The translations under genes were made by a program, and so were the position numbers. Positions 1 to 64,000 of a DNA stretch of 64,000 bases are shown here, piece after piece (within the stretch, counting starts at the first letter, position 1; each line of letters begins with the position of its first letter). The stretch comes from Thermotoga profunda AZM34c06. Its GTDB lineage: Bacteria; Thermotogota; Thermotogae; Thermotogales; DSM-5069. Below the pieces are notes generated by a model. The model was not told where the DNA came from and did no database searches. It was given only the letters and a program-made list of their open reading frames with translations. The stretch spans positions 1,197,413-1,261,412 of the forward strand of contig NZ_AP014510.1 in the NCBI RefSeq assembly GCF_000828675.1, given 5' to 3'.

Positions 1-2
1 AA

Positions 3-251
3 GCAAGCATGATCATATCTCACATAAACGAGGTGACTTGCCGAAAAGGATCTGCAATAGTTTTGAGTAACAAATCTGAGGAAATTTTTTCAAACGCGAC
101 AAGAGTAATTGAATACCCAGATTGTCCTTGGTATCTATCGCCTTTTTTGGCTGTGGTTCCATTACAGCTTCTTGCTTATCATCTTTCGGTCAAAAATGGG
201 AAAAATCCAGATCTTCCAAGGAATTTGTCAAAAACAATAACGGTCGACTGA
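3..251 (+). CDS. glmS: GlmS, glucosamine-fructose-6-phosphate aminotransferase, 3' end only
   Basis: The frame enters from outside the window and gives the last 82 residues. The closing residues PRNLSKTITVD, preceded by PLQLLAYHLSV, match the C-terminal tail of the GlmS isomerase (SIS) domain, which usually ends PRNLAKSVTVE. GlmS makes glucosamine-6-phosphate from fructose-6-phosphate and glutamine, the entry to UDP-GlcNAc and peptidoglycan. The glutaminase half and first SIS domain lie upstream of the window. The stop codon abuts the GAGGAGGTG ribosome site of the next gene, so the two are likely cotranscribed. Confidence 0.85.
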   Translation, partial: ASMIISHINEVTCRKGSAIVLSNKSEEIFSNATRVIEYPDCPWYLSPFLAVVPLQLLAYHLSVKNGKNPDLPRNLSKTITVD

Positions 252-262
252 GGAGGTGAACT

Positions 263-460
263 ATGCCGATTTATCGTTATTACTGTGAAGAATGCAAAAA
301 AGAGTACAAGATGCTCATGAGCATGAAGGATGAAGACCCAAAATGTCCCGAATGTGGAAAGAAAATGGTGAAACAATTGCCAAGGATACAGATAAAGAGC
401 AATACAGGTTCTTCATGTTCATCAGGTAGTTGTTCGGGTTGCAGTGGATGTTCATCTTAA
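263..460 (+). CDS. FmdB-type zinc ribbon protein
   Basis: A 65-residue protein with two CxxC knuckles (Cys8/Cys11 and Cys28/Cys31) forming a zinc ribbon, then a low-complexity tail of Ser, Gly and Cys. This is the architecture of the FmdB/CxxC_CxxC_SSSS family, often called putative regulatory proteins but of unknown biochemical role. The strong GAGGAGGTG site lies 4 bases before the ATG and overlaps the glmS stop region. It sits between glmS and a Lon-like protease, and neither neighbour suggests a specific job. Confidence 0.85.
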   Translation: MPIYRYYCEECKKEYKMLMSMKDEDPKCPECGKKMVKQLPRIQIKSNTGSSCSSGSCSGCSGCSS

Positions 461-485
461 TATTTGATAGTTAGGAGTGAAAAAG

Positions 486-2855
486 ATGAAGGTGGGTTAT
501 AAGGATCTTATTTATAAGTGTCCATACCTGCCAGATTTTTCCACAAGTGCTGAACTTGAACCCACAGAAGGTTTCATAGGCCAAGAGAAGGCAAAAAAGG
601 CTGTCGAAGAGGCTTTGAAAATAAATGAAAAGGGATTCAATGTCTTCGTAGTTGGTATACCTGGAACAGGTAGAAGGAGTTTTGTAACTTCGTTCCTTGA
701 GAAAGAAGCCATGAAAATGCCTGTGCCAAAGGATTGGGTATATGTTTACAATTTTTCAAATCCCTCGGAACCAAAGGCGATCTCGCTTGATCCTGGAAAA
801 GGTTCACAATTCAAATCAGACATGCAAAAATTATCTGAGGAAGTGATCGAATCTATTGAAAAAATATTTGAGAGTGAAGACTATGCAGCTAAGAAATCAG
901 AATTGGAAGACGAATATATGAGCAGAAAAACTCAACTTTGGGAAGAATTGCAACAGAAAGCCAAAGAACTTGGATTTTCAGTTCAACTCACCCCAACTGG
1001 TGTCATGAGTGTCCCCATTTATGATGGCAAACCCGTCACGCAGGAGATGTTTGAGTCTCTGCCAGAAGATGTAAAACAAACCTTCAACGAAAATAGTAGG
1101 AAGATCAAGCACATCATCGAGGGTACTCTGTACAAGTCGAGAAAACTCGACAGAGAATATAAAGAAAAACTCAAAGAACTGGACAAATATGCCGCTCTTT
1201 TTACAATCGGAGCACTCTTTGATGAAATGAGAAAGCAGTACGAATCGAATTACGATGTGGTCCAATACTTAACAGATGTTGAAAATGATATACTGAGCAA
1301 CTTAAGCGATCTGAGAAGTGAAGAAAGTGAATTGAGGCAGCTTTATAAAAAGAGATATTCAGTGAATTTGATAGTAGATAATTCACACACAGTTGGCGCA
1401 CCGGTGGTTTATGAAAGAAATCCGACCTATTCCAATTTGGCTGGAAAGGTTGAATATTACAGTAGAGGTGGAATGTTGTTCACGGATTTCACATTTATAA
1501 AGGCAGGTGCGTTACATAAGGCAAATGGGGGTTTTTTGATACTCGAGGCAGAAAGTCTGCTCAGAAGCCCGTACGCATGGGAGTACCTCAAAAGGGCGTT
1601 ACTTTCAGAAGAGATCAGCATTGAGAATCTGGAAAGCGCCCTTGGATTTTCGAATATAGTTTCTCTCAGACCACAACCAATACCATTGAATATTAAAATC
1701 TTTCTGATTGCTTCTCCAAGACTTTATTATTTGATGTATACCTACGATGAAGACGTAAGAAAATTGTTCAGAGTAAAAAGCGAGTTCGATTGGGAACTCG
1801 ATGCCAATGAAGAGAATATAAAGAAATATCTTGGTTTTATATCGTCAACTTGTTGCAGATATCAGCTGTCACATCTGGACAGGAAGGCTGTTGAAAGAGT
1901 TCTCTGGTATTCTTCAAGGCTTGCATCAGACAGAAGAAAGCTTTCAGTACGTTTTGGAGAAATAAGTGGTTTAATAAGAGAATCATGCAATATAGCATCT
2001 CAGCGTAATGAAAAAGTCGTTCGCGAAGAAGATGTGAAAAAGGCTATAGAGCAAATGGAAGAAAGAGTCAATCTGATGCAGATCAAGTACGATTCTCAAA
2101 TAAAATCATACGATCTCATGATCGAGACGACTGGGAGAAAGATTGGACAAGTCAACGGATTAACGGTTCTCGATCTTGCAGATCATAGTTTTGGAATACC
2201 TGCGAAGATAACAGCTAAAGTTCATCTCGGTAAGCCAGGTATCGTTGATATACAAAGAGAGGCCGATTTGAGTGGTAAGGTTCACAGTAAGGCTGTTTTG
2301 ACAATAGAAGGCTTTTTTGGTGAACGTTATGCTCAATATGTTCCTCTGTCTATAAGTGCTTCGCTGAGTTTTGAGCAAGTGTACGGCGTAGTTGAGGGAG
2401 ATAGCGCATCTGTAGCCGAAGTTGTCGCGCTCATAAGTGCCATAGCCAAGATACCGGTCAATCAGGAAATCGCTGTAACTGGCTCTATGAACCAGCATGG
2501 AGAAGTGCAGCCAGTTGGTGGTGTCACTGAAAAAGTGGAGGGTTTCCATAGAGCTTGCAAATTGAGAGGTTTAACGGGAAATCAGGGAGTAATTATACCG
2601 AAGGCGAATTTAAAGAACCTAATACTAAAAGAAGATGTTCTGAACGATATACAAAAGGGATTGTTCCATATCTGGGCAATTGAATATATAGACGAAGCCA
2701 TTGAGATCTTAACCGATAAGAAAGCTGGCAAGATGACTCGTTCTGGTACCTATCAACGTGGTTCTGTAAATGATCAAGTTATCAAAGCTTTGAAAAAAGC
2801 CAAAGAATTAGCTGAAGGCAAAAATCTTCAAAGAAAAAAGAGGAAAAAGAAATAA
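486..2855 (+). CDS. Lon-like AAA ATP-dependent protease
   Basis: About 789 residues. The N-terminal AAA module has a modified Walker A, GIPGTGRRS, with Arg where Lys is usual; this is normal for the Lon-related AAA_32 group. A long helical insertion follows, then the AAA core (GGFLILEAE region), then a Lon-type protease domain. The catalytic Ser is in EGDSAS (about residue 640) and Lys in GGVTEKVEGF (about 683). Their 43-residue spacing equals that of E. coli Lon. It lacks the Lon N-terminal substrate domain and membrane segments. A GTG at 477 is possible, but the AGGAG at 473-477 would overlap it, while the ATG at 486 is 8 bases downstream, so I chose the ATG. The last residues are very Lys/Arg-rich. 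It should be a cytoplasmic protein-quality protease with unknown substrates. Confidence 0.88.
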   Translation: MKVGYKDLIYKCPYLPDFSTSAELEPTEGFIGQEKAKKAVEEALKINEKGFNVFVVGIPGTGRRSFVTSFLEKEAMKMPVPKDWVYVYNFSNPSEPKAISLDPGKGSQFKSDMQKLSEEVIESIEKIFESEDYAAKKSELEDEYMSRKTQLWEELQQKAKELGFSVQLTPTGVMSVPIYDGKPVTQEMFESLPEDVKQTFNENSRKIKHIIEGTLYKSRKLDREYKEKLKELDKYAALFTIGALFDEMRKQYESNYDVVQYLTDVENDILSNLSDLRSEESELRQLYKKRYSVNLIVDNSHTVGAPVVYERNPTYSNLAGKVEYYSRGGMLFTDFTFIKAGALHKANGGFLILEAESLLRSPYAWEYLKRALLSEEISIENLESALGFSNIVSLRPQPIPLNIKIFLIASPRLYYLMYTYDEDVRKLFRVKSEFDWELDANEENIKKYLGFISSTCCRYQLSHLDRKAVERVLWYSSRLASDRRKLSVRFGEISGLIRESCNIASQRNEKVVREEDVKKAIEQMEERVNLMQIKYDSQIKSYDLMIETTGRKIGQVNGLTVLDLADHSFGIPAKITAKVHLGKPGIVDIQREADLSGKVHSKAVLTIEGFFGERYAQYVPLSISASLSFEQVYGVVEGDSASVAEVVALISAIAKIPVNQEIAVTGSMNQHGEVQPVGGVTEKVEGFHRACKLRGLTGNQGVIIPKANLKNLILKEDVLNDIQKGLFHIWAIEYIDEAIEILTDKKAGKMTRSGTYQRGSVNDQVIKALKKAKELAEGKNLQRKKRKKK

Positions 2856-2858
2856 CAT

Positions 2859-3518
2859 TCAACTTTGTCTTTTCTCAAAATTCATCTCAGCTATGGATTT
2901 TTGCAGATACAACGGCTCAAGTTCATGCGGTTGAATAATCATTTTTTCTCTTGCCTTTGTCAGAACCTTCGCGGCAAGAATTTCTCCTTTTATATCTTCA
3001 AGTTCATCAGAACAAACAACCCCGAAATCTTCAAAGTAGTGTTTTGCATCACCAGCGATAATGGGATCTCTGAGATTTCTGAGAAATTCCTTTACGGTTT
3101 GGATTTCCATAACCGTGGGGCTTAGTATTTGTTCATCTTTTTTGTAACATGCAAGGTACACATAACCTTCTCTTGCTCTTTTGACGATGACTATTTCGCC
3201 ACGATGATAACAAAAATTACTCGCAATGAGCTCCAATGAAACAACTGGAATAACAAACTTTGAAAGAGAGCAAGCCATACCTTGAATAAACGCTATTCCT
3301 ATCCTCAAACCAGTTAAACTTCCTGGTCCTACGCCGCATCCGAAATAATCTATGTTTTCAATAGATTTATTCACACAATCAAGAAAACTTTTCACAACAG
3401 GTGCGAGTTTACTCGCATGTCTTTCTGTGCCTTTGTAAGTAAGAGTGAAAATATCTTGATCATCAGCGTAGCACATCACCAATTTTTCTGACGAACTATC
3501 AAGCGCAAATATCTTCAT
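2859..3518 (-). CDS. tsaB: TsaB, tRNA threonylcarbamoyladenosine biosynthesis protein
   Basis: A 219-residue protein of the ASKHA fold. It begins MKIFALDSSS and carries the GVGPGSLTGLRIG segment typical of TsaB (YeaZ). TsaB is the inactive TsaD paralogue that scaffolds TsaD and TsaE when t6A is made at position 37 of ANN-decoding tRNAs. Its ATG overlaps the stop of the PHP hydrolase gene in an ATGA arrangement, so it is translationally coupled as the last gene of a uvrA-hydrolase-tsaB run. It converges with the Lon-like gene with only three bases between stop codons. Confidence 0.92.
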   Translation of the reverse strand: MKIFALDSSSEKLVMCYADDQDIFTLTYKGTERHASKLAPVVKSFLDCVNKSIENIDYFGCGVGPGSLTGLRIGIAFIQGMACSLSKFVIPVVSLELIASNFCYHRGEIVIVKRAREGYVYLACYKKDEQILSPTVMEIQTVKEFLRNLRDPIIAGDAKHYFEDFGVVCSDELEDIKGEILAAKVLTKAREKMIIQPHELEPLYLQKSIAEMNFEKRQS

Positions 3519-5233
3519 AACCTTCCTCCAACAAATTTCAACAACTCATCTGGATTCTCACAAGATATGAAAAAGATTGAATCTTTGATATATCTGTCAA
3601 AAAGTAGATCATTCACCTGGAGTAGAATCCTGTCTTTTTGTACGAACTTAGCTCCACTCAAAAGCTTTTCTAAGAGTCTGTTGTAACTTTCTTCAACTAT
3701 CGAATCGGGTAAAGCAACAAAAACTATCTTACCACCACTTTGATAGTACAAAACAAGATTATCGATCTCAAAATCATTCAAAGCCATTGATTCAGGAAAA
3801 CCACCTTTTTTGGGTAGAGCCAAGAAAAGACAAGGTGTGATTGGAACTTTCTTCAAGTATGTCGAACTATATCTAACTTGAAAACCATTTTCTTTGAGAT
3901 ATTCTTCTACAGATTTCCAGAAATCTTGATATTTGTTTTCATGAGACTGGTCTATTGTTATGAAATTCTCTTTGATCTCTACCAAGGCTGTCTGTGCTTT
4001 GTGTCCATTCAGTGTAATTGTTATGTTTTGAACTCCAACAGGTATATCTTTAAACGAAAACCTGAGTTCCTTCTTCGTCCGTGGGTCTGTAGAAACCTGC
4101 AAAGTTTGAGACTGATTTGCCACATAAACTTGTAGATCACATTGGGTGGATTCGTAGGAACTGTTTATCAGATCAAAATAAACTTCAACTCCATTTTGCT
4201 GTGGATTTGCCCTGAGGTTTACTACGTAGACATCGCCACGTTGAATCCAAATTGGAGCGGTGATGATTTCATCCCAATCTCTCTGAATCACGTACAAGAA
4301 ATACCATTCATAACCATCTGAAGGTTCACAGGTATACTGCATTTTGAATTCATTTGAATTTATTCTCCAGGTTTTTACATCTCCGCTCTGCGAGACCAAT
4401 GTTACTTCATAAAAGGGTTCATCGTCTTGCAATTGAATCTCGAAAAGTAATTGAGTTGCATCTTTGAGAATAGATCCCATCCATTGATCATTGCATTTGA
4501 AGATCACTTTTGCATCTTTGTCTTCACTGGCATATACTCGTCTATTCTTCAGAGCATCCATGATTGATTCATATGTGAGTGAATCTGCAAGGATGACAGT
4601 CCTGGTATCGTTCGCAGAGCCCCAGTTTGGTCGATGATTATCCTGATTGGCTGTGGCTCCCACATGCCAGCCTTTATCAAGTGCCAGTTTATAATTCAAA
4701 TACATCTCTTTGGTTATTGTTCTGTTAGTGGTATTACCATTACCTACTTCAATGAGATTTATGTATTGATCTGCTTCAAGGTCATAATCAAAATCGTAAA
4801 AATTACCATATGTCACACCGGGATGATTGAATTGTGCAAGTGCTTTATTTTGAACAATCCATTTGTAAAGATTCTTCAAATCAGATTCATTTCGATCTGT
4901 CCAATTTCTCGTTCCATAGACATTTATATGCCCAACGCCACCCGTCCACTCAAAACCCCACAGTGCTACGAATTCCCCGTCTTTTGTACTTTGTCGTGCT
5001 ATCGATTCAGTCAAGAGTAATTTGTCCATCCCATTGATAGTCTGTCTGAAGTAATAAGCATGGTCTGTAACACCTTGAACATCGACATAATCTTTGGCAT
5101 ATTCATATGCCTGAGTCGGTGTACCCTGACCATCTGAAAAATTTGTATGTGCGTGGATATTGGCAAAATAAAAGTTGTACGAAAAAACTGCTAAACAACT
5201 GAACAAAAAAAGAATTGTGAGTGATTTTCTCAT
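3515..5233 (-). CDS. Secreted PHP-domain metallohydrolase (CehA/McbA-like)
   Basis: A 572-residue protein starting with a Sec signal peptide (MRKSLTILFLFSCLAVFS). The mature part opens with a PHP-type metal site: NIHAHTNFSDG, then TDHAYY, a FNHPG motif and NQDNHRPNWG. That arrangement of His and Asp residues matches CehA/McbA-type metal-dependent hydrolases. The C-terminal half contains beta-rich segments of no recognised family. The substrate is unknown; carbaryl and phosphoester hydrolases belong to this broad group, but nothing here selects one. It lies 12 bases downstream of uvrA and overlaps tsaB by four bases, although the neighbours share no pathway with it. The location is probably periplasmic or under the toga. 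Confidence 0.8.
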   Translation of the reverse strand: MRKSLTILFLFSCLAVFSYNFYFANIHAHTNFSDGQGTPTQAYEYAKDYVDVQGVTDHAYYFRQTINGMDKLLLTESIARQSTKDGEFVALWGFEWTGGVGHINVYGTRNWTDRNESDLKNLYKWIVQNKALAQFNHPGVTYGNFYDFDYDLEADQYINLIEVGNGNTTNRTITKEMYLNYKLALDKGWHVGATANQDNHRPNWGSANDTRTVILADSLTYESIMDALKNRRVYASEDKDAKVIFKCNDQWMGSILKDATQLLFEIQLQDDEPFYEVTLVSQSGDVKTWRINSNEFKMQYTCEPSDGYEWYFLYVIQRDWDEIITAPIWIQRGDVYVVNLRANPQQNGVEVYFDLINSSYESTQCDLQVYVANQSQTLQVSTDPRTKKELRFSFKDIPVGVQNITITLNGHKAQTALVEIKENFITIDQSHENKYQDFWKSVEEYLKENGFQVRYSSTYLKKVPITPCLFLALPKKGGFPESMALNDFEIDNLVLYYQSGGKIVFVALPDSIVEESYNRLLEKLLSGAKFVQKDRILLQVNDLLFDRYIKDSIFFISCENPDELLKFVGGRL

Positions 5234-5245
5234 CTTTCCACCTCG

Positions 5246-8011
5246 TCACTCTAAAACTTTGGCAAGAAACCTACCTGTATGAGAAGATTCTACCATTGCT
5301 ACTTCTTCTGGTGTTCCACAAGCGACTATGTAACCACCTTCATCTCCACCTTCTGGACCAAGATCGATAACATAATCGGCATTTTTTATGACGTCCAAAT
5401 TGTGCTCGATAACTATAACGGTGTTTCCTTTATCGACTAATCTGTGAAGTACACCAATCAATTTCCTGACATCTTCAAAATGTAATCCCACTGTGGGTTC
5501 ATCGAGAATATACAACGTTTTACCTGTGGCGATTTTCTTCAATTCCGAAGCAAGTTTCACCCTTTGAGATTCTCCACCGGAAAGTGTTGTGGCTGGTTGG
5601 CCGAGTTTTATATAACCAAGCCCCACCTCTGAGAGTAAACTCAAGGTACGAAAAACATGTGGAACATTCTTGAAGAATTCTAAAGCTTCATCGACAGACA
5701 TCTCAAGGACTTCGTGTATATTCTTCCCCTTATATCTCACTTGCAGTGTTTCTTCGTTGTATCTCCTACCTTTGCAAACCTCGCATTCAACATATACATC
5801 TGGTAGAAATAGCATCTCGATTTTCACAAATCCATGACCTTGACAGGCTTCACATCTTCCACCTTTTAAATTGAAACTGAATCTGCTTTTATCATAACCT
5901 CTTGCTTTTGCTTCGGCAGTCATGGCAAAGAGCTCTCTAATATCGTCAAAAACCTTTGTATACGTTGCTGGATTACTTCTTGGCGTTCGTCCTATTGGCG
6001 ATTGATCTATAGCAATCACTTTGTCAACATTTTCTATGCCCTCGATCTTTTCATGTGCACCGACTGGTAATCTCGTTTTATAAATTTCATTCATTAACAC
6101 TGGATAGAGCGTGTCAATTATCAGTGACGATTTTCCCGAACCGGAAACACCTGTTACGCACACAAACGTGCCAAGTGGAATCTTCACAGTTATATCCTTC
6201 AAGTTGTTGTGTTTCGCACCAACGATTGTGAGTTTCTTGCCGTTTCCTACACGACGTGATCTTGGATAATCTATTTTTTTCAAACCAGCCAAATACTGCC
6301 CTGTTAGAGAACCATTAGGGTTATTTATCAGCCTACCTGTTGGTCCCGAATAGACAACTTGGCCACCATTTTCGCCACCCAAAGGTCCAAGATCCACTAT
6401 GTAATCGGCACTCTTTATAACTTCTTCATCATGCTCAACCACGATAACGGTATTACCCAAATCTCTCAGTTTTTTCAGTGTGTTTATCAGTCTGATATTA
6501 TCCCTTTGATGCAAGCCAATAGTTGGTTCATCAAGTACATAAGTTACTCCTGTGAGACCGGAACCTATCTGTGTGGCAAGCCTGATCCTCTGCGCCTCGC
6601 CACCTGAAAGGGTATTTACAGTCCTTGAAAGTGTCAGATAGCCAAGTCCAACATCCAGCATAAATCTAAAACGCTTTTTAATCTCTTCCACTAATTCTCC
6701 CACGATCTTCTGTTCTCTATCGGTGAAGGATGCTTGAAGATTTAAGATGAATTCGTGTGCCTTTTCTATCGTCATTTGTGTAAAATCGATTATGTTCATA
6801 CCTTTTATTGTGACTGCCAAGGCTTCAGGTTTGAGTTTCTTTCCACCACAAACTGGACATGTCCTTTGTACAATGAATTTTCGCTCGATCCATTCTTTTA
6901 TCTCTTCTGATTCTGTTTCTCTGTATCTTCGCTCTAAGTTGTTTATAATCCCTTCGAAGTCACCATAACCATATAAAATGGCTTCTTGAATATGTTGTGG
7001 TAGTTCGGCAAAAGGTGTATCTGTAGAACCACCAAGGGCATGTACTAAACGTTTTATGTACGAGAGATAATATCCATCGCTGTGATATGGCACAATCGCA
7101 CCTTGATCGATACTCAATCTTTCATCAATAACCAACTGTGGATCGACTTGAAGATTATAACCAAGCCCATGACAGTTTGGACATGCCCCGTATGGATTGT
7201 TGAAGGAAAAGAGCTTTGGATTTATCTCAGGAAGACCTATGTTGCAAACTGGGCACATCATATGCTGACTGAAGGTTAGTTCTTCGTTAGAGTCGATATT
7301 TCTTATTTGAACAAAACCAGAACTCTCTCTGAAGGCTATTTCAATATCATCAGCGATCCTGTGTCTTTCATTTTCATTCAATTCAAGTCTATCGATAACC
7401 AATTTTATGGTATGCCTCTTATTTTTATCGAGTTCTTCTATTTCTTCCAATCTCACAATCTGGCCATCAACCTCAGCTCTCACAAAACCCTTTGAGAGAT
7501 AAGCAGAAAACTCTTTTTTGAAGGTACCTTTTTTGTCTGTGATCACAGGAGAGAGTATATACAACCTCGCTGAAGGTTGGAATTTTGTAAACAGATCTTT
7601 TACAATCTGATCTACATCCTTTTTTTCTACGTGTCTGCCACACGATGGACAATGTGGTTCTCCTATTTTTGAAAAAAGCACTCTCAGATAATCATAGATT
7701 TCAGTAGTTGTACCAACGGTGGAACGTGGATTATGCGAGACACTTTTTTGATCGATTGCAATTGCGGGAGAGAGCCCCTCAATATAATCAACGTCTGGTT
7801 TTTTCAATTCCCCGAGAAATTGTCGTGCATAAGTCGATAAAGATTCAAGGTATCTCCTTTGACCTTCGGCATAGATTGTGTCCATCGCAAGAGTTGATTT
7901 TCCAGAACCAGACAAGCCAGTAACGACCGTTATCTTGTTTTTTGGGATTTCGACGGAGATATTCTTCAGATTATGTACACGTGCCCCTTTGACTTTTATA
8001 GAATCTAACAT
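5246..8011 (-). CDS. uvrA: UvrA, excinuclease ABC subunit A
   Basis: A 921-residue damage-recognition ATPase of nucleotide excision repair with two ABC modules. Visible features are Walker [12 protein letters not shown] near the start and [11 protein letters not shown] in the second half, ABC signatures [12 protein letters not shown] and [12 protein letters not shown], and Walker [12 protein letters not shown] and [11 protein letters not shown]. Three zinc-binding sites are also visible: two paired-CxxC sites (CPSC/CPVC; CEAC/CEVC) and CPVC/CPNC around the UvrB-binding region. The frame is open to 8041, but the AGGTG site at 8015-8019 serves the ATG at 8011, giving [10 protein letters not shown], the usual UvrA beginning. 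The region upstream is a terminator, not coding. Nearest upstream genes are tRNAs on the same strand. Confidence 0.97.
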
Positions 8012-8027
8012 ATTACACCTCACTGAG

Positions 8028-8052
8028 AAAAAACCCCCCAAAGCTTGGGGGG
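8028..8052 (-). terminator. Intrinsic terminator of the tRNA-Lys/Leu/Gly cluster
   Basis: On the minus strand an 8-bp stem (CCCCCCAA/TTGGGGGG) with a three-base loop is followed directly by six T residues. It lies 9 bases after the CCA end of tRNA-Gly. The T run ends only 17 bases before the uvrA start codon, so uvrA transcription must either read through it or begin inside this short gap. Confidence 0.9.
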
Positions 8053-8060
8053 ATATCTTT

Positions 8061-8135
8061 TGGAGCGGGCGACGGGTTTCGAACCCGCGACCTTCTGCTT
8101 GGCAAGCAGACGCTCTACCGCTGAGCTACGCCCGC
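8061..8135 (-). tRNA. tRNA-Gly(GCC)
   Basis: A full cloverleaf with a seven-base GCGGGCG/CGCCCGC acceptor, T-loop GTTCGAA and encoded CCA. The anticodon loop TTGCCAA gives GCC, which reads GGC and GGU. Third gene of a three-tRNA unit on the minus strand. Confidence 0.96.
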
Positions 8136-8139
8136 AATC

Positions 8140-8227
8140 TGGTGCGAGAGGTGGGACTTGAACCCACACGAACTCATCGTTCACTGGATTCTAAGTCCAG
8201 CGCGTCTGCCAGTTCCGCCACTCTCGC
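8140..8227 (-). tRNA. tRNA-Leu(UAG)
   Basis: An 88-nt class II tRNA with the long variable arm expected for Leu. The anticodon loop CTTAGAA gives UAG, the T-loop is GTTCAAG, and CCA is encoded. Four bases separate it from tRNA-Gly. Confidence 0.96.
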
Positions 8228-8229
8228 TC

Positions 8230-8305
8230 TGGTGACCCGCCCGGGACTCGAACCCGGGACCCCCTGATTAAAAGTCAGGTGCTCTTCCGGCTGAGCTAGC
8301 GGGTC
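8230..8305 (-). tRNA. tRNA-Lys(UUU)
   Basis: A 76-nt cloverleaf with acceptor GACCCGC/GCGGGTC, anticodon loop CTTTTAA (UUU), T-loop GTTCGAG and encoded CCA. First gene of the tRNA cluster, two bases before tRNA-Leu. Confidence 0.96.
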
Positions 8306-8327
8306 GTCCAGACGACAGTGCATTTTG

Positions 8328-8356
8328 ATGATAGCATACCAATCTGTATTTTTCAA
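8328..8356 (-). promoter_or_regulatory. Sigma-70-type promoter of the tRNA cluster
   Basis: On the minus strand, -35 TTGAAA (8351-8356) and -10 TATCAT (8328-8333) are separated by exactly 17 bases. The expected start point is about 15-20 bases before tRNA-Lys. This is one of the best matches to consensus in the window. Confidence 0.8.
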
Positions 8357-8364
8357 GTACCCAA

Positions 8365-9357
8365 TTAACGACAAAGAGGTTTTAACAATTTCATAAAATC
8401 CTCTTCCATCTTTCGCGAGTCAGATAGTAATCTTTCTTTGATGTTCAAAGATTTTCCAGCCAATTTTGTGATAGCCATGATTATATCACTTGGATCTTCA
8501 TTGGTGTATCCGGCGTAACTCGGTAAATACTTTCTCATGAATCTTGTTGCTTTTGAGTTGTTCACGGCGACAAATGGTACTCCAAAGTACGCTGAAATAA
8601 GGCAGCCATGCATTCTCTGCGAGATCACTATTGAAGAAGATGCTATGTCGTTGATTGGATTGGTAGATAATTCAAGTTCAGGATATTCTCTCAACAAGCT
8701 CTGGGATATCTTCTGATCTTGTGGGCTGAGTGGTGCCAGAATGAATTTTTCAAACCCCATGTATTTGAGAAAATTCAGTATCTCAGGGAATTTTATTGGT
8801 GCTTTTAAACAAAAAGTTGCCTGTAATTTTTTTTGACGATCTTGTGAAATCTTTTCAAGTGTCATTATAGCCAAATCTGTTCCTTCATAAACATTTTTGC
8901 TGAATCTTTTAGCATATCTTGCGCTAATACCATCTCTGGCTATGAGAAAAACCTTCTTGCGCGAGAGAATATATCTGAGTACTTTTCTTGAAAACCTTCT
9001 CTTGACAGGACCAAGACTGTTTGCGAGTAATATCACAGGTCTTCTAAAAAATATCGATAATATCACTATTGAAGAATAATAGATGAAACTCCGCAAACTC
9101 GTTTGATCTTGAAATATTCCGCCTCCGCCACATATTACACAATTTGAATGTAAGATGGCATTTATAATAGAAATTGGATCAAACCTGTTTATAGGACAGA
9201 CATATTTTTGCTTGTAATCCTCTATCTTGTGCTTAGGAACAAGGAGATAAACTTTGTCAAAACGAGCTCTTTTGAGTAAATCAATCGTTGCCTGACAAAG
9301 CAGTTCATCTCCAAGATTGTCGTATCCATAGTATCCAAAAACTAAGGCATTTTTCAA
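8365..9357 (-). CDS. CsaB-like polysaccharide pyruvyl transferase family protein
   Basis: A 330-residue protein. It begins KNALVFGYYGYDNLGDELL, a segment found at the start of the polysaccharide pyruvyl transferase family, followed by VICGGGGIFQD and a C-terminal SQRMHG with FVAVNNSKATRFM. CsaB-type enzymes add ketal pyruvate to cell-wall or surface polysaccharide, which anchors S-layer-like proteins in some bacteria. A role in toga or peptidoglycan attachment is inference. It starts at TTG (9357); an AGAGGG lies about 10 bases upstream. It is divergent from the hydrolase at 9418 and followed by the tRNA cluster, which has its own promoter. Confidence 0.82.
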   Translation of the reverse strand: MKNALVFGYYGYDNLGDELLCQATIDLLKRARFDKVYLLVPKHKIEDYKQKYVCPINRFDPISIINAILHSNCVICGGGGIFQDQTSLRSFIYYSSIVILSIFFRRPVILLANSLGPVKRRFSRKVLRYILSRKKVFLIARDGISARYAKRFSKNVYEGTDLAIMTLEKISQDRQKKLQATFCLKAPIKFPEILNFLKYMGFEKFILAPLSPQDQKISQSLLREYPELELSTNPINDIASSSIVISQRMHGCLISAYFGVPFVAVNNSKATRFMRKYLPSYAGYTNEDPSDIIMAITKLAGKSLNIKERLLSDSRKMEEDFMKLLKPLCR

Positions 9358-9417
9358 GGAAAAACATCCCTCTCCAAAGAATGATACATTGAAATTATAC
9401 CAAATGGGAGGATTTGG

Positions 9418-10164
9418 ATGATTCAGAAGATTAATGATAGGGTTTTTGTCATAGGGAGTGAAGGATCTGCAAATGTTGTTATAGTACTACAGTCCAAGGG
9501 TGCAATCATAGTTGATACATCGTTATTTCCAGAGAAGGCACAAAAAATTCGTGAATTTGTGGAAAAAGCGCTGAAAAAAGACATTCTCTTTTTGGTGAAC
9601 ACACATTATCATCCAGATCACACCTTTGGCAACTTTATTTTTGAAGATATGCAAATAATCTCTTCAAATCTCACACGTGAAAAGATGATGTTGATGGATG
9701 AGCAATACTTGAAAAATCTTCCAACACTGAGTAAATTGGTACCAGCCTCGATCACCTTTGAAAATGAATACTGGCAAAATCAGGTTCTGATCAAACGAGT
9801 TGGTGGTCATACTCCAGATTCCTCGGTGGTATACCTTGAGCAAGAGAAGATCCTGATAACTGGAGATCTTGTTTTCAACGGCTTTCATGCTGAAATCGTT
9901 CAAGACAGCGATTTAGAAGAATGGTTAAATGCCTTGGAGAATTTGAAAAAATACAGAGCAGATTGGATCATACCTGGTCATGGTGAATTCATGGACAAAG
10001 GCTGTTTGGATCAAATGAAGAGATATCTCACAAAGATTCAACGCCTTCTTGATGGCACTATTACTTACGCAGAGATATTGTCAGACGAGAACTTCTCAAC
10101 ACGGGGATTTCCGGAGCTGTTTTCTTGGGGACTTGAAAATTTGATGTTTCAGCGGACAAAATGA
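9418..10164 (+). CDS. Metallo-beta-lactamase-fold hydrolase
   Basis: A 248-residue protein with the diagnostic metal motif THYHPDHTFGN, then GGHTPDSSVVYLE, ITGDLVFNGFH and IIPGHGEF. Together these supply the histidine and aspartate ligands of a dinuclear metal site. The size suits a small cytoplasmic hydrolase of the glyoxalase II-like branch; the substrate is not predictable. The start is the ATG at 9418, six bases after a GGGAGG site. Its 3' end overlaps the end of the convergent gene by 16 bases, with no hairpin between them. Confidence 0.85.
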   Translation: MIQKINDRVFVIGSEGSANVVIVLQSKGAIIVDTSLFPEKAQKIREFVEKALKKDILFLVNTHYHPDHTFGNFIFEDMQIISSNLTREKMMLMDEQYLKNLPTLSKLVPASITFENEYWQNQVLIKRVGGHTPDSSVVYLEQEKILITGDLVFNGFHAEIVQDSDLEEWLNALENLKKYRADWIIPGHGEFMDKGCLDQMKRYLTKIQRLLDGTITYAEILSDENFSTRGFPELFSWGLENLMFQRTK

Positions 10165-10745
10165 AAGTATTTATCTACATCAGCGTTAAGAGATATTTTG
10201 TTAATTTTTATCTTTATATACTCACTCTCATTCCTATTGGTCAATATGAGTTCCTGGATTAGACCGTCTTTTATTTTTATCTTGAAGACAACAGGATCGG
10301 TAGACTTGCCGGTGATGAGGGTGGATGGATTAATCGTCACAGTATCGCCTTCAAATTTCGTTATTACAATGGGAGTTTGTATTATCCTCAGGATACTTTG
10401 AAAAATTCCCATAAAATCGGTGATAGACATTTCAATATTCTCCATGTCCAGATAGCCTGGAAATGAAGAGTAAAGTCGCTTAGTTCTGGAGATATACGCG
10501 AAAGACAATTGAGAAATGACCGATGGTTCTCTTATCAATAGATAAAAATCCTCGAGATTTCTTATGGCAAGATCCCCACAAATCGAAGACTCTTGGAACT
10601 GTTCTTGGTTTTTCACATGCATGACAAGTTCGAATTCAATAAAAATGTCCCTGGCACCAGCTATGTTTTCTACAAGATCTAAGATTGGATTCGCTAAAGC
10701 TAAAAACGTAAAAAGCAGTATCGAAAATATAATTGCTTTTCTCAT
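10149..10745 (-). CDS. Small secreted protein at the end of the flagellar operon, possibly LolA-like
   Basis: About 198 residues with a clear signal peptide (MRKAIIFSILLFTFLALA) and then alternating beta-strand-like sequence. Length, signal and strand pattern resemble LolA/outer-membrane lipoprotein-sorting folds, but no signature residue proves it. The ATG overlaps the fliY stop as TGATG, so it is translationally coupled to the flagellar switch genes. A role in flagellar assembly through the envelope is only suggested by position. Confidence 0.6.
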   Translation of the reverse strand: MRKAIIFSILLFTFLALANPILDLVENIAGARDIFIEFELVMHVKNQEQFQESSICGDLAIRNLEDFYLLIREPSVISQLSFAYISRTKRLYSSFPGYLDMENIEMSITDFMGIFQSILRIIQTPIVITKFEGDTVTINPSTLITGKSTDPVVFKIKIKDGLIQELILTNRNESEYIKIKINKISLNADVDKYFHFVR

Positions 10746-11770
10746 CAAACACCATTCGTCTCCCTTATGGAATATATTCTCTGTTTTGGACTGACTATCT
10801 CTGTTATTCTAACACCGAAATTCTCATCAACTACTACTACTTCTCCTCTCGCTATGAGTCTACCATTAACCAGTATATCAACCGGCTCACCGGTGAGTTT
10901 ATCAAGTTCTATGAGTGATCCGATATTCATCTCGAGAATTTGTTTTAGTGTCATCTTGGCACGTCCAAGTTCAACCACAACCTTTAGTGGCACGTCTAAG
11001 AGTAACTCTAATTTTCCTGAAAATTCCGATGGGGGTGTCACAGTGGTCCCCTCCTGCTTTGCGAACTCCTGAAACTGAACTGGTTGTACTTTAACCTTGG
11101 TCTCTTCTTTCTTTGCCTTGGTTGGTTCACTTTTTTGAGGATGTATAACGTTGTAGATATCTTTGAAAAATAAAATTGGTGAGAGAATTGCCATCGTCGA
11201 AGATTTACCATTTTCAAGATCAAGGTTGTAAGTGACACACACCAATATCTGCACGGGGTTGAAGACTAAAGACGCCTGAGAACCTTTCTTCAGAAGATTG
11301 ACTTTCATATTGGCAATTGATATCTTCTTTTTGGTTTTCTCGGAGAGTGAGGTGGTAGCAGCTCCCATCATTTGATTCATTGTTTCAGTTATCGCGCTAA
11401 TCCTGACTTCATCAAGCTCAAAACTCTCAGGTTCACCCGAACCACCCATCATCATATCCGCAATGCGAGCTCCTAATGATTGTGGAAATAAAAACAAGAT
11501 ATCGCCTTTTATTCCATCTGCAAATTCTACTTCAGCACTAACCATATCTTCTTCCATTGAATCGAGCAAGTCTTTCAAAGCTCTACTCGATATCTCTTTT
11601 AAAGAAATCTTCACCTCTCTCCCGATTACTATTCCAAGTGCTACAGTAGATGAATTCATTATCATATCAGAGATTTCAGTTATTATTTTCTTATCTTCGT
11701 CGTTTAGATCTTCACTCAAACCTTTTAAAAGCTCATTCAATTCATCTTGTGTAAGAAAATCACTGTTCAT
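10745..11770 (-). CDS. fliY: FliY, flagellar motor switch phosphatase
   Basis: A 341-residue protein with three parts. A short N-terminal helix resembles the FliM CheY-binding peptide (MNSDFLTQDELNELLKGL). A CheC-like domain spans about residues 25-200. A FliN/SpoA C-terminal domain (about 255-335) has the LLDVPLKVVVELGRA and VDILVNGRLIARGEVVVV segments of the switch-complex C-ring. The second CheC-type site keeps ExxN (ETMNQMMGAA). The first reads EISDM, with Asp for Asn, and the usual downstream prolines are not evident. FliY dephosphorylates CheY-P in bacteria lacking CheZ. Its ATG overlaps fliM by 11 bases. Confidence 0.93.
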   Translation of the reverse strand: MNSDFLTQDELNELLKGLSEDLNDEDKKIITEISDMIMNSSTVALGIVIGREVKISLKEISSRALKDLLDSMEEDMVSAEVEFADGIKGDILFLFPQSLGARIADMMMGGSGEPESFELDEVRISAITETMNQMMGAATTSLSEKTKKKISIANMKVNLLKKGSQASLVFNPVQILVCVTYNLDLENGKSSTMAILSPILFFKDIYNVIHPQKSEPTKAKKEETKVKVQPVQFQEFAKQEGTTVTPPSEFSGKLELLLDVPLKVVVELGRAKMTLKQILEMNIGSLIELDKLTGEPVDILVNGRLIARGEVVVVDENFGVRITEIVSPKQRIYSIRETNGV

Positions 11771-12752
11771 CTTCTTCCACCTCCGGCTTCAAGATCCTGG
11801 TGATCTTCACAGCCTTATGGCCTTTGAAGACACCGGGTTGAGCCATAAACTTCGTCTTCCCATGGACTTCAACTGTGATCTCATCGTCTTTATGAGTTCT
11901 CAACCTTATCACATCACCCACTTCAAGATCCAGTATTTCCTTCACAGTCAGTGTAGTCTCACCGAGGATCGCAGACAAACCAATATTCATCGTTTTGATA
12001 TTCTGTTTCAAATCTTCAAGCATCCTTTCGGAGACTTGTTCACGTTTTGTGATGAACCAGCTTCGTGAAGTCAATCTATCCATGAACGGTTCCGTTAATG
12101 AAGAAGGCCAACACACATTCAAAAATCCTTCAGTCTTACCTATGTTAACAAACAAAGATACCAAGAGTACCATCTCGTTTGGTGGAGCTATTTGCACAAA
12201 TTGTGGATTGTTTTCAATACTCTCTATACTTGGAACGAAATGATAAACTTCGCTCCAGGCTTGTGCGAGATTCGTCAATATATTGATGATCTCTTTCCTC
12301 ATTATCGAAATTTCTATATCTGATGGTGTACGTTTTACATGTGGAATACCAGGACCACCGAGAATCAGATCCAATATGGTATAGAACACTTCAAGGTTCA
12401 TCTCGATAATGGCGTTGCCAACAAATTCTGGTGCTGTGAATACCACTATGAAGGATGGTGTTGGAAGAGATCTTATGAATTCTTCATACGATATTTGATC
12501 TATACTCGCGAGGTTGATATTTGTGAAAGTCCGAACCCTTCCCGAAAGATATGTAGAAACAGACCTTGCGAAATTTTCGTGAATCATATCAAAGACCCTG
12601 ATATGTTCCTTAGAAAACTTGCTCGGCCTTCTAAAATCGTAGGGTTTTATTTTCTTTTCTTCTTCTTTTTTGATCTCTTCTATCGATACTTCACCAGAAC
12701 TCACTGCCTGCAAAAGCCTGTCTATTTCTTCTTGACTGAGAACGTCAGTCAC
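11760..12752 (-). CDS. fliM: FliM, flagellar motor switch protein
   Basis: About 330 residues: N-terminal CheY-P-binding peptide (TDVLSQEEIDRLLQAV), a CheC-like middle domain (FSKEHIRVFDMIHENFARS onward) and a SpoA C-terminal domain (GETTLTVKEILDLEVGDVI). It couples chemotaxis signalling to rotor direction in the C-ring. The frame is open to a GTG at 12767, but AGAGGTG at about 12756-12764 lies just before the GTG at 12752. That GTG gives the canonical MTDVLSQEEID start, so I prefer it. Confidence 0.95.
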   Translation of the reverse strand: MTDVLSQEEIDRLLQAVSSGEVSIEEIKKEEEKKIKPYDFRRPSKFSKEHIRVFDMIHENFARSVSTYLSGRVRTFTNINLASIDQISYEEFIRSLPTPSFIVVFTAPEFVGNAIIEMNLEVFYTILDLILGGPGIPHVKRTPSDIEISIMRKEIINILTNLAQAWSEVYHFVPSIESIENNPQFVQIAPPNEMVLLVSLFVNIGKTEGFLNVCWPSSLTEPFMDRLTSRSWFITKREQVSERMLEDLKQNIKTMNIGLSAILGETTLTVKEILDLEVGDVIRLRTHKDDEITVEVHGKTKFMAQPGVFKGHKAVKITRILKPEVEEDEQ

Positions 12753-12763
12753 GCCATCACCTC

Positions 12764-13261
12764 TCACTCAACAGAACTGATGGCTTTGATATAAAGATAA
12801 ACTCCCACAACACCGAGTCTTTCTCTTTCTCCGGTAAAACCTGTGATTTCGTTTACCATAGCCCTTATTTGTTTTTTCAAAAGCTCAATCCCGGCAGCTG
12901 TGTTAAGTTCAGATTTTTCTTTGCTGAGGAAAATCAACATTAGCCCATCCATTATTTCATCGTTTTTGCCTGCTATAGCAGCTCTACACGAATCACTTGC
13001 AACTGTAAAGCTCAGTGAATCTATCACCGCTACCTCTTTACCACCTTTGAGCATGAATGTGGTGTATGTTCCAGATTGTATGACAACTGCCTTTATTTCC
13101 GTTGGGGTGGTCACAGTGGTAGTTTGTTGTTCCCTGGGGGTCAAGTTCGTGCCCAAAAGCATTATCGTTGCTACTGTTGCGCCTACAGCAACAACTGCTG
13201 GAATAAGTATCATCATTAACAGACCGCTCAGACCTTTTTTCTTTTTTTCTTCATCTGCCAT
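12764..13261 (-). CDS. fliL: FliL, flagellar basal body-associated protein
   Basis: A 165-residue single-pass inner-membrane protein: a short Lys-rich cytoplasmic start (MADEEKKKKG), one membrane helix at about residues 11-36, then a periplasmic domain ending EITGFTGERERLGVVGVYL. FliL surrounds the stator units and supports torque at high load. It sits between motB and fliM, its common position. GTAGGTGG precedes the ATG. Confidence 0.92.
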   Translation of the reverse strand: MADEEKKKKGLSGLLMMILIPAVVAVGATVATIMLLGTNLTPREQQTTTVTTPTEIKAVVIQSGTYTTFMLKGGKEVAVIDSLSFTVASDSCRAAIAGKNDEIMDGLMLIFLSKEKSELNTAAGIELLKKQIRAMVNEITGFTGERERLGVVGVYLYIKAISSVE

Positions 13262-13269
13262 ACAACCAC

Positions 13270-14139
13270 CTACTTTGCCCTTTCTCTCTTTATAAGTATA
13301 TCAATTCTTCTGTATTCGTTTCTGAGCTTTATTAACTGTGATGAATATTGATTGTTCAATTCTGCGATGGTTTGATTATATGTCCTCTGGTCGATTTGAT
13401 TTTGTTGGTATTTCATTGCGGCGAGTTGTTTTTCATTGTCTATATTCTTTTGCAAAGCTTCTATCTCTTTTCTTATCGACCAATCTCCCATTCCTATAGG
13501 ATAGAACCTCTGTTGATCATAAAAATATTCTGGATCAAATCTGCCTGCTCTGATATCGGCTAATCTCTCTATTGACCTTCGTTTTTTCAATTCCTCTGTG
13601 AAGAACTGTACAACACTTGATGCCCTCGCGGCACTCAAGTGCCAATTAGATGCATAAATGGAATCTTCTGGTACGGGTTGATCATCGGCATAACCGAAAA
13701 CTTGAAGCACATTCGTTGTGTGTTCTATGATGATCGAACCGATTCTTCCCAATAATTCTTTTGCTTCTACAGTTAATTTCGCCGTCCCCGGTGCGAAGAA
13801 TGCCATGTCTTGAATGATTATGATCGTTCCTTCATCTCTCTCTTGGATAGTTATCTTGCCTTTGTACTCTTCAGCAATTCTTATTAGTTCTTGATAAACT
13901 CCTCTTTGCGAAGTTATCAACGGCTCTTCCGATAAACTCTTCCCACCGGTTAGAACACTCGGAGGCATACCGGTCAGAGCCGATCTTATTCCAACCACAA
14001 CCTGTTGAAATTTTCCAGGGCTTATGGTAGACATGGCAAACAAGAGAACAAAAAACGTCAACAATAAAGTTACCATGTCACCGTATGTGGTGAGCCAGCT
14101 ACCTTTCGGCGCTTCAGGCTGTTTCTTTTTTCTTGGCAT
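13270..14139 (-). CDS. motB: MotB, flagellar stator protein
   Basis: A 289-residue protein: a basic N-terminus, one membrane helix carrying the ion-binding Asp21 (TYGDMVTLLLTFFVLLF), a plug region, and an OmpA-like peptidoglycan-binding domain (FAPGTAKLTVEAKELL ... SAARASSVVQFF). A coiled-coil-like tail follows, longer than in E. coli MotB. The motA stop and motB start overlap as TAATG. I cannot decide between proton and sodium coupling from the Asp alone. Confidence 0.95.
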   Translation of the reverse strand: MPRKKKQPEAPKGSWLTTYGDMVTLLLTFFVLLFAMSTISPGKFQQVVVGIRSALTGMPPSVLTGGKSLSEEPLITSQRGVYQELIRIAEEYKGKITIQERDEGTIIIIQDMAFFAPGTAKLTVEAKELLGRIGSIIIEHTTNVLQVFGYADDQPVPEDSIYASNWHLSAARASSVVQFFTEELKKRRSIERLADIRAGRFDPEYFYDQQRFYPIGMGDWSIRKEIEALQKNIDNEKQLAAMKYQQNQIDQRTYNQTIAELNNQYSSQLIKLRNEYRRIDILIKRERAK

Positions 14140-14927
14140 TACGCAGTTGCCTCCTGGGTTGCTGCTTCGTAAGCGGTTTTTTCCTGGATATTCAAGAACG
14201 ATTTGAGTTTTTCTTCCAAAACTCTTGGATTTTCTCCAGCTTGAATTGAAAGGACCCCTTCCAAGATCATCTGTTTTTGTCTCAAAATCTTAGTAGCTCT
14301 ACGTCCTATCTTTTCTCCCATCGGTAAGAAGACACTGTTTGAAAGAATGGAGCCGTAGAAAGTTGTTATCAACGCCACAGACATTCCAGGCCCAAGTGTT
14401 TCAGGATTATTCAGAGTCTTGAGCATCGCTATGAGACCTATGAGTGTTCCTATCATTCCATAAGCCGGTGCAAAAGCTCCAGCAGAATCCATCAATGCTT
14501 TTTCAGATGCAAAATCTTCTTCGATCAAATCCATCTCCGTTTCCATCATGCTCCTTAGAAGATCTGGATCGGTTCCATCTATGACGAGTTGGACTGCCTT
14601 TTTCATAAAAGGATCTTCTATTTCGTTCAGGTTCTCTTCCAAAGACAACAGTCCTTCTCGCCTTGCCTTTTCAGAGAAAGATACGAGTGTTCTAACAAGC
14701 CCTATGTTATCAACCTTCGGTTCTTTAATAGTAGACAACATGACCTGGATAATCCTGAAACTTTTCTCCTTCGGATGTGAGGCAATAGTGGAAGCCAATG
14801 CCCCACCAACCGTTATGAAGAGCGATGGCAAGTTGTAATAGGTCATCAAAGAAGACTGGTTTGAGATAATTCCAAAGGCAATCATTCCAAAAGCCAGACC
14901 TATACCGAGAATCGTCGAAATATCCAT
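14139..14927 (-). CDS. motA: MotA, flagellar stator protein
   Basis: A 262-residue protein with four membrane helices. The cytoplasmic loop holds RREGLLSLEENL, which contacts FliG, and the pore helices include AYGMIGTLIGLIAML and the GPGMSVALITTFYGS segment with its conserved prolines and small residues. It forms the ion channel with MotB. GGTAGGTG precedes the ATG at 14927, and the gene overlaps motB. Confidence 0.95.
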   Translation of the reverse strand: MDISTILGIGLAFGMIAFGIISNQSSLMTYYNLPSLFITVGGALASTIASHPKEKSFRIIQVMLSTIKEPKVDNIGLVRTLVSFSEKARREGLLSLEENLNEIEDPFMKKAVQLVIDGTDPDLLRSMMETEMDLIEEDFASEKALMDSAGAFAPAYGMIGTLIGLIAMLKTLNNPETLGPGMSVALITTFYGSILSNSVFLPMGEKIGRRATKILRQKQMILEGVLSIQAGENPRVLEEKLKSFLNIQEKTAYEAATQEATA

Positions 14928-14939
14928 CTAATCACCTAC

Positions 14940-15155
14940 CTACTGCCGAGGTAAGTATTTTAGAATATCAAGTACTGGATATGCTTGCTTTTTGTATTCT
15001 ATCACTTTTGAGACGACTTCCTCGACTCTTTCTTGAACTATATATTTTCTGCCATTGAACAATGTAATAGTTGTATCTGGCAGTGCTTCAATCGATTCGA
15101 TCATTTCGGCATTTAAAACAAATTGTTTACCCCGCAAATGTGTAAGCCATATCAT
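14940..15155 (-). CDS. flbD: FlbD family flagellar protein
   Basis: A 71-residue protein starting MIWLTHLRGKQFVLNAEMI, with PDTTITLFNGRKYIV and a C-terminal VIEYKK helix, all typical of the small FlbD/YlzI family that lies between flgE and motA in Firmicutes and Thermotogae. The molecular role is unclear; in B. subtilis the homologue affects swarming. An in-frame TTG lies one codon upstream, but AAGGTG at 15163-15168 is 7 bases from the ATG at 15155, so I use the ATG. Confidence 0.88.
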   Translation of the reverse strand: MIWLTHLRGKQFVLNAEMIESIEALPDTTITLFNGRKYIVQERVEEVVSKVIEYKKQAYPVLDILKYLPRQ

Positions 15156-15167
15156 CAAAATTCACCT

Positions 15168-17051
15168 TTATCTCCTCAGTGCGACGAGTTCACCTAAAAT
15201 CGTGTCTGCTGTCGTTATGACTCTTGCATTTGCTTGAAAACCACGCTGAGCTATGATCATTTTCGTAAATTCCTCTGCAAGATCGACATTGGACATCTCA
15301 AGGGCTCCCGGGATCAGTGTGCCTCTTCCGCCACTTCCAGCGGTTCCTATCTGTGCAAGACCACTATTTGCAGATACAACATACAATGAATTTCCTATTT
15401 CTGTGAGACCTGACGGGTTGTTGAAAACGGCAAGCGCTATTTGACCAAGAATATCTGTCAGACCATTACTGAAGGTACCTATTATTTCACCATTTTCGTT
15501 TATGGCAAAGGACTGCAATGTTCCAAGGGCATTACCATTCTGGTAAGTGAAAGCAGCAGAATTGCTTCCGGAAAATTGAGTCAGAGATGTGAAATCGATC
15601 GTAGCCTTTACTGTACTATCACCCATATGCGCTGCATCAAATTCTATCGTTCTCAATTCAGTATTACTCACATTGAGCGTCGTTCCATCCCACGTAATAC
15701 CATACATTCCACTGATTCTTCCAGATTCGTTGAAATTTACAATGCCTCCAACGTAATTGTTTATTCCAACTGTAGTCTGTCCATTTGCATCGACATAACT
15801 GATTGGTTCGCCACTCGCCGTATAAGCCCTCCAAAGCCAAGCATTTTGCATATTACCGAATTGACCTATTCTTGTGAACTCAAGATATACAGAGTAAGGA
15901 TTCCCGAGTGAGTCATACATTTGAACTGCTGTGACATATTTTGGACTTTCATACTGAAGCGTTGAGAAATTTGAAGGATTGTCTGATTCATAAAATCTTG
16001 CTTCACCAGCAGTGGGAATTGAAATAGTGGCATCGCCACCAAGTGTGACTTCATCGCCGGCACTCGCGTTTCCAAAGATTACGAAGTATCTTCCCCCATT
16101 AACTATGTCAGGTATGGTAAAATTACTACCAGTAATATTCACATTACCCTCGTAGATTATTTGTCCATTTTCGTCTTTGACAACTGTGTAATATATTCCA
16201 TCGCTTGGTATATTCCCACCGAAATCTGTGTTTGTCAATCGACCATCAGCTGATGCAGTTGCTTGATAAGCCGTACCAGAACTTTCAACCCTACCAAATT
16301 CATTGAGTACCATAAACCCTACGGCTTTTACCTTCCCATCTTCACCATAAAGGTCCCATGTGTAGCTCTGAGATTTACTGAAAGGATCGGTTTGTCTAAC
16401 AAAATCTGCACTTGTTCTTGAGAAGACAAATCTAACGGTGTAGTCGGTGTTGTTTGTCGTGTCAGTTACTGTCATTGAAAAAGGTATTGGTCCGACTCTT
16501 GAGTTTAAATTTCCTGCGATCGTTGCATTAGTTGTCGCATTCGCTGGCATAGTCATACCAGCACTTATTGTAATATCACCGATGGGTCTATTGGTGTCAA
16601 CATACCTTATACCGGTAGTTGGATCTTGTATTGCGCTCCAACCTTGAACCTTAAGACCAGTAGAGCTTTGTATGAGTGTGCCATTCGAATCAACGGTCAT
16701 GGCACCGGCTCTTGTATAGTAATATTGGCTGCCATTACTCAAAACGAAGAATCCATCCCCTTCTATAGCGAGATCTGTCCCATTACCAGTATTTTCGAAT
16801 GAACCTTGGGTCATTATCTTATCAACGGTTGCAAGTTGTGAACCAAGACCGATTTGAATAGGATTGGTTCCACCAATGTTGTTTTGTGGGCTTCTTGCCG
16901 CTTTCATTGTTTGTAAAAGTGCCGTTTGAAAAGTCACACGGGAACCCTTGAAACCCACTGTGTTCACATTTGCAATATTATTACCAACTACGTCGATTGA
17001 ATACTGGAAGTTTTTCATTCCAGCAACGCCACTGAACATTGAGCGCATCAT
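15168..17051 (-). CDS. flgE: FlgE, flagellar hook protein
   Basis: A 627-residue hook subunit. The N-terminal rod/hook domain reads MFSGVAGMKNFQYSIDVVGNN with IANVNTVGFKGSRV, and the C-terminal partner helix reads EFTKMIIAQRGFQANARVI. The Thr/Asn/Gly-rich middle (about 90-560) is the surface-exposed part and makes this longer than the roughly 400-residue enteric FlgE. The ATG overlaps the flgD stop as ATGA. It polymerises outside the cell on the FlgD cap. Confidence 0.94.
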   Translation of the reverse strand: MMRSMFSGVAGMKNFQYSIDVVGNNIANVNTVGFKGSRVTFQTALLQTMKAARSPQNNIGGTNPIQIGLGSQLATVDKIMTQGSFENTGNGTDLAIEGDGFFVLSNGSQYYYTRAGAMTVDSNGTLIQSSTGLKVQGWSAIQDPTTGIRYVDTNRPIGDITISAGMTMPANATTNATIAGNLNSRVGPIPFSMTVTDTTNNTDYTVRFVFSRTSADFVRQTDPFSKSQSYTWDLYGEDGKVKAVGFMVLNEFGRVESSGTAYQATASADGRLTNTDFGGNIPSDGIYYTVVKDENGQIIYEGNVNITGSNFTIPDIVNGGRYFVIFGNASAGDEVTLGGDATISIPTAGEARFYESDNPSNFSTLQYESPKYVTAVQMYDSLGNPYSVYLEFTRIGQFGNMQNAWLWRAYTASGEPISYVDANGQTTVGINNYVGGIVNFNESGRISGMYGITWDGTTLNVSNTELRTIEFDAAHMGDSTVKATIDFTSLTQFSGSNSAAFTYQNGNALGTLQSFAINENGEIIGTFSNGLTDILGQIALAVFNNPSGLTEIGNSLYVVSANSGLAQIGTAGSGGRGTLIPGALEMSNVDLAEEFTKMIIAQRGFQANARVITTADTILGELVALRR

Positions 17052-17716
17052 GTGTTATCACCCTCCTCCATTATCTCAACGATTGAAGCAAGAGGATACT
17101 CTTTTCCACCGATGTACACGTATATCTGATTATTTCTGAACTTCACCGATTCGATCTTGCCACCTTCAACTCCGCCGATTTCTGTCTCGCTGCCGTCTGA
17201 GTTGATTTTTGAAACGGTGTAAGTATACGTACCATCTGACACGGTCAAACCACTGCTATCTCTCGCATCCCAAACATAGGCATGTGTTCCTGCGTCAAGA
17301 GAGCTCGAGGTGGCTTCCTTCACAAGATTTCCGTTTGAATCGTAGATGCGTATGACCACAGGGGCTGCTTCATCCAACTCAAAAACAATACTCTCTGCTG
17401 TGCCATCGCTTACAGCTATCTGATCTGTTTGAACAACTGCGTATTTTCCTATCAACGATGCCGCTTGTGCCTGAAATGCTCCCTCTTGAAGCGTCAGGAA
17501 ATTTTGAATCGATTCGGTCATATTGGTTATCTGCTCAAGTGTCGAAAACTGTGTCAGTTGAGCGATAAAGTCTTTGTTGTCCATTGGATCGAGTGGATTT
17601 TGATTTTTCAATTCAGTAATCAACAATAGAAGAAAGGCTTCTTTGTCAAGGGTATTACTCGCCGTTCTCTGGGTTGTTGTATAGGTTGAGTATGAATAAT
17701 CAATCGCGTTGATCAT
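17048..17716 (-). CDS. flgD: FlgD, flagellar hook capping protein
   Basis: About 222 residues. The N-terminal motif FLLLLITELKNQNPLDPMDN with FIAQLTQFSTLEQITNM is the hallmark of FlgD hook caps. The rest holds the FlgD-type Ig/tudor region (VVIRIYDSNGNLVKE, YVWDARDSSGLTVSDGTY). The frame begins at 17722, but AGGAGGTG sits one base from that ATG and seven bases from the ATG at 17716, so the shorter MINAIDYS start is preferred. It overlaps the end of fliK by 17 bases. Confidence 0.93.
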   Translation of the reverse strand: MINAIDYSYSTYTTTQRTASNTLDKEAFLLLLITELKNQNPLDPMDNKDFIAQLTQFSTLEQITNMTESIQNFLTLQEGAFQAQAASLIGKYAVVQTDQIAVSDGTAESIVFELDEAAPVVIRIYDSNGNLVKEATSSSLDAGTHAYVWDARDSSGLTVSDGTYTYTVSKINSDGSETEIGGVEGGKIESVKFRNNQIYVYIGGKEYPLASIVEIMEEGDNT

Positions 17717-19793
17717 CTTCATTCACCTCCTCTTGTTGTTTTTTGTGCCTTTTTTCATTTTGATGATGGTCTTGTCCTTGATCCTTAGTCAACTGATCTT
17801 CTTCCAATTTTTGTGGTGTCTTCACCTCTACTTGCTCAACCTTAAAACCAAGTGTATTCAACCTTGAAACAAGATCTTTGGAACTTTTTTCGAGTATTTC
17901 TTTTGTTTCATCTGTTGCAACCTTTAGAGTGATCAAGAGTTTGTCTTGTTGTTTAATGATCTCGATTTCAACCTTTCCAAGATTTGGTGGAGAGAGATCT
18001 ACTGTCGCTTTTTCTGTGAAACTATCTTGCATTTGTTTTATCGTATCAACGATGGTTTGAATGTTCGAACTTCTTTGTTCTTGTTCCACACGAACTATTA
18101 CAGAGTCAATATTTTTCTGATATTCTTGATGACTTTGAACTGGTTGTTCATTTTCATATGTCTTTCGAGCGAGTTTGGTGTTCAAGAGCTCTTTTACTTG
18201 TTCGGTTTGTTCCAACTTCTCCATTTGTGGTTGCTGAGTAATTTGAGGTGATTCTTTTTTCAAATCCCTTGCTATTTCGAGTTTGAAGTTTTCTATCTTT
18301 ATAGGCTGTGAAGTTTTCAGTTGGTCTGGCAACTCCCTCTTGATTTGTTTGAATTGCGTAAATTCACTTGTACTGTCTTGAATTTGAACAAGGGCATTTC
18401 TTATGATGACCTGTGCTTGTTTGAACGTTACAGTAGTTGCTTGTGTAGAAGATTGTTCAGAGGTTTTGTTTGATACTATGTTCTCAGCCAGTATTACGGT
18501 TTGTTGGTTGATCTTTTTTACAGGTTTATCTTTTATTTTTTCAAGGTTTTCAGATACATTTTGAGTATCTACTTGAGATTGATTGACAAGATAATCAACG
18601 ATATCTCTGGAAAGTGCCATCTTCTGTTGGCTTTGAGCGATCGCTTGGTCTGACTTGAGATTTGTTTTATTGAGTTTGGTATCTGTATCTTTCGAAGATT
18701 GAATCATATTTACCGACATCTTCGAAGATCCTATGTTCTGCTCTTGAGTATTTGTAGAAAATGACTGTGATTTGAGATCTGTGTCTGTTTGTTTTTTTGT
18801 GACTTCATTTAGAATGTTTTTGTGTAGTTTATCATCTATGATTCTGATCTCTGAATTTTCTTGTACTGTATTGATCTTTTGTGAGTTGGATTGTGTCTTG
18901 GTTTGTGGCATGACAAAACTTGTGTGATTTGTCTGTGATGGTAGATTTACCTGTTCGATATTCACGATTGTTTTGTCGTTTACTGATACAGTTTTGTTTG
19001 TTTGTCGTTGGGTATTATTCTGATCTATAATTGTGTTGAAAACATTCTGATTATCTTTGTTGTTCAGAGTCATCTGTGAATTGTTTTGTTTTTGTATATT
19101 CGAGCTGGATATATCGTTCAGTTGTTTTTGGATTGATGTACTATCTTTGATATTTTTTTGATCAATTATTTGAAGAGATTCGTTGGTTAGTCGATCTTTC
19201 TGAGTTGACTCATTTGTCTTTTTGATAAGTTGTTGAGTGGGATTTTGTTGATTAGCCTGAATATTTTCCTGTTTCTTTGTTATCTGTTGGCTTTGCTGAT
19301 TGTCTTGATGAGTTTTAGCTACAGATTTTTGGATATCCGGCATGGTCTTGATATTCTGCTCAGAATTATTAGTCTGAGTTGTTTTGATTTGCTCTGTTTT
19401 CGAGTTATCGGGACCAGGTGATTCATTTTTTTGTGAAGAGAGATTTTTTATCTGTTCTTGATTAGATGGTTTTTTATCTTCAGATTTTGTAACAAATTGG
19501 GATAGTATTTTCGTTTGTTCTTGTTCTTGTGAATGAATTTTTTCTCCTTTGTCTGATGAGACTTCTGACTCGTTTGGGATTTCAGCGGGTATCTTTGACT
19601 GAATTTGTTTAATGATCTCGGTCAGTTGAGTGGAAGCTTTGAGATCTTTTTGGTTTGTAGTAGTAGTAGTTTCATCCTTTTGCTGCTTGTCAACCACTTT
19701 GATAAAATCTGGCACAGTTATCTGTCCCTGCTGCACCTTGGTCTTGACTAACTGCAAGATAGCAGCAAAGGAGGCTGAAGTCGATGATTTCAC
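17700..19793 (-). CDS. fliK: FliK-like flagellar hook-length control protein
   Basis: At least 697 residues, extremely rich in Gln, Asn, Lys, Ser and Thr. Only the C-terminal part looks folded: VDLSPPNLGKVEIEIIKQ with LITLKVATDETKEILEKS is the Flg_hook domain of FliK. It is then followed by a charged tail. FliK measures hook length and switches export specificity through FlhB. The first ordinary start (GTG 19793) has no ribosome site. A strong AAAGGGGGTGA at 19847-19857 instead points to an AUA at 19841, in frame, which would overlap the upstream stop as ATAA and add 16 residues. I keep the GTG as the conservative bound. Confidence 0.85.
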   Translation of the reverse strand: MKSSTSASFAAILQLVKTKVQQGQITVPDFIKVVDKQQKDETTTTTNQKDLKASTQLTEIIKQIQSKIPAEIPNESEVSSDKGEKIHSQEQEQTKILSQFVTKSEDKKPSNQEQIKNLSSQKNESPGPDNSKTEQIKTTQTNNSEQNIKTMPDIQKSVAKTHQDNQQSQQITKKQENIQANQQNPTQQLIKKTNESTQKDRLTNESLQIIDQKNIKDSTSIQKQLNDISSSNIQKQNNSQMTLNNKDNQNVFNTIIDQNNTQRQTNKTVSVNDKTIVNIEQVNLPSQTNHTSFVMPQTKTQSNSQKINTVQENSEIRIIDDKLHKNILNEVTKKQTDTDLKSQSFSTNTQEQNIGSSKMSVNMIQSSKDTDTKLNKTNLKSDQAIAQSQQKMALSRDIVDYLVNQSQVDTQNVSENLEKIKDKPVKKINQQTVILAENIVSNKTSEQSSTQATTVTFKQAQVIIRNALVQIQDSTSEFTQFKQIKRELPDQLKTSQPIKIENFKLEIARDLKKESPQITQQPQMEKLEQTEQVKELLNTKLARKTYENEQPVQSHQEYQKNIDSVIVRVEQEQRSSNIQTIVDTIKQMQDSFTEKATVDLSPPNLGKVEIEIIKQQDKLLITLKVATDETKEILEKSSKDLVSRLNTLGFKVEQVEVKTPQKLEEDQLTKDQGQDHHQNEKRHKKQQEEVNEDDQRD

Positions 19794-19837
19794 CGGTTTT
19801 TGTTCTGGGAATTCGTTGTTTGAAATAGGTTGGGTTG

Positions 19838-20791
19838 TTATAGGTTCACCCCCTTTAGTACCAGTTTTTGGAAGAGTTCTGGTTTTTGATCTTTGAGTTT
19901 TTTAAGTATCTCTTTGGATCTTTCTTGTTTTAGAATTGAGAGTATCACCGTCACGGAATTTTCATCCAATGAAAGAGAATCAATCATTTGCAATATCTGT
20001 TCATCTGTGAACTGGTTCAAAAATTCTATCGACAGATCTTTCACCACTTTTGCATCGATCAACGAAGATAATTCCTCTGTGATCTGTTTTTGCCTTTGTT
20101 CGAGTTGTTTTTGCCTTTCTTCCAAATCTCTGAGTATACCTTCAACCGATGCTATTTTGTTCATCACCTGAGCCGCTTTCGCCGGGTTTAGTCTTCCAAG
20201 TTCAGTCAGCACATCGGCTCTCAGGTCAGATGAAAGCCCCGTCAAAGCGGCAGCTATGGAATCGATTGTATAAGCATCGCTGGCAAGAACTGGAGCGATA
20301 GCCGCTGGATCTGCATTAGAGATTGTTTCACTGATCTTCTTTATATCTTCTGGATTCTGAAGTTTTTTTATAGCTGCTTCGACTTGAAGTAATCTGTCTT
20401 CCCAGTTTTTTCTCATCTCAATGACAATCTTTCTTTCTGCTTCAACGAGTTTCAATTGTTCCTCGGCTTGAGTCTTTGTCTTTTTTGCCTCTTCAAGTAT
20501 TTGCTGTGCTCTTTGTGAAGCCGCCTTTGAAATATCCTGAAAGTATTCTGCAGGAGAGAGTATTTGAAGTGGCTCGTACTTAACGTATTTGTTGACATAA
20601 GGAATTTTCGAAAGGAGAAAGGCAAAATAACTTTTCCAGTCCTCGATTGGGTTCATGGAAAGGCCTTTTATTCTATTGTATTCGAAAACAAAATATCCAT
20701 ATACAAGCACAGTAAAGCTTATAAAAATGGCTATGATAATTATTTTAAGAAAGGCCTTTAGTCTGCCCTTCTTTTTTTGCTTTTCTGCCAA
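19838..20791 (-). CDS. MotE/YlxF-like protein, first gene of the flagellar operon
   Basis: A 317-residue protein: a basic N-terminus, one membrane helix (about residues 14-32), a long coiled coil (about 90-140), a helical domain of repeated MgtE/FliG-like motifs (DPAAIAPVLAS, LRADVLTELGRLNPAKAAQVM), then a second helical domain. This matches MotE/YlxF-type proteins, thought to chaperone or position the stator. The TTG at 20791 lies seven bases after CAGGAGGG. It appears to head the operon, and the region just upstream is shared with a divergent ATPase gene. Confidence 0.78.
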   Translation of the reverse strand: MAEKQKKKGRLKAFLKIIIIAIFISFTVLVYGYFVFEYNRIKGLSMNPIEDWKSYFAFLLSKIPYVNKYVKYEPLQILSPAEYFQDISKAASQRAQQILEEAKKTKTQAEEQLKLVEAERKIVIEMRKNWEDRLLQVEAAIKKLQNPEDIKKISETISNADPAAIAPVLASDAYTIDSIAAALTGLSSDLRADVLTELGRLNPAKAAQVMNKIASVEGILRDLEERQKQLEQRQKQITEELSSLIDAKVVKDLSIEFLNQFTDEQILQMIDSLSLDENSVTVILSILKQERSKEILKKLKDQKPELFQKLVLKGVNL

Positions 20792-20824
20792 ATACTACCC
20801 TCCTGAAAAATTTTTCTGCACAAT

Positions 20825-20898
20825 GAGTAAGTACTCCTAAAGGAAAGTAGTATAATATATTTACTCAAATGGGGTTGAGTTACTCAAGGGGGGTTGAG
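20825..20898. promoter_or_regulatory. Divergent control region with palindromic repeats and overlapping -10 elements
   Basis: Two near-identical 19-base units lie head to tail at 20861-20879 and 20880-20898. Each is an inverted repeat of ACTCAA and TTGAGT with six bases (ATGGGG or GGGGGG) between, and the second ends three bases before the ATG of the AAA ATPase. A further dyad, GAGTA-AG-TACTC, lies at 20825-20836. Between them, TATAAT (20851-20856) on the plus strand overlaps TATACT (20847-20852) on the minus strand. The sites look like operators, and the ligand is unknown. Confidence 0.6.
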
Positions 20899-20900
20899 TT

Positions 20901-21998
20901 ATGTACTTTTCATTGACACCGAAGAGTTCGAAAGAAAATTTGTACAATCGTCAGAAAGAGCTATCAAAACTGAATGAATATTCAAAGACAGCAAGAATCA
21001 TTCTCATAACTGGTATAAGAAGAGTAGGTAAAACATCTGTACTGAAGGTGTTTCTTGAACAGATGAAAAATCAAGGTCATTCGACAGTTTTTGTAGATTG
21101 CAGAATATATGAAAAAATAAACAAATTTGACAGGATTTCATTTGAAAAGAAGCTTGTGACTGAATTTGAGAATATCGTTCAAAAAAACAAAGGAATTTTC
21201 AAAATGCTTGCAAAGATAAATGTAGCTGGTGTTGAAATAAATTTTGAAAAACTTCAGAAAGATCGAAACTTACAGGACTATCTTGAGTTGATCAACAAAG
21301 CCTTGAAAAAGAAAGATTCAAAGTTGTTCATTGCCTTCGACGAAGCTCAAGTTTTGAGATTCTACGGCAGAGGAGGAAAGGACCTGTTGAATCTCATGGC
21401 ACATGTATACGACAATCTTGAAAACATAGTCGTTGTATTAACGGGTTCCGAATTAGGTGTATTACATGATTTTTTGAATTTAGAAGATGCAAATTCACCA
21501 CTCTTTGGAAGATATGTCCACAAGTTATTGCTTGAGAGATTTCAAAGGTCTGAATCGATTGAATTTCTCATCGAGGGTTTCAAGCAAATCGGTATAGAAC
21601 CATCGATCGAAAAGATCGAAAAAGCAGTTGATTTATTAGATGGCATAACTGGATATCTTTCTATATACGGTTATACAGTATATACAACTAAGGACTGGGA
21701 AAATGCTTTGCAGGAAACAGAAAAATCCGCCATAAAGATAGTCAAAAAAGAGCTCGAAGCTCTTCGATTGAGATCTGAAAATTATATATTTGTTCTGAAA
21801 GCCATTGGCTTTGGAGCAGAAACATTCAGCCAAGTGAAGAACTTTGTCGAAGCGCGTTTTGGTCCCATGACGGACCAGACACTCAGTAACAACCTCGCTT
21901 CACTTCAAAAAATGGGGTTTTTAGAAGTTAATTACAAAGATGGAAAGAAGATCTACAGCATAAACGATCCAATGATTCGCAGAGTGCTTTTTGATTAA
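20901..21998 (+). CDS. Archaeal-type AAA ATPase with C-terminal winged helix
   Basis: A 365-residue STAND/AAA-type ATPase. It starts with NLYNRQKELSKL (the family's typical F-RxxEL lead), Walker A TGIRRVGKTSVLK, Walker B KLFIAFDEAQVL, a sensor-like VVVLTGSELG, and ends in a winged-helix-like domain (TFSQVKNFVEARFG ... LASLQKMGFLEV). This is the family often annotated 'ATPase predominantly from Archaea', which is scattered among thermophiles and of unknown role. It may bind the palindromic repeats just upstream. It shares a TTAA with the convergent flavoprotein gene, each reading its stop from it. Confidence 0.82.
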   Translation: MYFSLTPKSSKENLYNRQKELSKLNEYSKTARIILITGIRRVGKTSVLKVFLEQMKNQGHSTVFVDCRIYEKINKFDRISFEKKLVTEFENIVQKNKGIFKMLAKINVAGVEINFEKLQKDRNLQDYLELINKALKKKDSKLFIAFDEAQVLRFYGRGGKDLLNLMAHVYDNLENIVVVLTGSELGVLHDFLNLEDANSPLFGRYVHKLLLERFQRSESIEFLIEGFKQIGIEPSIEKIEKAVDLLDGITGYLSIYGYTVYTTKDWENALQETEKSAIKIVKKELEALRLRSENYIFVLKAIGFGAETFSQVKNFVEARFGPMTDQTLSNNLASLQKMGFLEVNYKDGKKIYSINDPMIRRVLFD

Positions 21999-22462
21999 TT
22001 TCTTGCCTTACCTTGGATGTGTTCTATGTTGATCTTGATTATGTATGTGGCTTTCAAATATTGTTCTATAACCTTTTCTGCCTGTTCTGCATAACGTGAA
22101 CTGTACTTTTGTACGATCTTTCTCAATGGCTCAATAACATCTTTATCCTGCAGAAGTTCAGCCTTCCCAAAGACAACCACACTCTCGTACTTTGTGGAAA
22201 ACTCATGCGGAATAACTTGACAACTTCCAACGACCACAAAGCACACCTTGTTGTTGGCCTTTATGTTATCTATCTTATGTCCCTCTTTTGCAGAATGTAT
22301 GTAGATTACTCCATCTTCATAAAAATAATTGACAGGAACACCATAGGGATAAGATCCATCATGGGTACAAAGAATACCAAAATCGGCTTTTTTCAGTATC
22401 GATATCGCCCAAGAAGAGTCTATCGCTCTATCCTTACGTCGAAGTTCTCTAAAATCACTCAT
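21995..22462 (-). CDS. Pyridoxamine-5'-phosphate oxidase-like (NimA-type) flavoprotein
   Basis: About 155 residues. The N-terminal MSDFRELRRKDRAID and ILKKADFGILCTHDG, then PYGVPVNYFYEDGVIYIHSA and KVCFVVVG, fit the split-barrel FMN proteins related to NimA nitroimidazole reductases. In anaerobes these are common and mostly uncharacterised. The start is the ATG at 22462; a TATAAT lies about 20 bases upstream, giving a short leader. Confidence 0.8.
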   Translation of the reverse strand: MSDFRELRRKDRAIDSSWAISILKKADFGILCTHDGSYPYGVPVNYFYEDGVIYIHSAKEGHKIDNIKANNKVCFVVVGSCQVIPHEFSTKYESVVVFGKAELLQDKDVIEPLRKIVQKYSSRYAEQAEKVIEQYLKATYIIKINIEHIQGKARN

Positions 22463-22492
22463 CACATCACCAGAATCATTATACTATTATTC

Positions 22493-22520
22493 AAAAAAGG
22501 ACGGTGCTTTCACACCGCCC
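22493..22520 (-). terminator. Intrinsic terminator of the GLUG-repeat lipoprotein gene
   Basis: On the minus strand, stem GGGCGGTG/CACCGTCC (8 bp, one G-T pair) with loop TGAAAG is followed by six T. It lies 18 bases after the lipoprotein stop codon and just before the flavoprotein gene on the same strand. Confidence 0.85.
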
Positions 22521-22537
22521 CGATTGGTTTTAATGCT

Positions 22538-24382
22538 TTAATTTTCCCACTGTAGATGTGGGTAACCATCGTTAATTGCCGAATTTATTGTCCAGACATT
22601 ATCAAAATCCCAATTTGTGTAGGTGTTTTGAGATTTCATTTGAGTTGTCGTTTTTTCTAAAGCATCTGAAAAATCATTTGTATGACCAGAGATACTTGAG
22701 TCAAAAAAGCAATTTGTGGTATCTACAACGGTACCTGAAAAATTCCGGACAAAACCATAATCGATATCTTCAACTGCAGAATAACAGTTTTCAACAGATG
22801 GATGTTCTCCAATTGTATTCATTACAATAAATCCTACAGTTGTTGAACCATCTCCTGAACTTACCGTTCCTTTCGCATAACAGTTTTTCATAGAGATATC
22901 TGTGCCATCGGTCATTCCTAAGAAACCAGATATTTCAGCACTGTTTAATGCTTGAATATCAAATCTTGTGAAACATTCTTCAAACGATGCCTTTGTACCC
23001 GTGAAGCCAAAGCCAAAGATATCCATAAATTCATCGTTCGCAGTGATAGAACCTTCAAAGGAACATCTTAGAAACTTCTCACCTTCTCCCGAAATCCCTG
23101 CGACAAAACCTCCAATTTTTGTACTTTGAAAATTCACTTGAATATCCATTTCAACAGTACAGTTTATAAAATTTAATGAAGAAATAGTTGAACCTGCAAA
23201 ACCTCCAACATAGCCACTCATTTCTGATGGATTTCTCCTTGCAAAGATCTGGCCTGATACTGAACAATCTTCGAAAGAATCAAAATTCATCTGTCCTATC
23301 TCACTTTCGTACCATTCAATATAACCGGCAAAACCGCCTATGTATGTACCCGTCGCATCGATTGTTCCATTAAAGGAACAGTTTTTAAAACCACTTATAT
23401 TGGATGAACTGGCAAAGCCTCCGACTTCTTCAATACTATTTGGACCAATGATATCAACATCATTCACCGAGCAATTTTCAAACCATGTAGCATTAGCATC
23501 TGCAACAAATCCACCCAAGTAGTTGCTTGAATCGCCAGAAGCATTTATTTGTGTGTTTTTCACTTCACAGTCTGTGATAGTCGAACTACTGGTAAAACCA
23601 GCAAAACCTCCGACGTGGGTAGATTTTGATATAAATGAACCTTGGATGATTACCTTGTCGATCAGACTGTCGGATATATATCCAGCAAATATACCTGAAT
23701 AAAATGCATCATATTCGACATGCGCATTGGTAAACACAATATTTCTTATATTCGCCTCAGACACAACACCAAAAAAGCCAGAATAATCATCTACATCGCT
23801 CAAAACAACCATGTTTTGAATCTCAAATCCCATGCCATCATAGCTGCCCGTAAACGGTCCCGGACTAACTGGAAAATCATGGCCAACTGGTTCCCAATTT
23901 GAAACAAGTGGGTCTAACTTGTTTTTCAAATCATTTAAATCTATATTCTTGATCTGCTTGAAATGTTTGTCAAGGTTATTTCTGATATTATTCAATTGCT
24001 GGGCTGTCACGATGATATATGGATCGTTCTGCGTCCCGTTTCCTCCAGCAAAATCTTGAGTTTCAGAGTACGCTGTAAAGTTTATCGTTGAAGTACTCGA
24101 TACCTGTTTTGTCGGGCTAACTGTACCAGAGACTACTATGTAATAGTCATCCAGTTCGGCAGACACCGTTACCGCAACACTCAAACCAGTGATAGACCAG
24201 TTTCCATTTGAGTCGGTCGTTGCTTGCTGAGTGCCTGCCTTAACAGTAACATTAGATAAAGGTGTGCCGTCCCATAATTTTACTGTACCCTGAATGTCAT
24301 ACGTTACTGGTACAACCGGTGCGGCACAGTTGAACAACAAAAAGACTAACGGTAGTACCAAAAGAAATAGCCACTTTTTCAC
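22538..24382 (-). CDS. Lipoprotein with GLUG-type repeats and a carboxypeptidase-regulatory-like domain
   Basis: A 614-residue surface protein. The signal peptide ends in a lipobox-like LLFNCAAP, with Cys19 the likely lipidated residue. Residues about 25-95 form a CarboxypepD_reg-like beta sandwich (DIQGTVKLWDGTPLSNVTV). From about 125 on there are irregular repeats of GGFAG.. / F.NCSV.. type, as in GLUG and right-handed beta-helix surface proteins, ending with VWTINSAINDGYPHLQW. The start is a GTG served by AGAGGAGG. The function is probably adhesive or structural, and no catalytic motif is seen. Confidence 0.75.
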   Translation of the reverse strand: MKKWLFLLVLPLVFLLFNCAAPVVPVTYDIQGTVKLWDGTPLSNVTVKAGTQQATTDSNGNWSITGLSVAVTVSAELDDYYIVVSGTVSPTKQVSSTSTINFTAYSETQDFAGGNGTQNDPYIIVTAQQLNNIRNNLDKHFKQIKNIDLNDLKNKLDPLVSNWEPVGHDFPVSPGPFTGSYDGMGFEIQNMVVLSDVDDYSGFFGVVSEANIRNIVFTNAHVEYDAFYSGIFAGYISDSLIDKVIIQGSFISKSTHVGGFAGFTSSSTITDCEVKNTQINASGDSSNYLGGFVADANATWFENCSVNDVDIIGPNSIEEVGGFASSSNISGFKNCSFNGTIDATGTYIGGFAGYIEWYESEIGQMNFDSFEDCSVSGQIFARRNPSEMSGYVGGFAGSTISSLNFINCTVEMDIQVNFQSTKIGGFVAGISGEGEKFLRCSFEGSITANDEFMDIFGFGFTGTKASFEECFTRFDIQALNSAEISGFLGMTDGTDISMKNCYAKGTVSSGDGSTTVGFIVMNTIGEHPSVENCYSAVEDIDYGFVRNFSGTVVDTTNCFFDSSISGHTNDFSDALEKTTTQMKSQNTYTNWDFDNVWTINSAINDGYPHLQWEN

Positions 24383-24543
24383 AAAAAGACCTCCTCTGTA
24401 AAAGTTTGGGGGATTAAAGGAAAAAGTTAGAATTGAACGGAGGGAAACCTGAGAGGGATAGGAGAAAATTCCACAATCAGCGACCGCTCAATTTTGTTAA
24501 TGTAATTCTTCTCACCCCCTTGCCAAGTTAAAAAGATTATACA

Positions 24544-25097
24544 CTATATTCTGAAGGCACCCGTCAAAAAAAGATACAGAAGTTTTATTCCACTCTCTGC
24601 ATATACTGGAAATCTTGCAGCGAAAGCTGAATAATAAATCCACAATGTTGCAAAAATAGAACTGATTATAAAAGCAACGACGATATTTGCGGCACGTGGT
24701 TTTTCCTTCAATGAGTTTATTGAAGTTGCTCCAGAAAGAGCACTTATCACCAAAGCACTTGAAAGCAAAGGTGTTGTGAGTGATATCCCAAAGAAAAATC
24801 TTGAAAAGAATGCAATCACTGAGAATGGGAATACGTATACAAATCCATTTTCCAGAGCTTTTTTCACAGCCTTTTTCCCGTATTTTTCCTTCAAATCTCC
24901 ATTGAATGGTTTTGAAAACCAGACTAAAATGATTTGTAAAGACCTCCAAAGAAAAGACCCATCGTCACACTGAACAGTGTGTTCAAAAGATTTATGTCTT
25001 TTATTGGCTTTGAGAAGGCTACAAAGCCTATTAAACCAAAACCTATTATTCTGAAAAAAGCCTTTAAACCGGAAATTTTCAAAATATTCTCATTCAA
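24544..25097 (-). pseudogene. Small membrane protein interrupted by a frameshift
   Basis: Two pieces in neighbouring frames make one plausible protein. The first (from a TTG at 25097, served by AGGTG) reads LNENILKISGLKAFF to TMGLFFGGLYKSF and stops at 24924-24926. The second picks up in another frame around 24935 with IILVWFSKPFNGDLKEKYGKK and runs through three hydrophobic helices to 24544. A one-base slip in the TCATTTTAG region would join them into about 180 residues. No family recognised. A sequencing error cannot be excluded. Confidence 0.55.
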
Positions 25098-25129
25098 CGA
25101 AATCACCTGCCATATTCATCATTTTGATT

Positions 25130-25240
25130 CTACTGAGCCGTCAATTCTGGACAGTTCAAAGCCCAGATGATTTCATCTATTTGTTCTTTTGAAGTAACTG
25201 TGGAAAGATCTGCGCCATTGTCTAAAAGTTGTATTCTCAA
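25130..25240 (-). pseudogene. C-terminal tail of a gene severed at the island edge
   Basis: A minus-strand frame of 36 codons, from about LRIQLLDNGADLSTV to WALNCPELTAQ and a TAG stop at 25130-25132. The codon usage resembles the native DNA rather than the AT-rich island. The sequence looks like the end of a real protein, but its upstream part falls inside the dNTPase fragment, where the frame reads as antisense. It precedes the frameshifted membrane gene by about 30 bases. Family not recognised. Confidence 0.4.
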
Positions 25241-25753
25241 CACATCATGGATGCCAATGAGGAGGCTAAAAGAATAATAGGGGAAGTATTTAATTTCTTT
25301 ATGAAAAATCCTGATAAACTACCAAAAGAAACTCGTGAGAGGAGAAAATTAATAGGAAATATTTCCAAAGAGAAAAAGGCTTTAGTTATTGCTGATTATA
25401 TTTCTGGTATGACTGATGATTGGCTTTTTATAAATTATGAGACTTACCTATATAGTCATTTTAGTAGATTTAAAGAGTTGCAATTTAAAAAGAGTTGTGA
25501 TTGGATAAAGCCTTTAGAGGAGGCTGAACAAAAAGGACAAATTATAAAAATTGATAAACCTGAAGATTTAGCATTATACGAAGGAACAAAAATGTTGATA
25601 CTAACTTTAGAAGGTATCAAAGAAAGAAATCTAAAAATAAAGGGAAAAGCAATATATAGAAAATATGATCATGTTGAAATTGAGGAATTGGACGATGTGA
25701 TTAGTGGAAATGATGTTTTAGTAGTTGAAGATGATATAAAAACGGAAGATTAA
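25229..25753 (+). pseudogene. C-terminal fragment of a dGTPase-like dNTP triphosphohydrolase
   Basis: A 174-codon frame. Its first third (MDANEEAKRIIGEVFNFFM, then VIADYISGMTDDWLF) matches the C-terminal end of HD-type dNTP triphosphohydrolases, where AxxxIxxLF and DYIxGMTD are conserved. The catalytic HD domain that should precede it is absent. The remaining hundred residues are charged and not recognised. There is no ribosome site, and the frame begins abruptly at the boundary with native DNA, so this is probably a dead remnant of a gene that came with the restriction island. It converges with the YgjP-like gene. Confidence 0.6.
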
Positions 25754-25762
25754 AAAGTAATT

Positions 25763-26428
25763 TTAGAGTTTTAAGAGATAGCCATTTTGTTTTAGCCAAT
25801 CTTTATATTTTTCATAGTCTGGCATTAGCATTTTAACTTTAATCCAGAAATTTCTTTTATGATTTTTCTCTTCAAGATGTACAAGTTCATGTATAACAAC
25901 ATAATCAATTACAGAAAGTGGTGCCATTATTAAACGCCAAGAAAAGCTTAAAGTTCCTTTAGAAGAGCATGATGCCCATCTTGTTTTAGCATCTGAAATT
26001 CTGATCTTACTATAAATAAAGCCTCTCTTTTTAGCATATATTTCTACTCTTTCGGAAATTTTATCAAATGCTTTTTTCTTATACCAATTAATAAAAATTT
26101 CTCGTGCCTTAGGAAGATAATCTTTAGAAAGGTAAAAGCCATTATTAAAAACTAAAGATATATCTTGTTTATCTACTATATAAAGTTTATAATATCTTCC
26201 AAGATAGAGAAATCCTTCACCATTTACAAATTCTTTATTAAGAGTTTTTGGATCTCTTTCAAGAATTTCTTTTATTCTTCTTTCTATCCAATTTTTATGT
26301 TTGATGACAACTTTTTGTATAATATCTTCGCTTACTCCAAAAGGAGCTTTCACAATTAAAGTAGCATCGTCTTTAATCTGTATTGCTATTGTTTTTCTAT
26401 CCGATCTTATAATTTTATCAATTTTCAT
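25763..26428 (-). CDS. YgjP-like zinc metallopeptidase (DUF45)
   Basis: A 221-residue protein with the zincin motif VIHELVHLEEKNHKRNFW and the upstream TRWASCSSKGTLSFSWRLI, both characteristic of the YgjP/DUF45 family. The third zinc ligand is presumably the second His of the extended HExxHxxxxNH motif. Such genes often sit next to hsdR in type I restriction loci, with a role not established. It overlaps the hsdR 3' end by 11 bases and is the last gene of the hsd operon. Confidence 0.85.
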   Translation of the reverse strand: MKIDKIIRSDRKTIAIQIKDDATLIVKAPFGVSEDIIQKVVIKHKNWIERRIKEILERDPKTLNKEFVNGEGFLYLGRYYKLYIVDKQDISLVFNNGFYLSKDYLPKAREIFINWYKKKAFDKISERVEIYAKKRGFIYSKIRISDAKTRWASCSSKGTLSFSWRLIMAPLSVIDYVVIHELVHLEEKNHKRNFWIKVKMLMPDYEKYKDWLKQNGYLLKL

Positions 26429-29400
26429 TAGTTATCTTCCCATAAATATGGTATGCAAGTTCTAAAAATTTTTGAGCTATTTCATTTCTTTTTTCAAAGA
26501 ATGAATTGTTCTTACCTTTTCTGGGTAAAAGAATATGAGAAATTATATAGGATTTCAACCTTTTTTGCTTTGTATAATTTTCCCAAAAATCTACTGTTTT
26601 TATTTCCCTTGTTATTATTTCTATTACATCCTTGGTAATTCCAACAAGTAGATCTATATTCTCCTTATCAATATTTTCTTCAGGGGTATTAACAAATAAT
26701 ACCTGTTTAAGAACTCCAAAAAATGGCTTTTCTTTTTCAGGATCCAAGCCATAATTTTCTTCTAATTTTCTTCCTTGAATTGTATTCTCTCTTAGCTTTT
26801 CAAGCTCTTGTGCCTGTAATTCCCAATTTTCCTTGTAATCTTCAAGTATTCTTTTAAGCACATCGGAAAATCTTTCGTATAGTTCAGGATCTTCCTCATA
26901 GTGCTTTATAATGTATTCCCTAATAGCATGTTCTAATTCAGAGGCTTTTGCTTTTGGAGATTTTTTACTTAATTTTGATATAAAATCGTCAGATAAAAGG
27001 GGAGTTGGTGGAATTTTAGGATCAATTCCCTTTGATATTAGATATTCGTCAACTATCTCTCTTATTTTTTTACTTGCATCTTTAATGCTTAGTTTATCGT
27101 CTCTGTATCTGTTTCTTGCAGACTCTTTTATGAAATTGACTATTTTTAAATCTGTAATGTATTTTAATGCATCTGGATCTGGTAATACTTTATCCATAGC
27201 CTTATTAAACTCTCTTACAAGAGTTATGAATTCATCTCTTACTTCTTCATCTACAAGAAGGTCTATACATTCATCTATATTGCTTCTCCAATTTTCAATT
27301 TTGTATCTTCTGAAAAAGTTCTCTATGTTACTGTAAGCATATTTCAGTTCATCTTTACTTTTATCTTTGTTAACAATAACTTGACATATCTCCTCTATAT
27401 CTTCATCAGCATATATAGAAAGTGCTTCTTTCAAATGTTTTAAAACGCCAACATAATCAACAACATATCCACAGCTTTTGTTCTTATAAACTCTATTTAC
27501 TCTTGCAATTGCCTGCAAAAGATTGTGTTCTTTTAATACATTATCAAGGTACATAACTTGCTCAATAGGTGCATCAAAGCCTGTTATAAGCATTTGATTT
27601 ACAACAATTATTCCCACATCCCCACTTATGCCTTTTTCATTATCAACCATATCAAATGGCATTCTAAAACTATAAATATTTTTGTCTTGCTCTGTCTCAT
27701 CTGTATATTCTCTCTTATAAATTTGTGGATCATCATTTGGTAATCCTGATATAATTACAGCTACTTTAAGTCTCTTAAGTATTTCTATGTCAATATTATT
27801 AGGATTGTTTTTTTCAAGTTCTGCAATCTTTTCTTTAAGAGCGTTCTCAAGAGCTTCTTTATATCTGACTGCTGCAAGACGTGACACAGCAACCACTTGG
27901 GCTTTAAATCCATTTGGAAATACATGGGTGATGTAATGGTTTATCATATCTTTTGCTTTATCTTTTATTACTTCTTCAGCTTCAAGATATGCTTTCCATG
28001 TATATCGTCCTAATATTTTTCTTTTTTCCTCTTCATCAATTGCATAGAAGACATCTTCAAATTTTGCATTAGCAGATTCTTCATCAGAAAGATCAGCAGA
28101 GTGAGTTCTGCCCTCATATACAATTTCAACTGTTACACCATCATCTACTGCTTGCTTTATGCTGTATTTATCAATATATTCGCCAAAAGTTAATTCAGTT
28201 TTTTCTATTGGTGTTCCAGTAAATGCGATTTTTATTGAATTTGGGAGAGACTTTCTTAAATTGGCTCCTAAGAGTTTATATTGTGTTCTATGGGCTTCAT
28301 CAATCATAACAAGAATATTGGGAGAGATGTTTAACACTGGGAATTCTTTTTCAAGATCTCTTTCTTGAAATTTATGAACCATTGCCATAATTAAATCTGG
28401 TGTATTTGTTCTAAGAAGTTCTTTAAGCTTTTCTATGCTATATGCGTGATGTATAGTATAACCTACACTTGTAGCAGTTTCTTTTAATTGTTTTTCGAGT
28501 TTTTCTCTATCTGTTATAAATACTATCTTAAAATTACTTAACTGTGGATCTTTATAAATCGCTCTTACAGTCTGCATCATTGTCAATGATTTACCAGATC
28601 CTTGTGTATGCCAAATTATTCCGCCTTTTTCCTCTGGAGTTTTTCCTTCTTTCAATCTTTTGATTATTTTTTTAACTGCTCTAAATTGTTGATATCTTGG
28701 TACTACTTTTATTAGTCCTTTTCCTTTTGGATCTTCAATCCATAGGGTGAATATGCGGAGAATATCCAGAAGATTTTCTCTTGAGAGAGTTCCTTGGACT
28801 AATACATTTTGACTTGTGACTGTACTACTACCTATATCACTCAGGCTATATGGATATGGATCTTTCCATTCATTAAAATGCTCATAATCTGCTGTAATGG
28901 TTCCAATTTTGGCAACTTGGTTTGAAGTAGCAACCATAAAAAGGTTATACCAGAACAATTTTTCATTCCCTTCTTTTTCACCTCTTCTATTTGAATATCT
29001 CATAAGCTGAGTTATTGCTTCATTTATAGGATCAGCTATCGCAGGAGATTTACATTCTACTACTACTAATGGTAATCCATTTACAAATAAGACTATGTCG
29101 GGAATTATATGTTTTTCTGTTCCAGGAATGTTTAATTTAAATTGAGATATGGCTATAAAAGAATTTTGTTCTGGATTTCTAAAGTCTATATATCTAACGG
29201 TAGGGCTCCTTTCTCCAGTTTTTCTGTTTTCTGATACCGAGGTATTTTCAAGGAGTAAATCATGGATCTCTCTATTTATTTCAATAAGCGAATTTGCTTG
29301 TGGAGTAGTAATTCTTCTTATTACTTCACTTATTTGGTCATCCTCTATCCAAGGATTTATTCTTTTTATAGAGTTTCTAAGTTCCTGTTCAAGAAGTACC

Positions 29401-29588
29401 TCTTTAAAACTCTCTCTAAATTTTACACTACCACCATAAACAGGCTCTCCTGAAGAATTAAATCTGACTATCTCTCTTATATCTTCAGGATTATCTTTAT
29501 TCTGTCTATAAATCTTCCAACCAAGTTTTTGAAGATGGCCAAGGAATCTATTTTCTACATAATGCTCTTCATAAAGTTTGCTGTACAT
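26418..29588 (-). CDS. hsdR: HsdR, type I restriction endonuclease subunit R
   Basis: A 1056-residue motor-nuclease. The N-terminal PD-(D/E)xK nuclease core reads IPDIVLFVNGLPLVVVECKS (about 160-180). The superfamily 2 translocase has Walker A THTQGSGKSLTMMQ-like sequence at about residue 330 (WHTQGSGKSLT), DEAH box MIDEAHRTQ at about 425, FTGTPIE, and motif VI QAIARVNRVYK. With HsdM and HsdS it cleaves unmodified foreign DNA far from its recognition site after ATP-driven translocation. Full length with no visible inactivation. It overlaps hsdS by 20 bases. Confidence 0.95.
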   Translation of the reverse strand: MYSKLYEEHYVENRFLGHLQKLGWKIYRQNKDNPEDIREIVRFNSSGEPVYGGSVKFRESFKEVLLEQELRNSIKRINPWIEDDQISEVIRRITTPQANSLIEINREIHDLLLENTSVSENRKTGERSPTVRYIDFRNPEQNSFIAISQFKLNIPGTEKHIIPDIVLFVNGLPLVVVECKSPAIADPINEAITQLMRYSNRRGEKEGNEKLFWYNLFMVATSNQVAKIGTITADYEHFNEWKDPYPYSLSDIGSSTVTSQNVLVQGTLSRENLLDILRIFTLWIEDPKGKGLIKVVPRYQQFRAVKKIIKRLKEGKTPEEKGGIIWHTQGSGKSLTMMQTVRAIYKDPQLSNFKIVFITDREKLEKQLKETATSVGYTIHHAYSIEKLKELLRTNTPDLIMAMVHKFQERDLEKEFPVLNISPNILVMIDEAHRTQYKLLGANLRKSLPNSIKIAFTGTPIEKTELTFGEYIDKYSIKQAVDDGVTVEIVYEGRTHSADLSDEESANAKFEDVFYAIDEEEKRKILGRYTWKAYLEAEEVIKDKAKDMINHYITHVFPNGFKAQVVAVSRLAAVRYKEALENALKEKIAELEKNNPNNIDIEILKRLKVAVIISGLPNDDPQIYKREYTDETEQDKNIYSFRMPFDMVDNEKGISGDVGIIVVNQMLITGFDAPIEQVMYLDNVLKEHNLLQAIARVNRVYKNKSCGYVVDYVGVLKHLKEALSIYADEDIEEICQVIVNKDKSKDELKYAYSNIENFFRRYKIENWRSNIDECIDLLVDEEVRDEFITLVREFNKAMDKVLPDPDALKYITDLKIVNFIKESARNRYRDDKLSIKDASKKIREIVDEYLISKGIDPKIPPTPLLSDDFISKLSKKSPKAKASELEHAIREYIIKHYEEDPELYERFSDVLKRILEDYKENWELQAQELEKLRENTIQGRKLEENYGLDPEKEKPFFGVLKQVLFVNTPEENIDKENIDLLVGITKDVIEIITREIKTVDFWENYTKQKRLKSYIISHILLPRKGKNNSFFEKRNEIAQKFLELAYHIYGKITNEN

Positions 29589-30801
29589 TTTCCTCCTCCA
29601 AAAGTAATTTGTTTACTCTCACCTTGCTAGTGAGTAAATCTTCCATTAATCCTTTTTTTATTCTTTCAAGTTTTTCTTTATATTTTTGTTCCTTTTCTAT
29701 AACCTCATCAATTTGAGAGAGGATGGAAGCAATGCGCTTTTGTTCGGGAAGAGAGGGGAGGGGGATTAATACCTTATTTAATACATTTCTATTTAGGCTA
29801 GGTACCCCGGTTGACTCATTGTAAAACTCGAAATCAGTAGATACTAGATAAGTAAAGAGAAATTTAGGAATACATCTTTCTTTATTGATAATAGAATAAA
29901 AGGCTGTGTCAATGACAAAAAATTTTTGTTTTTCTGGTACGTAATATTTACTATTAATACTTCCTTTTCTAGGTATTACTACAGTTTCGCCTTCTCCTAA
30001 AAATTTATTGGTCTTCCCTAGGATGCCTGAAGTTCCGTAAACTAAGGAAATACCATTCTCATCATAATGTTCTTCTTCTAATCTTTCGCCATAAACTAAA
30101 TAAACTACCTCCCCCAATCTCACCACTTCCCACTCTTCAGGTATTCTTCCAATTGGTGAATCTTTAAATTTATGTGTTTTTTCGTCCCTTATGTTTCCAT
30201 TTTCATCAATACCTTTAGTTAATAAATCCTGCATTAAACCTTGTTTTATGCGTTTGTATTTTTCAATAATTTTGTCTGTTTTTTCTATGGCATTGTCTAT
30301 GGTTTCAAGAACTTCAGCTATTTTTTGTTGCTCAGGAAGAGGGGGGAGGAGGATGGGGAATTGTTTTATCTCTGATAAATTTAAAGTAGGATATCCATTT
30401 CCTTTTTTATCTGAAAATTTAGTTTTAACTAAAACATAAAATAAATAGTTTTGTTCGAGATTTTTAGATATTGAATTTACTGCACATAAATGGCTAACTA
30501 TATAGGCATCAAACGGAAGTTTTGCCCTTTTTTCTAAGTATATCGTAGCTCCACTTTTAGGAAATACGATCGTTCCTTTTGGAAAAAGCTTTAATTTATA
30601 CTTACTAATAGCTTCATCTGTTATTAAATCAAACGATTTTATAATATGACTTTCATTATCAATATGTGACACCCTGACAAAATAGCTTTTTCCTCCAAAG
30701 TATATATCACTTTGTGGAGCAGACCCTCCAGATGATATTTCAGCTACATCTCCTAATCTTACTCTTTTCCATCCTTCAGGTATTTTTGTCTCTTCACTCA
30801 T
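29569..30801 (-). CDS. hsdS: HsdS, type I restriction-modification specificity subunit
   Basis: A 410-residue protein with two target-recognition domains (about 1-150 and 215-345). Each is followed by a conserved helical spacer: [18 protein letters not shown] ... [12 protein letters not shown] and [18 protein letters not shown] ... [12 protein letters not shown]. The near-repeat of these spacers is the usual HsdS pseudo-symmetry. It determines the bipartite DNA target; the target itself cannot be read from sequence. It overlaps hsdM by 8 bases. Confidence 0.94.
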
Positions 30802-33235
30802 TGTAATACCCCAATTTATTTAAAAATTCTTCAAGTTTTCTTATCTCCTTATCTCTTTCCTCTTTCAACTCTTTCAAAGATATTTTATATTTATCCCATA
30901 AATTTTCAAAAACTCTTATTAGTTCCTTTTTCTCCGCATTGAGATATTTCTCTAAATGTTGTTTTATAGCTTCGTAAACTTTTTCCATAAGAAGATTTTT
31001 GGTTTCTTCCTCTGTAAACTCTTCTCTTTTTCTCTTTATATTTTCCTCTAATCTATCTTTTTTTATTTTTAGATTTTTATTTAAGTCCTTTAATTTCTTA
31101 GTTTTTAATTCTATATTTTTAATTAAATCTTGCCACTTCAAGGCTTCTTTTATAGCATAATCTTGTCCACTCAAATTAAGATCTCTCACAATACCTTTTA
31201 AATAGTCTATAACTTTCTGTGGAGTTTTTTGTCCTTGATCTTCTTCATCCCAGTCTTCTACTTCGTCAAGAAGCTCATTTAATTCGCTCTCTACCTTTGA
31301 AATTTTAGCTTCTAATTCTTCGATCTCTTCTAAATCTTTTGTAAAGAACTTTTTTTCTATTCTTTCACCTTCAATAAGTCCCTTGCTCCAACCGGACGAA
31401 ATTATTGATTTAAAATCATATCTCAAATCTTCCCACCAGTTTACAAATACTCCAGCAATTTTGAATTTATCGAGGACTCCTAAAGGTAAAAGCTTATCTT
31501 CTAACTGCTTAAGCGCTAATCCTCTAAATATCCATAGATTATTACTTTCTGGAAATTTCTCTATTCCTTCCTTTATCTCCTGCCACCATTGTTCTAATCT
31601 TTCAAGGTGTTCTTCGAATATCTTTTTTACATTCTTATCATTTTCGACAACTTCTCTTAATTTCGTTTTGTCATCAATATTTTCAACAAAGTCTAAACTG
31701 TCTTCATTTTTAAACGTAAAAATATTTTCAATATTGAAATTAAATTTATTAATAAGAGGCTTATATAATTCAACCTCTTTCTTGGTGATAAATCCTAATA
31801 AGTGATGATGTACGCTCTCTATCTCAGGGTCGGGAGAGTTGTCCACATATCTACGAATATTTAGGTTATAATCATTTTCTTCAATTTCCTTGATATCTAC
31901 AAGTCTTGAATATTTGGGGATTTTTAATTTATTTTCAAAAACTGTAACTATTTTTTCTATATCTTCGGGTCTTAAATAATTCTGATTTCTTCCCTCTCCG
32001 TACTCTCTATCTGCATTTATAAATAGGATTTTATTTTTAAGATGAGCTGGCTTATTCTTATTGATTACAATTATACAGGCAGGTATTCCAGTATTGTAAA
32101 ATAACTTTGGGGGGAGACCAATAATGGCTTCTATTAAATCATCCTTAATTATTCCTTCTCTTATTATCTTTTCTTGTCCACCCCTAAAAAGTACTCCATG
32201 CGGCATTACAGTTGCCATTATTCCATCTGGTTTCAAGCTTGCAATCATGTGTTGTAAAAACATTAAATCTGCCTTTTTCCCTGTTTCAGGTGTAAATCCA
32301 TATTTAAATCTTTCTGGATATTCCATACCCGTTCTTGTATAATTCTGAGAAAAAGGAGGATTGGCTAATATTCTATCAAACTGCTTGATATAGCCATTTT
32401 CTCTAAACATTGGTCTTATGAGTGTATCCTCATTTTCTATATGGGCATCAGGAATATCATGTAAAATCATATTCATCTTACATATTGACCAGGTAACCCC
32501 ATTGAGTTCTTGTCCATAGAGAGCTAAATTTTTAGGATTTTGTCCTATCGCCTCAACATATTGTCTTGCTTCAATGAGGAATCCACCAGAGCCGACTGTA
32601 GGGTCATAAATAGACATTCCCTCTTGAGGTTTTACAAGTCTAACCATTAGAGTTTTAACATGGGGAGGAGTATAAAATTCTCCGCCTTTTTTTCCTGCTG
32701 ATTCTGCAAATTCTTTTAATAAATATTCGTATGCTGCACCAAGTAAGTCTGGGAATTCAAAATCTTCGTTCCTTAATCTATACTTATTAAAATGATGTAT
32801 TAAGTCAATTAACTGTTGATCCTTAAGACGGGTTTTACCTTTTACCGCATTATAATCTATATGCTTTAGAACTCCTTCAAGCTCTGGATTTGCTTCTTCT
32901 AATGCAGATAATGCCTTATTAAGTTGGTTACCTACATCTTCTTTTAAATTTAATATATTTTCCCATCTTGCTCTCTCTGGAACGAAAAATGTTTCTCCAT
33001 ATGTATTCGGATCCTCAAGAAGCTCATTAATCTCTTTCTCTGATAAACCTTCTTTTCTGTATTTTTCTCTTAGTTCTTCTCTCTTTTCCTCAAAAACATC
33101 TGAAATACGCTTTAAAAATAGCATACCAAAGATATATTCTTTATACTCGGAAGCATCCATTCTACCTCTAAGTATATCTGCAGCCTTAAACAAGTGAGTC
33201 TCAAGCTGGGTCAAGGTTATCTTACTATTATTCAT
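30794..33235 (-). CDS. hsdM: HsdM, type I DNA N6-adenine methyltransferase subunit, with long C-terminal extension
   Basis: An 813-residue protein. The N-terminal helical domain ([33 protein letters not shown]) is followed by the methyltransferase core with SAM-binding [13 protein letters not shown] (about 210) and catalytic NPPF (about 291). Typical HsdM is about 500 residues. Here another 300 follow, ending in long charged, coiled-coil-like helices (about 650-813). It starts the hsdM-hsdS-hsdR-peptidase operon. GGAGAGGG is 8 bases before the ATG. Confidence 0.93.
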
Positions 33236-33288
33236 ATTCTATACCCTCTCCTATACTTTACGCTATTGTATGCCTGAAACCTTTTTAT

Positions 33289-33317
33289 ATTATAATCTTC
33301 TTAATTTTTAAATTCAA
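33289..33317 (-). promoter_or_regulatory. Promoter of the hsd operon
   Basis: On the minus strand, -35 TTGAAT (33312-33317) and -10 TATAAT (33289-33294) with a 17-base spacer, about 55 bases before the hsdM ATG. Good match to the housekeeping consensus. Confidence 0.75.
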
Positions 33318-33330
33318 CTACAATATTTTG

Positions 33331-33339
33331 TGCTATAAT
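33331..33339 (+). promoter_or_regulatory. Extended -10 promoter for the DUF1659-like gene
   Basis: TGC-TATAAT (TATAAT at 33334-33339) is an extended -10 element with no convincing -35, about 85 bases upstream of the TTG at 33424. It is divergent from the hsd promoter about 15 bases away. Confidence 0.45.
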
Positions 33340-33423
33340 ATCAGCAGATACTACTATATTTAGTGTTATATGTGATGGGGTGATGGGTTTTTAATTCTTA
33401 CAATAGAAAAGAGGTGAATTGAT

Positions 33424-33657
33424 TTGGCTATTCAAAGTATTCCCTTACTTTCCCAGATAAGATTACAACTTAATGCAGGAAACGATAGATTTATTTACAG
33501 GACCATAAACAATGTAAAACCTACTGCAAGTGATGAAGATGTCTATGCTGTAGCAGTTGCTATTGCAAGTTTACAAACATTCTTACTAAGACTTATAAGA
33601 ATTACCATCTGTGCATATCTCAAAAAAATATCGATACAAATCTACATGTCGCTGTGA
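33424..33657 (+). CDS. DUF1659-like small protein
   Basis: A 77-residue protein starting at TTG, seven bases after AGGTG (33412-33416). The pattern LLSQIRLQLNAGND, then TINNVKPTASDEDVYAVAVA and IASLQ followed by a Leu/Ile/Arg stretch, fits the small DUF1659 family known from Firmicutes. Function unknown. The frame ends in a GTGA overlap with the next small gene. Confidence 0.6.
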   Translation: MAIQSIPLLSQIRLQLNAGNDRFIYRTINNVKPTASDEDVYAVAVAIASLQTFLLRLIRITICAYLKKISIQIYMSL

Positions 33658-33848
33658 AAGATCAAGTCGGTGTGATAGTTTTCAAGAAAGATCAACCTAT
33701 CAGATTGTTTGCGATCAATCATCCTGATATGACAAATGCCTTTTACTGTTATGCCGAAGATTTCTTCAACAAGTTGCCTGAACAGAGTAAAGATAGAAAA
33801 TATGTCGTTCAGATGTTGGAGAAATTAATTCGAGATTTGAAAGAGTGA
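33654..33848 (+). CDS. Small conserved-looking hypothetical protein
   Basis: A 64-residue protein (KDQVGVIVFKKDQPIRLFA ... QMLEKLIRDLKE). It starts at a GTG that overlaps the preceding stop codon as GTGA and has no ribosome site of its own, so translation would depend on coupling. The composition is that of a genuine soluble protein. The Ppx/GppA-like gene follows after 7 bases. No family recognised. Confidence 0.55.
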   Translation: MKDQVGVIVFKKDQPIRLFAINHPDMTNAFYCYAEDFFNKLPEQSKDRKYVVQMLEKLIRDLKE

Positions 33849-33855
33849 TGTAAAA

Positions 33856-34689
33856 ATGGTAGCTATCTTGGATCTTGGTTCTAATTCTTTCATTCTCCTT
33901 GTTTATGAAAAAGGTAGAGCGATCATGGAAAAGGTTTATGAAGTTGGTCTAAAATCGATCAAAGACGATAAACAAGCCTTTCGTGTTGCAAAGCAATCAC
34001 TCGAAAAAATCAAAAGTGAAATCGATGGCATAGAAACATACGCTTTTGGTACAGCGATCTTTCGTGAGAGACGCCATCTTTTCGAAAGGCTGATGAAATA
34101 TTTTGGGTTAAATGGAATGATTCTTTCAGAAAAAGAAGAAGCTTATTTGACATACTTGTCTGTCGATCCAAAACGAAGTATGAATATCACGGTTTTTGAC
34201 CTGGGTGGAGGCAGTCTGGAAGTCGTTACAAAAGACTGGTTTGTGAGTCTTGGATTGGGTACACATGTGTTGAATTCTATCTTTGATCTCTCTTTACCAA
34301 GTGCAAAGGACTTTGACAAGGCAGTTGATTACGTCTCGAAACAACTACCAGATTTTGATAATCCCGTTGGTATCGGGGGGTCTTTTGTTGCAATTGCTGC
34401 ATTGAAGGTTAAAAAATGGGACTTGAAATCACTCGATGGCTTTATACTCACGTTTGAAGACATACAGAAAATTTCAGAGGAACTCAGAAAAATGAATCCT
34501 CAACAGATAGTGAATATGAAGATAATACCACCTGGGAGAGAAAAAACTATCGTCGCAGGTTGCACAGTGGCAATTGCAATAGCAACAAAGGGCAACATAA
34601 AAGTCTCGACGAAAGGTTTCAGATACACTTTGGCTGAGATGATAGAAGAGGGAAAATGGCCCATCTCTGGCGTGCCCGGGGAGATTTGA
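33856..34689 (+). CDS. Ppx/GppA-like phosphatase, short form
   Basis: A 277-residue ASKHA-fold protein. It has the phosphate-1 motif AILDLGSNSFILLVYE, the central FGTAIFRER, the phosphate-2 motif TVFDLGGGSLEVV and adenosine-like GIGGSFVAIAALK. Full Ppx enzymes are about 500 residues with a C-terminal HD domain, which is missing here. It may hydrolyse polyphosphate or pppGpp; the sequence does not separate the two. Its last seven codons lie within the antisense of the tRNA-Arg gene. Confidence 0.8.
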   Translation: MVAILDLGSNSFILLVYEKGRAIMEKVYEVGLKSIKDDKQAFRVAKQSLEKIKSEIDGIETYAFGTAIFRERRHLFERLMKYFGLNGMILSEKEEAYLTYLSVDPKRSMNITVFDLGGGSLEVVTKDWFVSLGLGTHVLNSIFDLSLPSAKDFDKAVDYVSKQLPDFDNPVGIGGSFVAIAALKVKKWDLKSLDGFILTFEDIQKISEELRKMNPQQIVNMKIIPPGREKTIVAGCTVAIAIATKGNIKVSTKGFRYTLAEMIEEGKWPISGVPGEI

Positions 34690-34744
34690 ACTCCCGGCCT
34701 CCAGATCCGCAGTCTGGCGCTCTATCCAGCTGAGCTACGGGCAC
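34668..34744 (-). tRNA. tRNA-Arg(GCG)
   Basis: A 77-nt cloverleaf with acceptor GTGCCCG/CGGGCAC, anticodon loop CTGCGGA giving GCG, T-loop GTTCAAA and encoded CCA. Most bacteria read CGU/CGC with an inosine-modified ACG tRNA instead. The 3' end overlaps the Ppx/GppA-like CDS on the other strand by 22 bases. Confidence 0.94.
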
Positions 34745-34748
34745 AACC

Positions 34749-34840
<92 letters not shown>

Positions 34841-34852
34841 AAACTAATTTTC

Positions 34853-34880
34853 ATTATAATACAACTCGCTCAAAATTCAA
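34853..34880 (-). promoter_or_regulatory. Promoter of the tRNA-Ser/tRNA-Arg pair
   Basis: On the minus strand, -35 TTGAAT (34875-34880) and -10 TATAAT (34853-34858) with a 16-base spacer, about a dozen bases before tRNA-Ser. Confidence 0.75.
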
Positions 34881-34963
34881 GCTCTGTTTTTCAGGAAAAT
34901 CTCAGATGGCTATTTTATTCGAAATTTTTTCATACTCTGTTTTATTGGATTCTCTGGGATGTA

Positions 34964-35824
34964 TCAGAATACCTTCCGCCTGAAATGACAGTACGGTACC
35001 TTCCCAGTCTTCTCGTAATAGTCTTGATGGTAATCTTCGGCAAGCCAAAAATCACTTGCCCTTTTGATTTGCGTTGCAACTTTGTACTTCTGTTTCAAGA
35101 AAGAAATTACTTCTTCTGCAACTCTTCTTTGCGTTTCGTTAGTATAAAAAATCACACTCTTGTACTGCTCACCGATGTCTGGTCCCTGACCACTTTCCTG
35201 TGTAAAGTCATGTATCTCGAAGAAATATCTAACAAGCGTTTCTTCGTCGATCTTTTTCGGATCGAAGATGACCTCTACAGTCTCGTAATGCCCAGTTAGT
35301 CCAGTACACACCTGTTCGTAAGTGGGGTTTTTCCAAGTACCACCCATGTACCCCACCCTTGTATCAAATACACCTTCAAGCTGCTTGAAAAGATGCTCAA
35401 CGCCCCAGAAACAACCGCCAGCAAAGAACATTCTGTCTATCGGCGGTTTCTCGCCTTTCGGTACAAATAAAAGAGAAACGGAATTAACACAATGGCGTAC
35501 ATCCTTCGGTGTGAACTTCTCACCGTAGAAGACATGACCAAGATGTGCACCACAATATGCACATACTATCTCGGTACGTATCCCATCCCTGTCTGGTTGT
35601 TTTTTGACGGCTCCTGGGATTTCATCATCAAAGGCAGGCCAGCCACATCCAGAATGAAACTTGTCAGAAGAATTGTACAGTGGTATACCACAGTTCTTGC
35701 AAACATATATGCCTTCTTTGAAATGATTCTCATATTCTCCAGTAAACGGTCTCTCGGTACCTTTCGAAAAAAGCACAAACTTCTCAAAATCAGAAAGGTT
35801 AGGATTTATGATCTTGTGTTTCAC
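34964..35824 (-). CDS. msrBA: MsrB-MsrA fusion, bifunctional methionine sulfoxide reductase
   Basis: A 286-residue protein. Residues about 1-125 are MsrB, with zinc-type pairs CKNC and CAYC and the catalytic Cys in RHCVNSVSLLF. Residues about 130-286 are MsrA, with FFAGGCFWGVEHLF carrying its catalytic Cys, then GYMGG and GQGPDIGEQY. The order B then A is the reverse of the pilB/Neisseria-type arrangement. It reduces both R and S sulfoxides of methionine in oxidised proteins. The start is GTG at 35824 after a GGAGATGG stretch. Confidence 0.95.
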   Translation of the reverse strand: MKHKIINPNLSDFEKFVLFSKGTERPFTGEYENHFKEGIYVCKNCGIPLYNSSDKFHSGCGWPAFDDEIPGAVKKQPDRDGIRTEIVCAYCGAHLGHVFYGEKFTPKDVRHCVNSVSLLFVPKGEKPPIDRMFFAGGCFWGVEHLFKQLEGVFDTRVGYMGGTWKNPTYEQVCTGLTGHYETVEVIFDPKKIDEETLVRYFFEIHDFTQESGQGPDIGEQYKSVIFYTNETQRRVAEEVISFLKQKYKVATQIKRASDFWLAEDYHQDYYEKTGKVPYCHFRRKVF

Positions 35825-36254
35825 AGTATCACCATCTCCACATCAGGGTAGTATTAACTTCACATATATTTATATCACTGAATGATAAGATCAACGACCA
35901 TAGAAATGATAAAAGTTGAAAAGTAAAGATTATTGATCCTATGAAATGTGTTCACTTGTAGCATGCTATTGTTGTGCCATTTTGAAGAGATTTGTTCACT
36001 GTCAGGTTAATATCACATACAACATACGGCTTGTTTTTGAATCGCTTTAAAGCATAAGTAGATAGTGCAAAATGCAGGGTAAAAAAGTACATTGCAAAGT
36101 AAAAATTATTTTTAAATAAAATGTTTTAGTGACTATTATTTCACAAATAATTGAAGAAAATATTAGTATTCAAAAGTCTATTTTCAAATGATTTCTAATG
36201 AATTACTTCAATGATATTATTTAATTATCATCCATTCTCGCGGGGGTATTTTTA
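35825..36254. other. 430-base intergenic region
   Basis: A very AT-rich stretch between the divergent msrBA and lipoprotein genes. I see no open frame of interest, no tRNA and no strong hairpin. It must hold the promoters of both genes. One candidate for the plus-strand gene is listed separately. Confidence 0.6.
36203..36231 (+). promoter_or_regulatory. Candidate promoter of the FN3 lipoprotein gene
   Basis: TTACTT (36203-36208) and TATCAT (36226-36231) with a 17-base spacer, about 23 bases upstream of the ATG. The -35 match is weak. Confidence 0.35.
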
Positions 36255-37991
36255 ATGAAGAAGGTGGCTTTCTTAGTAATTATCGTGGTAATTGTCTTTC
36301 TCAGTTCTGGGTGTTTAAAGCTTGAAAACAGCAACAAAGGCAAGTTAATTGTGAGTTTTAGTCAATTGAAGGCGATACCAAGTTCACAACCAAAAAAGGG
36401 AGTCATCAGTATCAGCAAGAATCAGAGAGTTCTACAAAGAAATTTTGATTTTCCAGCTTCACAGATAGTATTCGATTCAATCGAAGAAGGTATTTGGAAT
36501 GTCTACGTACAGATATTAGATGAAAGTGGCTATGTATTGTATAAAACCACAGAACAAGTGAAAGTCATTGCGAATCAGATTAACTATTGCTCCTTAATAC
36601 TCTCGTTGAATACTGCCGATCTGGTTTTGAATGTGAAAGTAGAATCAGATCAACCAGACAGTGTTTTAATAGATCTATTTTGTGATGATGAACATCTCAA
36701 TGATCAAAAACCGTTGGAGAATAGAACCGCGACTTTTACTTTCAGCAATATTAAAAGTGCCGTATGGGATATGAAACTGACATTGCTTTCTGGGCAAGAC
36801 ATTATCATGATAGTACCGGAAATCGGATCTTATGGCTTAGAGCTTCAACCTGGGAGAACAAATATTTTCGATGTGACGATAGATCGCTTTGGGAATCTGT
36901 CGGTAGAGGTTTTTGTACCAAACCTTGGTGTTGTCAACGATGCCACATTGACAAACCTTGAGGAAGGTATCAAGATAGAATGGGACCCTGTTGAAGGAGC
37001 CGATTCATACGACCTGTATAGAAAAGAAAAAGATCTCTGGCTCAAGTTGAATTCGACCTCACTTGAACAAACTAATTTCATCGATACCAATGTTTTAGAA
37101 GGTGAAACATACTACTATGTCATCAATGCCAAGTCATTGACAGGTCTTCAGAGTGGTTTTTCTGAGATCTTCAGTAAGACAAGAGATACAAACAGGATCT
37201 TTGTGGGGACCTTTTCCAAGGAGATTTACAGATTGAAAAGAACAGATTCTGGTTTTGAGACAGTAAAATACAAATCACTGACCGGTATACCGTTCCATTT
37301 ACACACAAAAGGAAATTCGCTGTATGTTGTTACATCAAACATTGTCATGGAGCTTGATCCAAATACCTTAGAAACAGTTAGAACTAAATCATTCACATTT
37401 ATATCATCACCAGCTGATTTCACCGAGAATTATCTTTTCCTAATCGGAGCAAACCGAATATACAGATTAAATCTCACAACCTTTGGATATGACGAATACC
37501 CCTTGCAGGGTGTCAATTTCTTGTCATCGGATAGATATCTTTGTACAGTTACATCTGCAGGACAGATACAGATCCGTGATCCGGAAGATCCCAACAACAT
37601 AATAGCTCAGGCAACCGGGTCTTATGTTTTTACCAAAGAAGATAAGGTATTCATCTACAAAAACAACAATCTTGAATACTACACAATCGAGTCCAATAAT
37701 TTGATTTACAAGGATTCAATACCAATCAGTGAAACACCCATGGCTTTGGATGTCTATCAACAATATGCTTATTTGGCAGTCGACAATGGTTTTTATGTGA
37801 TCAATCTATCCAATATGAATGGACAGAAAATATCTTTGGAACTATCAAAAAATCTCATGGTTTATGAAAATGAATTGTTTGTCCTACATGATAAATTTTT
37901 GAAAATCTTTGATATATCCAACCCAACAACTCCTGTGCTGAAATATTCATATACTTTTACAAACAGTGGCTGGAGCATTTTCGTAGATTAG
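36255..37991 (+). CDS. Lipoprotein with fibronectin type III domain and propeller-like C-terminus
   Basis: A 578-residue protein. The signal peptide ends in VFLSSGCLKLE, with Cys21 the likely lipidated residue. A beta-rich N-terminal third of no known family is followed by an FN3 domain at about 226-315 (GIKIEWDPVEGADSYDLYRK ... YYYVINAKS). The C-terminal 260 residues have repeated blade-like segments (FVGTFSKEIYRLK, NSLYVVTSNIVMELD, NYLFLIGANRIYRLN, YAYLAVDNGFYVINL), suggesting a beta-propeller. Surface exposure is likely and the ligand is unknown. The ribosome site is an unusual GGGGG 9 bases upstream. Confidence 0.75.
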   Translation: MKKVAFLVIIVVIVFLSSGCLKLENSNKGKLIVSFSQLKAIPSSQPKKGVISISKNQRVLQRNFDFPASQIVFDSIEEGIWNVYVQILDESGYVLYKTTEQVKVIANQINYCSLILSLNTADLVLNVKVESDQPDSVLIDLFCDDEHLNDQKPLENRTATFTFSNIKSAVWDMKLTLLSGQDIIMIVPEIGSYGLELQPGRTNIFDVTIDRFGNLSVEVFVPNLGVVNDATLTNLEEGIKIEWDPVEGADSYDLYRKEKDLWLKLNSTSLEQTNFIDTNVLEGETYYYVINAKSLTGLQSGFSEIFSKTRDTNRIFVGTFSKEIYRLKRTDSGFETVKYKSLTGIPFHLHTKGNSLYVVTSNIVMELDPNTLETVRTKSFTFISSPADFTENYLFLIGANRIYRLNLTTFGYDEYPLQGVNFLSSDRYLCTVTSAGQIQIRDPEDPNNIIAQATGSYVFTKEDKVFIYKNNNLEYYTIESNNLIYKDSIPISETPMALDVYQQYAYLAVDNGFYVINLSNMNGQKISLELSKNLMVYENELFVLHDKFLKIFDISNPTTPVLKYSYTFTNSGWSIFVD

Positions 37992-38019
37992 AAGGCGGAG
38001 ATTTCCGCCTTCTTCAAAT
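37992..38019 (+). terminator. Hairpin terminator after the FN3 lipoprotein gene
   Basis: AAGGCGGA/TCCGCCTT (8 bp, loop GATT) begins at the base after the stop codon; the downstream sequence CTTCAAATTTT is only moderately T-rich. It also lies just after the end of the convergent radical SAM gene, but no T run follows on that strand. Confidence 0.55.
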
Positions 38020-38928
38020 TTTAGTGACATACATCTGTGAATGAAGCCATCTTTTGAAGTTCTTACCTTGACAAGTGTTTCTTATTTCGAGTTCCTTTTC
38101 TATCTTATTAACAACCTCGAGTTTTGACATACCCCAGTTTCCAACAATCGTCATATCTTTGGGTGGGTCTGAAGCAAGCCTGTGAATCACGATGTTTTCT
38201 GAAAGATTTTCCAAAAAGGCTATTACACGATCTTTGTATTGATCAAAACTAAGCAATTGGATTTGTCCTGTCTTGAGCAGTTTTTCAAGTTCTGTTCCCT
38301 TAACCACATAAAGCGAGTGCAATTTCACACCATCGACTCCAAGGCATGAAATTGTTCTTGCAGTATCTATGACATCCTCAATCTCATCCCATGGTAGATC
38401 CACGATGACATGAACGACAATTTCAAGGTTGTGTTTTTTAACTCTCAAAACGGCATCTATGAATTCTGCTAAACCGTGTCCTCTTTTGATTATTCTCAGG
38501 GTTTTTGGGTTTATCGTTTGAAGACCGAGTTCAAGAGAAACATCTACTCTGCTCTTAAAACTCTCAAGGATTTCAAGAACCGGTTCTTGCACACAATCAG
38601 GTCTTGTTGATACAGCAAGTTGTACAATACTTTTGTCTATAATTGCCTCTTCGTATTTTCTTTTCAAAACATCCACAGGTGCATAGGTATTTGTGAAAGC
38701 CTGGAAGTAGACAATGAATTTCTCGGCTTTGTATTTAGATATCGCCCATTGTCTTTGTTTCTCTACTTGCTCTCTTATCGAGAGACTGTGAAAGGCATTA
38801 AAACCACTTCCAGTTGGATCACAGAATATACACGGACTTGATTTCTCACGATTTGGACATGTAAAACCAGCATCTATAATAAGTCTATGTACTTTTGCAC
38901 CATATCTTTGTTTGAGATGATTACTCAA
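38014..38928 (-). CDS. TIGR01212-type radical SAM protein (YhcC/YtqA-like)
   Basis: At least 304 residues. The radical SAM cluster is the family-specific CPNREKSSPCIFC (three Cys, CX8CX2C), followed by FQAFTNTYAP, STRPDCV and LELGLQT as in YhcC/YtqA. The reaction is unknown. The first ordinary start, TTG 38928, lies 26 bases from the nearest ribosome site. In-frame upstream codons read DRYLKLSNHLKQ, which resembles the conserved family beginning (RY..L...LK). The strong GGAGGTG at 38955-38961 is 8 bases from an AUU at 38946, so translation may start there. The gene overlaps or abuts the end of the deaminase gene. Confidence 0.85.
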   Translation of the reverse strand: MSNHLKQRYGAKVHRLIIDAGFTCPNREKSSPCIFCDPTGSGFNAFHSLSIREQVEKQRQWAISKYKAEKFIVYFQAFTNTYAPVDVLKRKYEEAIIDKSIVQLAVSTRPDCVQEPVLEILESFKSRVDVSLELGLQTINPKTLRIIKRGHGLAEFIDAVLRVKKHNLEIVVHVIVDLPWDEIEDVIDTARTISCLGVDGVKLHSLYVVKGTELEKLLKTGQIQLLSFDQYKDRVIAFLENLSENIVIHRLASDPPKDMTIVGNWGMSKLEVVNKIEKELEIRNTCQGKNFKRWLHSQMYVTKI

Positions 38929-38930
38929 TT

Positions 38931-40175
38931 TCAGGTATCTGTCAATCGCTTCATCACCTCCGTGAATTTTCTCAAAATTTCAGACTCATCGATCGTGGGA
39001 TAAACACCATTCAGGTAAACCCATTTACCTTTTATCATAGTTCCAAAAACATCGGTGGAATTTAATGAGTGAACAAGATGTGCCATGAGATTTTTGTGTG
39101 GTAAGTACCATGGTTTTTCTATATCAAGAACTATCAGGTCGGCATCCGCACCAATTTCAATCGTGCCGGTGGTGAGACCACTTGCTCTTGCACCGACAAT
39201 CGTTGCCATTGCCAAGGCTTGTTGAATGGTTATGTTTGTTGGATCTTCCATCTTCTGTAAGAGTGTTGCAAGCCTCATTTCATGCCAGATATCCAGAGTA
39301 TTGTTGCTTGCCGCACCGTCGGTACCAAGGCATATCTGAACCTTTCTATTGAGCATCTTATGAATTGGTGCAATACCGTTTGCTAACTTCAAGTTACTCG
39401 TTGGATTGTGTGCCACGAAAAAATTCTGCCTTGCTAAGAGGTCAATCTCATGTTCTTTCACATGAACACAATGTGCAAAGATAACGTCGCATTCAGAGAT
39501 GCTCGTCTTGAGTAATTCCGACAAGGAATAGTTCTCTTTTTTTGATTCATACAAATGAATAGTTATTTTTGCCTTGAGTGCATGCGCAACTTTACCTATT
39601 TGATCTATATACTCTAAAGAACAGCTATAAGGTGCATGTGGTCCAAATCCAACGAGTATCAAACCATTTTTTCCATTCCAACGCTCAAAGTATTTCACGT
39701 TCTGATTCAACCTGCCATTGTCGGTATTTGGACCACCGTTATCTACAAGACCACGTGTTATCAAAGCTTTCATTCCAAAATCAACTGCGGCTTGTGCAAC
39801 TGCATCGCAATGAAAATACATATCAACATAAGCTGTGATTCCTTTTCTTGCCATTTCCATTTGAGCCAGCATAGTGCCATAATAGACGTCCTCTTGGCTA
39901 AGTCTTTCTTCTATCGGAAAGATCTTTTTGAAAAGCCAATCTTCCAGGTACATGTCTTCAGCCAAACCTCTCATCAAAGTCATTGCCGCATGTGTGTGTG
40001 AATTAACCAATCCAGGCATGATTAACTTGCCAGAGAAATCATATCTTTCGTCGATCTCTTCATCAACAAAATTACCAATTTTTGAAATCTTTCCATTTTC
40101 TATCAACACGTTGGTTGCTATTGGTTGAGAAAACGCATCTCTCAAGACTAAAGCATTTTCAAACAGAATTTTCAA
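38931..40175 (-). CDS. mtaD: MTA/SAH deaminase (MtaD-type amidohydrolase)
   Basis: A 414-residue amidohydrolase. Metal ligands are visible in PGLVNSHTHAAMTLMRG, FGPHAPYSCS, TIHLYESKKEN, FAHCVHV and CLGTDGAASNN. The HLYE and GTDGA segments match 5'-methylthioadenosine/S-adenosylhomocysteine deaminases, a function shown for a Thermotoga homologue. It deaminates these by-products of SAM use to inosine derivatives, in the cytoplasm. It overlaps the phosphosugar mutase gene by 17 bases. Confidence 0.88.
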   Translation of the reverse strand: MKILFENALVLRDAFSQPIATNVLIENGKISKIGNFVDEEIDERYDFSGKLIMPGLVNSHTHAAMTLMRGLAEDMYLEDWLFKKIFPIEERLSQEDVYYGTMLAQMEMARKGITAYVDMYFHCDAVAQAAVDFGMKALITRGLVDNGGPNTDNGRLNQNVKYFERWNGKNGLILVGFGPHAPYSCSLEYIDQIGKVAHALKAKITIHLYESKKENYSLSELLKTSISECDVIFAHCVHVKEHEIDLLARQNFFVAHNPTSNLKLANGIAPIHKMLNRKVQICLGTDGAASNNTLDIWHEMRLATLLQKMEDPTNITIQQALAMATIVGARASGLTTGTIEIGADADLIVLDIEKPWYLPHKNLMAHLVHSLNSTDVFGTMIKGKWVYLNGVYPTIDESEILRKFTEVMKRLTDT

Positions 40176-41619
40176 GTTTCTTCAACTCCTTTTCTATTTC
40201 AAACATCTTTTTTGCAGCGCTCTCGCTACTCTCTTCTTTAACCTTGATATAAATCTTCAATTTTGGTTCTGTACCTGAAGGTCTTATATATATCTTTGCA
40301 TCGTCGATTTTGATGAGTATGGTCTCGTTTGGTATGTTTTCGTCTTTGGAATAGTCATATATTTCTTGTACCTTGAAATGCCCTATCCTTTTTGGTGGTT
40401 TCTTGGAAAGTTGTTCATAAAAATGTTTTGCATCTTCAGGAGTAGCCAATTCAAAAGAAATGAGTTTTTCAATATAATAGCCGTATCTATTGTACAAGTA
40501 ATTCAATCGATCAATTGGATCAAATCTTGTACACATAACTGCTATAAGGGCTGAACCGATTACACCGTCTTTGTCTCTGACAAAATCTCCCGCCAGATAA
40601 CCACAGCTTTCTTCAAAAGCTAAGAAATATCTAAAGTTTGGATCTGAACTTCTCTTTTCTATTTCATTTCCAATGAATTTGAAGCCAGTGGGAGTTTCCA
40701 CGATTATGTGTTTTTGATCTTCACAGATATCGTTGACCATGTCGGTGGTAACAATTGTCTTGAACAAATAACTACCAGTTTGATATTTCTCACTGAGCAT
40801 ATCGGTGAGTAAAACTCCAACTTGATTACCACTCAATTTACAGTCATCAACCATGAAACCCACTCTATCGCAATCCGGATCGGTAGCGATTCCAAATTTC
40901 ACTTGATTTTCTCCCATATATCTTTTCACTTGTTCAAAGGAGTCTATCTCTTCGGGATTGGGTAATCTGACTGTAGAGAACATAGGATCTGGGTACATTT
41001 GGTCTTTCACACAAATTACATTGATCCCAAGTGATCTCAAAACAACTGGTACAAACTCGGCACCTGTGCCATGAAGCGGCGAATAAACCAAATCGATATT
41101 GGTGAAACCAAGAACATACGGCTTCACTAATTCAACAACTGACTCGACATACTTTGTAATAATTTCCTCTGGTACCGATTGGACTGATGGTCCATGGGAA
41201 GGTGAAAATGGATGATCCATAAAAGATGAGATTTTCTCAGTATAAACTGGAATAGCTTGAACACCATCAGATGTATAAACTTTAAAGCCGTTGTATTGTG
41301 GCGGATTGTGACTTGCAGTTATAACGATACCTGCACCCAATTTCATAAACCTGACTGCAAAGGACAGCAAGGGTGTCGGTACAGGTTTCTCAAACAAGTA
41401 AGTTTCAATACCATATGAAGAAATAGTTTCAGCAGCAAGAGTTGCAAATTCTTTTGAATTTTTTCTCGTATCGTAAGCAATAACTATGCTCTTAAGTGAT
41501 TCAGTTATCATCCAACTTGCAACAGCCTTACTGGCTTTTACAACAAGATCATGATCGAATTCTCCCTTTCTCATGACACCCCTAATTCCGCCAGTACCAA
41601 ATAAAACCAAAATACTCAC
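40159..41619 (-). CDS. Phosphoglucomutase/phosphomannomutase family protein
   Basis: A 486-residue alpha-D-phosphohexomutase with four domains. It has FGTGGIRGVM at the start, the phospho-Ser loop VITASHNPPQYNGFKVY, the magnesium loop TDPDCDRVGFMV, the sugar-specificity loop AFEESCGYLAG and the phosphate loop RPSGTEPKLKIY. It interconverts hexose 1- and 6-phosphates; Glc versus Man preference is not readable. The gene overlaps recN by four bases. Confidence 0.9.
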   Translation of the reverse strand: MSILVLFGTGGIRGVMRKGEFDHDLVVKASKAVASWMITESLKSIVIAYDTRKNSKEFATLAAETISSYGIETYLFEKPVPTPLLSFAVRFMKLGAGIVITASHNPPQYNGFKVYTSDGVQAIPVYTEKISSFMDHPFSPSHGPSVQSVPEEIITKYVESVVELVKPYVLGFTNIDLVYSPLHGTGAEFVPVVLRSLGINVICVKDQMYPDPMFSTVRLPNPEEIDSFEQVKRYMGENQVKFGIATDPDCDRVGFMVDDCKLSGNQVGVLLTDMLSEKYQTGSYLFKTIVTTDMVNDICEDQKHIIVETPTGFKFIGNEIEKRSSDPNFRYFLAFEESCGYLAGDFVRDKDGVIGSALIAVMCTRFDPIDRLNYLYNRYGYYIEKLISFELATPEDAKHFYEQLSKKPPKRIGHFKVQEIYDYSKDENIPNETILIKIDDAKIYIRPSGTEPKLKIYIKVKEESSESAAKKMFEIEKELKKLENSV

Positions 41620-43166
41620 CTCTTGAAAATCTCTTCTCCACCAATCATCCTGAGCATTTCTTTTCTTTTTTCATCTTCACTTAGAACCCTCAAAACCATC
41701 TTATCCATAGAACGTTCCACTACAAAATGTCTATCTGCATAAGCTGCTATCTGGGGTAAATGTGTCACAACGATTGTCTGAAAATTCATAGAGACATCCT
41801 TTAATTTTTTGCCAAGTACATTACCAACCATACCACCTATACCAGTATCAACCTCGTCAAATATGAGAATTTGGGAAGAAAGATTAGTTGCAGATACAAG
41901 TTCCAAAGACAGAAGTAACCTTGAAAGCTCTCCGCCTGATAGGATATTTTTAATAGGTAACTGATCTTGATTGGGTAAAAGCACTACGAACTCGATTTGA
42001 TCAATCCCGTTTGGGCTCAGATCGGGTAATCTTTCAATTTTCACTGAGAATTTCATGTTCATTGCCAGATCTTTCAAATGTTTTTCCACCTGTTCTGTTA
42101 TATCTGTTATCACCTTGACACGTTGATCATGGATCTTTTGTGCTAACTCAAAAGCACGATTTCTGAGTTTCCTTATCTGTTCTTTTGCTTGTGAGAAATT
42201 TTTGAGTTTGTTACTGAGTTCATCATACCTGGATTTTGTTTTTTTGATGTGTTCGATTACATCTTTCATTTCTGGTCCATATCTCCGTTTCAGATCGTTG
42301 TAATCCCAGATTCTCTGTTCGACTTCTTTTATATCCTCGAGCTCCAATTCTTGCAGACTTGATTTTGCAATCCTGTTGAGTTCTTCTGATTTTTCCAAGG
42401 TTTCCTCGAGAAGATCGACAAATCCATTTGGGAGCATATTTGCTATCTTCTGAGATTTTTGAAGTACTTCCCACAATACTGCAAAACCATTTGGTGAGTC
42501 ATTCTCAATAACCGATGTAATTTGTGAGAAAATCTCTGCTATCTGCTGGCGTTTCAGGATTCTTTCGTACCTTTCTTTTAATAAATTTTCTTCTTCCTCG
42601 GAAGGTCTCATTCTGTCGAAATATTCGACTTCTGATTGAAGAACATCGATTTCTTTTTGTATTTTCTCAATGTCAACTTCATTTAGAAATTTCTCGAGTT
42701 CCTTTATATCTTGATACAGCTGGGAATATTCCTGAAGAAGTCGTTGATCTTCTAAGAAACCATCGAGAAAGATCTGCTGATTTTTTGGTTTCAATAAACC
42801 AGTTTGAGAATTTTGTTGATGAAAATGTACTGTATCCTCAAATAACATTTCAACCATGCTTTGGGTACACATCTTTCCATTCAGTTTGTATACCCAACGT
42901 TTACCTGGGGAAAGGCTTACAACAATCTCATCTTCATCTATTCCGAAGTCTGCCAAATTCTTTTTTGGGAGTGTTATAAAGATCTCCAGATAACAATTTT
43001 CACTCGATGGAAGATCGACTTTTTTTCCAAGGACGGCTTGGAGTGCCCTTAGCAAAATAGATTTACCGGCACCGGTTTCACCAGTTATCACATTCAAACC
43101 TTCAGAAAATGAAAATTCGAATTGATCAAAATACAACAAATTCTTTCCGGCAAAACGTATTATCAC
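41616..43166 (-). CDS. recN: RecN, DNA repair SMC-like ATPase
   Basis: A 516-residue protein with Walker A ITGETGAGKSILLRALQ near residue 33, long coiled coils from about 150 to 340, ABC signature LSGGELSRLLLSLEL and Walker B ILIFDEVDTGIGG, the RecN arrangement. Slightly short for RecN (about 550). It acts early in double-strand break repair. It lies just downstream of a UvrD-type helicase, 11 bases apart, in a repair-rich run. Confidence 0.93.
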   Translation of the reverse strand: MIIRFAGKNLLYFDQFEFSFSEGLNVITGETGAGKSILLRALQAVLGKKVDLPSSENCYLEIFITLPKKNLADFGIDEDEIVVSLSPGKRWVYKLNGKMCTQSMVEMLFEDTVHFHQQNSQTGLLKPKNQQIFLDGFLEDQRLLQEYSQLYQDIKELEKFLNEVDIEKIQKEIDVLQSEVEYFDRMRPSEEEENLLKERYERILKRQQIAEIFSQITSVIENDSPNGFAVLWEVLQKSQKIANMLPNGFVDLLEETLEKSEELNRIAKSSLQELELEDIKEVEQRIWDYNDLKRRYGPEMKDVIEHIKKTKSRYDELSNKLKNFSQAKEQIRKLRNRAFELAQKIHDQRVKVITDITEQVEKHLKDLAMNMKFSVKIERLPDLSPNGIDQIEFVVLLPNQDQLPIKNILSGGELSRLLLSLELVSATNLSSQILIFDEVDTGIGGMVGNVLGKKLKDVSMNFQTIVVTHLPQIAAYADRHFVVERSMDKMVLRVLSEDEKRKEMLRMIGGEEIFKR

Positions 43167-43177
43167 ATCAACACTCC

Positions 43178-45073
43178 CTAAAAAGAAAGATCTAAGTATT
43201 CCACCAAATTTGGTGGAATTTTTTTCACAAAATCTATATTACTTGTCCAGTACAAGTAAGGTACAGATGAGAATTTTTGCTTCAAGATATATAATAACTT
43301 TTTAGGACGAGTTACTGCCACATAAAAAATTCTCTCTTCCTCATCCAAATTACCATCAATCAATGCATAATAGCTTGGAAAATCACCGGGATTTACACTG
43401 AGAACAAAAACGACATCCCATTCAAGACCTTTGGCTTGATGCACTGTTGTCAGAGTCACCTTGTTTTTTGAATGATTATTATCTCCCTCTGCTTCGTTGA
43501 GAGTGAGATCAGACAGAAAACGTTCTAAAGACTTGTACCTTTCGGCAATTTGAATCAACCTTTCGACATCCATTTGCCTATCACGAAAGTCAGGATAGTT
43601 GTCTTGAAGATATTGAGAATAGAAATTTTCATAGATCAAACCTATCTTCTCACTGACTCTCTCTTTTTCAGAAACCTTAGACACAATGTCTATAATTTCC
43701 TTGAGTTGAGTCTTTTTGGCAAAGAAATCTTGAAGAATCTCCACGACGGTTTTTGTATCTGAGGATTGAGAAGCATATTCAGCGAGATTCGCAGCAGTTT
43801 TTGCTCCAACGCCCGGGAATAATCTTGCAATTCTGCTCCAAGATATTTTGTCACGTGTGTTTTGAAAGATTTTCAGAAAAGCCAAGATATCTTTCACATG
43901 TGCCGTTTCGGTGAATCGTATCCCGGAGAGTATCTTAAAGTCAATCTGAGATTTTGAAAGCTCTATCTGAAGATCAAGTGAATGAGAATGACTTCTATAG
44001 AGTACTGCAATTTCACCGGGTTCGAAACCTTGTTCGGTTAGCTTGAGTATCTCACGAGCGACGAATTTCGCTTCCTCCTCTTTGTCGTTCGTCTCAACTA
44101 TGATAGGTCTTTTTCCACCAGGTTTCACAGACCTTAGAATCTTGGGAACAGATTTCTTTGGGATTATACGGTTCACCAGATTCACTATTGTTTCATCGCT
44201 TCGATAGTTTGTCTGAATCTTGAATAATTTAGTATTCTCAACGTTCATGAAATCTCTGACGTTTTCATACCTTGCACCACGAAACGAGTAAATACTCTGA
44301 GAATCATCTGCCACAACTACCACATTGCCATGAACTGTTGAGAGTAGTTCGATCAACTCCAGCTGTAAGATATTCGTATCCTGAAACTCATCTACCAATA
44401 TCCATTTGTATTTTGAAGACTCTCGTGTCCGTGCGAAGTTATCTTGCTGTAGAACATGAACGGCAAAGATCAAAAGATCATCATAATCAACGCAATTTTG
44501 ATTTCGTTTCTCGATAACATATTCTGTGTATATCTTTTCTATGATTTGTTCGAATTCGGCGTATTTTGGATTGAGTCTTAAAATAGCCTCATGAAGTGAT
44601 GTCATCGTGTTCGCACAATATGAGAAAATCTTTTGAAGGATGTTGTGAGTTGGAAAGTGTTTAACTTCTCCTTCTTTTTCCAACACAATTGTTCTAACAT
44701 GCTTGATAAGGCTCTTCGAATCTTCTTCGTCAAGAATAGAAAAATTCGGCGATAATCCAACTCTTGAAGCGTATTTTCTCAATATCAAATTACAGACATG
44801 GTGGAAAGTGCCTGCAGTGATCTCCTCAAGATCCATACCTGTGAGAACTCTCGCACGTTCTATCATTTCATTTGCAGCGGCTCTTGTAAAAGTGACAAGT
44901 AAGATTTCTGAAGGCTTGATACCAGATCTCAACAGATGAAGGAGTTTATAAGTGATAACCCTTGTCTTCCCAGAGCCTGGACCCGCTATGACTATCGATC
45001 TACCAGACGAGCACAAGACGGCTTGTTTTTGTTCTTCATCGAGTTCAGTAAGATAATCTACCAAGGAATACAC
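43178..45073 (-). CDS. UvrD/PcrA-type superfamily 1 DNA helicase
   Basis: A 631-residue helicase. Visible motifs are Q/I (LDEEQKQAVLCSSGRS, IAGPGSGKTRVITYKLLHLL), Ia (LLVTFTRAAANEM), II (VDEFQDTN), III (VVADDSQSIYSFRGA), IV (QTNYRSDETIV), V (TVHQAKGLEWDVVFV) and VI (FYVAVTRPKKLL). It moves 3'-5' on DNA in excision and recombinational repair. It is shorter than PcrA (about 720) and lacks the usual C-terminal extension. Confidence 0.92.
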   Translation of the reverse strand: MYSLVDYLTELDEEQKQAVLCSSGRSIVIAGPGSGKTRVITYKLLHLLRSGIKPSEILLVTFTRAAANEMIERARVLTGMDLEEITAGTFHHVCNLILRKYASRVGLSPNFSILDEEDSKSLIKHVRTIVLEKEGEVKHFPTHNILQKIFSYCANTMTSLHEAILRLNPKYAEFEQIIEKIYTEYVIEKRNQNCVDYDDLLIFAVHVLQQDNFARTRESSKYKWILVDEFQDTNILQLELIELLSTVHGNVVVVADDSQSIYSFRGARYENVRDFMNVENTKLFKIQTNYRSDETIVNLVNRIIPKKSVPKILRSVKPGGKRPIIVETNDKEEEAKFVAREILKLTEQGFEPGEIAVLYRSHSHSLDLQIELSKSQIDFKILSGIRFTETAHVKDILAFLKIFQNTRDKISWSRIARLFPGVGAKTAANLAEYASQSSDTKTVVEILQDFFAKKTQLKEIIDIVSKVSEKERVSEKIGLIYENFYSQYLQDNYPDFRDRQMDVERLIQIAERYKSLERFLSDLTLNEAEGDNNHSKNKVTLTTVHQAKGLEWDVVFVLSVNPGDFPSYYALIDGNLDEEERIFYVAVTRPKKLLYILKQKFSSVPYLYWTSNIDFVKKIPPNLVEYLDLSF

Positions 45074-45091
45074 CTCGCTCGAATTTTAGCA

Positions 45092-48000
45092 TTAAAACAC
45101 ATTCATATCAAAGGCACCAGTAACTGGATCAACCGTAAAGGTCTTCTTTGGAAATTCTTTTATGTAAAATTTGAAGGCAAGTTTTTCTATAGAAAAAGTG
45201 GGATCGATAGAAAATTGACTCTCAAAAACAAGTCCCCAACAATGAAGATCTTTTTCCAGTGTAAATTGTAAATCGTTTATTGCAAATGTTTGAGTATTCA
45301 TGCTTATATAAAAACCAATTGCCGGGTCAAACCCAGACAAATTATAAGAAAAACGAAGCCTGGATGATCCTTTGATGTAATAACCCGAGAATTCGTGTTT
45401 TGCTTTATCCACATAGAAACTACCTTTTGCCTCAATCGAAAGTAAGTCAAAGTGAGTGTCGAGTTTGTAGATAATTTTCACATTCGGGTTATTCATGAAC
45501 AGGAAATTGGTACCTTTTACTGTCAAAGTGTTGGTGATCATATCAATGGCATCTTCTTTGTTGTAATAATACGTGAACTCTGTCACGTGCCTAAGAGAGC
45601 CATACGAGAGATCTATATCAAAATCCGTTTTGTAGAATTGCCCTTCTTCGATCTGATAAATGGTGTTCGTGTAAATTGAAAATCCTATTTGCCATATCTT
45701 GAAAGCAGTGCTGGTCTTAAGGTTCAGATCATCCCATGTGGATGTGAGTAAATCATAAGCTGTAGAAACCTCAAAAAGTGTCGTTGGCACATTTAATTTC
45801 CCAAGAAAGGTGATCTCTGATACTTCTGAATCGTTACTAAATCCTGAATATACGTTGTTTGTGATCACACCAGTTCTTGAATAACCAGCAGAAAGACTCA
45901 GAAAGTCAAATGGTTTGAATGTCAGTTTAGTATCGAACAACTGAGCAAATCTATAACCCAACTGCTCATTATCAACACCCATCCAGATGCCTGTTAACAA
46001 AGAGTTGTCGACTGTCCATCCCAAAAAGCCAAAATTTGCTCTGATCGTTTTAAAAGGGAGTTTCGAGTCTAACAAAAAGTAGGTTCTTTCAGTTGGTTCA
46101 AAATCAATCAAATCATAATAACCAGAAAAATCGACCTGAAGGTTTTTGAAAACAGAGGGCAACTTGACAGACAGTGCTGTACTAAACCTTCCAGTCATAT
46201 CGAATTCTTCAAGATGATCGAAAAGAGATCCTTCTGTATATTGGACTGTCGAACGGTGGTACAGCGAATTTATTGTAAAAGTGAAAAGATCTGACGGTAA
46301 AGTGATCTTCTTCAAGTATATATAAGGTAAAACCCAGGTCACACCACTGGAATTTTGCAACCTTGAAAGTTGTATTGATAGCTCCTTGATTGGGAGAAGC
46401 TGATATTCAAAATAACTTCTGTCATTTTTGAAGAACGCTCTGAGTTTTGTGGAAATCGGTTCATTTATATAAAGAGAGCTGTCAAATTCATAAACAAAGT
46501 CCTGCTCTTGAGGAGGTTGACGAACATAGTAACTCGATTGAAGCTTAAAAATGGACCATTCTTTTGTTAAATCGAATTGGGCATACTTACCAGGTGTATC
46601 ACTCGATTCTTGCCAACCTATCTTTGCACCAACAGATCCATCCTTGAAGCTGACATTGTATGAACTTTCAAAGGAAAAACCATCTGACTTTGAGTACCCT
46701 AACTTTACAGCAAAAGGCTGTGGTCCTTCTTTCAACGATACAAAATAAACAGGCAGATAGACAGTCGGGATTTCTAATATGAAAATCACTGCGTCATAGG
46801 CCGCCAGATATTCATTCTCCTTTATTTCGACCTTTAGAGCTTGCATTCGATAGTGAGGTCGATCCAGTTCACATGTTGTCAAGTATCCTTTTTCTATTAA
46901 AGACTCGTCATTTTTACCTTCGAGATTTTTACCAGAAAAGTACACTGTGTGTTTGTTCTTTTCCTCATCTGTGTAAATCGTTCTGCCTCTAATATTTGCC
47001 ATGAGGCTGTGTTCATCGGAGAAAGTATATGTGAATTGTTGACATTTTATTGTGGTGTCTTTTTTTGCATAAGATACAGACTCTTCTGCGATGATTTTTT
47101 GTGCATCTCCAGATTTACTCAAAAATACAGTCAACTTCTGACATTCAATTCTCGAATCCTGAAAAGTAGCTGCGATGTTACCAGAAAAAATAACAGAAGT
47201 CGCATCGTAAGTGACTGAACTTGCATTGACGGTGAGCACTTCACCATGCACAGTATTTGCGAAAGTCAACAGTAGCATAATTATAAAAAGTTTAGAAAAT
47301 TTTTCTCTCAATCTGTAGCTAATAGGAGTATCTAAAAGTATGAACAAGACAGTTCCTGTGATTCCAAAGAGTATGTTTGGTAGCCATGCCGAAAGTACAG
47401 GATCGATGAGTCTTTCTTTACCCATGGCACCGAGCCATGCACCTGATCCTTGATAAAGGACGATTATCACAAAGGTCAGGATAACACCCCAAGACTTGCT
47501 TTTGAGATTGAACATGAGGGACAAAGGTATACCAACCAAAACGATGATCATCGGTCCTAAGGAAACTGAATAGCGGTTATGCAACTCTACAATCCACGGT
47601 GAAGGATCTATACCAAGCTTCTTGAAAGTAGCTATTCTATCTCTCAACTCTTCGCTCTTCATATCCTTTGGTGTTTTACCGACACGCATAATTGATTCCA
47701 AATCTTGTTTCAAATCAAGTTCCACTTTGTTGAATTTCACATCAAACCTGAGCATTCCTTCCTTATCAACTCTGTAAAGCCTTCCATCGTACATGTACCA
47801 TTTTTCGCTTTCCTTTAGAACCTTCTGCGCCGTGATGATTTCTTCTTCACTTGGTTCATTTCTAAAAAGTACGACGTTCTCCAAAATGCCGTTCTGACGA
47901 TCATATTTTTTTACGTAGAAATATTGACTTTCATCGATCTTGGTCAAAATATTTTCACTGATGAAGACCTCCGGCCTTTTATAGACATATTTTGAAAGTG

Positions 48001-48394
48001 CTTCATTTGCTCTTTGGTTATAATCTGGTACTACACGATCACTCAACCAGAATGTGAGAAAACTCAAAACAATTGAAATTGCGAGAAAAGGGACAATGAG
48101 GACTTTCAGCGATATTCCATGAACTTGAAGTGCCATCAATTCATGATCCGTGGAGAGCTGCGATAAAACCCAAAATATGGCAAGCAAAACTCCAACTGGT
48201 ATTCCGAGTGCGATAAAATATGGAAGATAATAATACAAAACTCTGAGCAGAACAATCACACTGACTCTGTGCCTAACTATCAAATCGGATAGCTGATAAA
48301 GAACCTCTACACTGACAAAAATCACAAAACCAGCTAAACCTATTAGTATTGGACTCATCGAGAGTTTGGAAATATACTTAGTCAGTATTCCCAA
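45092..48394 (-). CDS. LptF/LptG-type permease fused to an OstA/LptD-like outer-membrane protein
   Basis: About 1100 residues in one frame. Residues 1-360 are an LptF/G (YjgP/YjgQ) permease: membrane helices near 15-100, a soluble domain at about 130-275, more helices at about 280-360. Then REKFSKLFIIMLLLTFANTV, with basic, hydrophobic and small-residue parts, looks like an internal signal peptide ending near VHG-EVL (about 385-390). The rest begins with an LptA/OstA-like beta domain (SSVTYDATSVIFSGNIAATF, VSYAKKDTTIKCQQF, EKGYLTTCELDRPHYR) and continues as long alternating strands like an LptD barrel, ending in FDMNVF. The start is TTG 48394, six bases after AAGGTG. It should act in moving lipid or glycolipid across the envelope. 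Confidence 0.82.
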   Translation of the reverse strand: MGILTKYISKLSMSPILIGLAGFVIFVSVEVLYQLSDLIVRHRVSVIVLLRVLYYYLPYFIALGIPVGVLLAIFWVLSQLSTDHELMALQVHGISLKVLIVPFLAISIVLSFLTFWLSDRVVPDYNQRANEALSKYVYKRPEVFISENILTKIDESQYFYVKKYDRQNGILENVVLFRNEPSEEEIITAQKVLKESEKWYMYDGRLYRVDKEGMLRFDVKFNKVELDLKQDLESIMRVGKTPKDMKSEELRDRIATFKKLGIDPSPWIVELHNRYSVSLGPMIIVLVGIPLSLMFNLKSKSWGVILTFVIIVLYQGSGAWLGAMGKERLIDPVLSAWLPNILFGITGTVLFILLDTPISYRLREKFSKLFIIMLLLTFANTVHGEVLTVNASSVTYDATSVIFSGNIAATFQDSRIECQKLTVFLSKSGDAQKIIAEESVSYAKKDTTIKCQQFTYTFSDEHSLMANIRGRTIYTDEEKNKHTVYFSGKNLEGKNDESLIEKGYLTTCELDRPHYRMQALKVEIKENEYLAAYDAVIFILEIPTVYLPVYFVSLKEGPQPFAVKLGYSKSDGFSFESSYNVSFKDGSVGAKIGWQESSDTPGKYAQFDLTKEWSIFKLQSSYYVRQPPQEQDFVYEFDSSLYINEPISTKLRAFFKNDRSYFEYQLLPIKELSIQLSRLQNSSGVTWVLPYIYLKKITLPSDLFTFTINSLYHRSTVQYTEGSLFDHLEEFDMTGRFSTALSVKLPSVFKNLQVDFSGYYDLIDFEPTERTYFLLDSKLPFKTIRANFGFLGWTVDNSLLTGIWMGVDNEQLGYRFAQLFDTKLTFKPFDFLSLSAGYSRTGVITNNVYSGFSNDSEVSEITFLGKLNVPTTLFEVSTAYDLLTSTWDDLNLKTSTAFKIWQIGFSIYTNTIYQIEEGQFYKTDFDIDLSYGSLRHVTEFTYYYNKEDAIDMITNTLTVKGTNFLFMNNPNVKIIYKLDTHFDLLSIEAKGSFYVDKAKHEFSGYYIKGSSRLRFSYNLSGFDPAIGFYISMNTQTFAINDLQFTLEKDLHCWGLVFESQFSIDPTFSIEKLAFKFYIKEFPKKTFTVDPVTGAFDMNVF

Positions 48395-49085
48395 ACAGAA
48401 CACCTTCACTTTGTTTGAAGAGCTTCATTTCGTCTCTAAAACATTTATAAGATTCAGACGTTACCACGTACAAAACTGTCTCGACTATGTTAGTTGAAAG
48501 ATCTGCAATTTCTTCTATTTTTTGAGCAAGTTCAAGTAACAGAGAATTTCTATCAATATTCTCCTGTTTTTCTCTCATGGAATTCAAAAGTTCACTCCTA
48601 ATTTCCAGATAAAGCTCATCGATTTCGGCATCTTTGGAACAAATTTCAAAGGACCCTTCTGTTTGAAGGTCTGCAAGTAATCTAAGGCTTTCCTTCAACA
48701 CACCCGAAGCCAGTCTTCCTAAATTGAGAAGTCCAGGAATAGACGTACTCTGTTGTTCTTTTAGAACAGTTATCGTTATCTGGGAAATCCTTCTTGCATT
48801 GTCTCCGATTCTCTCAAAGATATTCGCAAGTTGTATACTACCGATAATGAAACGCAATTGAACACCGGTGAGGTTGTGAATCCCAAGCATCGCTGCTGCT
48901 TCTTCTCTTAGTTCTATCTCCATCTCATCCAATACATTGTCATCTTCTATCACTTGCTTTGCTAACTTCGTGTCTCTATTTTCCAAAGCTTCGAGTGAGC
49001 GTAGAAACATTTTTTCCATATACCAGCCCATTTTCATTAAGGCTTTCTTGAACAATTCAGTCCTCTCATCGATTATCCACTTCAT
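48378..49085 (-). CDS. phoU: PhoU-like phosphate regulator
   Basis: About 235 residues of two three-helix bundles with the metal-binding ExxxD patterns NIFERIGDNARRIS and KIEEIADLSTNIVE, typical of PhoU. A Thermotoga PhoU homologue is known to bind multinuclear iron clusters at these motifs. The frame is open to 49223, but that part overlaps nadK and the GAGGTG at about 49089-49094 serves the ATG at 49085 (MKWIIDERTELF). No Pst transporter genes are nearby. The end overlaps the LptF/G-LptD gene. Confidence 0.92.
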   Translation of the reverse strand: MKWIIDERTELFKKALMKMGWYMEKMFLRSLEALENRDTKLAKQVIEDDNVLDEMEIELREEAAAMLGIHNLTGVQLRFIIGSIQLANIFERIGDNARRISQITITVLKEQQSTSIPGLLNLGRLASGVLKESLRLLADLQTEGSFEICSKDAEIDELYLEIRSELLNSMREKQENIDRNSLLLELAQKIEEIADLSTNIVETVLYVVTSESYKCFRDEMKLFKQSEGVLFGNTD

Positions 49086-49860
49086 TTTGAACACCTCTTC
49101 CGTAACCCACCTTTTCTTTAAGGACGGTAAAAAAATCATAATAATCAGGTCTGAGAAGTGTGAAATATCTTTCGGATTTTGTAATTTCGATCCGTGTTGC
49201 CCTACCGGCGACGATACCATCAACTAAAATTTCACATTCACTAAGAGCATTGATGATAATTTTTCGTTGATCTGGCACGACAATACTTCTGTTTTGCAAA
49301 TAATATGGTGCGATAGGTAGAATCTGAAAAACATCGCAAACAGGAACCACGATTGCCCCACCAAGTGATAGATTATAAGCCGTTGAACCTGTCGGAGTTG
49401 AAATCAAAATTCCATCAGCAAAAAAAGAAAGACCCGAACAACTATCAAAGACAATCTCAAACTCACTCATTTGACGAGATGGTGTGTGAAATACTATATC
49501 ATTGATCGCATGAACATATGTATCATTCAAGCGTGCTTTTACCATCCACCTTTTTTCTTGGATGAGTCTGTTCTCATGTAAATCATCTAAAAATCGGTCG
49601 ACTTCCTCAAGCTTGTAGTACGCTAAAAATCCAACCCTACCTGCTTTGAACCCAACTATAGGAATGTTCAACAATTTGGCAGCTTTGAGAACCGTTCCAT
49701 CTCCACCAATAACAATTGCAAAATCACAGTTTTGGTCGACCTTCTCATTTTTGGCTTCACATATTTGCACTATCTTGACATGCATTCCAATTTTTTCGGC
49801 AAGTTCTTGTGCTTCTTTCACTTTATCGCTCCTGAAAACTATCGCTGCTGTTTTATTCAA
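49066..49860 (-). CDS. nadK: NadK, NAD kinase
   Basis: A 264-residue ATP/polyphosphate-NAD kinase with the GGDGT motif in DFAIVIGGDGTVLKAA and the conserved FADGILISTPTGSTAYNLS. It phosphorylates NAD to NADP. The start overlaps yggT by four bases and the end overlaps phoU by 20 bases. Confidence 0.94.
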   Translation of the reverse strand: MNKTAAIVFRSDKVKEAQELAEKIGMHVKIVQICEAKNEKVDQNCDFAIVIGGDGTVLKAAKLLNIPIVGFKAGRVGFLAYYKLEEVDRFLDDLHENRLIQEKRWMVKARLNDTYVHAINDIVFHTPSRQMSEFEIVFDSCSGLSFFADGILISTPTGSTAYNLSLGGAIVVPVCDVFQILPIAPYYLQNRSIVVPDQRKIIINALSECEILVDGIVAGRATRIEITKSERYFTLLRPDYYDFFTVLKEKVGYGRGVQNEVDNR

Positions 49861-50162
49861 CGGAGCATCACCGCCAGATCAGTCAATGTTCTCACGGCGA
49901 AGATATCAAGAAATGTCAGAACCAATATCGCAATCATAGGGGTTATATCTATCGGTCCTATTGGGGGTATGATTCTCCTCAATGGTTTGAGTATGATTGC
50001 AGATACACCATCTACAAATTGTCTGAAGGGATAATAATGATAAGGTGTTATCCAACTCAAAATGGCAGAGAGAATAACACAAACTAACTCAAAATATATG
50101 AAAACCTGTAGAACCTTGGCAACAGCCAAAAGAAAATTTGAAACGACAAACACAACACTCAC
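49857..50162 (-). CDS. YggT family membrane protein
   Basis: A 101-residue protein with two or three membrane helices. The central ILSWITPYHYYPFRQFVDGV and PLRRIIPPIGPIDITPMIAI are the YggT hallmark. The role is unclear; yggS-yggT pairing is widely conserved, as here. It overlaps yggS by four bases. Confidence 0.9.
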   Translation of the reverse strand: MSVVFVVSNFLLAVAKVLQVFIYFELVCVILSAILSWITPYHYYPFRQFVDGVSAIILKPLRRIIPPIGPIDITPMIAILVLTFLDIFAVRTLTDLAVMLR

Positions 50163-50830
50163 TCTCCTCTGAAAATTGCTCTGCCAATTCTCACCATTGT
50201 TGCACCTTCTTCTATGGCAATCTCAAAATCATTAGTCATACCCATAGACAAATGTTCAAGCTCAGGATATTGCCTTTGATAGAAATCTCTCAACCTTCTC
50301 AATTCTTTAAAGATTGCTCTTATCTGTCCAAAATCCTCTGTAAAAGGAGCCATCGTCATGAAACCCATTATCCGGATATTTTTAAGCGAAGAACCAAATT
50401 CGAGTATTTCCTGTAATTGTGACTGATCTACACCTGATTTTGTCTGTTCGTGAGAGATATTGACTTCGATGAGAACTTTTTGAATTTTTCGATGTAAAGA
50501 AGCAAATTTGTCTATCAAAATGAGTTCTTCTTTTCTACAAACTGAGTGGATGTACTCACAGATTGGTACTATATACTTGATTTTATTCGTCTGTATCCTT
50601 CCTATAAAATGCCATTGGGCGTTTTTAATCAATGGATATTTTTGGAGAAGTTGTTGAGCGTAGTTCTCAGCCAAATCTTGAACGCCAAGTTCAATTACTT
50701 GTTTGACTGATTCTATATCAGCCTCTTTTGCCACCACAACTAATTTTATCGAATTAGGATCTCTTTTAACTCGCTTTGCAGCGTTTTCAATCCTGAGTTT
50801 CACATTCTTGAGATTCTCCGAGAGATCCAT
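50159..50830 (-). CDS. YggS-type PLP-binding homeostasis protein
   Basis: A 223-residue single-domain TIM-barrel protein. The PLP lysine is in LVVVAKEAD (about residue 34). GVQDLAENYAQQL, WHFIGRIQTNK and SMGMTNDFEIAIEEGATMVR are all family signatures. It buffers pyridoxal phosphate. The gene overlaps the end of ruvB by 44 bases, unusually long. Confidence 0.93.
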   Translation of the reverse strand: MDLSENLKNVKLRIENAAKRVKRDPNSIKLVVVAKEADIESVKQVIELGVQDLAENYAQQLLQKYPLIKNAQWHFIGRIQTNKIKYIVPICEYIHSVCRKEELILIDKFASLHRKIQKVLIEVNISHEQTKSGVDQSQLQEILEFGSSLKNIRIMGFMTMAPFTEDFGQIRAIFKELRRLRDFYQRQYPELEHLSMGMTNDFEIAIEEGATMVRIGRAIFRGE

Positions 50831-51827
50831 CGAACAATCCTCCTCTTATCCTCGATGAATATCCTAAGTGTGAGTATGCAAGATCAGTCGCAATCCTTCC
50901 TCTTGAAGTACGAACTATTAGACCTTTCTGCAAAAGATATGGCTCATGAACTTCTTTGAGTGTGTCAGTCTCGAGATTCAAAGTGGCAGCAAGTGATTCT
51001 AATCCCACAGGACCACCATCGTATATCTCTATAATTGTTTTCAATATTTTCCTGTCGGTTTCATCTAACCCTAACTCATCGATTTCAAGAATATCCATAG
51101 TTTTTTCGACCAAATCGATATCTATAGCAGACTTTCCTTTCACTGTGGCTACATCTCGAGTCCTTCTGAGTAATCTCAATGCAATTCTTGGAGTGCCGCG
51201 TGAGCGTTCTGCAATCAATTTTGCTGCCGACTCTTCTATGGTGATTTTGAGAATGCCAGAAGCTCTTGTGATTATTTGAATCAGTTCATCAACACTGTAA
51301 AATTGTAGTTCAAGAGTCATACCAAAACGATTTCGAAGAGGAGAACTCAATAAACCACTTCTTGTTGTAGCACCGATGAGTGTGAATGGCCTAAGGCCAA
51401 TACGGATTGAACGAGCCGTTGGACCCTTACCTATCATTATATCTACCTTGTAATCTTCAAGTGCCGAGTAAAAGATTTCTTCAACTGCTTTGTTAATTCT
51501 GTGGATCTCATCAATGAAGAGTATGTCACCATCACTTAGGCTCGAAAGTACCGCTGCAATATCTCCCTGTCTCTCGAGTACAGGACCACTTGTGACATAT
51601 ATATTCGTCCCCATCTCTTTTGCAACTACAAAGGCAAGTGTCGTCTTGCCAAGACCAGGTGGCCCTGCAAAAAGAATATGATCTAATGGTTCATTTCTCA
51701 TTTTTGCAGCTTGAATAGCTATCTTGAGTTTTTGTTTCACCTCAGTCTGTCCAATGTAATCATCTAAGGTATGCGGTCTCAGAGAGAACAAAACATCTCC
51801 ATTCATATTTGATTGAAGTTGATTCAT
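50787..51827 (-). CDS. ruvB: RuvB, Holliday junction branch migration ATPase
   Basis: A 346-residue AAA+ motor with LRPHTLDDYIGQ, Walker A AGPPGLGKTTLA, Walker B ILFIDEIHR, IGATTRSGLLSSPLRNRF (sensor 1 and arginine finger region), and a C-terminal winged helix (QKGLIVRTSRGRIATDLAY). RuvA and RuvC are not in this window. AGGAG lies 6 bases before the ATG. Confidence 0.96.
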   Translation of the reverse strand: MNQLQSNMNGDVLFSLRPHTLDDYIGQTEVKQKLKIAIQAAKMRNEPLDHILFAGPPGLGKTTLAFVVAKEMGTNIYVTSGPVLERQGDIAAVLSSLSDGDILFIDEIHRINKAVEEIFYSALEDYKVDIMIGKGPTARSIRIGLRPFTLIGATTRSGLLSSPLRNRFGMTLELQFYSVDELIQIITRASGILKITIEESAAKLIAERSRGTPRIALRLLRRTRDVATVKGKSAIDIDLVEKTMDILEIDELGLDETDRKILKTIIEIYDGGPVGLESLAATLNLETDTLKEVHEPYLLQKGLIVRTSRGRIATDLAYSHLGYSSRIRGGLFDGSLGESQECETQD

Positions 51828-51839
51828 CCTTTACTCCTC

Positions 51840-53138
51840 TCATGGATAAATCCTGTACAAAGTTCTGGCGAATGGTATGGCTTCTCTTATATGTTCAAGT
51901 CCGCAAATCCAAGCAACTGTTCTTTCAATCCCCAAACCAAACCCACTGTGAGGTACACTACCCCATTTCCGTAAGTCCAGATACCATTGATATTTTTCTT
52001 TTGGCAGATTGAATTCCTCAAGCCTTTCCAAGAGCAACTGATAGTCATGAATTCTTTGAGAACCACCTATGATCTCTCCATAACCTTCTGGTGCAAGTAG
52101 ATCAGCACAGCGCACAACCTCTGGTCTTTTAGGATCTGGTTGCATATAGAAAGCCTTGACTTTACGGGGATAGTGTGTGACAAAAACTGGTTTCTCAAAA
52201 TTCGAAGCTATTATGGTCTCTTCATCTCCGCCAAAATCATCACCCCATTGGACATTCAAACCATTTTTCTGTAGCAATTCGATCGCTTCGTCGTAAGTAA
52301 TTCGCTCAAAAGGTGGTTCAACTTTCTCGAGTTTTGATATATCTCTACCGAGAGCCAAAAGATTATCCTTCGCATGCTCAAGAACATATTTTACTATGTA
52401 TGAAACAAGTTCTTCTTGCAATTTCAAATTATCTTCGTGCTCATAATATGCAACTTCTGCTTCGTGCATCCAGAACTCTATGAGATGTCTACGAGTTTTT
52501 GATTTTTCTGCTCTGAATGTTGGACCAAGATTATAGACCTTTCCAAAAGCCATACAAGCGGCTTCAAGATAAAGTTGTCCAGTTTGAGTTAGATAAACCT
52601 TTCCATAGTCAAAATAATCAAGCTCGAACAGATTACCTGCGGTTTCACCAATTGCTCCGGTAAAGATAGGCGTATCGATCAAAGTGAAATTTCTGGCTTT
52701 GTAAAATTGTCTTATTGCCGTCAAGATGGCGTTTCTTATTTTCAGAATATGAAATTGCCTTCTTGATCTCAACCAAAGATGTCTGTATGACATTAGAAAA
52801 TCTATACCGTGGTCTTTTTTCGATATTGGATAAGGTTCATCTGGTATTTGAATTGGTGTCACATCAGATGCATGAATCTCAACACCGTAGGGCGATCGCT
52901 TATCTTCTATCACTTTACCCCTAATGATAACACTCGATTCTATCCTCAGTTTGGAAGCACTCTCGAAAACCTTAGGATCTACAGAAGATTCTTCAACTAC
53001 AACCTGAACAAAACCTGTACCATCTCTAAATTGAACGAAATGAATTTTTCCACTTGATCTCATATTCCATACCCAGCCACGCAATTCAACTTCTTCACCT
53101 ATGTGGTTTCTCAATTCTTCAACATATAACCATTTCAC
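51840..53138 (-). CDS. asnS: AsnS, asparaginyl-tRNA synthetase
   Basis: A 432-residue class II synthetase. The N-terminal OB fold is VELRGWVWNMRSSGKIHFVQ. The catalytic core has motif 2 GPTFRAEKSKTRRHLIEFWMH and motif 3 GFGLGIERTVAWICG. The RRHLIEFWMHEAE form suits AsnRS rather than AspRS, and no GAD insertion is present. The start is GTG 53138, seven bases after GAGGAGGG. It heads the long minus-strand run to 38014. Confidence 0.94.
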   Translation of the reverse strand: MKWLYVEELRNHIGEEVELRGWVWNMRSSGKIHFVQFRDGTGFVQVVVEESSVDPKVFESASKLRIESSVIIRGKVIEDKRSPYGVEIHASDVTPIQIPDEPYPISKKDHGIDFLMSYRHLWLRSRRQFHILKIRNAILTAIRQFYKARNFTLIDTPIFTGAIGETAGNLFELDYFDYGKVYLTQTGQLYLEAACMAFGKVYNLGPTFRAEKSKTRRHLIEFWMHEAEVAYYEHEDNLKLQEELVSYIVKYVLEHAKDNLLALGRDISKLEKVEPPFERITYDEAIELLQKNGLNVQWGDDFGGDEETIIASNFEKPVFVTHYPRKVKAFYMQPDPKRPEVVRCADLLAPEGYGEIIGGSQRIHDYQLLLERLEEFNLPKEKYQWYLDLRKWGSVPHSGFGLGIERTVAWICGLEHIREAIPFARTLYRIYP

Positions 53139-53192
53139 AATCTATCCCTCCTCATTGCTTTCTGCTTCTAATGATAACACTTCAGATGTCAC

Positions 53193-53220
53193 TTGAACAT
53201 TGTAGATAGCATGGTATAAT
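53193..53220 (+). promoter_or_regulatory. Promoter of tRNA-Cys
   Basis: TTGAAC (53193-53198) and TATAAT (53215-53220) with a 16-base spacer, and a TG one base before the -10. The tRNA starts 11 bases later. Confidence 0.75.
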
Positions 53221-53230
53221 AAAATTGTAA

Positions 53231-53306
53231 GGCGACGTAGCCAAGTGGTTAAGGCGGAGGTCTGCAAAATCTCTATGCGTGGGTTCGAATCCCACCGTCG
53301 CCTCCA
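53231..53306 (+). tRNA. tRNA-Cys(GCA)
   Basis: A 76-nt cloverleaf with acceptor GGCGACG/CGTCGCC, anticodon loop CTGCAAA (GCA), T-loop GTTCGAA and encoded CCA. Confidence 0.95.
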
Positions 53307-53308
53307 GG

Positions 53309-53336
53309 GGGGAAGTATCTCCCCTTTTTCTTTCCT
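53309..53336 (+). terminator. Intrinsic terminator after tRNA-Cys
   Basis: GGGGA/TCCCC (5 bp, loop AGTATC) is followed by TTTTTCTTT. Short but well placed directly after the tRNA. The next gene, rtcB, starts about 50 bases later. Confidence 0.65.
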
Positions 53337-53384
53337 ACTTGACTATTCATTTACCAGTTGCATAATCATCTTAGAGGTGATTCG

Positions 53385-54779
53385 ATGGATATTAAACGCC
53401 TCGATCGTTTCATATTTCAAATAAAAGGAATGAACATCGATGCCGTTGTCTACACAGATCAAGAAACGATCAATGATCCAGAATTCAAAGAAGCTTTACA
53501 ACAAATAGTAAATGTGACATACATGCCAGGTATAGTTGCTGCGATAGCAATGCCAGATATCCATTGGGGTTATGGGTTTCCAATCGGAGGAGTTGGAGTT
53601 TTCTCTGCTGAAAATGGAGTTATATCACCTGGAGGTATTGGATTCGACATAAATTGCGGTGTGAGACTTCTGTTGACTTCAGCAAGTGATAGTGAAGTGA
53701 AAGTCGTTCTTGAAAAATTACTCCAGCAAATCTACAAAACCGTACCGGTAGGTGTAGGTGCAAGTGGGGCTATCAAAGTTGATGAAAAAACATTACGTCA
53801 GATTTGTGTAGATGGTGCACATTGGGCTGTTGAAAAAGGTTTCGGAACAAAACAGGATCTAAACAGGATTGAGGATACAGGAAGATTGAGCCCGGCCGAT
53901 CCAAATCATGTATCAAAAAAAGCCTTTGAAAGAGGACTTGATGAATTGAGTACACTTGGAGCGGGTAATCATTTCATAGAGATACAGAAAGTCGATCAAA
54001 TCTTTGACGAAAAAGTAGCACAGGCATTCGGAATCTTTGAAGATCAAATAACAATCTCTATACACTGTGGTAGTCGTGGCTTTGGACATCAAATTGCGAC
54101 CGATTATATTCAGATTATGCGTGATAAATTATCTGCTCATAACAAAAACTTACCCGATAAACAATTGATAAATGCTCCGTTTAACCACGTTATTGGGCAA
54201 CAGTACTTTAATGCTATGAACTGCGCAGCAAATTATGCTTTTGCCAATAGGCAAATGATATCTGATATGATAAGGAAAAGTTTTGAAAAAATTCTTCCCG
54301 GACACAAGGTCTGGCTGCTGTACGATGTAGCACACAATATAGCAAAACTCGAAGATTATGGACAAAAGGTTATAGTCCATCGCAAAGGAGCTACAAGATC
54401 GTTAGGTCCGGGAAATACCATGCTATCAGATGAATTCATCAAAACTGGGCAACCCGTTCTAATACCTGGGAGTATGGGTAGTGCGTCATATGTTCTTGTT
54501 GGAACCAAGAAAGCGGAACAGATTTCATACGCAAGTACAGCACATGGTGCAGGTAGAGTCTTGGGTAGAAAAGCAGCACTACGGAATTTGAGTTACGATA
54601 AAGTTTTGAAACAACTCAAAGAAAAAGGAATAATGACGATAAGCAAAGAGAAAAAGACATTGGTTGAAGAAGCTCCAGAGACTTATAAAGATGTAGAGAG
54701 AGTTGTTGAAATCGTGGATCAAATTGGTATATCGAAAAAAGTTGCACGCTTGATACCATTGGGTGTGGTAAAAGGATGA
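53385..54779 (+). CDS. rtcB: RtcB, RNA-splicing ligase
   Basis: A 464-residue ligase. Metal and GMP-site residues are visible in MPDIHWGYGFPIGG, GGIGFDINCGVRLL, LGAGNHFIEIQ, ISIHCGSRGFGHQI and the guanylylated His in YASTAHGAGRVLGRK. RtcB joins 2',3'-cyclic phosphate ends to 5'-OH ends in RNA repair. The frame extends nine codons upstream, but AGAGGTG lies 5 bases before the ATG at 53385, so I use it. It overlaps the MFS gene as ATGA. Confidence 0.93.
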   Translation: MDIKRLDRFIFQIKGMNIDAVVYTDQETINDPEFKEALQQIVNVTYMPGIVAAIAMPDIHWGYGFPIGGVGVFSAENGVISPGGIGFDINCGVRLLLTSASDSEVKVVLEKLLQQIYKTVPVGVGASGAIKVDEKTLRQICVDGAHWAVEKGFGTKQDLNRIEDTGRLSPADPNHVSKKAFERGLDELSTLGAGNHFIEIQKVDQIFDEKVAQAFGIFEDQITISIHCGSRGFGHQIATDYIQIMRDKLSAHNKNLPDKQLINAPFNHVIGQQYFNAMNCAANYAFANRQMISDMIRKSFEKILPGHKVWLLYDVAHNIAKLEDYGQKVIVHRKGATRSLGPGNTMLSDEFIKTGQPVLIPGSMGSASYVLVGTKKAEQISYASTAHGAGRVLGRKAALRNLSYDKVLKQLKEKGIMTISKEKKTLVEEAPETYKDVERVVEIVDQIGISKKVARLIPLGVVKG

Positions 54780-56143
54780 AGTTTTATTTGAATCTCGAAG
54801 GTGTAGCATCTACACTCTATACACTTCTCACCCAAGGTGCTGTTTTCACAGGTCTCGCTCTGGCATTTGGACTTGATGAATTTCTCATCGGTGTGAGTGC
54901 CGCGTTTCCAATGATTGCCCAAGCCTTTCAGGTCGTTTCACCAGTGATAATGAGAAAATTTCCAAGACGTAGGTTTTTGACGAATCTTTTCAATATTCTT
55001 TCGAGATCTCCGTGGATATTGCTGATGATATTCTTACTCGTTCCAAATAGAACCCCAGCCATTTTCGTGACAATCTTTGCCTTTTCCCAGATCTTTGGAA
55101 CTCTTGCCGGAAATGCTTGGACGTCTTTGGTCCGCGATTTGATTTCAGAGGAAGAAAGAGGTACGTTTTTCGGCAGAAGAAATATTTATATCTCTCTTGT
55201 GACACTCGTAGCTTTTTATGGTTATTCTCTGCTTATTGAGAAATTTCGCGATCCACTTGGCTATGAGATCGTGATCGGCATCGGTATGGTGGGAATGCTC
55301 ATCTCTTTATGGTCTTTGAAAAAAGTTCCTGAAGTACCTCTCAAGAGTTCTGGTGCTTTGATAGAAACCAAGGTAGTTTTTCAAGACTACAATTTCATGA
55401 AACTATGTTTGTTCTATCTGATTTGGAATGCAGTGATAGCTTTTACTTCTCCTTTCTACAGTTATCATTTATTAAAGAATTTGAATGTACCATTTTCATA
55501 TATAGGCATCACAACGGTGATCAACAGTCTTGTTGCTATGGCTTTCTACAACATCTGGGGAAAACTTTCAGATAAATATGGTCACAAAACAATAGCAGTC
55601 CTTGGAATCATCATGGCTTGCTATGTTTCTCCCTTATGGATTCTGATGAACCAATATACTTGGAAATATTTGATGATTGTCGATGTCATCATGTCTGGAA
55701 TAGCTTGGTCTGCTATAAACCTTACCTTTTTGACATTACCAATGGAAGTTGCTCACAGCTCTTCTCCAGCTTATTTTGCCATGTACTCGACATTCGGTGG
55801 TATTGGTGGACTGATTGGAGCAGTTCTGGGTGGTGCCACTGCTAAGGCACTATCCCCGGTGAGTTTTTCAATCCTGGGGATTCCGATAGTTGGGGTACAG
55901 ATAATGTTTTTCACAGCCAGTTTTCTGAGGGCTTTTACATTGAAGTTTATATTGAGAGTCAAGACAAAAAGGTATGTGCCAGTTAGGAGACTTATAGTCA
56001 GTGCCTTATCATATATTTCGCGAGGCGAGATACCGAGAATGAATGGAACTGATATTTACGATATAAGCAGAATGATAAAGCGAAAGGTTGAAGAAACACA
56101 GATAAAGGAGGAAAAACAATGGCGAGTGAAAAGATGGTGGTAA
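54776..56143 (+). CDS. Major facilitator superfamily transporter
   Basis: A 455-residue inner-membrane protein with about 12 hydrophobic helices and the loop motif RDLISEEERGTFFGRRN between helices 4 and 5, as well as NIWGKLSDKYGHKTIA between the halves. The substrate is not predictable. Its start overlaps rtcB and its end overlaps the RseC-like gene by 25 bases. Confidence 0.83.
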   Translation: MKFYLNLEGVASTLYTLLTQGAVFTGLALAFGLDEFLIGVSAAFPMIAQAFQVVSPVIMRKFPRRRFLTNLFNILSRSPWILLMIFLLVPNRTPAIFVTIFAFSQIFGTLAGNAWTSLVRDLISEEERGTFFGRRNIYISLVTLVAFYGYSLLIEKFRDPLGYEIVIGIGMVGMLISLWSLKKVPEVPLKSSGALIETKVVFQDYNFMKLCLFYLIWNAVIAFTSPFYSYHLLKNLNVPFSYIGITTVINSLVAMAFYNIWGKLSDKYGHKTIAVLGIIMACYVSPLWILMNQYTWKYLMIVDVIMSGIAWSAINLTFLTLPMEVAHSSSPAYFAMYSTFGGIGGLIGAVLGGATAKALSPVSFSILGIPIVGVQIMFFTASFLRAFTLKFILRVKTKRYVPVRRLIVSALSYISRGEIPRMNGTDIYDISRMIKRKVEETQIKEEKQWRVKRWW

Positions 56144-56526
56144 TTCAAATAAAAGATTCAACGGTGATACTCGCAAAGGAAAGAACATCGATGTGCGGAA
56201 AATGTCCGGCTAACATGTTCTGTACAGGAGAGAAACAGACGGTGAGCTTGGAGGTAGACAAAGCACAATTTGACCTCAAGGTAGGAGATCAAGTACTGGT
56301 TAAAACACCAGCAACAAGTGGTACCAAGATCGCTTTTGTGGTTTATACTATACCCACTATATTGTTTGTCGTGTCTCTCCTGATTACGACATCCTTTCTC
56401 TCGGAAACTATCTCTTTTGTCATATCTGTATCAGCTGTCGCATGTTATTATCTGTTACTCAGACTTTATGACAAAAAGTTCAGAAAGAAATTCCGGCCAC
56501 AGATTATCCAAATTCTTCGCGATTAA
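56119..56526 (+). CDS. RseC/MucC-like membrane protein
   Basis: A 135-residue protein. An N-terminal domain with a cysteine cluster (CGKCPANMFC) and a VGDQVLVKTP strand is followed by two membrane helices (about 73-93 and 95-115) and a basic tail. This matches the SoxR-reducing system/RseC family often linked to Rnf-type electron transport. No Rnf genes are nearby. AAAGGAGG is 6 bases before the ATG. The end overlaps the convergent ferritin-like gene by 23 bases. Confidence 0.82.
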   Translation: MASEKMVVIQIKDSTVILAKERTSMCGKCPANMFCTGEKQTVSLEVDKAQFDLKVGDQVLVKTPATSGTKIAFVVYTIPTILFVVSLLITTSFLSETISFVISVSAVACYYLLLRLYDKKFRKKFRPQIIQILRD

Positions 56527-56965
56527 CAGTGAGTAAATCTATCAAATGTTTTTTCTCTTCGTTTATAATAGTTTCGATGATTTTTTTCTCATCACTAATG
56601 TATTTCAATAGCTCCGAGTAAAAGATGATACTGTCTTTTTCTACATTTATAGCTATATCGAGTGCTTGTTTAAAAGTCAATTCTTGTTTTGATTTCTCCA
56701 TAGCTGGGAAGATTGACACTTCTGCAAAACTTTTCAAATAGCCACTCACTTCGTCCTCGATCCAACTGGAAATTGAAGTAGAATGTTCAATCCGCTCAGT
56801 GAGATTTTTGAAAAATTGCTGATGCACTCTCTCTTGATCTGCCAGTCTGGTGAAAAATTCTTTGAGTTTCTGATTTTGTTGATCCTTTGCAAGATTGTCG
56901 TAGAACACATAACCATTTGCCTCAATCTGTATGGCAATTGAGATCAAGTCGTTCATGGATACCAT
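56504..56965 (-). CDS. Ferritin-like/rubrerythrin-type diiron protein
   Basis: A 153-residue four-helix bundle protein. Diiron ligands are suggested by IEANGYVFYDNLA, ADQERVHQQFF, NVEKDSIIFYSELL and NEEKKHLIDLL, that is, E and ExxH pairs. No rubredoxin domain follows. It probably handles peroxide or iron in the cytoplasm. The ATG at 56965 is six bases after GAGGAGGG. Confidence 0.82.
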   Translation of the reverse strand: MVSMNDLISIAIQIEANGYVFYDNLAKDQQNQKLKEFFTRLADQERVHQQFFKNLTERIEHSTSISSWIEDEVSGYLKSFAEVSIFPAMEKSKQELTFKQALDIAINVEKDSIIFYSELLKYISDEKKIIETIINEEKKHLIDLLTVNREEFG

Positions 56966-56997
56966 CCGATTCCCTCCTCATATTAAAATGAAGCTCT

Positions 56998-58158
56998 CTA
57001 AAACTCTATCATTTCTGTTTGCAATGAATTGATCCCTTCCAAAATTTCCTCTGGAGTAATTAATCTTCCACCCACTTTAGTGACAATCTTGACCTTTAGA
57101 TTTTTCTTTGTCAGGGAGAGCACTTCTTTTGCGTACTGACCCAAGTTCATTTCCGCAAAAACTACCCCATCAACCTGTGTCAAAAGTTTTTTCAACCTCG
57201 TGGCAGCTACTGGCCAGATCGTTATAGGTCTGAAAAGTCCTACTTTGATTTTATCTTGTCTTGCTATCTTGACAGCTTTAATGGCACTTCTCGCAACTGA
57301 ACCATATGCCACAACAAGAATCTCAGCATCATCTGTCATATATTCATCATACATGGCTATTTGGTCGGCATGGATTCTAATCTTATTGGACAATCGTCTC
57401 ACCAATTTATCACTGATCTCGAAACTCGCCTGTGGAAAACCAGATTCGTCGTGCACAAGGCCTGAAACATGAAACCGTGCTCTACCCATTTCTATAAGTG
57501 GTGTCGGTGTTGGCTCTGCAAAATCCTGTTCGGAAAATGGTGTATAAATTTCCTCTTCTGACAATTCACTTTCTGTTAATCTGGGAAGGATTTTCACTTC
57601 CTTATCGTCAGGTAATTCAAAAGTCTCTCTCATGTGCCCTAAGACTTCATCCATCAGGAAAATAACAGGTGTACGGTAATACTCTGCATAGTTAAAGGCT
57701 TTTATGATGAGTTTATAGGTTTCACCGACACTCCATGGATATAAAGCGATTATTTCATGATCGCCATGTGTACCCCATCTCGCTTGCATTATATCTCCCT
57801 GAGCTGGTTGGGTTGGAAGCCCTGTAGAAGGTCCTCCTCGCATTACATTTACAAAAACACACGGTGTTTCCGCCATTACAGCATAACCGATCGCTTCTTG
57901 CATTAAACTGAAACCCGGTCCACTGGTAGCCGTCATAGATTTAGCACCAGCAAGAGATGCACCTATAATAGCTGCAGCACTTGCTATTTCATCCTCCATT
58001 TGAATGAATACTCCTCCCACCTTCGGTAATTCCCTTGCCATAGTCTCTGCAATTTCCGAAGAAGGAGTTATTGGATATCCGGCATAGAATCTACATCCAC
58101 CTCTTATAGCTCCAAGCGCACAAGCTTCATTTCCTTGCATCAATACTCTTTCACCCAT
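56998..58158 (-). CDS. 2-oxoacid:ferredoxin oxidoreductase alpha subunit (KorA-type)
   Basis: About 386 residues. AGYPITPSSEIAE, the MTATSGPGFSLMQEAIG segment and MRGGPSTGLPTQPAQGD are typical of KorA/VorA alpha subunits that oxidise 2-oxoacids to acyl-CoA with ferredoxin. A GTG at 58167 sits one base from AGGAGA; the ATG at 58158 is better placed and gives MGERVLMQGNEA. The ferredoxin subunit gene overlaps upstream, but the thiamine-binding beta subunit normally found next is absent; a ferritin-like gene follows instead. Confidence 0.88.
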   Translation of the reverse strand: MGERVLMQGNEACALGAIRGGCRFYAGYPITPSSEIAETMARELPKVGGVFIQMEDEIASAAAIIGASLAGAKSMTATSGPGFSLMQEAIGYAVMAETPCVFVNVMRGGPSTGLPTQPAQGDIMQARWGTHGDHEIIALYPWSVGETYKLIIKAFNYAEYYRTPVIFLMDEVLGHMRETFELPDDKEVKILPRLTESELSEEEIYTPFSEQDFAEPTPTPLIEMGRARFHVSGLVHDESGFPQASFEISDKLVRRLSNKIRIHADQIAMYDEYMTDDAEILVVAYGSVARSAIKAVKIARQDKIKVGLFRPITIWPVAATRLKKLLTQVDGVVFAEMNLGQYAKEVLSLTKKNLKVKIVTKVGGRLITPEEILEGINSLQTEMIEF

Positions 58159-58378
58159 TTTGAACACTCTCCTGTACAGGCAATTTTTCCTCGATGACTA
58201 TTGCAAAATCTGGACACAGGTTCTCGCACATTAGACAACCTATACACTTTGCAGCATCAGCTACAATTGGCTTTAGTAATTCACCTTTTGCAATCGCACC
58301 CGTTGGACAAAAGTGGTAACATATACCACATTTTTTACACCAAGAATAATTTATCTTCACATCATACTGCTTTTTCAT
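58151..58378 (-). CDS. 2x[4Fe-4S] ferredoxin, KorD-type delta subunit
   Basis: A 75-residue protein with two cluster motifs, CKKCGICYHFCPTGAI and CIGCLMCENLCPDFAI. Its length and position directly before korA mark it as the delta subunit of a 2-oxoacid oxidoreductase. It passes electrons to free ferredoxin. Its stop overlaps the korA start by 8 bases. Confidence 0.9.
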   Translation of the reverse strand: MKKQYDVKINYSWCKKCGICYHFCPTGAIAKGELLKPIVADAAKCIGCLMCENLCPDFAIVIEEKLPVQESVQNG

Positions 58379-58389
58379 GATAAAACCTC

Positions 58390-59508
58390 CTATTTGATCA
58401 AAGATAAAAATACACCAGCTGCAACCGCCGAACCAATAACACCAGCTACATTTGGGCTCATCGCATGCATGAGTATGAAATTGGTTGGATCAACTTCTTG
58501 CGCCAACTTCTGAGCAACTCTTGCAGAATCTGGAACGGCCGAAACCCCGGCGGCTCCGATCAATGGATTGATTTTTTCCTTGAGGAACAAATTCATAAAC
58601 TTCGCAAACATGATACCCCCCGCAAGTGAGCAGATAAATGCAAAAGCACCAAGACCAAATATCATTAAACTCTGAGGTTTTAGAAAGACATCTGCACGCG
58701 CAGAAGCACCTACACAAACCATTAGAATAACTGTTACTGTGTCAAGGATGTATCTGCTGGCTGCTTCAACAAGTCTTTTCACATTACCGGCTTCTCTTAA
58801 AATATTTCCGAGCATCAGCATACCAACCAGCGACAAAGATTGTGGCACAAGAATCGCGGAAACCACAGTTACAATTATTGGAAAAAGTATTCTCTCTGTC
58901 TTGGAAACCTTTCTTGGTGGCCCCATTCTTATCTTTCTTTCTTCTTTCGTGGTAAGAATTTTCGAGACGATTGGCTGCAAAATTGGTATCAACGCGATAT
59001 ATGAATAGGCAGCAATTGCAATTGCTGAAAGAAGTTCAGGAGAAAAACGACTTGATATATATATGGAAGTGGGTCCATCTGCTCCCCCAATGACACCTAT
59101 CGAGGCCGCTTGCTTCAGGGTGAAACCAAAAGTTTTTGCAAGGATGAACGTTATGAAAATTCCTATCTGTGCTGCTCCACCCAAAAATATCGTTATTGGA
59201 TAGGAAATCATGAATGAGAAATCTGTCAGAGCACCTATACCAAGAAATATCAATGGAGGGTAAATACCTTTTATTACTCCTATGTTTAAGTACCAAAGTA
59301 ATCCACCTTCGTCAAGAATATTGGTCAGTTGCGGTGGGATATTTCCCAAAATAATCCCAAACGCTATAGGAATCAAGAGTAAAGGTTCGGCATCTTTTTT
59401 TATCGCGATGTATAGCAATACAAGTGCGACGAAATACATAATGACGTTTCCAACAGTGACATAACCAAATGCAGACTGTTTGAAAAAAGCTGTCAAACCT
59501 TCTAACAT
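58390..59508 (-). CDS. Sodium-translocating decarboxylase beta subunit (OadB/GcdB/MmdB family)
   Basis: A 372-residue membrane protein with about ten helices. The family signature GVIGGADGPTSIYIS carries the conserved Asp of the sodium channel, and LIGAAGVSAVPDSARVAQK follows in the second half. It couples decarboxylation of a biotin-bound carboxyl group to Na+ export. No alpha (carboxyltransferase), gamma or biotin carrier subunit lies beside it. It sits between hutU and the korDA pair. Confidence 0.9.
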   Translation of the reverse strand: MLEGLTAFFKQSAFGYVTVGNVIMYFVALVLLYIAIKKDAEPLLLIPIAFGIILGNIPPQLTNILDEGGLLWYLNIGVIKGIYPPLIFLGIGALTDFSFMISYPITIFLGGAAQIGIFITFILAKTFGFTLKQAASIGVIGGADGPTSIYISSRFSPELLSAIAIAAYSYIALIPILQPIVSKILTTKEERKIRMGPPRKVSKTERILFPIIVTVVSAILVPQSLSLVGMLMLGNILREAGNVKRLVEAASRYILDTVTVILMVCVGASARADVFLKPQSLMIFGLGAFAFICSLAGGIMFAKFMNLFLKEKINPLIGAAGVSAVPDSARVAQKLAQEVDPTNFILMHAMSPNVAGVIGSAVAAGVFLSLIK

Positions 59509-59523
59509 TGTATGACCTCCTGC

Positions 59524-61170
59524 TCAATCCATCATAGGGTAGTGTAGATTTTTCTTCTTTGCTGTTTCGAGAGCAATTTCATAACCGGCATCAAGATGTC
59601 TGATCACACCTATTCCGGAGTCATTCGTCAAAACGCGTTCAAGCTTCTTAGATGCCAATTCTGTTCCATCTGCCACTATAACCATTCCGGCATGAATCGA
59701 ATAACCTATCCCCACGCCTCCTCCGTGGTGAACAGAAACCCATGTAGCACCACTTGAAGTATTCAGCAAAGCATTCAAAATAGGCCAATCGGCTATTGCA
59801 TCACTACCATCTTTCATCGCTTCTGTTTCTCTGTATGGCGATGCAACAGAACCCGTATCATGATGATCTCTACCAATCACGATAGGCGCCTTTAATACAC
59901 CTTTTTTCACCATATCATTCATGGCGAGACCCATCTGTGTTCTCTCACCCTGCCCAAGCCAACAAATACGCGCAGGCAAACCCTGCCAGTGAATCTTTTT
60001 TTGAGCCATTTGTATCCACTTTTTCAAGTGATCATCATGACCAAACAACTCGAGTACCTTTTTGTCTGTCTCATAAATGTCCTGTGGATCTCCAGACAAA
60101 GCCACCCATCTGAACGGTCCACTTCCTTTAGCAAAAAGATCTCTGATGTACTCTGGTACATATCCAGGTATCTCAAAGGCGTTTTGAACACCATGATCAT
60201 ATGCTAATCTACGAATATTATTTCCGTACTCGAAAACCTTTGCGCCTTGCTTTTTCATTTGTAAAATAGCTTCTATGTGTTCAGATACAGATGAATAAAC
60301 TCTTTCGAGATATTCTTTTGGATTACTCTTTCTGAGTTTTGCAGCTTCTTCCACGCTGAGATTTTTAGGGATGTAACCGTTTAATGGATCATGGGCTGCC
60401 GTTTGGTCTGTAACCACATCTGGAATTACTCCCATTTGCACAAGTTTTGGATGGACCTCGGCAGCATTGCCAAGAAGAGCAATTGAGAGTGGTTTTCTCT
60501 CTTTTTTCGCTTGATTCACCAATTTGATAGCTTCATTCAGATCATCTGTCCATGTATCGAGATAACCTGTATTCATTCTACGATCAATCATTCTCTTGTC
60601 AACTTCTACCGCGAGTATCACACCATCGTTCATTGTCACAGCTAATGGCTGTGCACCACCCATCTCACCAAGTCCAGCCGTTAGAACGAATTTTCCAGCA
60701 AGAGTTCCATTAAAATATTTTTTCGCAACTGCGTAGAATGTTTCATATGTACCTTGGAGAATCCCTTGAGTGCCTATGTAGATCCAACTTCCAGCTGTCA
60801 TTTGCCCAAACATGATAAGTCCACGTTCTTCAAGTTCTCTGAAATATTCCCAGGTTGCCCATTTAGGTACTAACAGAGAGTTTGCTATCAATACTCGCGG
60901 TGACCATTCGTGAGTCTTGAAGACTGCAACAGGTTTACCACTTTGCACAAGGAGCGTTTCATCATTTTCAAGTTTCTTCAGTGTTTCAATTATTTTATCG
61001 AAACATTCCCAATTCCTGGCAGCTTTTCCCGTTCCACCGTAAACAATGAGATTAGCAGGATCTCTTGCAACTTCGGGGTCAAGGTTATTCATGAGCATTC
61101 TCATTGCCGCTTCAGTTTGCCAACTTTTGCACGTTAGAGTTGTACCTCGTGGGGCTTTGATTATTCTCAT
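59524..61170 (-). CDS. hutU: HutU, urocanate hydratase
   Basis: A 548-residue NAD-dependent urocanase: [20 protein letters not shown] at the start, [27 protein letters not shown] and the catalytic-Cys region [15 protein letters not shown] with [12 protein letters not shown]. It converts urocanate to imidazolonepropionate, step two of histidine breakdown. HutH, HutI and later steps are not in the window. It heads a minus-strand run with the OadB-like, ferredoxin and KorA-type genes. Confidence 0.95.
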
Positions 61171-61210
61171 AGAATTTTGAACCTCCTTCCCTTTTTCCCA
61201 AAGATTATTG

Positions 61211-61226
61211 TATCATTTTCATGATA
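61211..61226. promoter_or_regulatory. Perfect palindrome between hutU and the fumarase genes
   Basis: TATCAT-TTTC-ATGATA, six-base arms with a four-base centre, lies in the 77-base divergent interval. The arms overlap candidate -10 elements (TATCAT on plus; TATCAT on minus), so a bound protein would block both. No T run follows, so a terminator is unlikely. Confidence 0.4.
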
Positions 61227-61247
61227 GTGATTTGCAGGAGGAGAAAG

Positions 61248-62096
61248 ATGAGAATACTAATAGTAGATTCAAATGAAATTCAGGAACGGTTGACTGAACA
61301 ATTGTTTTATGCAAACACATCTGTCAGTGAGTTTGTTAAAGAACAAATTGAAAAATATGACGGTCCTTTCGATGATGTTCTAAGGAGAAATATCGTTGTT
61401 GCTCAACAAACAGGACTACCTCTTTGTCAAGATACAGGAATGATTGAGTTCTTTGTTTTCAAAGGATACAATATCGTTTTCACACAACCTATCGACGAGA
61501 TTCTCAATGAAGCTGTGAGACGTGTCTATAAAAAAAACCCGTTCAGATATTCAGTTGTGAACGATCCGATTTTTGAAAGGAAAAATACATTTGACAACAC
61601 TCCAGCTATCGTTCACACTTTTATAACCAATCAAGAATATGTACAGATACGTTTTCTTGTAAAAGGTGGTGGAAGTGAAAACTTGACAAGATTATTTATG
61701 CTGAACCCTTCTGCGCGAATTGACGAAATAATTGATGTGGTTGTAAACCATGTAAAAGAACATGGTGCTAAGGGATGTCCTCCTTTGAATGTAGGAATAG
61801 GGATTGGAGGAAGTTCTGACAAAGCTGTGGTTCTTTCCAAATTAGCTTTGACAAGAGAACTGAACGAACAAAACGAAGATGCACGTTATGCAGAACTTGA
61901 GAAAGTGATTCTCAACAGACTCAATCAACTCAAAATAGGTTTTCAAGGATTGTTTTTTGGAATAACCGCCTACTCAGTCCATATAGAACATGCCCCAACA
62001 CATATAGCTAATTTGCCCGTTGCAATATCTTTTGATTGCTATTTATGCAGGAAAGGGGTTATAAACGTTGAACCCAAGAGAATTGAAAATATCTGA
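61248..62096 (+). CDS. Class I fumarase / tartrate dehydratase-type alpha subunit
   Basis: A 282-residue protein. Iron-sulfur ligands are visible as PLCQDTGMIEFF, GAKGCPPLNVGIGIGG and FDCYLCRKG, the pattern of two-subunit class I fumarases and L-tartrate dehydratases. The frame reaches back to 61221, but GGAGGAG lies 4 bases before the ATG at 61248. With the next gene it makes one heterodimeric oxygen-sensitive hydro-lyase; fumarate to malate is the likely reaction in a fermentative thermophile. Confidence 0.88.
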   Translation: MRILIVDSNEIQERLTEQLFYANTSVSEFVKEQIEKYDGPFDDVLRRNIVVAQQTGLPLCQDTGMIEFFVFKGYNIVFTQPIDEILNEAVRRVYKKNPFRYSVVNDPIFERKNTFDNTPAIVHTFITNQEYVQIRFLVKGGGSENLTRLFMLNPSARIDEIIDVVVNHVKEHGAKGCPPLNVGIGIGGSSDKAVVLSKLALTRELNEQNEDARYAELEKVILNRLNQLKIGFQGLFFGITAYSVHIEHAPTHIANLPVAISFDCYLCRKGVINVEPKRIENI

Positions 62097-62571
62097 AAGG
62101 ATAAATTACTCTGGAATATTTTTGATCATGAGGGATGCTGCTCAAAAAAGAATTCAAGATCTACTTGAACAGAAAAAAGTACTACCTTTTGATCTCTCAG
62201 GTCAAATAGTATTTTATGCCGGACCCACAAAATCACTGAATGGCAAAGTTGCAATCGGACCGACAACCAGTGAAAGGATGGATCGGTACTTAAAAATGCT
62301 CTTTGAACTTGGTGTTGTTGCAACTGTCGGGAAAGGTAAGAGAGGTGAACTTGCAAGAAATCTCTGTCGAGAATATGGACGAGTTTATTTTGTCGCCCCA
62401 AGCGGTGCTGCGGCAGCGTTATCTGAACATGTGAAAAAAATAGAATTAATAGCCTTTGATGACCTTGGACCAGAGGCAGTTTATAAAATAGAAGTTGTCG
62501 AATTCCCATTGATAGTAGCCATAGATAGTGAAGGCAATGATTTTTTTGCCTTAGAAAATTACCGGATTTGA
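62068..62571 (+). CDS. Class I fumarase / tartrate dehydratase-type beta subunit
   Basis: A 167-residue protein with the beta-subunit swivelling-domain motifs GQIVFYAGPTKSL, AIGPTTSERMDRYLKMLFE, TVGKGKRGE and FVAPSGAAAALSEHV. It starts at TTG 62068, behind AAAGGGG, and overlaps the alpha gene by 29 bases, so the subunits are translated together. Confidence 0.88.
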   Translation: MNPRELKISERINYSGIFLIMRDAAQKRIQDLLEQKKVLPFDLSGQIVFYAGPTKSLNGKVAIGPTTSERMDRYLKMLFELGVVATVGKGKRGELARNLCREYGRVYFVAPSGAAAALSEHVKKIELIAFDDLGPEAVYKIEVVEFPLIVAIDSEGNDFFALENYRI

Positions 62572-62616
62572 TTGTGAGTAATAGTGCGGTTTGAGATATT
62601 ATGAGGAGGGCATGGT

Positions 62617-64000
62617 ATGAGTTTTGCAGGAATCTTTGCTGGGATCTGCGCTTTAGTTTTTTGGTTTGTCAAATTACCATATTGGAATGTAGTTACTGCT
62701 TTGGCTGTGAGTTTCATGATCTTTGTACTATTTTTGAATATTTTCTCTAAGAAAAAAGCATCGACGAATCATGTTGAGGTTGAAGACAAAGAAATTGTAA
62801 ATCTGTTCAGAGAACTATTTGTATCTTCTCATGGTCTTCGCGACGATGCTCAGAATTTGACAAATATATCAGGACAGATGAGTGAGATGGCTGAGTTGAC
62901 TACGAAAAGAGTCAAACGAATCTCTGAATTAATCCAGTCTCTGACAGCAGCTCTTGAAGAAACTTCGTCTGGAGCAACTGAGATAGCAAATTTCGCAAGG
63001 GTAATAGGCCAGAATTCTGAAAAAATGCAAGAGAGATTTGAACAAATAGAACATGATGTTTCACGGTTAAGAGAAAGTATGAATGATCTATCGAATGAAA
63101 ATCTCGTTGCAAAGGAAAGACTCGCAGACTTAGTGCAAACTATGGATGAATTATCAAACGTATCTGGTGGCATCAGGCAGATGGTCCAGACGATCCAGCA
63201 GATATCCGAGCAAACGAATCTTTTGGCACTGAACGCGGCGATAGAGGCAGCACGTGCAGGTGAGCACGGTCGAGGTTTTGCTGTGGTTGCGGATGAAGTG
63301 AGAAAACTTGCTGAACAATCTCGTGTCTCGGCAGAACAGATTTCCAATCAGATCTCAAATATCGAATCTGCTATTAGAAGTTCAGTAGAGAAAGGTATTG
63401 CAGTTGCTGAAGCTGTTCAGAAGACCATCAAAGTGAATGAAGATTTTTCAAGTAGTCTTACTTTACTTAAAGACACCGTTAATCACTTTAAAAAAATAGT
63501 CGATGATATTATCTCTTCAATAAATTCTCAGATACAATCGACGCAAGAAATAGAATCGGCTGTAAATGCTAATGCAAATACAGCGAGTGATATTCTGAAC
63601 TTTGCAGAAGAGACGGATAAAACTATTCGATCGCTCAGTGATATTTCCCAGAATTTGTTGAAGAATGGGCAAATTCTATCTATAAAATCACTGAAACTGA
63701 GAAGTTTGACAGGTGCAAGAAAGTGGTTAATTGAACAAATAAATGATTTGGCTCGATTGATATCGCTTCCTGAGTGCCAGAGATTAGATTGGCAGAGTTT
63801 TGAACCATACGCCAAGGAATTTTTGAAAACAAAGAGTGATATCTATGAAGCAGTTTTCATTGCAGACTCTGAAGGTAATTTCATAACTACCACAGGTACA
63901 AAAGGCAGCATTTCAGATAGGGCATACTTCAAATACATAAAGCAGAACAAAATCGATTGGACGATATCTGACCCAATTCAATCTCGTGCCACTGGTAATA
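62617..64000 (+). CDS. Methyl-accepting chemotaxis protein with C-terminal sensor domain, truncated by the window
   Basis: 461 residues are visible, with no stop. Two adjacent membrane helices (about 3-18 and 26-45) have only a very short loop between them. The cytoplasmic coiled-coil signalling domain follows directly, with the tip [20 protein letters not shown] and [18 protein letters not shown] at about 195-230. After it comes a segment resembling a Cache/PAS-like ligand domain ([31 protein letters not shown]), running out of the window. The periplasmic sensor domain normally between the helices is absent. The ATG at 62617 is six bases after GAGGAGGG. Confidence 0.88.

Follow-up and report, generated by a model that had tools for sequence, protein, structure and literature searches.

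Tandem palindromes at the start of an AAA+ ATPase gene of Thermotoga profunda: a probable self-operator with counterparts in bacteria and archaea

The CI and Cro proteins of lambda are autorepressors that act through tandem operators, and classical regulators of this type are expected to bind palindromes over their own promoters. The same expectation applies to the gene described here, which encodes an AAA+ ATPase and is preceded by two tandem palindromes. However, it departs from the lambda type in that an AAA+ ATPase takes the part of the putative regulator, the ribosome site lies inside the operator, and one layout serves both bacterial and archaeal promoters. The ATPase is the same kind of protein as PABY2304 of Pyrococcus abyssi (2QEN) and SSO1545 of Sulfolobus solfataricus (2FNA). 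To our knowledge, these two structures stand without an assigned function, the SSO1545 structure paper reportedly dating from 2009, and we know of no function for the ATPase family as a whole, although structures have been solved. Further likenesses are to the Orc1/Cdc6 proteins, origin-binding ATPases that use dyad DNA sites and that share an AAA+ module and then a winged helix with the present protein at an identity of about 14-16%, and to the STAND ATPases (NLRs, CED-4, Apaf-1 and MalT), which share with it an NB-ARC-like fold. By contrast with the Orc1/Cdc6 proteins, the sites at the ATPase gene are fixed to promoter and start codon and not to a known origin. Unlike the STAND ATPases, the protein has no added sensor or effector domain, and the winged helix ends the 365-residue chain.

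A literature search, whose coverage left subscription journals mostly outside, returned no description of these repeats or of a function for the family (sources include PMC5760070, PMC4599002). Archaeal ATPases in algae are the subject of two further reports (PMC6629376, PMC6652019).

The full length of the ATPase consists of an AAA+ fold followed by a winged helix, matching 2QEN and 2FNA in both sequence and structure. Pfam family PF01637 (ATPase_2) covers residues 15-253 at 93.9 bits, compared with a gathering threshold of 33.2, and the MCM_C family lies over the winged helix at 30.7 bits (cut-off 27). An AlphaFold2 model (mean pLDDT 91.8, pTM 0.88) presents this winged helix as two helices and two wing strands, with the recognition helix at residues 325-337. 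The first-pass annotation, made from the sequence alone, had assigned a winged helix to the C terminus, and the MCM_C match and the model both bear this out. Among the matches listed, the closest known structure is that of 2QEN (Z 39.2, rmsd 2.2, 339 aligned; full-length sequence match, E 4.4e-60), followed by 2FNA (Z 36.2, rmsd 2.6, 337 aligned; full-length match, E 2.4e-40). Further matches are Aeropyrum ORC2 (1w5t; Z 22.0, rmsd 3.9, 322 aligned), the plant NLR RPP1 (Z 20.7, rmsd 3.2, 286 aligned), CED-4 (Z 19.1, rmsd 3.8, 290 aligned) and Cdc6/Orc1 in complex with origin DNA (2qby; Z 18.4, rmsd 6.4, 316 aligned). The P-loop residues G43 and K44, together with D147 and E148, are invariant in alignments of the relatives, of which alignment A2 was made without L101. 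No Orc/Cdc6 family appears among the Pfam matches of the ATPase, and domain searches returned no nuclease, recombinase or transposase domain, the matches being to ATPase and winged-helix families or else weak and partial. Membership of a defence system was considered and rejected, given that the PADLOC matches were all weak, the best (1.8e-10) being to part of the PDC-S01 model and another, to PDC-S27, reaching 2.2e-8.

In the window, which is the whole 64,000-nucleotide stretch of T. profunda DNA analysed here, two 18-bp dyads of the form ACTCAA-N6-TTGAGT lie between a TATAAT hexamer and the ATG at 20901. They recur with a period of 19, a single T acting as spacer, and the second stops one base short of the start codon, so that the tandem 19-base units are present just as they had been described from the sequence. 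Coordinates are collected in Table 1. A simple promoter scan reported no -35/-10 pair at the TATAAT hexamer; transcription of the ATPase gene would start near 20863, within unit 1. Two further elements had been proposed, a divergent -10 overlapping that of the ATPase gene and, on the far side of both, a GAGTA/TACTC dyad. The congener whose ATPase gene is broken does not conserve the divergent -10, and the dyad, present in the window, reads as a palindrome in neither of the two congeners examined (GAGCGAGTACTC and GAGCGATTACTC).

Table 1. Features of the ATPase locus, in positions of the window.
Feature	Position	Strand	Basis or remark
Operator unit 1, ACTCAA-ATGGGG-TTGAGT	20863..20880	+	Sequence; kept in G002, decayed in the G001 pseudogene
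Operator unit 2, ACTCAA-GGGGGG-TTGAGT	20882..20899	+	Adjoins start codon; sequence and congener comparison
TATAAT, probable -10 of the ATPase promoter	20851..20856	+	Sequence; TATAAT-like hexamers in bacterial relatives
GGGGGG core within unit 2, a probable Shine-Dalgarno site	20888..20893	+	7 nt before ATG
GAGTA-AG-TACTC dyad, probably outside the operator system	20825..20836		Palindrome not conserved
365-aa ATPase_2 (PF01637) protein ending in a winged helix	20901..21998	+	Pfam; structure model
Recognition helix DQTLSNNLASLQK, codons 325-337	21873..21911	+	AlphaFold2 model; half-site covariation
Flagellar gene, divergent from the ATPase gene	19838-20791	minus	Found in three congeners

With a limit of E 0.001, 60 of 103 Thermotogota genomes contain relatives of the ATPase; with a limit of E 1e-60, so do 49 of 61 Thermococcaceae genomes, the latter often holding several paralogues. 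The 78 loci in a species collection include members of the Thermotogota, MAGs of the Caldisericum type and several archaeal groups. Relatives were counted when the profile match was nearly complete and at least 110 nt of upstream sequence was available. A tandem dyad with a score of at least 16 was observed upstream of 175 of the 218 distinct relatives, bacterial and archaeal together, and in 0 of 654 dinucleotide shuffles, leaving 43 relatives with no clear tandem dyad by this score; because many relatives are close kin, such counts are not independent. For a first set scored at 15 or above, 65 of 80 upstream regions carried a tandem dyad, against 1 of 480 dinucleotide shuffles; downstream of the gene, 4 of 74 regions did so. 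The period of 19 recurs in 151 of the 160 relatives with a score of 17 or higher. Absence of the repeats upstream of the relatives had been named at the outset as a finding that would speak against a self-binding regulator; the upstream dyads are present. The solved protein 2QEN is itself a near-identical match of one relative, L235 (191 of 193 compared residues), and an operator of this type accompanies L235.

Consensus half-sites of seven letters, read from the dyad axis outwards, were compiled for the 140 relatives whose dyads are even in length and repeat with period 19. The compilation contains 22 different half-sites, which differ between clades, and all 140 relatives have A at position 5. 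Covariation with the recognition helix was then tabulated over 68 representatives under 80% identity. Aspartate or glutamate at residue 325 is accompanied by G at half-site position 6 (41/41), and asparagine, lysine or serine at the same residue by C (27/27). At residue 327, arginine is found with C at position 1 in all 36 cases, lysine with G in all 7 and asparagine with T in all 6, one further C at position 1 being paired with glutamine. An acidic side chain facing C, or an asparagine, lysine or arginine facing G, agrees with established recognition chemistry. On a tree built without residues 305-345, the residue 325 class and the position 6 base each switch three times and all three independent switch pairs agree, although with only three such switches the sign test falls short of significance (p 0.25). 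The Caldisericum relative L044 carries NQTLSN with TTGACT amid proteins that carry DQTLSN with TTGAGT.

Mean corrected mutual information was highest at helix positions 324-333 (1.38, compared with 0.59-0.90 elsewhere), the distant residues 64, 255 and 164 also being high, with kinship as a confounding factor. Given that the top of this list mixes helix and distant residues, weight was placed on the residue-base tables and the tree. The 35 of 175 relatives (score of at least 16) that lie outside the half-site table have odd-length dyads or a period other than 19; 29 of them were callable by their junction pattern, of which 28 obey the residue 325 rule, and 6 were uncallable. L128 was called against the rule, probably because of a wrong register.

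The position of the dyads is as regular as their form. Among 38 bacterial relatives, 35 have a TATAAT-like hexamer directly adjoining one or the other end of the operator, compared with 8.45 for shuffled flanks. In archaea, BRE/TATA-like bases stand directly before the operator, an A-rich stretch being followed by CCTTTATA, which runs into the operator's first A, and a strict TATA-like pattern is found there in 69 of 137 archaeal relatives (6.3 in shuffled sequence). The operator overlaps the gene's own promoter or start in the relatives, as is expected for an autogenous repressor. One operator layout adjoins the -10 in bacteria and the TATA box in archaea, which places a single regulatory unit in two transcription systems. 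In 121 relatives the operator ends no more than 12 nt from the start codon, and here the core of the last unit resembles a Shine-Dalgarno sequence in 121 of 121, compared with 53 of 121 for the core of the first unit. By contrast, where the operator is distal, the last core is Shine-Dalgarno-like in 2 of 19 cases, and all 19 have a separate site ahead of the start codon. This difference between proximal and distal operators supports the earlier suggestion that the GGGGGG core might double as the ribosome site, a suggestion in agreement with the family.

In light of these data, we consider it likely that the tandem 19-bp palindromes of T. profunda serve as the ATPase gene's own operator, bound through the winged helix of its product in autogenous repression. 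The proposal of a self-binding regulator in the first-pass annotation is strongly supported by the conservation of the repeats and by the covariation of helix and half-site. The following model is proposed. Each half-site would be read by the first residues of the recognition helix (around 324-329), and the two dyads would be occupied, probably by two dimers, from just behind the -10 to the start codon. Protein bound in this way would block the promoter and, given that the ribosome site sits within the operator, might also hide that site. The nucleotide state of the AAA+ module probably sets the DNA-binding or oligomeric state. The sequences show the presence, conservation, position and covariation of the dyads; binding, the repressive sign of control and the nucleotide switch are steps that we infer. 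An AAA+ ATPase that did nothing but repress itself would be an odd economy, which counts against this reading; the protein would need another task. A self-operator with a readable relation of residue to base would supply a defined DNA ligand for each member of the family; the relation predicts changes of specificity by single residues and gives an assay for nucleotide dependence.

The distribution of sites elsewhere bears on whether the ATPase would have other targets. The genome search for further ACTCAA-N6-TTGAGT sites suggested in the first-pass annotation returned no exact site beyond the pair in the whole 2.19-Mb genome, and at least 8 sites with one mismatch among the matches listed. A wider regulon in T. 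profunda was rejected as a candidate, given that no further exact site was found and that the closest degenerate pair (G000:C1:205671 and 205691) falls within a gene, presumably one for a penicillin-binding protein, and is therefore attributed to chance. Over the 103 Thermotogota genomes, ACTCAA-N6-TTGAGT has 21 exact sites, 10 of them at an ATPase gene or its fragments, 1 at a truncated ATPase start and 10 elsewhere, and the reversed-pattern control gave 38 by hand count. The corresponding figures at ATPase genes are 14 of 18 exact sites for ACTATCA-N4-TGATAGT (control 2) and 17 of 21 for ACTTCCG-N4-CGGAAGT (control 3). For GTATCG-N4-CGATAC in the 61 Thermococcaceae genomes, 39 of 50 sites are at a listed ATPase gene and 4 are at remnants (control 12). 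The exact sites lie mostly at ATPase genes, in support of the self-operator reading, and off-target sites are few. On that reading the ATPase has no other obvious DNA target and exerts no flagellar control.

Operator pairs with no intact gene nevertheless persist in some genomes, which counts against the self-operator reading. Seven gene-less GTATCG-N4-CGATAC sites, from five genomes, occupy one chromosomal place where relatives hold the ATPase gene, and on that account they are interpreted as gene loss with the operator kept and not as insertion. Gene-less operators at one conserved Thermococcaceae place were observed in L345, L346, L347, L349 and L350, and the ORF beside such operators is one that we take to resemble arginyl-tRNA synthetase. 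In G003, which belongs to the same genus as T. profunda, a TTGAGT-type operator pair with no ATPase gene lies beside a CRISPR-like array (L131, 5001-5037), and no relative of the ATPase was found in that genome. In G055, a solo operator with about 130 bp of upstream flank (L157, 1480-1651) is 79% identical to L068 630-801, and the similarity ends at the start codon of an intact ATPase.

Among the 137 relatives with at least 100 nt of downstream sequence, 28 also carry a dyad of the upstream type no more than 250 nt behind the gene. Clade-swapped half-sites, used as the control in place of reversed arms, which performed poorly (9 versus 12), gave a mean of 0.9. By class, downstream copies were observed for GGTAAGT in 13 of 18 relatives, for TGCAAGT in 6 of 15 and for CGTAAGT in 5 of 21, and in the mainly bacterial classes for CGGAAGT in 2 of 11 and TGATAGT in 2 of 6; none was seen in the CGATACT class (0/22) or behind the T. 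profunda ATPase gene in the window. The stop codon touches or falls within the downstream dyads in 22 of the 28. A further tandem operator with matching specificity was noted directly behind the ATPase gene in L066, L079, L136 and L261-L290. The downstream copy might permit end-to-end looping, block transcription from a neighbour, be the remnant of a lost tandem copy or mark the end of a mobile unit.

A more general possibility is that such loci form a widespread one-gene class, op-ORF-op, in which the protein would recognise its paired operator at each end, with start and stop codons in the operators and with protein and site co-diversified into at least 22 kinds of half-site, exchanged between hyperthermophilic bacteria and archaea, leaving solo operators when lost, and either selfish or regulatory, without a known transposase; this we regard as unlikely. 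That the operator brackets a one-gene mobile or selfish unit, in which the ATPase would know its own site at both ends and the op-ORF-op segment would move or be copied, is decidedly improbable. The bracketing dyads and their involvement of the stop codon are consistent with such a unit, as are the interleaving of bacterial and archaeal clades in the tree and the existence of Thermococcaceae loci that are alike from the TATA box on (92-96% identity) with unrelated upstream flanks. However, the downstream copy is missing in the window and in most half-site classes, the protein has no nuclease or recombinase domain, many Thermococcaceae copies share one conserved place, and the gene-less operators there look like gene loss. 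A plasmid or phage gene, a candidate that was rejected, and a mobile unit alike find no match in 72,556 plasmid and 50,697 phage records, one partial match occurring in viral contigs. No clean transposition event was found among the Thermococcaceae loci compared. In L334 versus L335 (also L332/L334 and L333/L339) the flanks are unrelated up to the ATPase TATA box, at about 2954, and flank breaks at this box in Thermococcaceae look as if rearrangements break at the promoter.

It is very improbable that the ATPase is an Orc1/Cdc6-like initiator, with the repeats forming a small origin of replication or representing iterons from an ancient integrated plasmid. The fold does resemble archaeal ORC2 (1w5t) and Cdc6/Orc1 on DNA (2qby), and the G-rich dyads adjoin the gene. 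Against this, the NLR and CED-4 folds fit about equally well, the sites keep to core promoter and start codon, which an origin would not need, and several paralogues occur per Thermococcaceae genome.

The self-operator reading confines control to the ATPase gene, whereas the first-pass annotation had the regulator bind the intergenic region and control the divergent flagellar operon as well. We attach almost no likelihood to this extension. The divergent flagellar gene is found in three congeners, and as a neighbour it is limited to that one genus (loci L009, L010 and L047); gene neighbours in general recur just among close relatives, aside from common families such as ABC ATPases. Moreover, in G001 (L047/L148) the ATPase is a pseudogene with three stops; decay has also reached its -10 and first repeat, whereas the flagellar sequence alongside can still be aligned. 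Equally hard to credit is a role for the dyads as leader RNA hairpins (an attenuator or RNA thermometer) and not as DNA sites: in the window and other proximal cases the transcript would include the dyads, with the ribosome site inside them, but in the distal bacterial clade (CGGAAGT) the TATAAT lies behind the operator, which would therefore be outside the transcript, copies also occur behind the gene, and the half-site letters track a DNA-binding helix.
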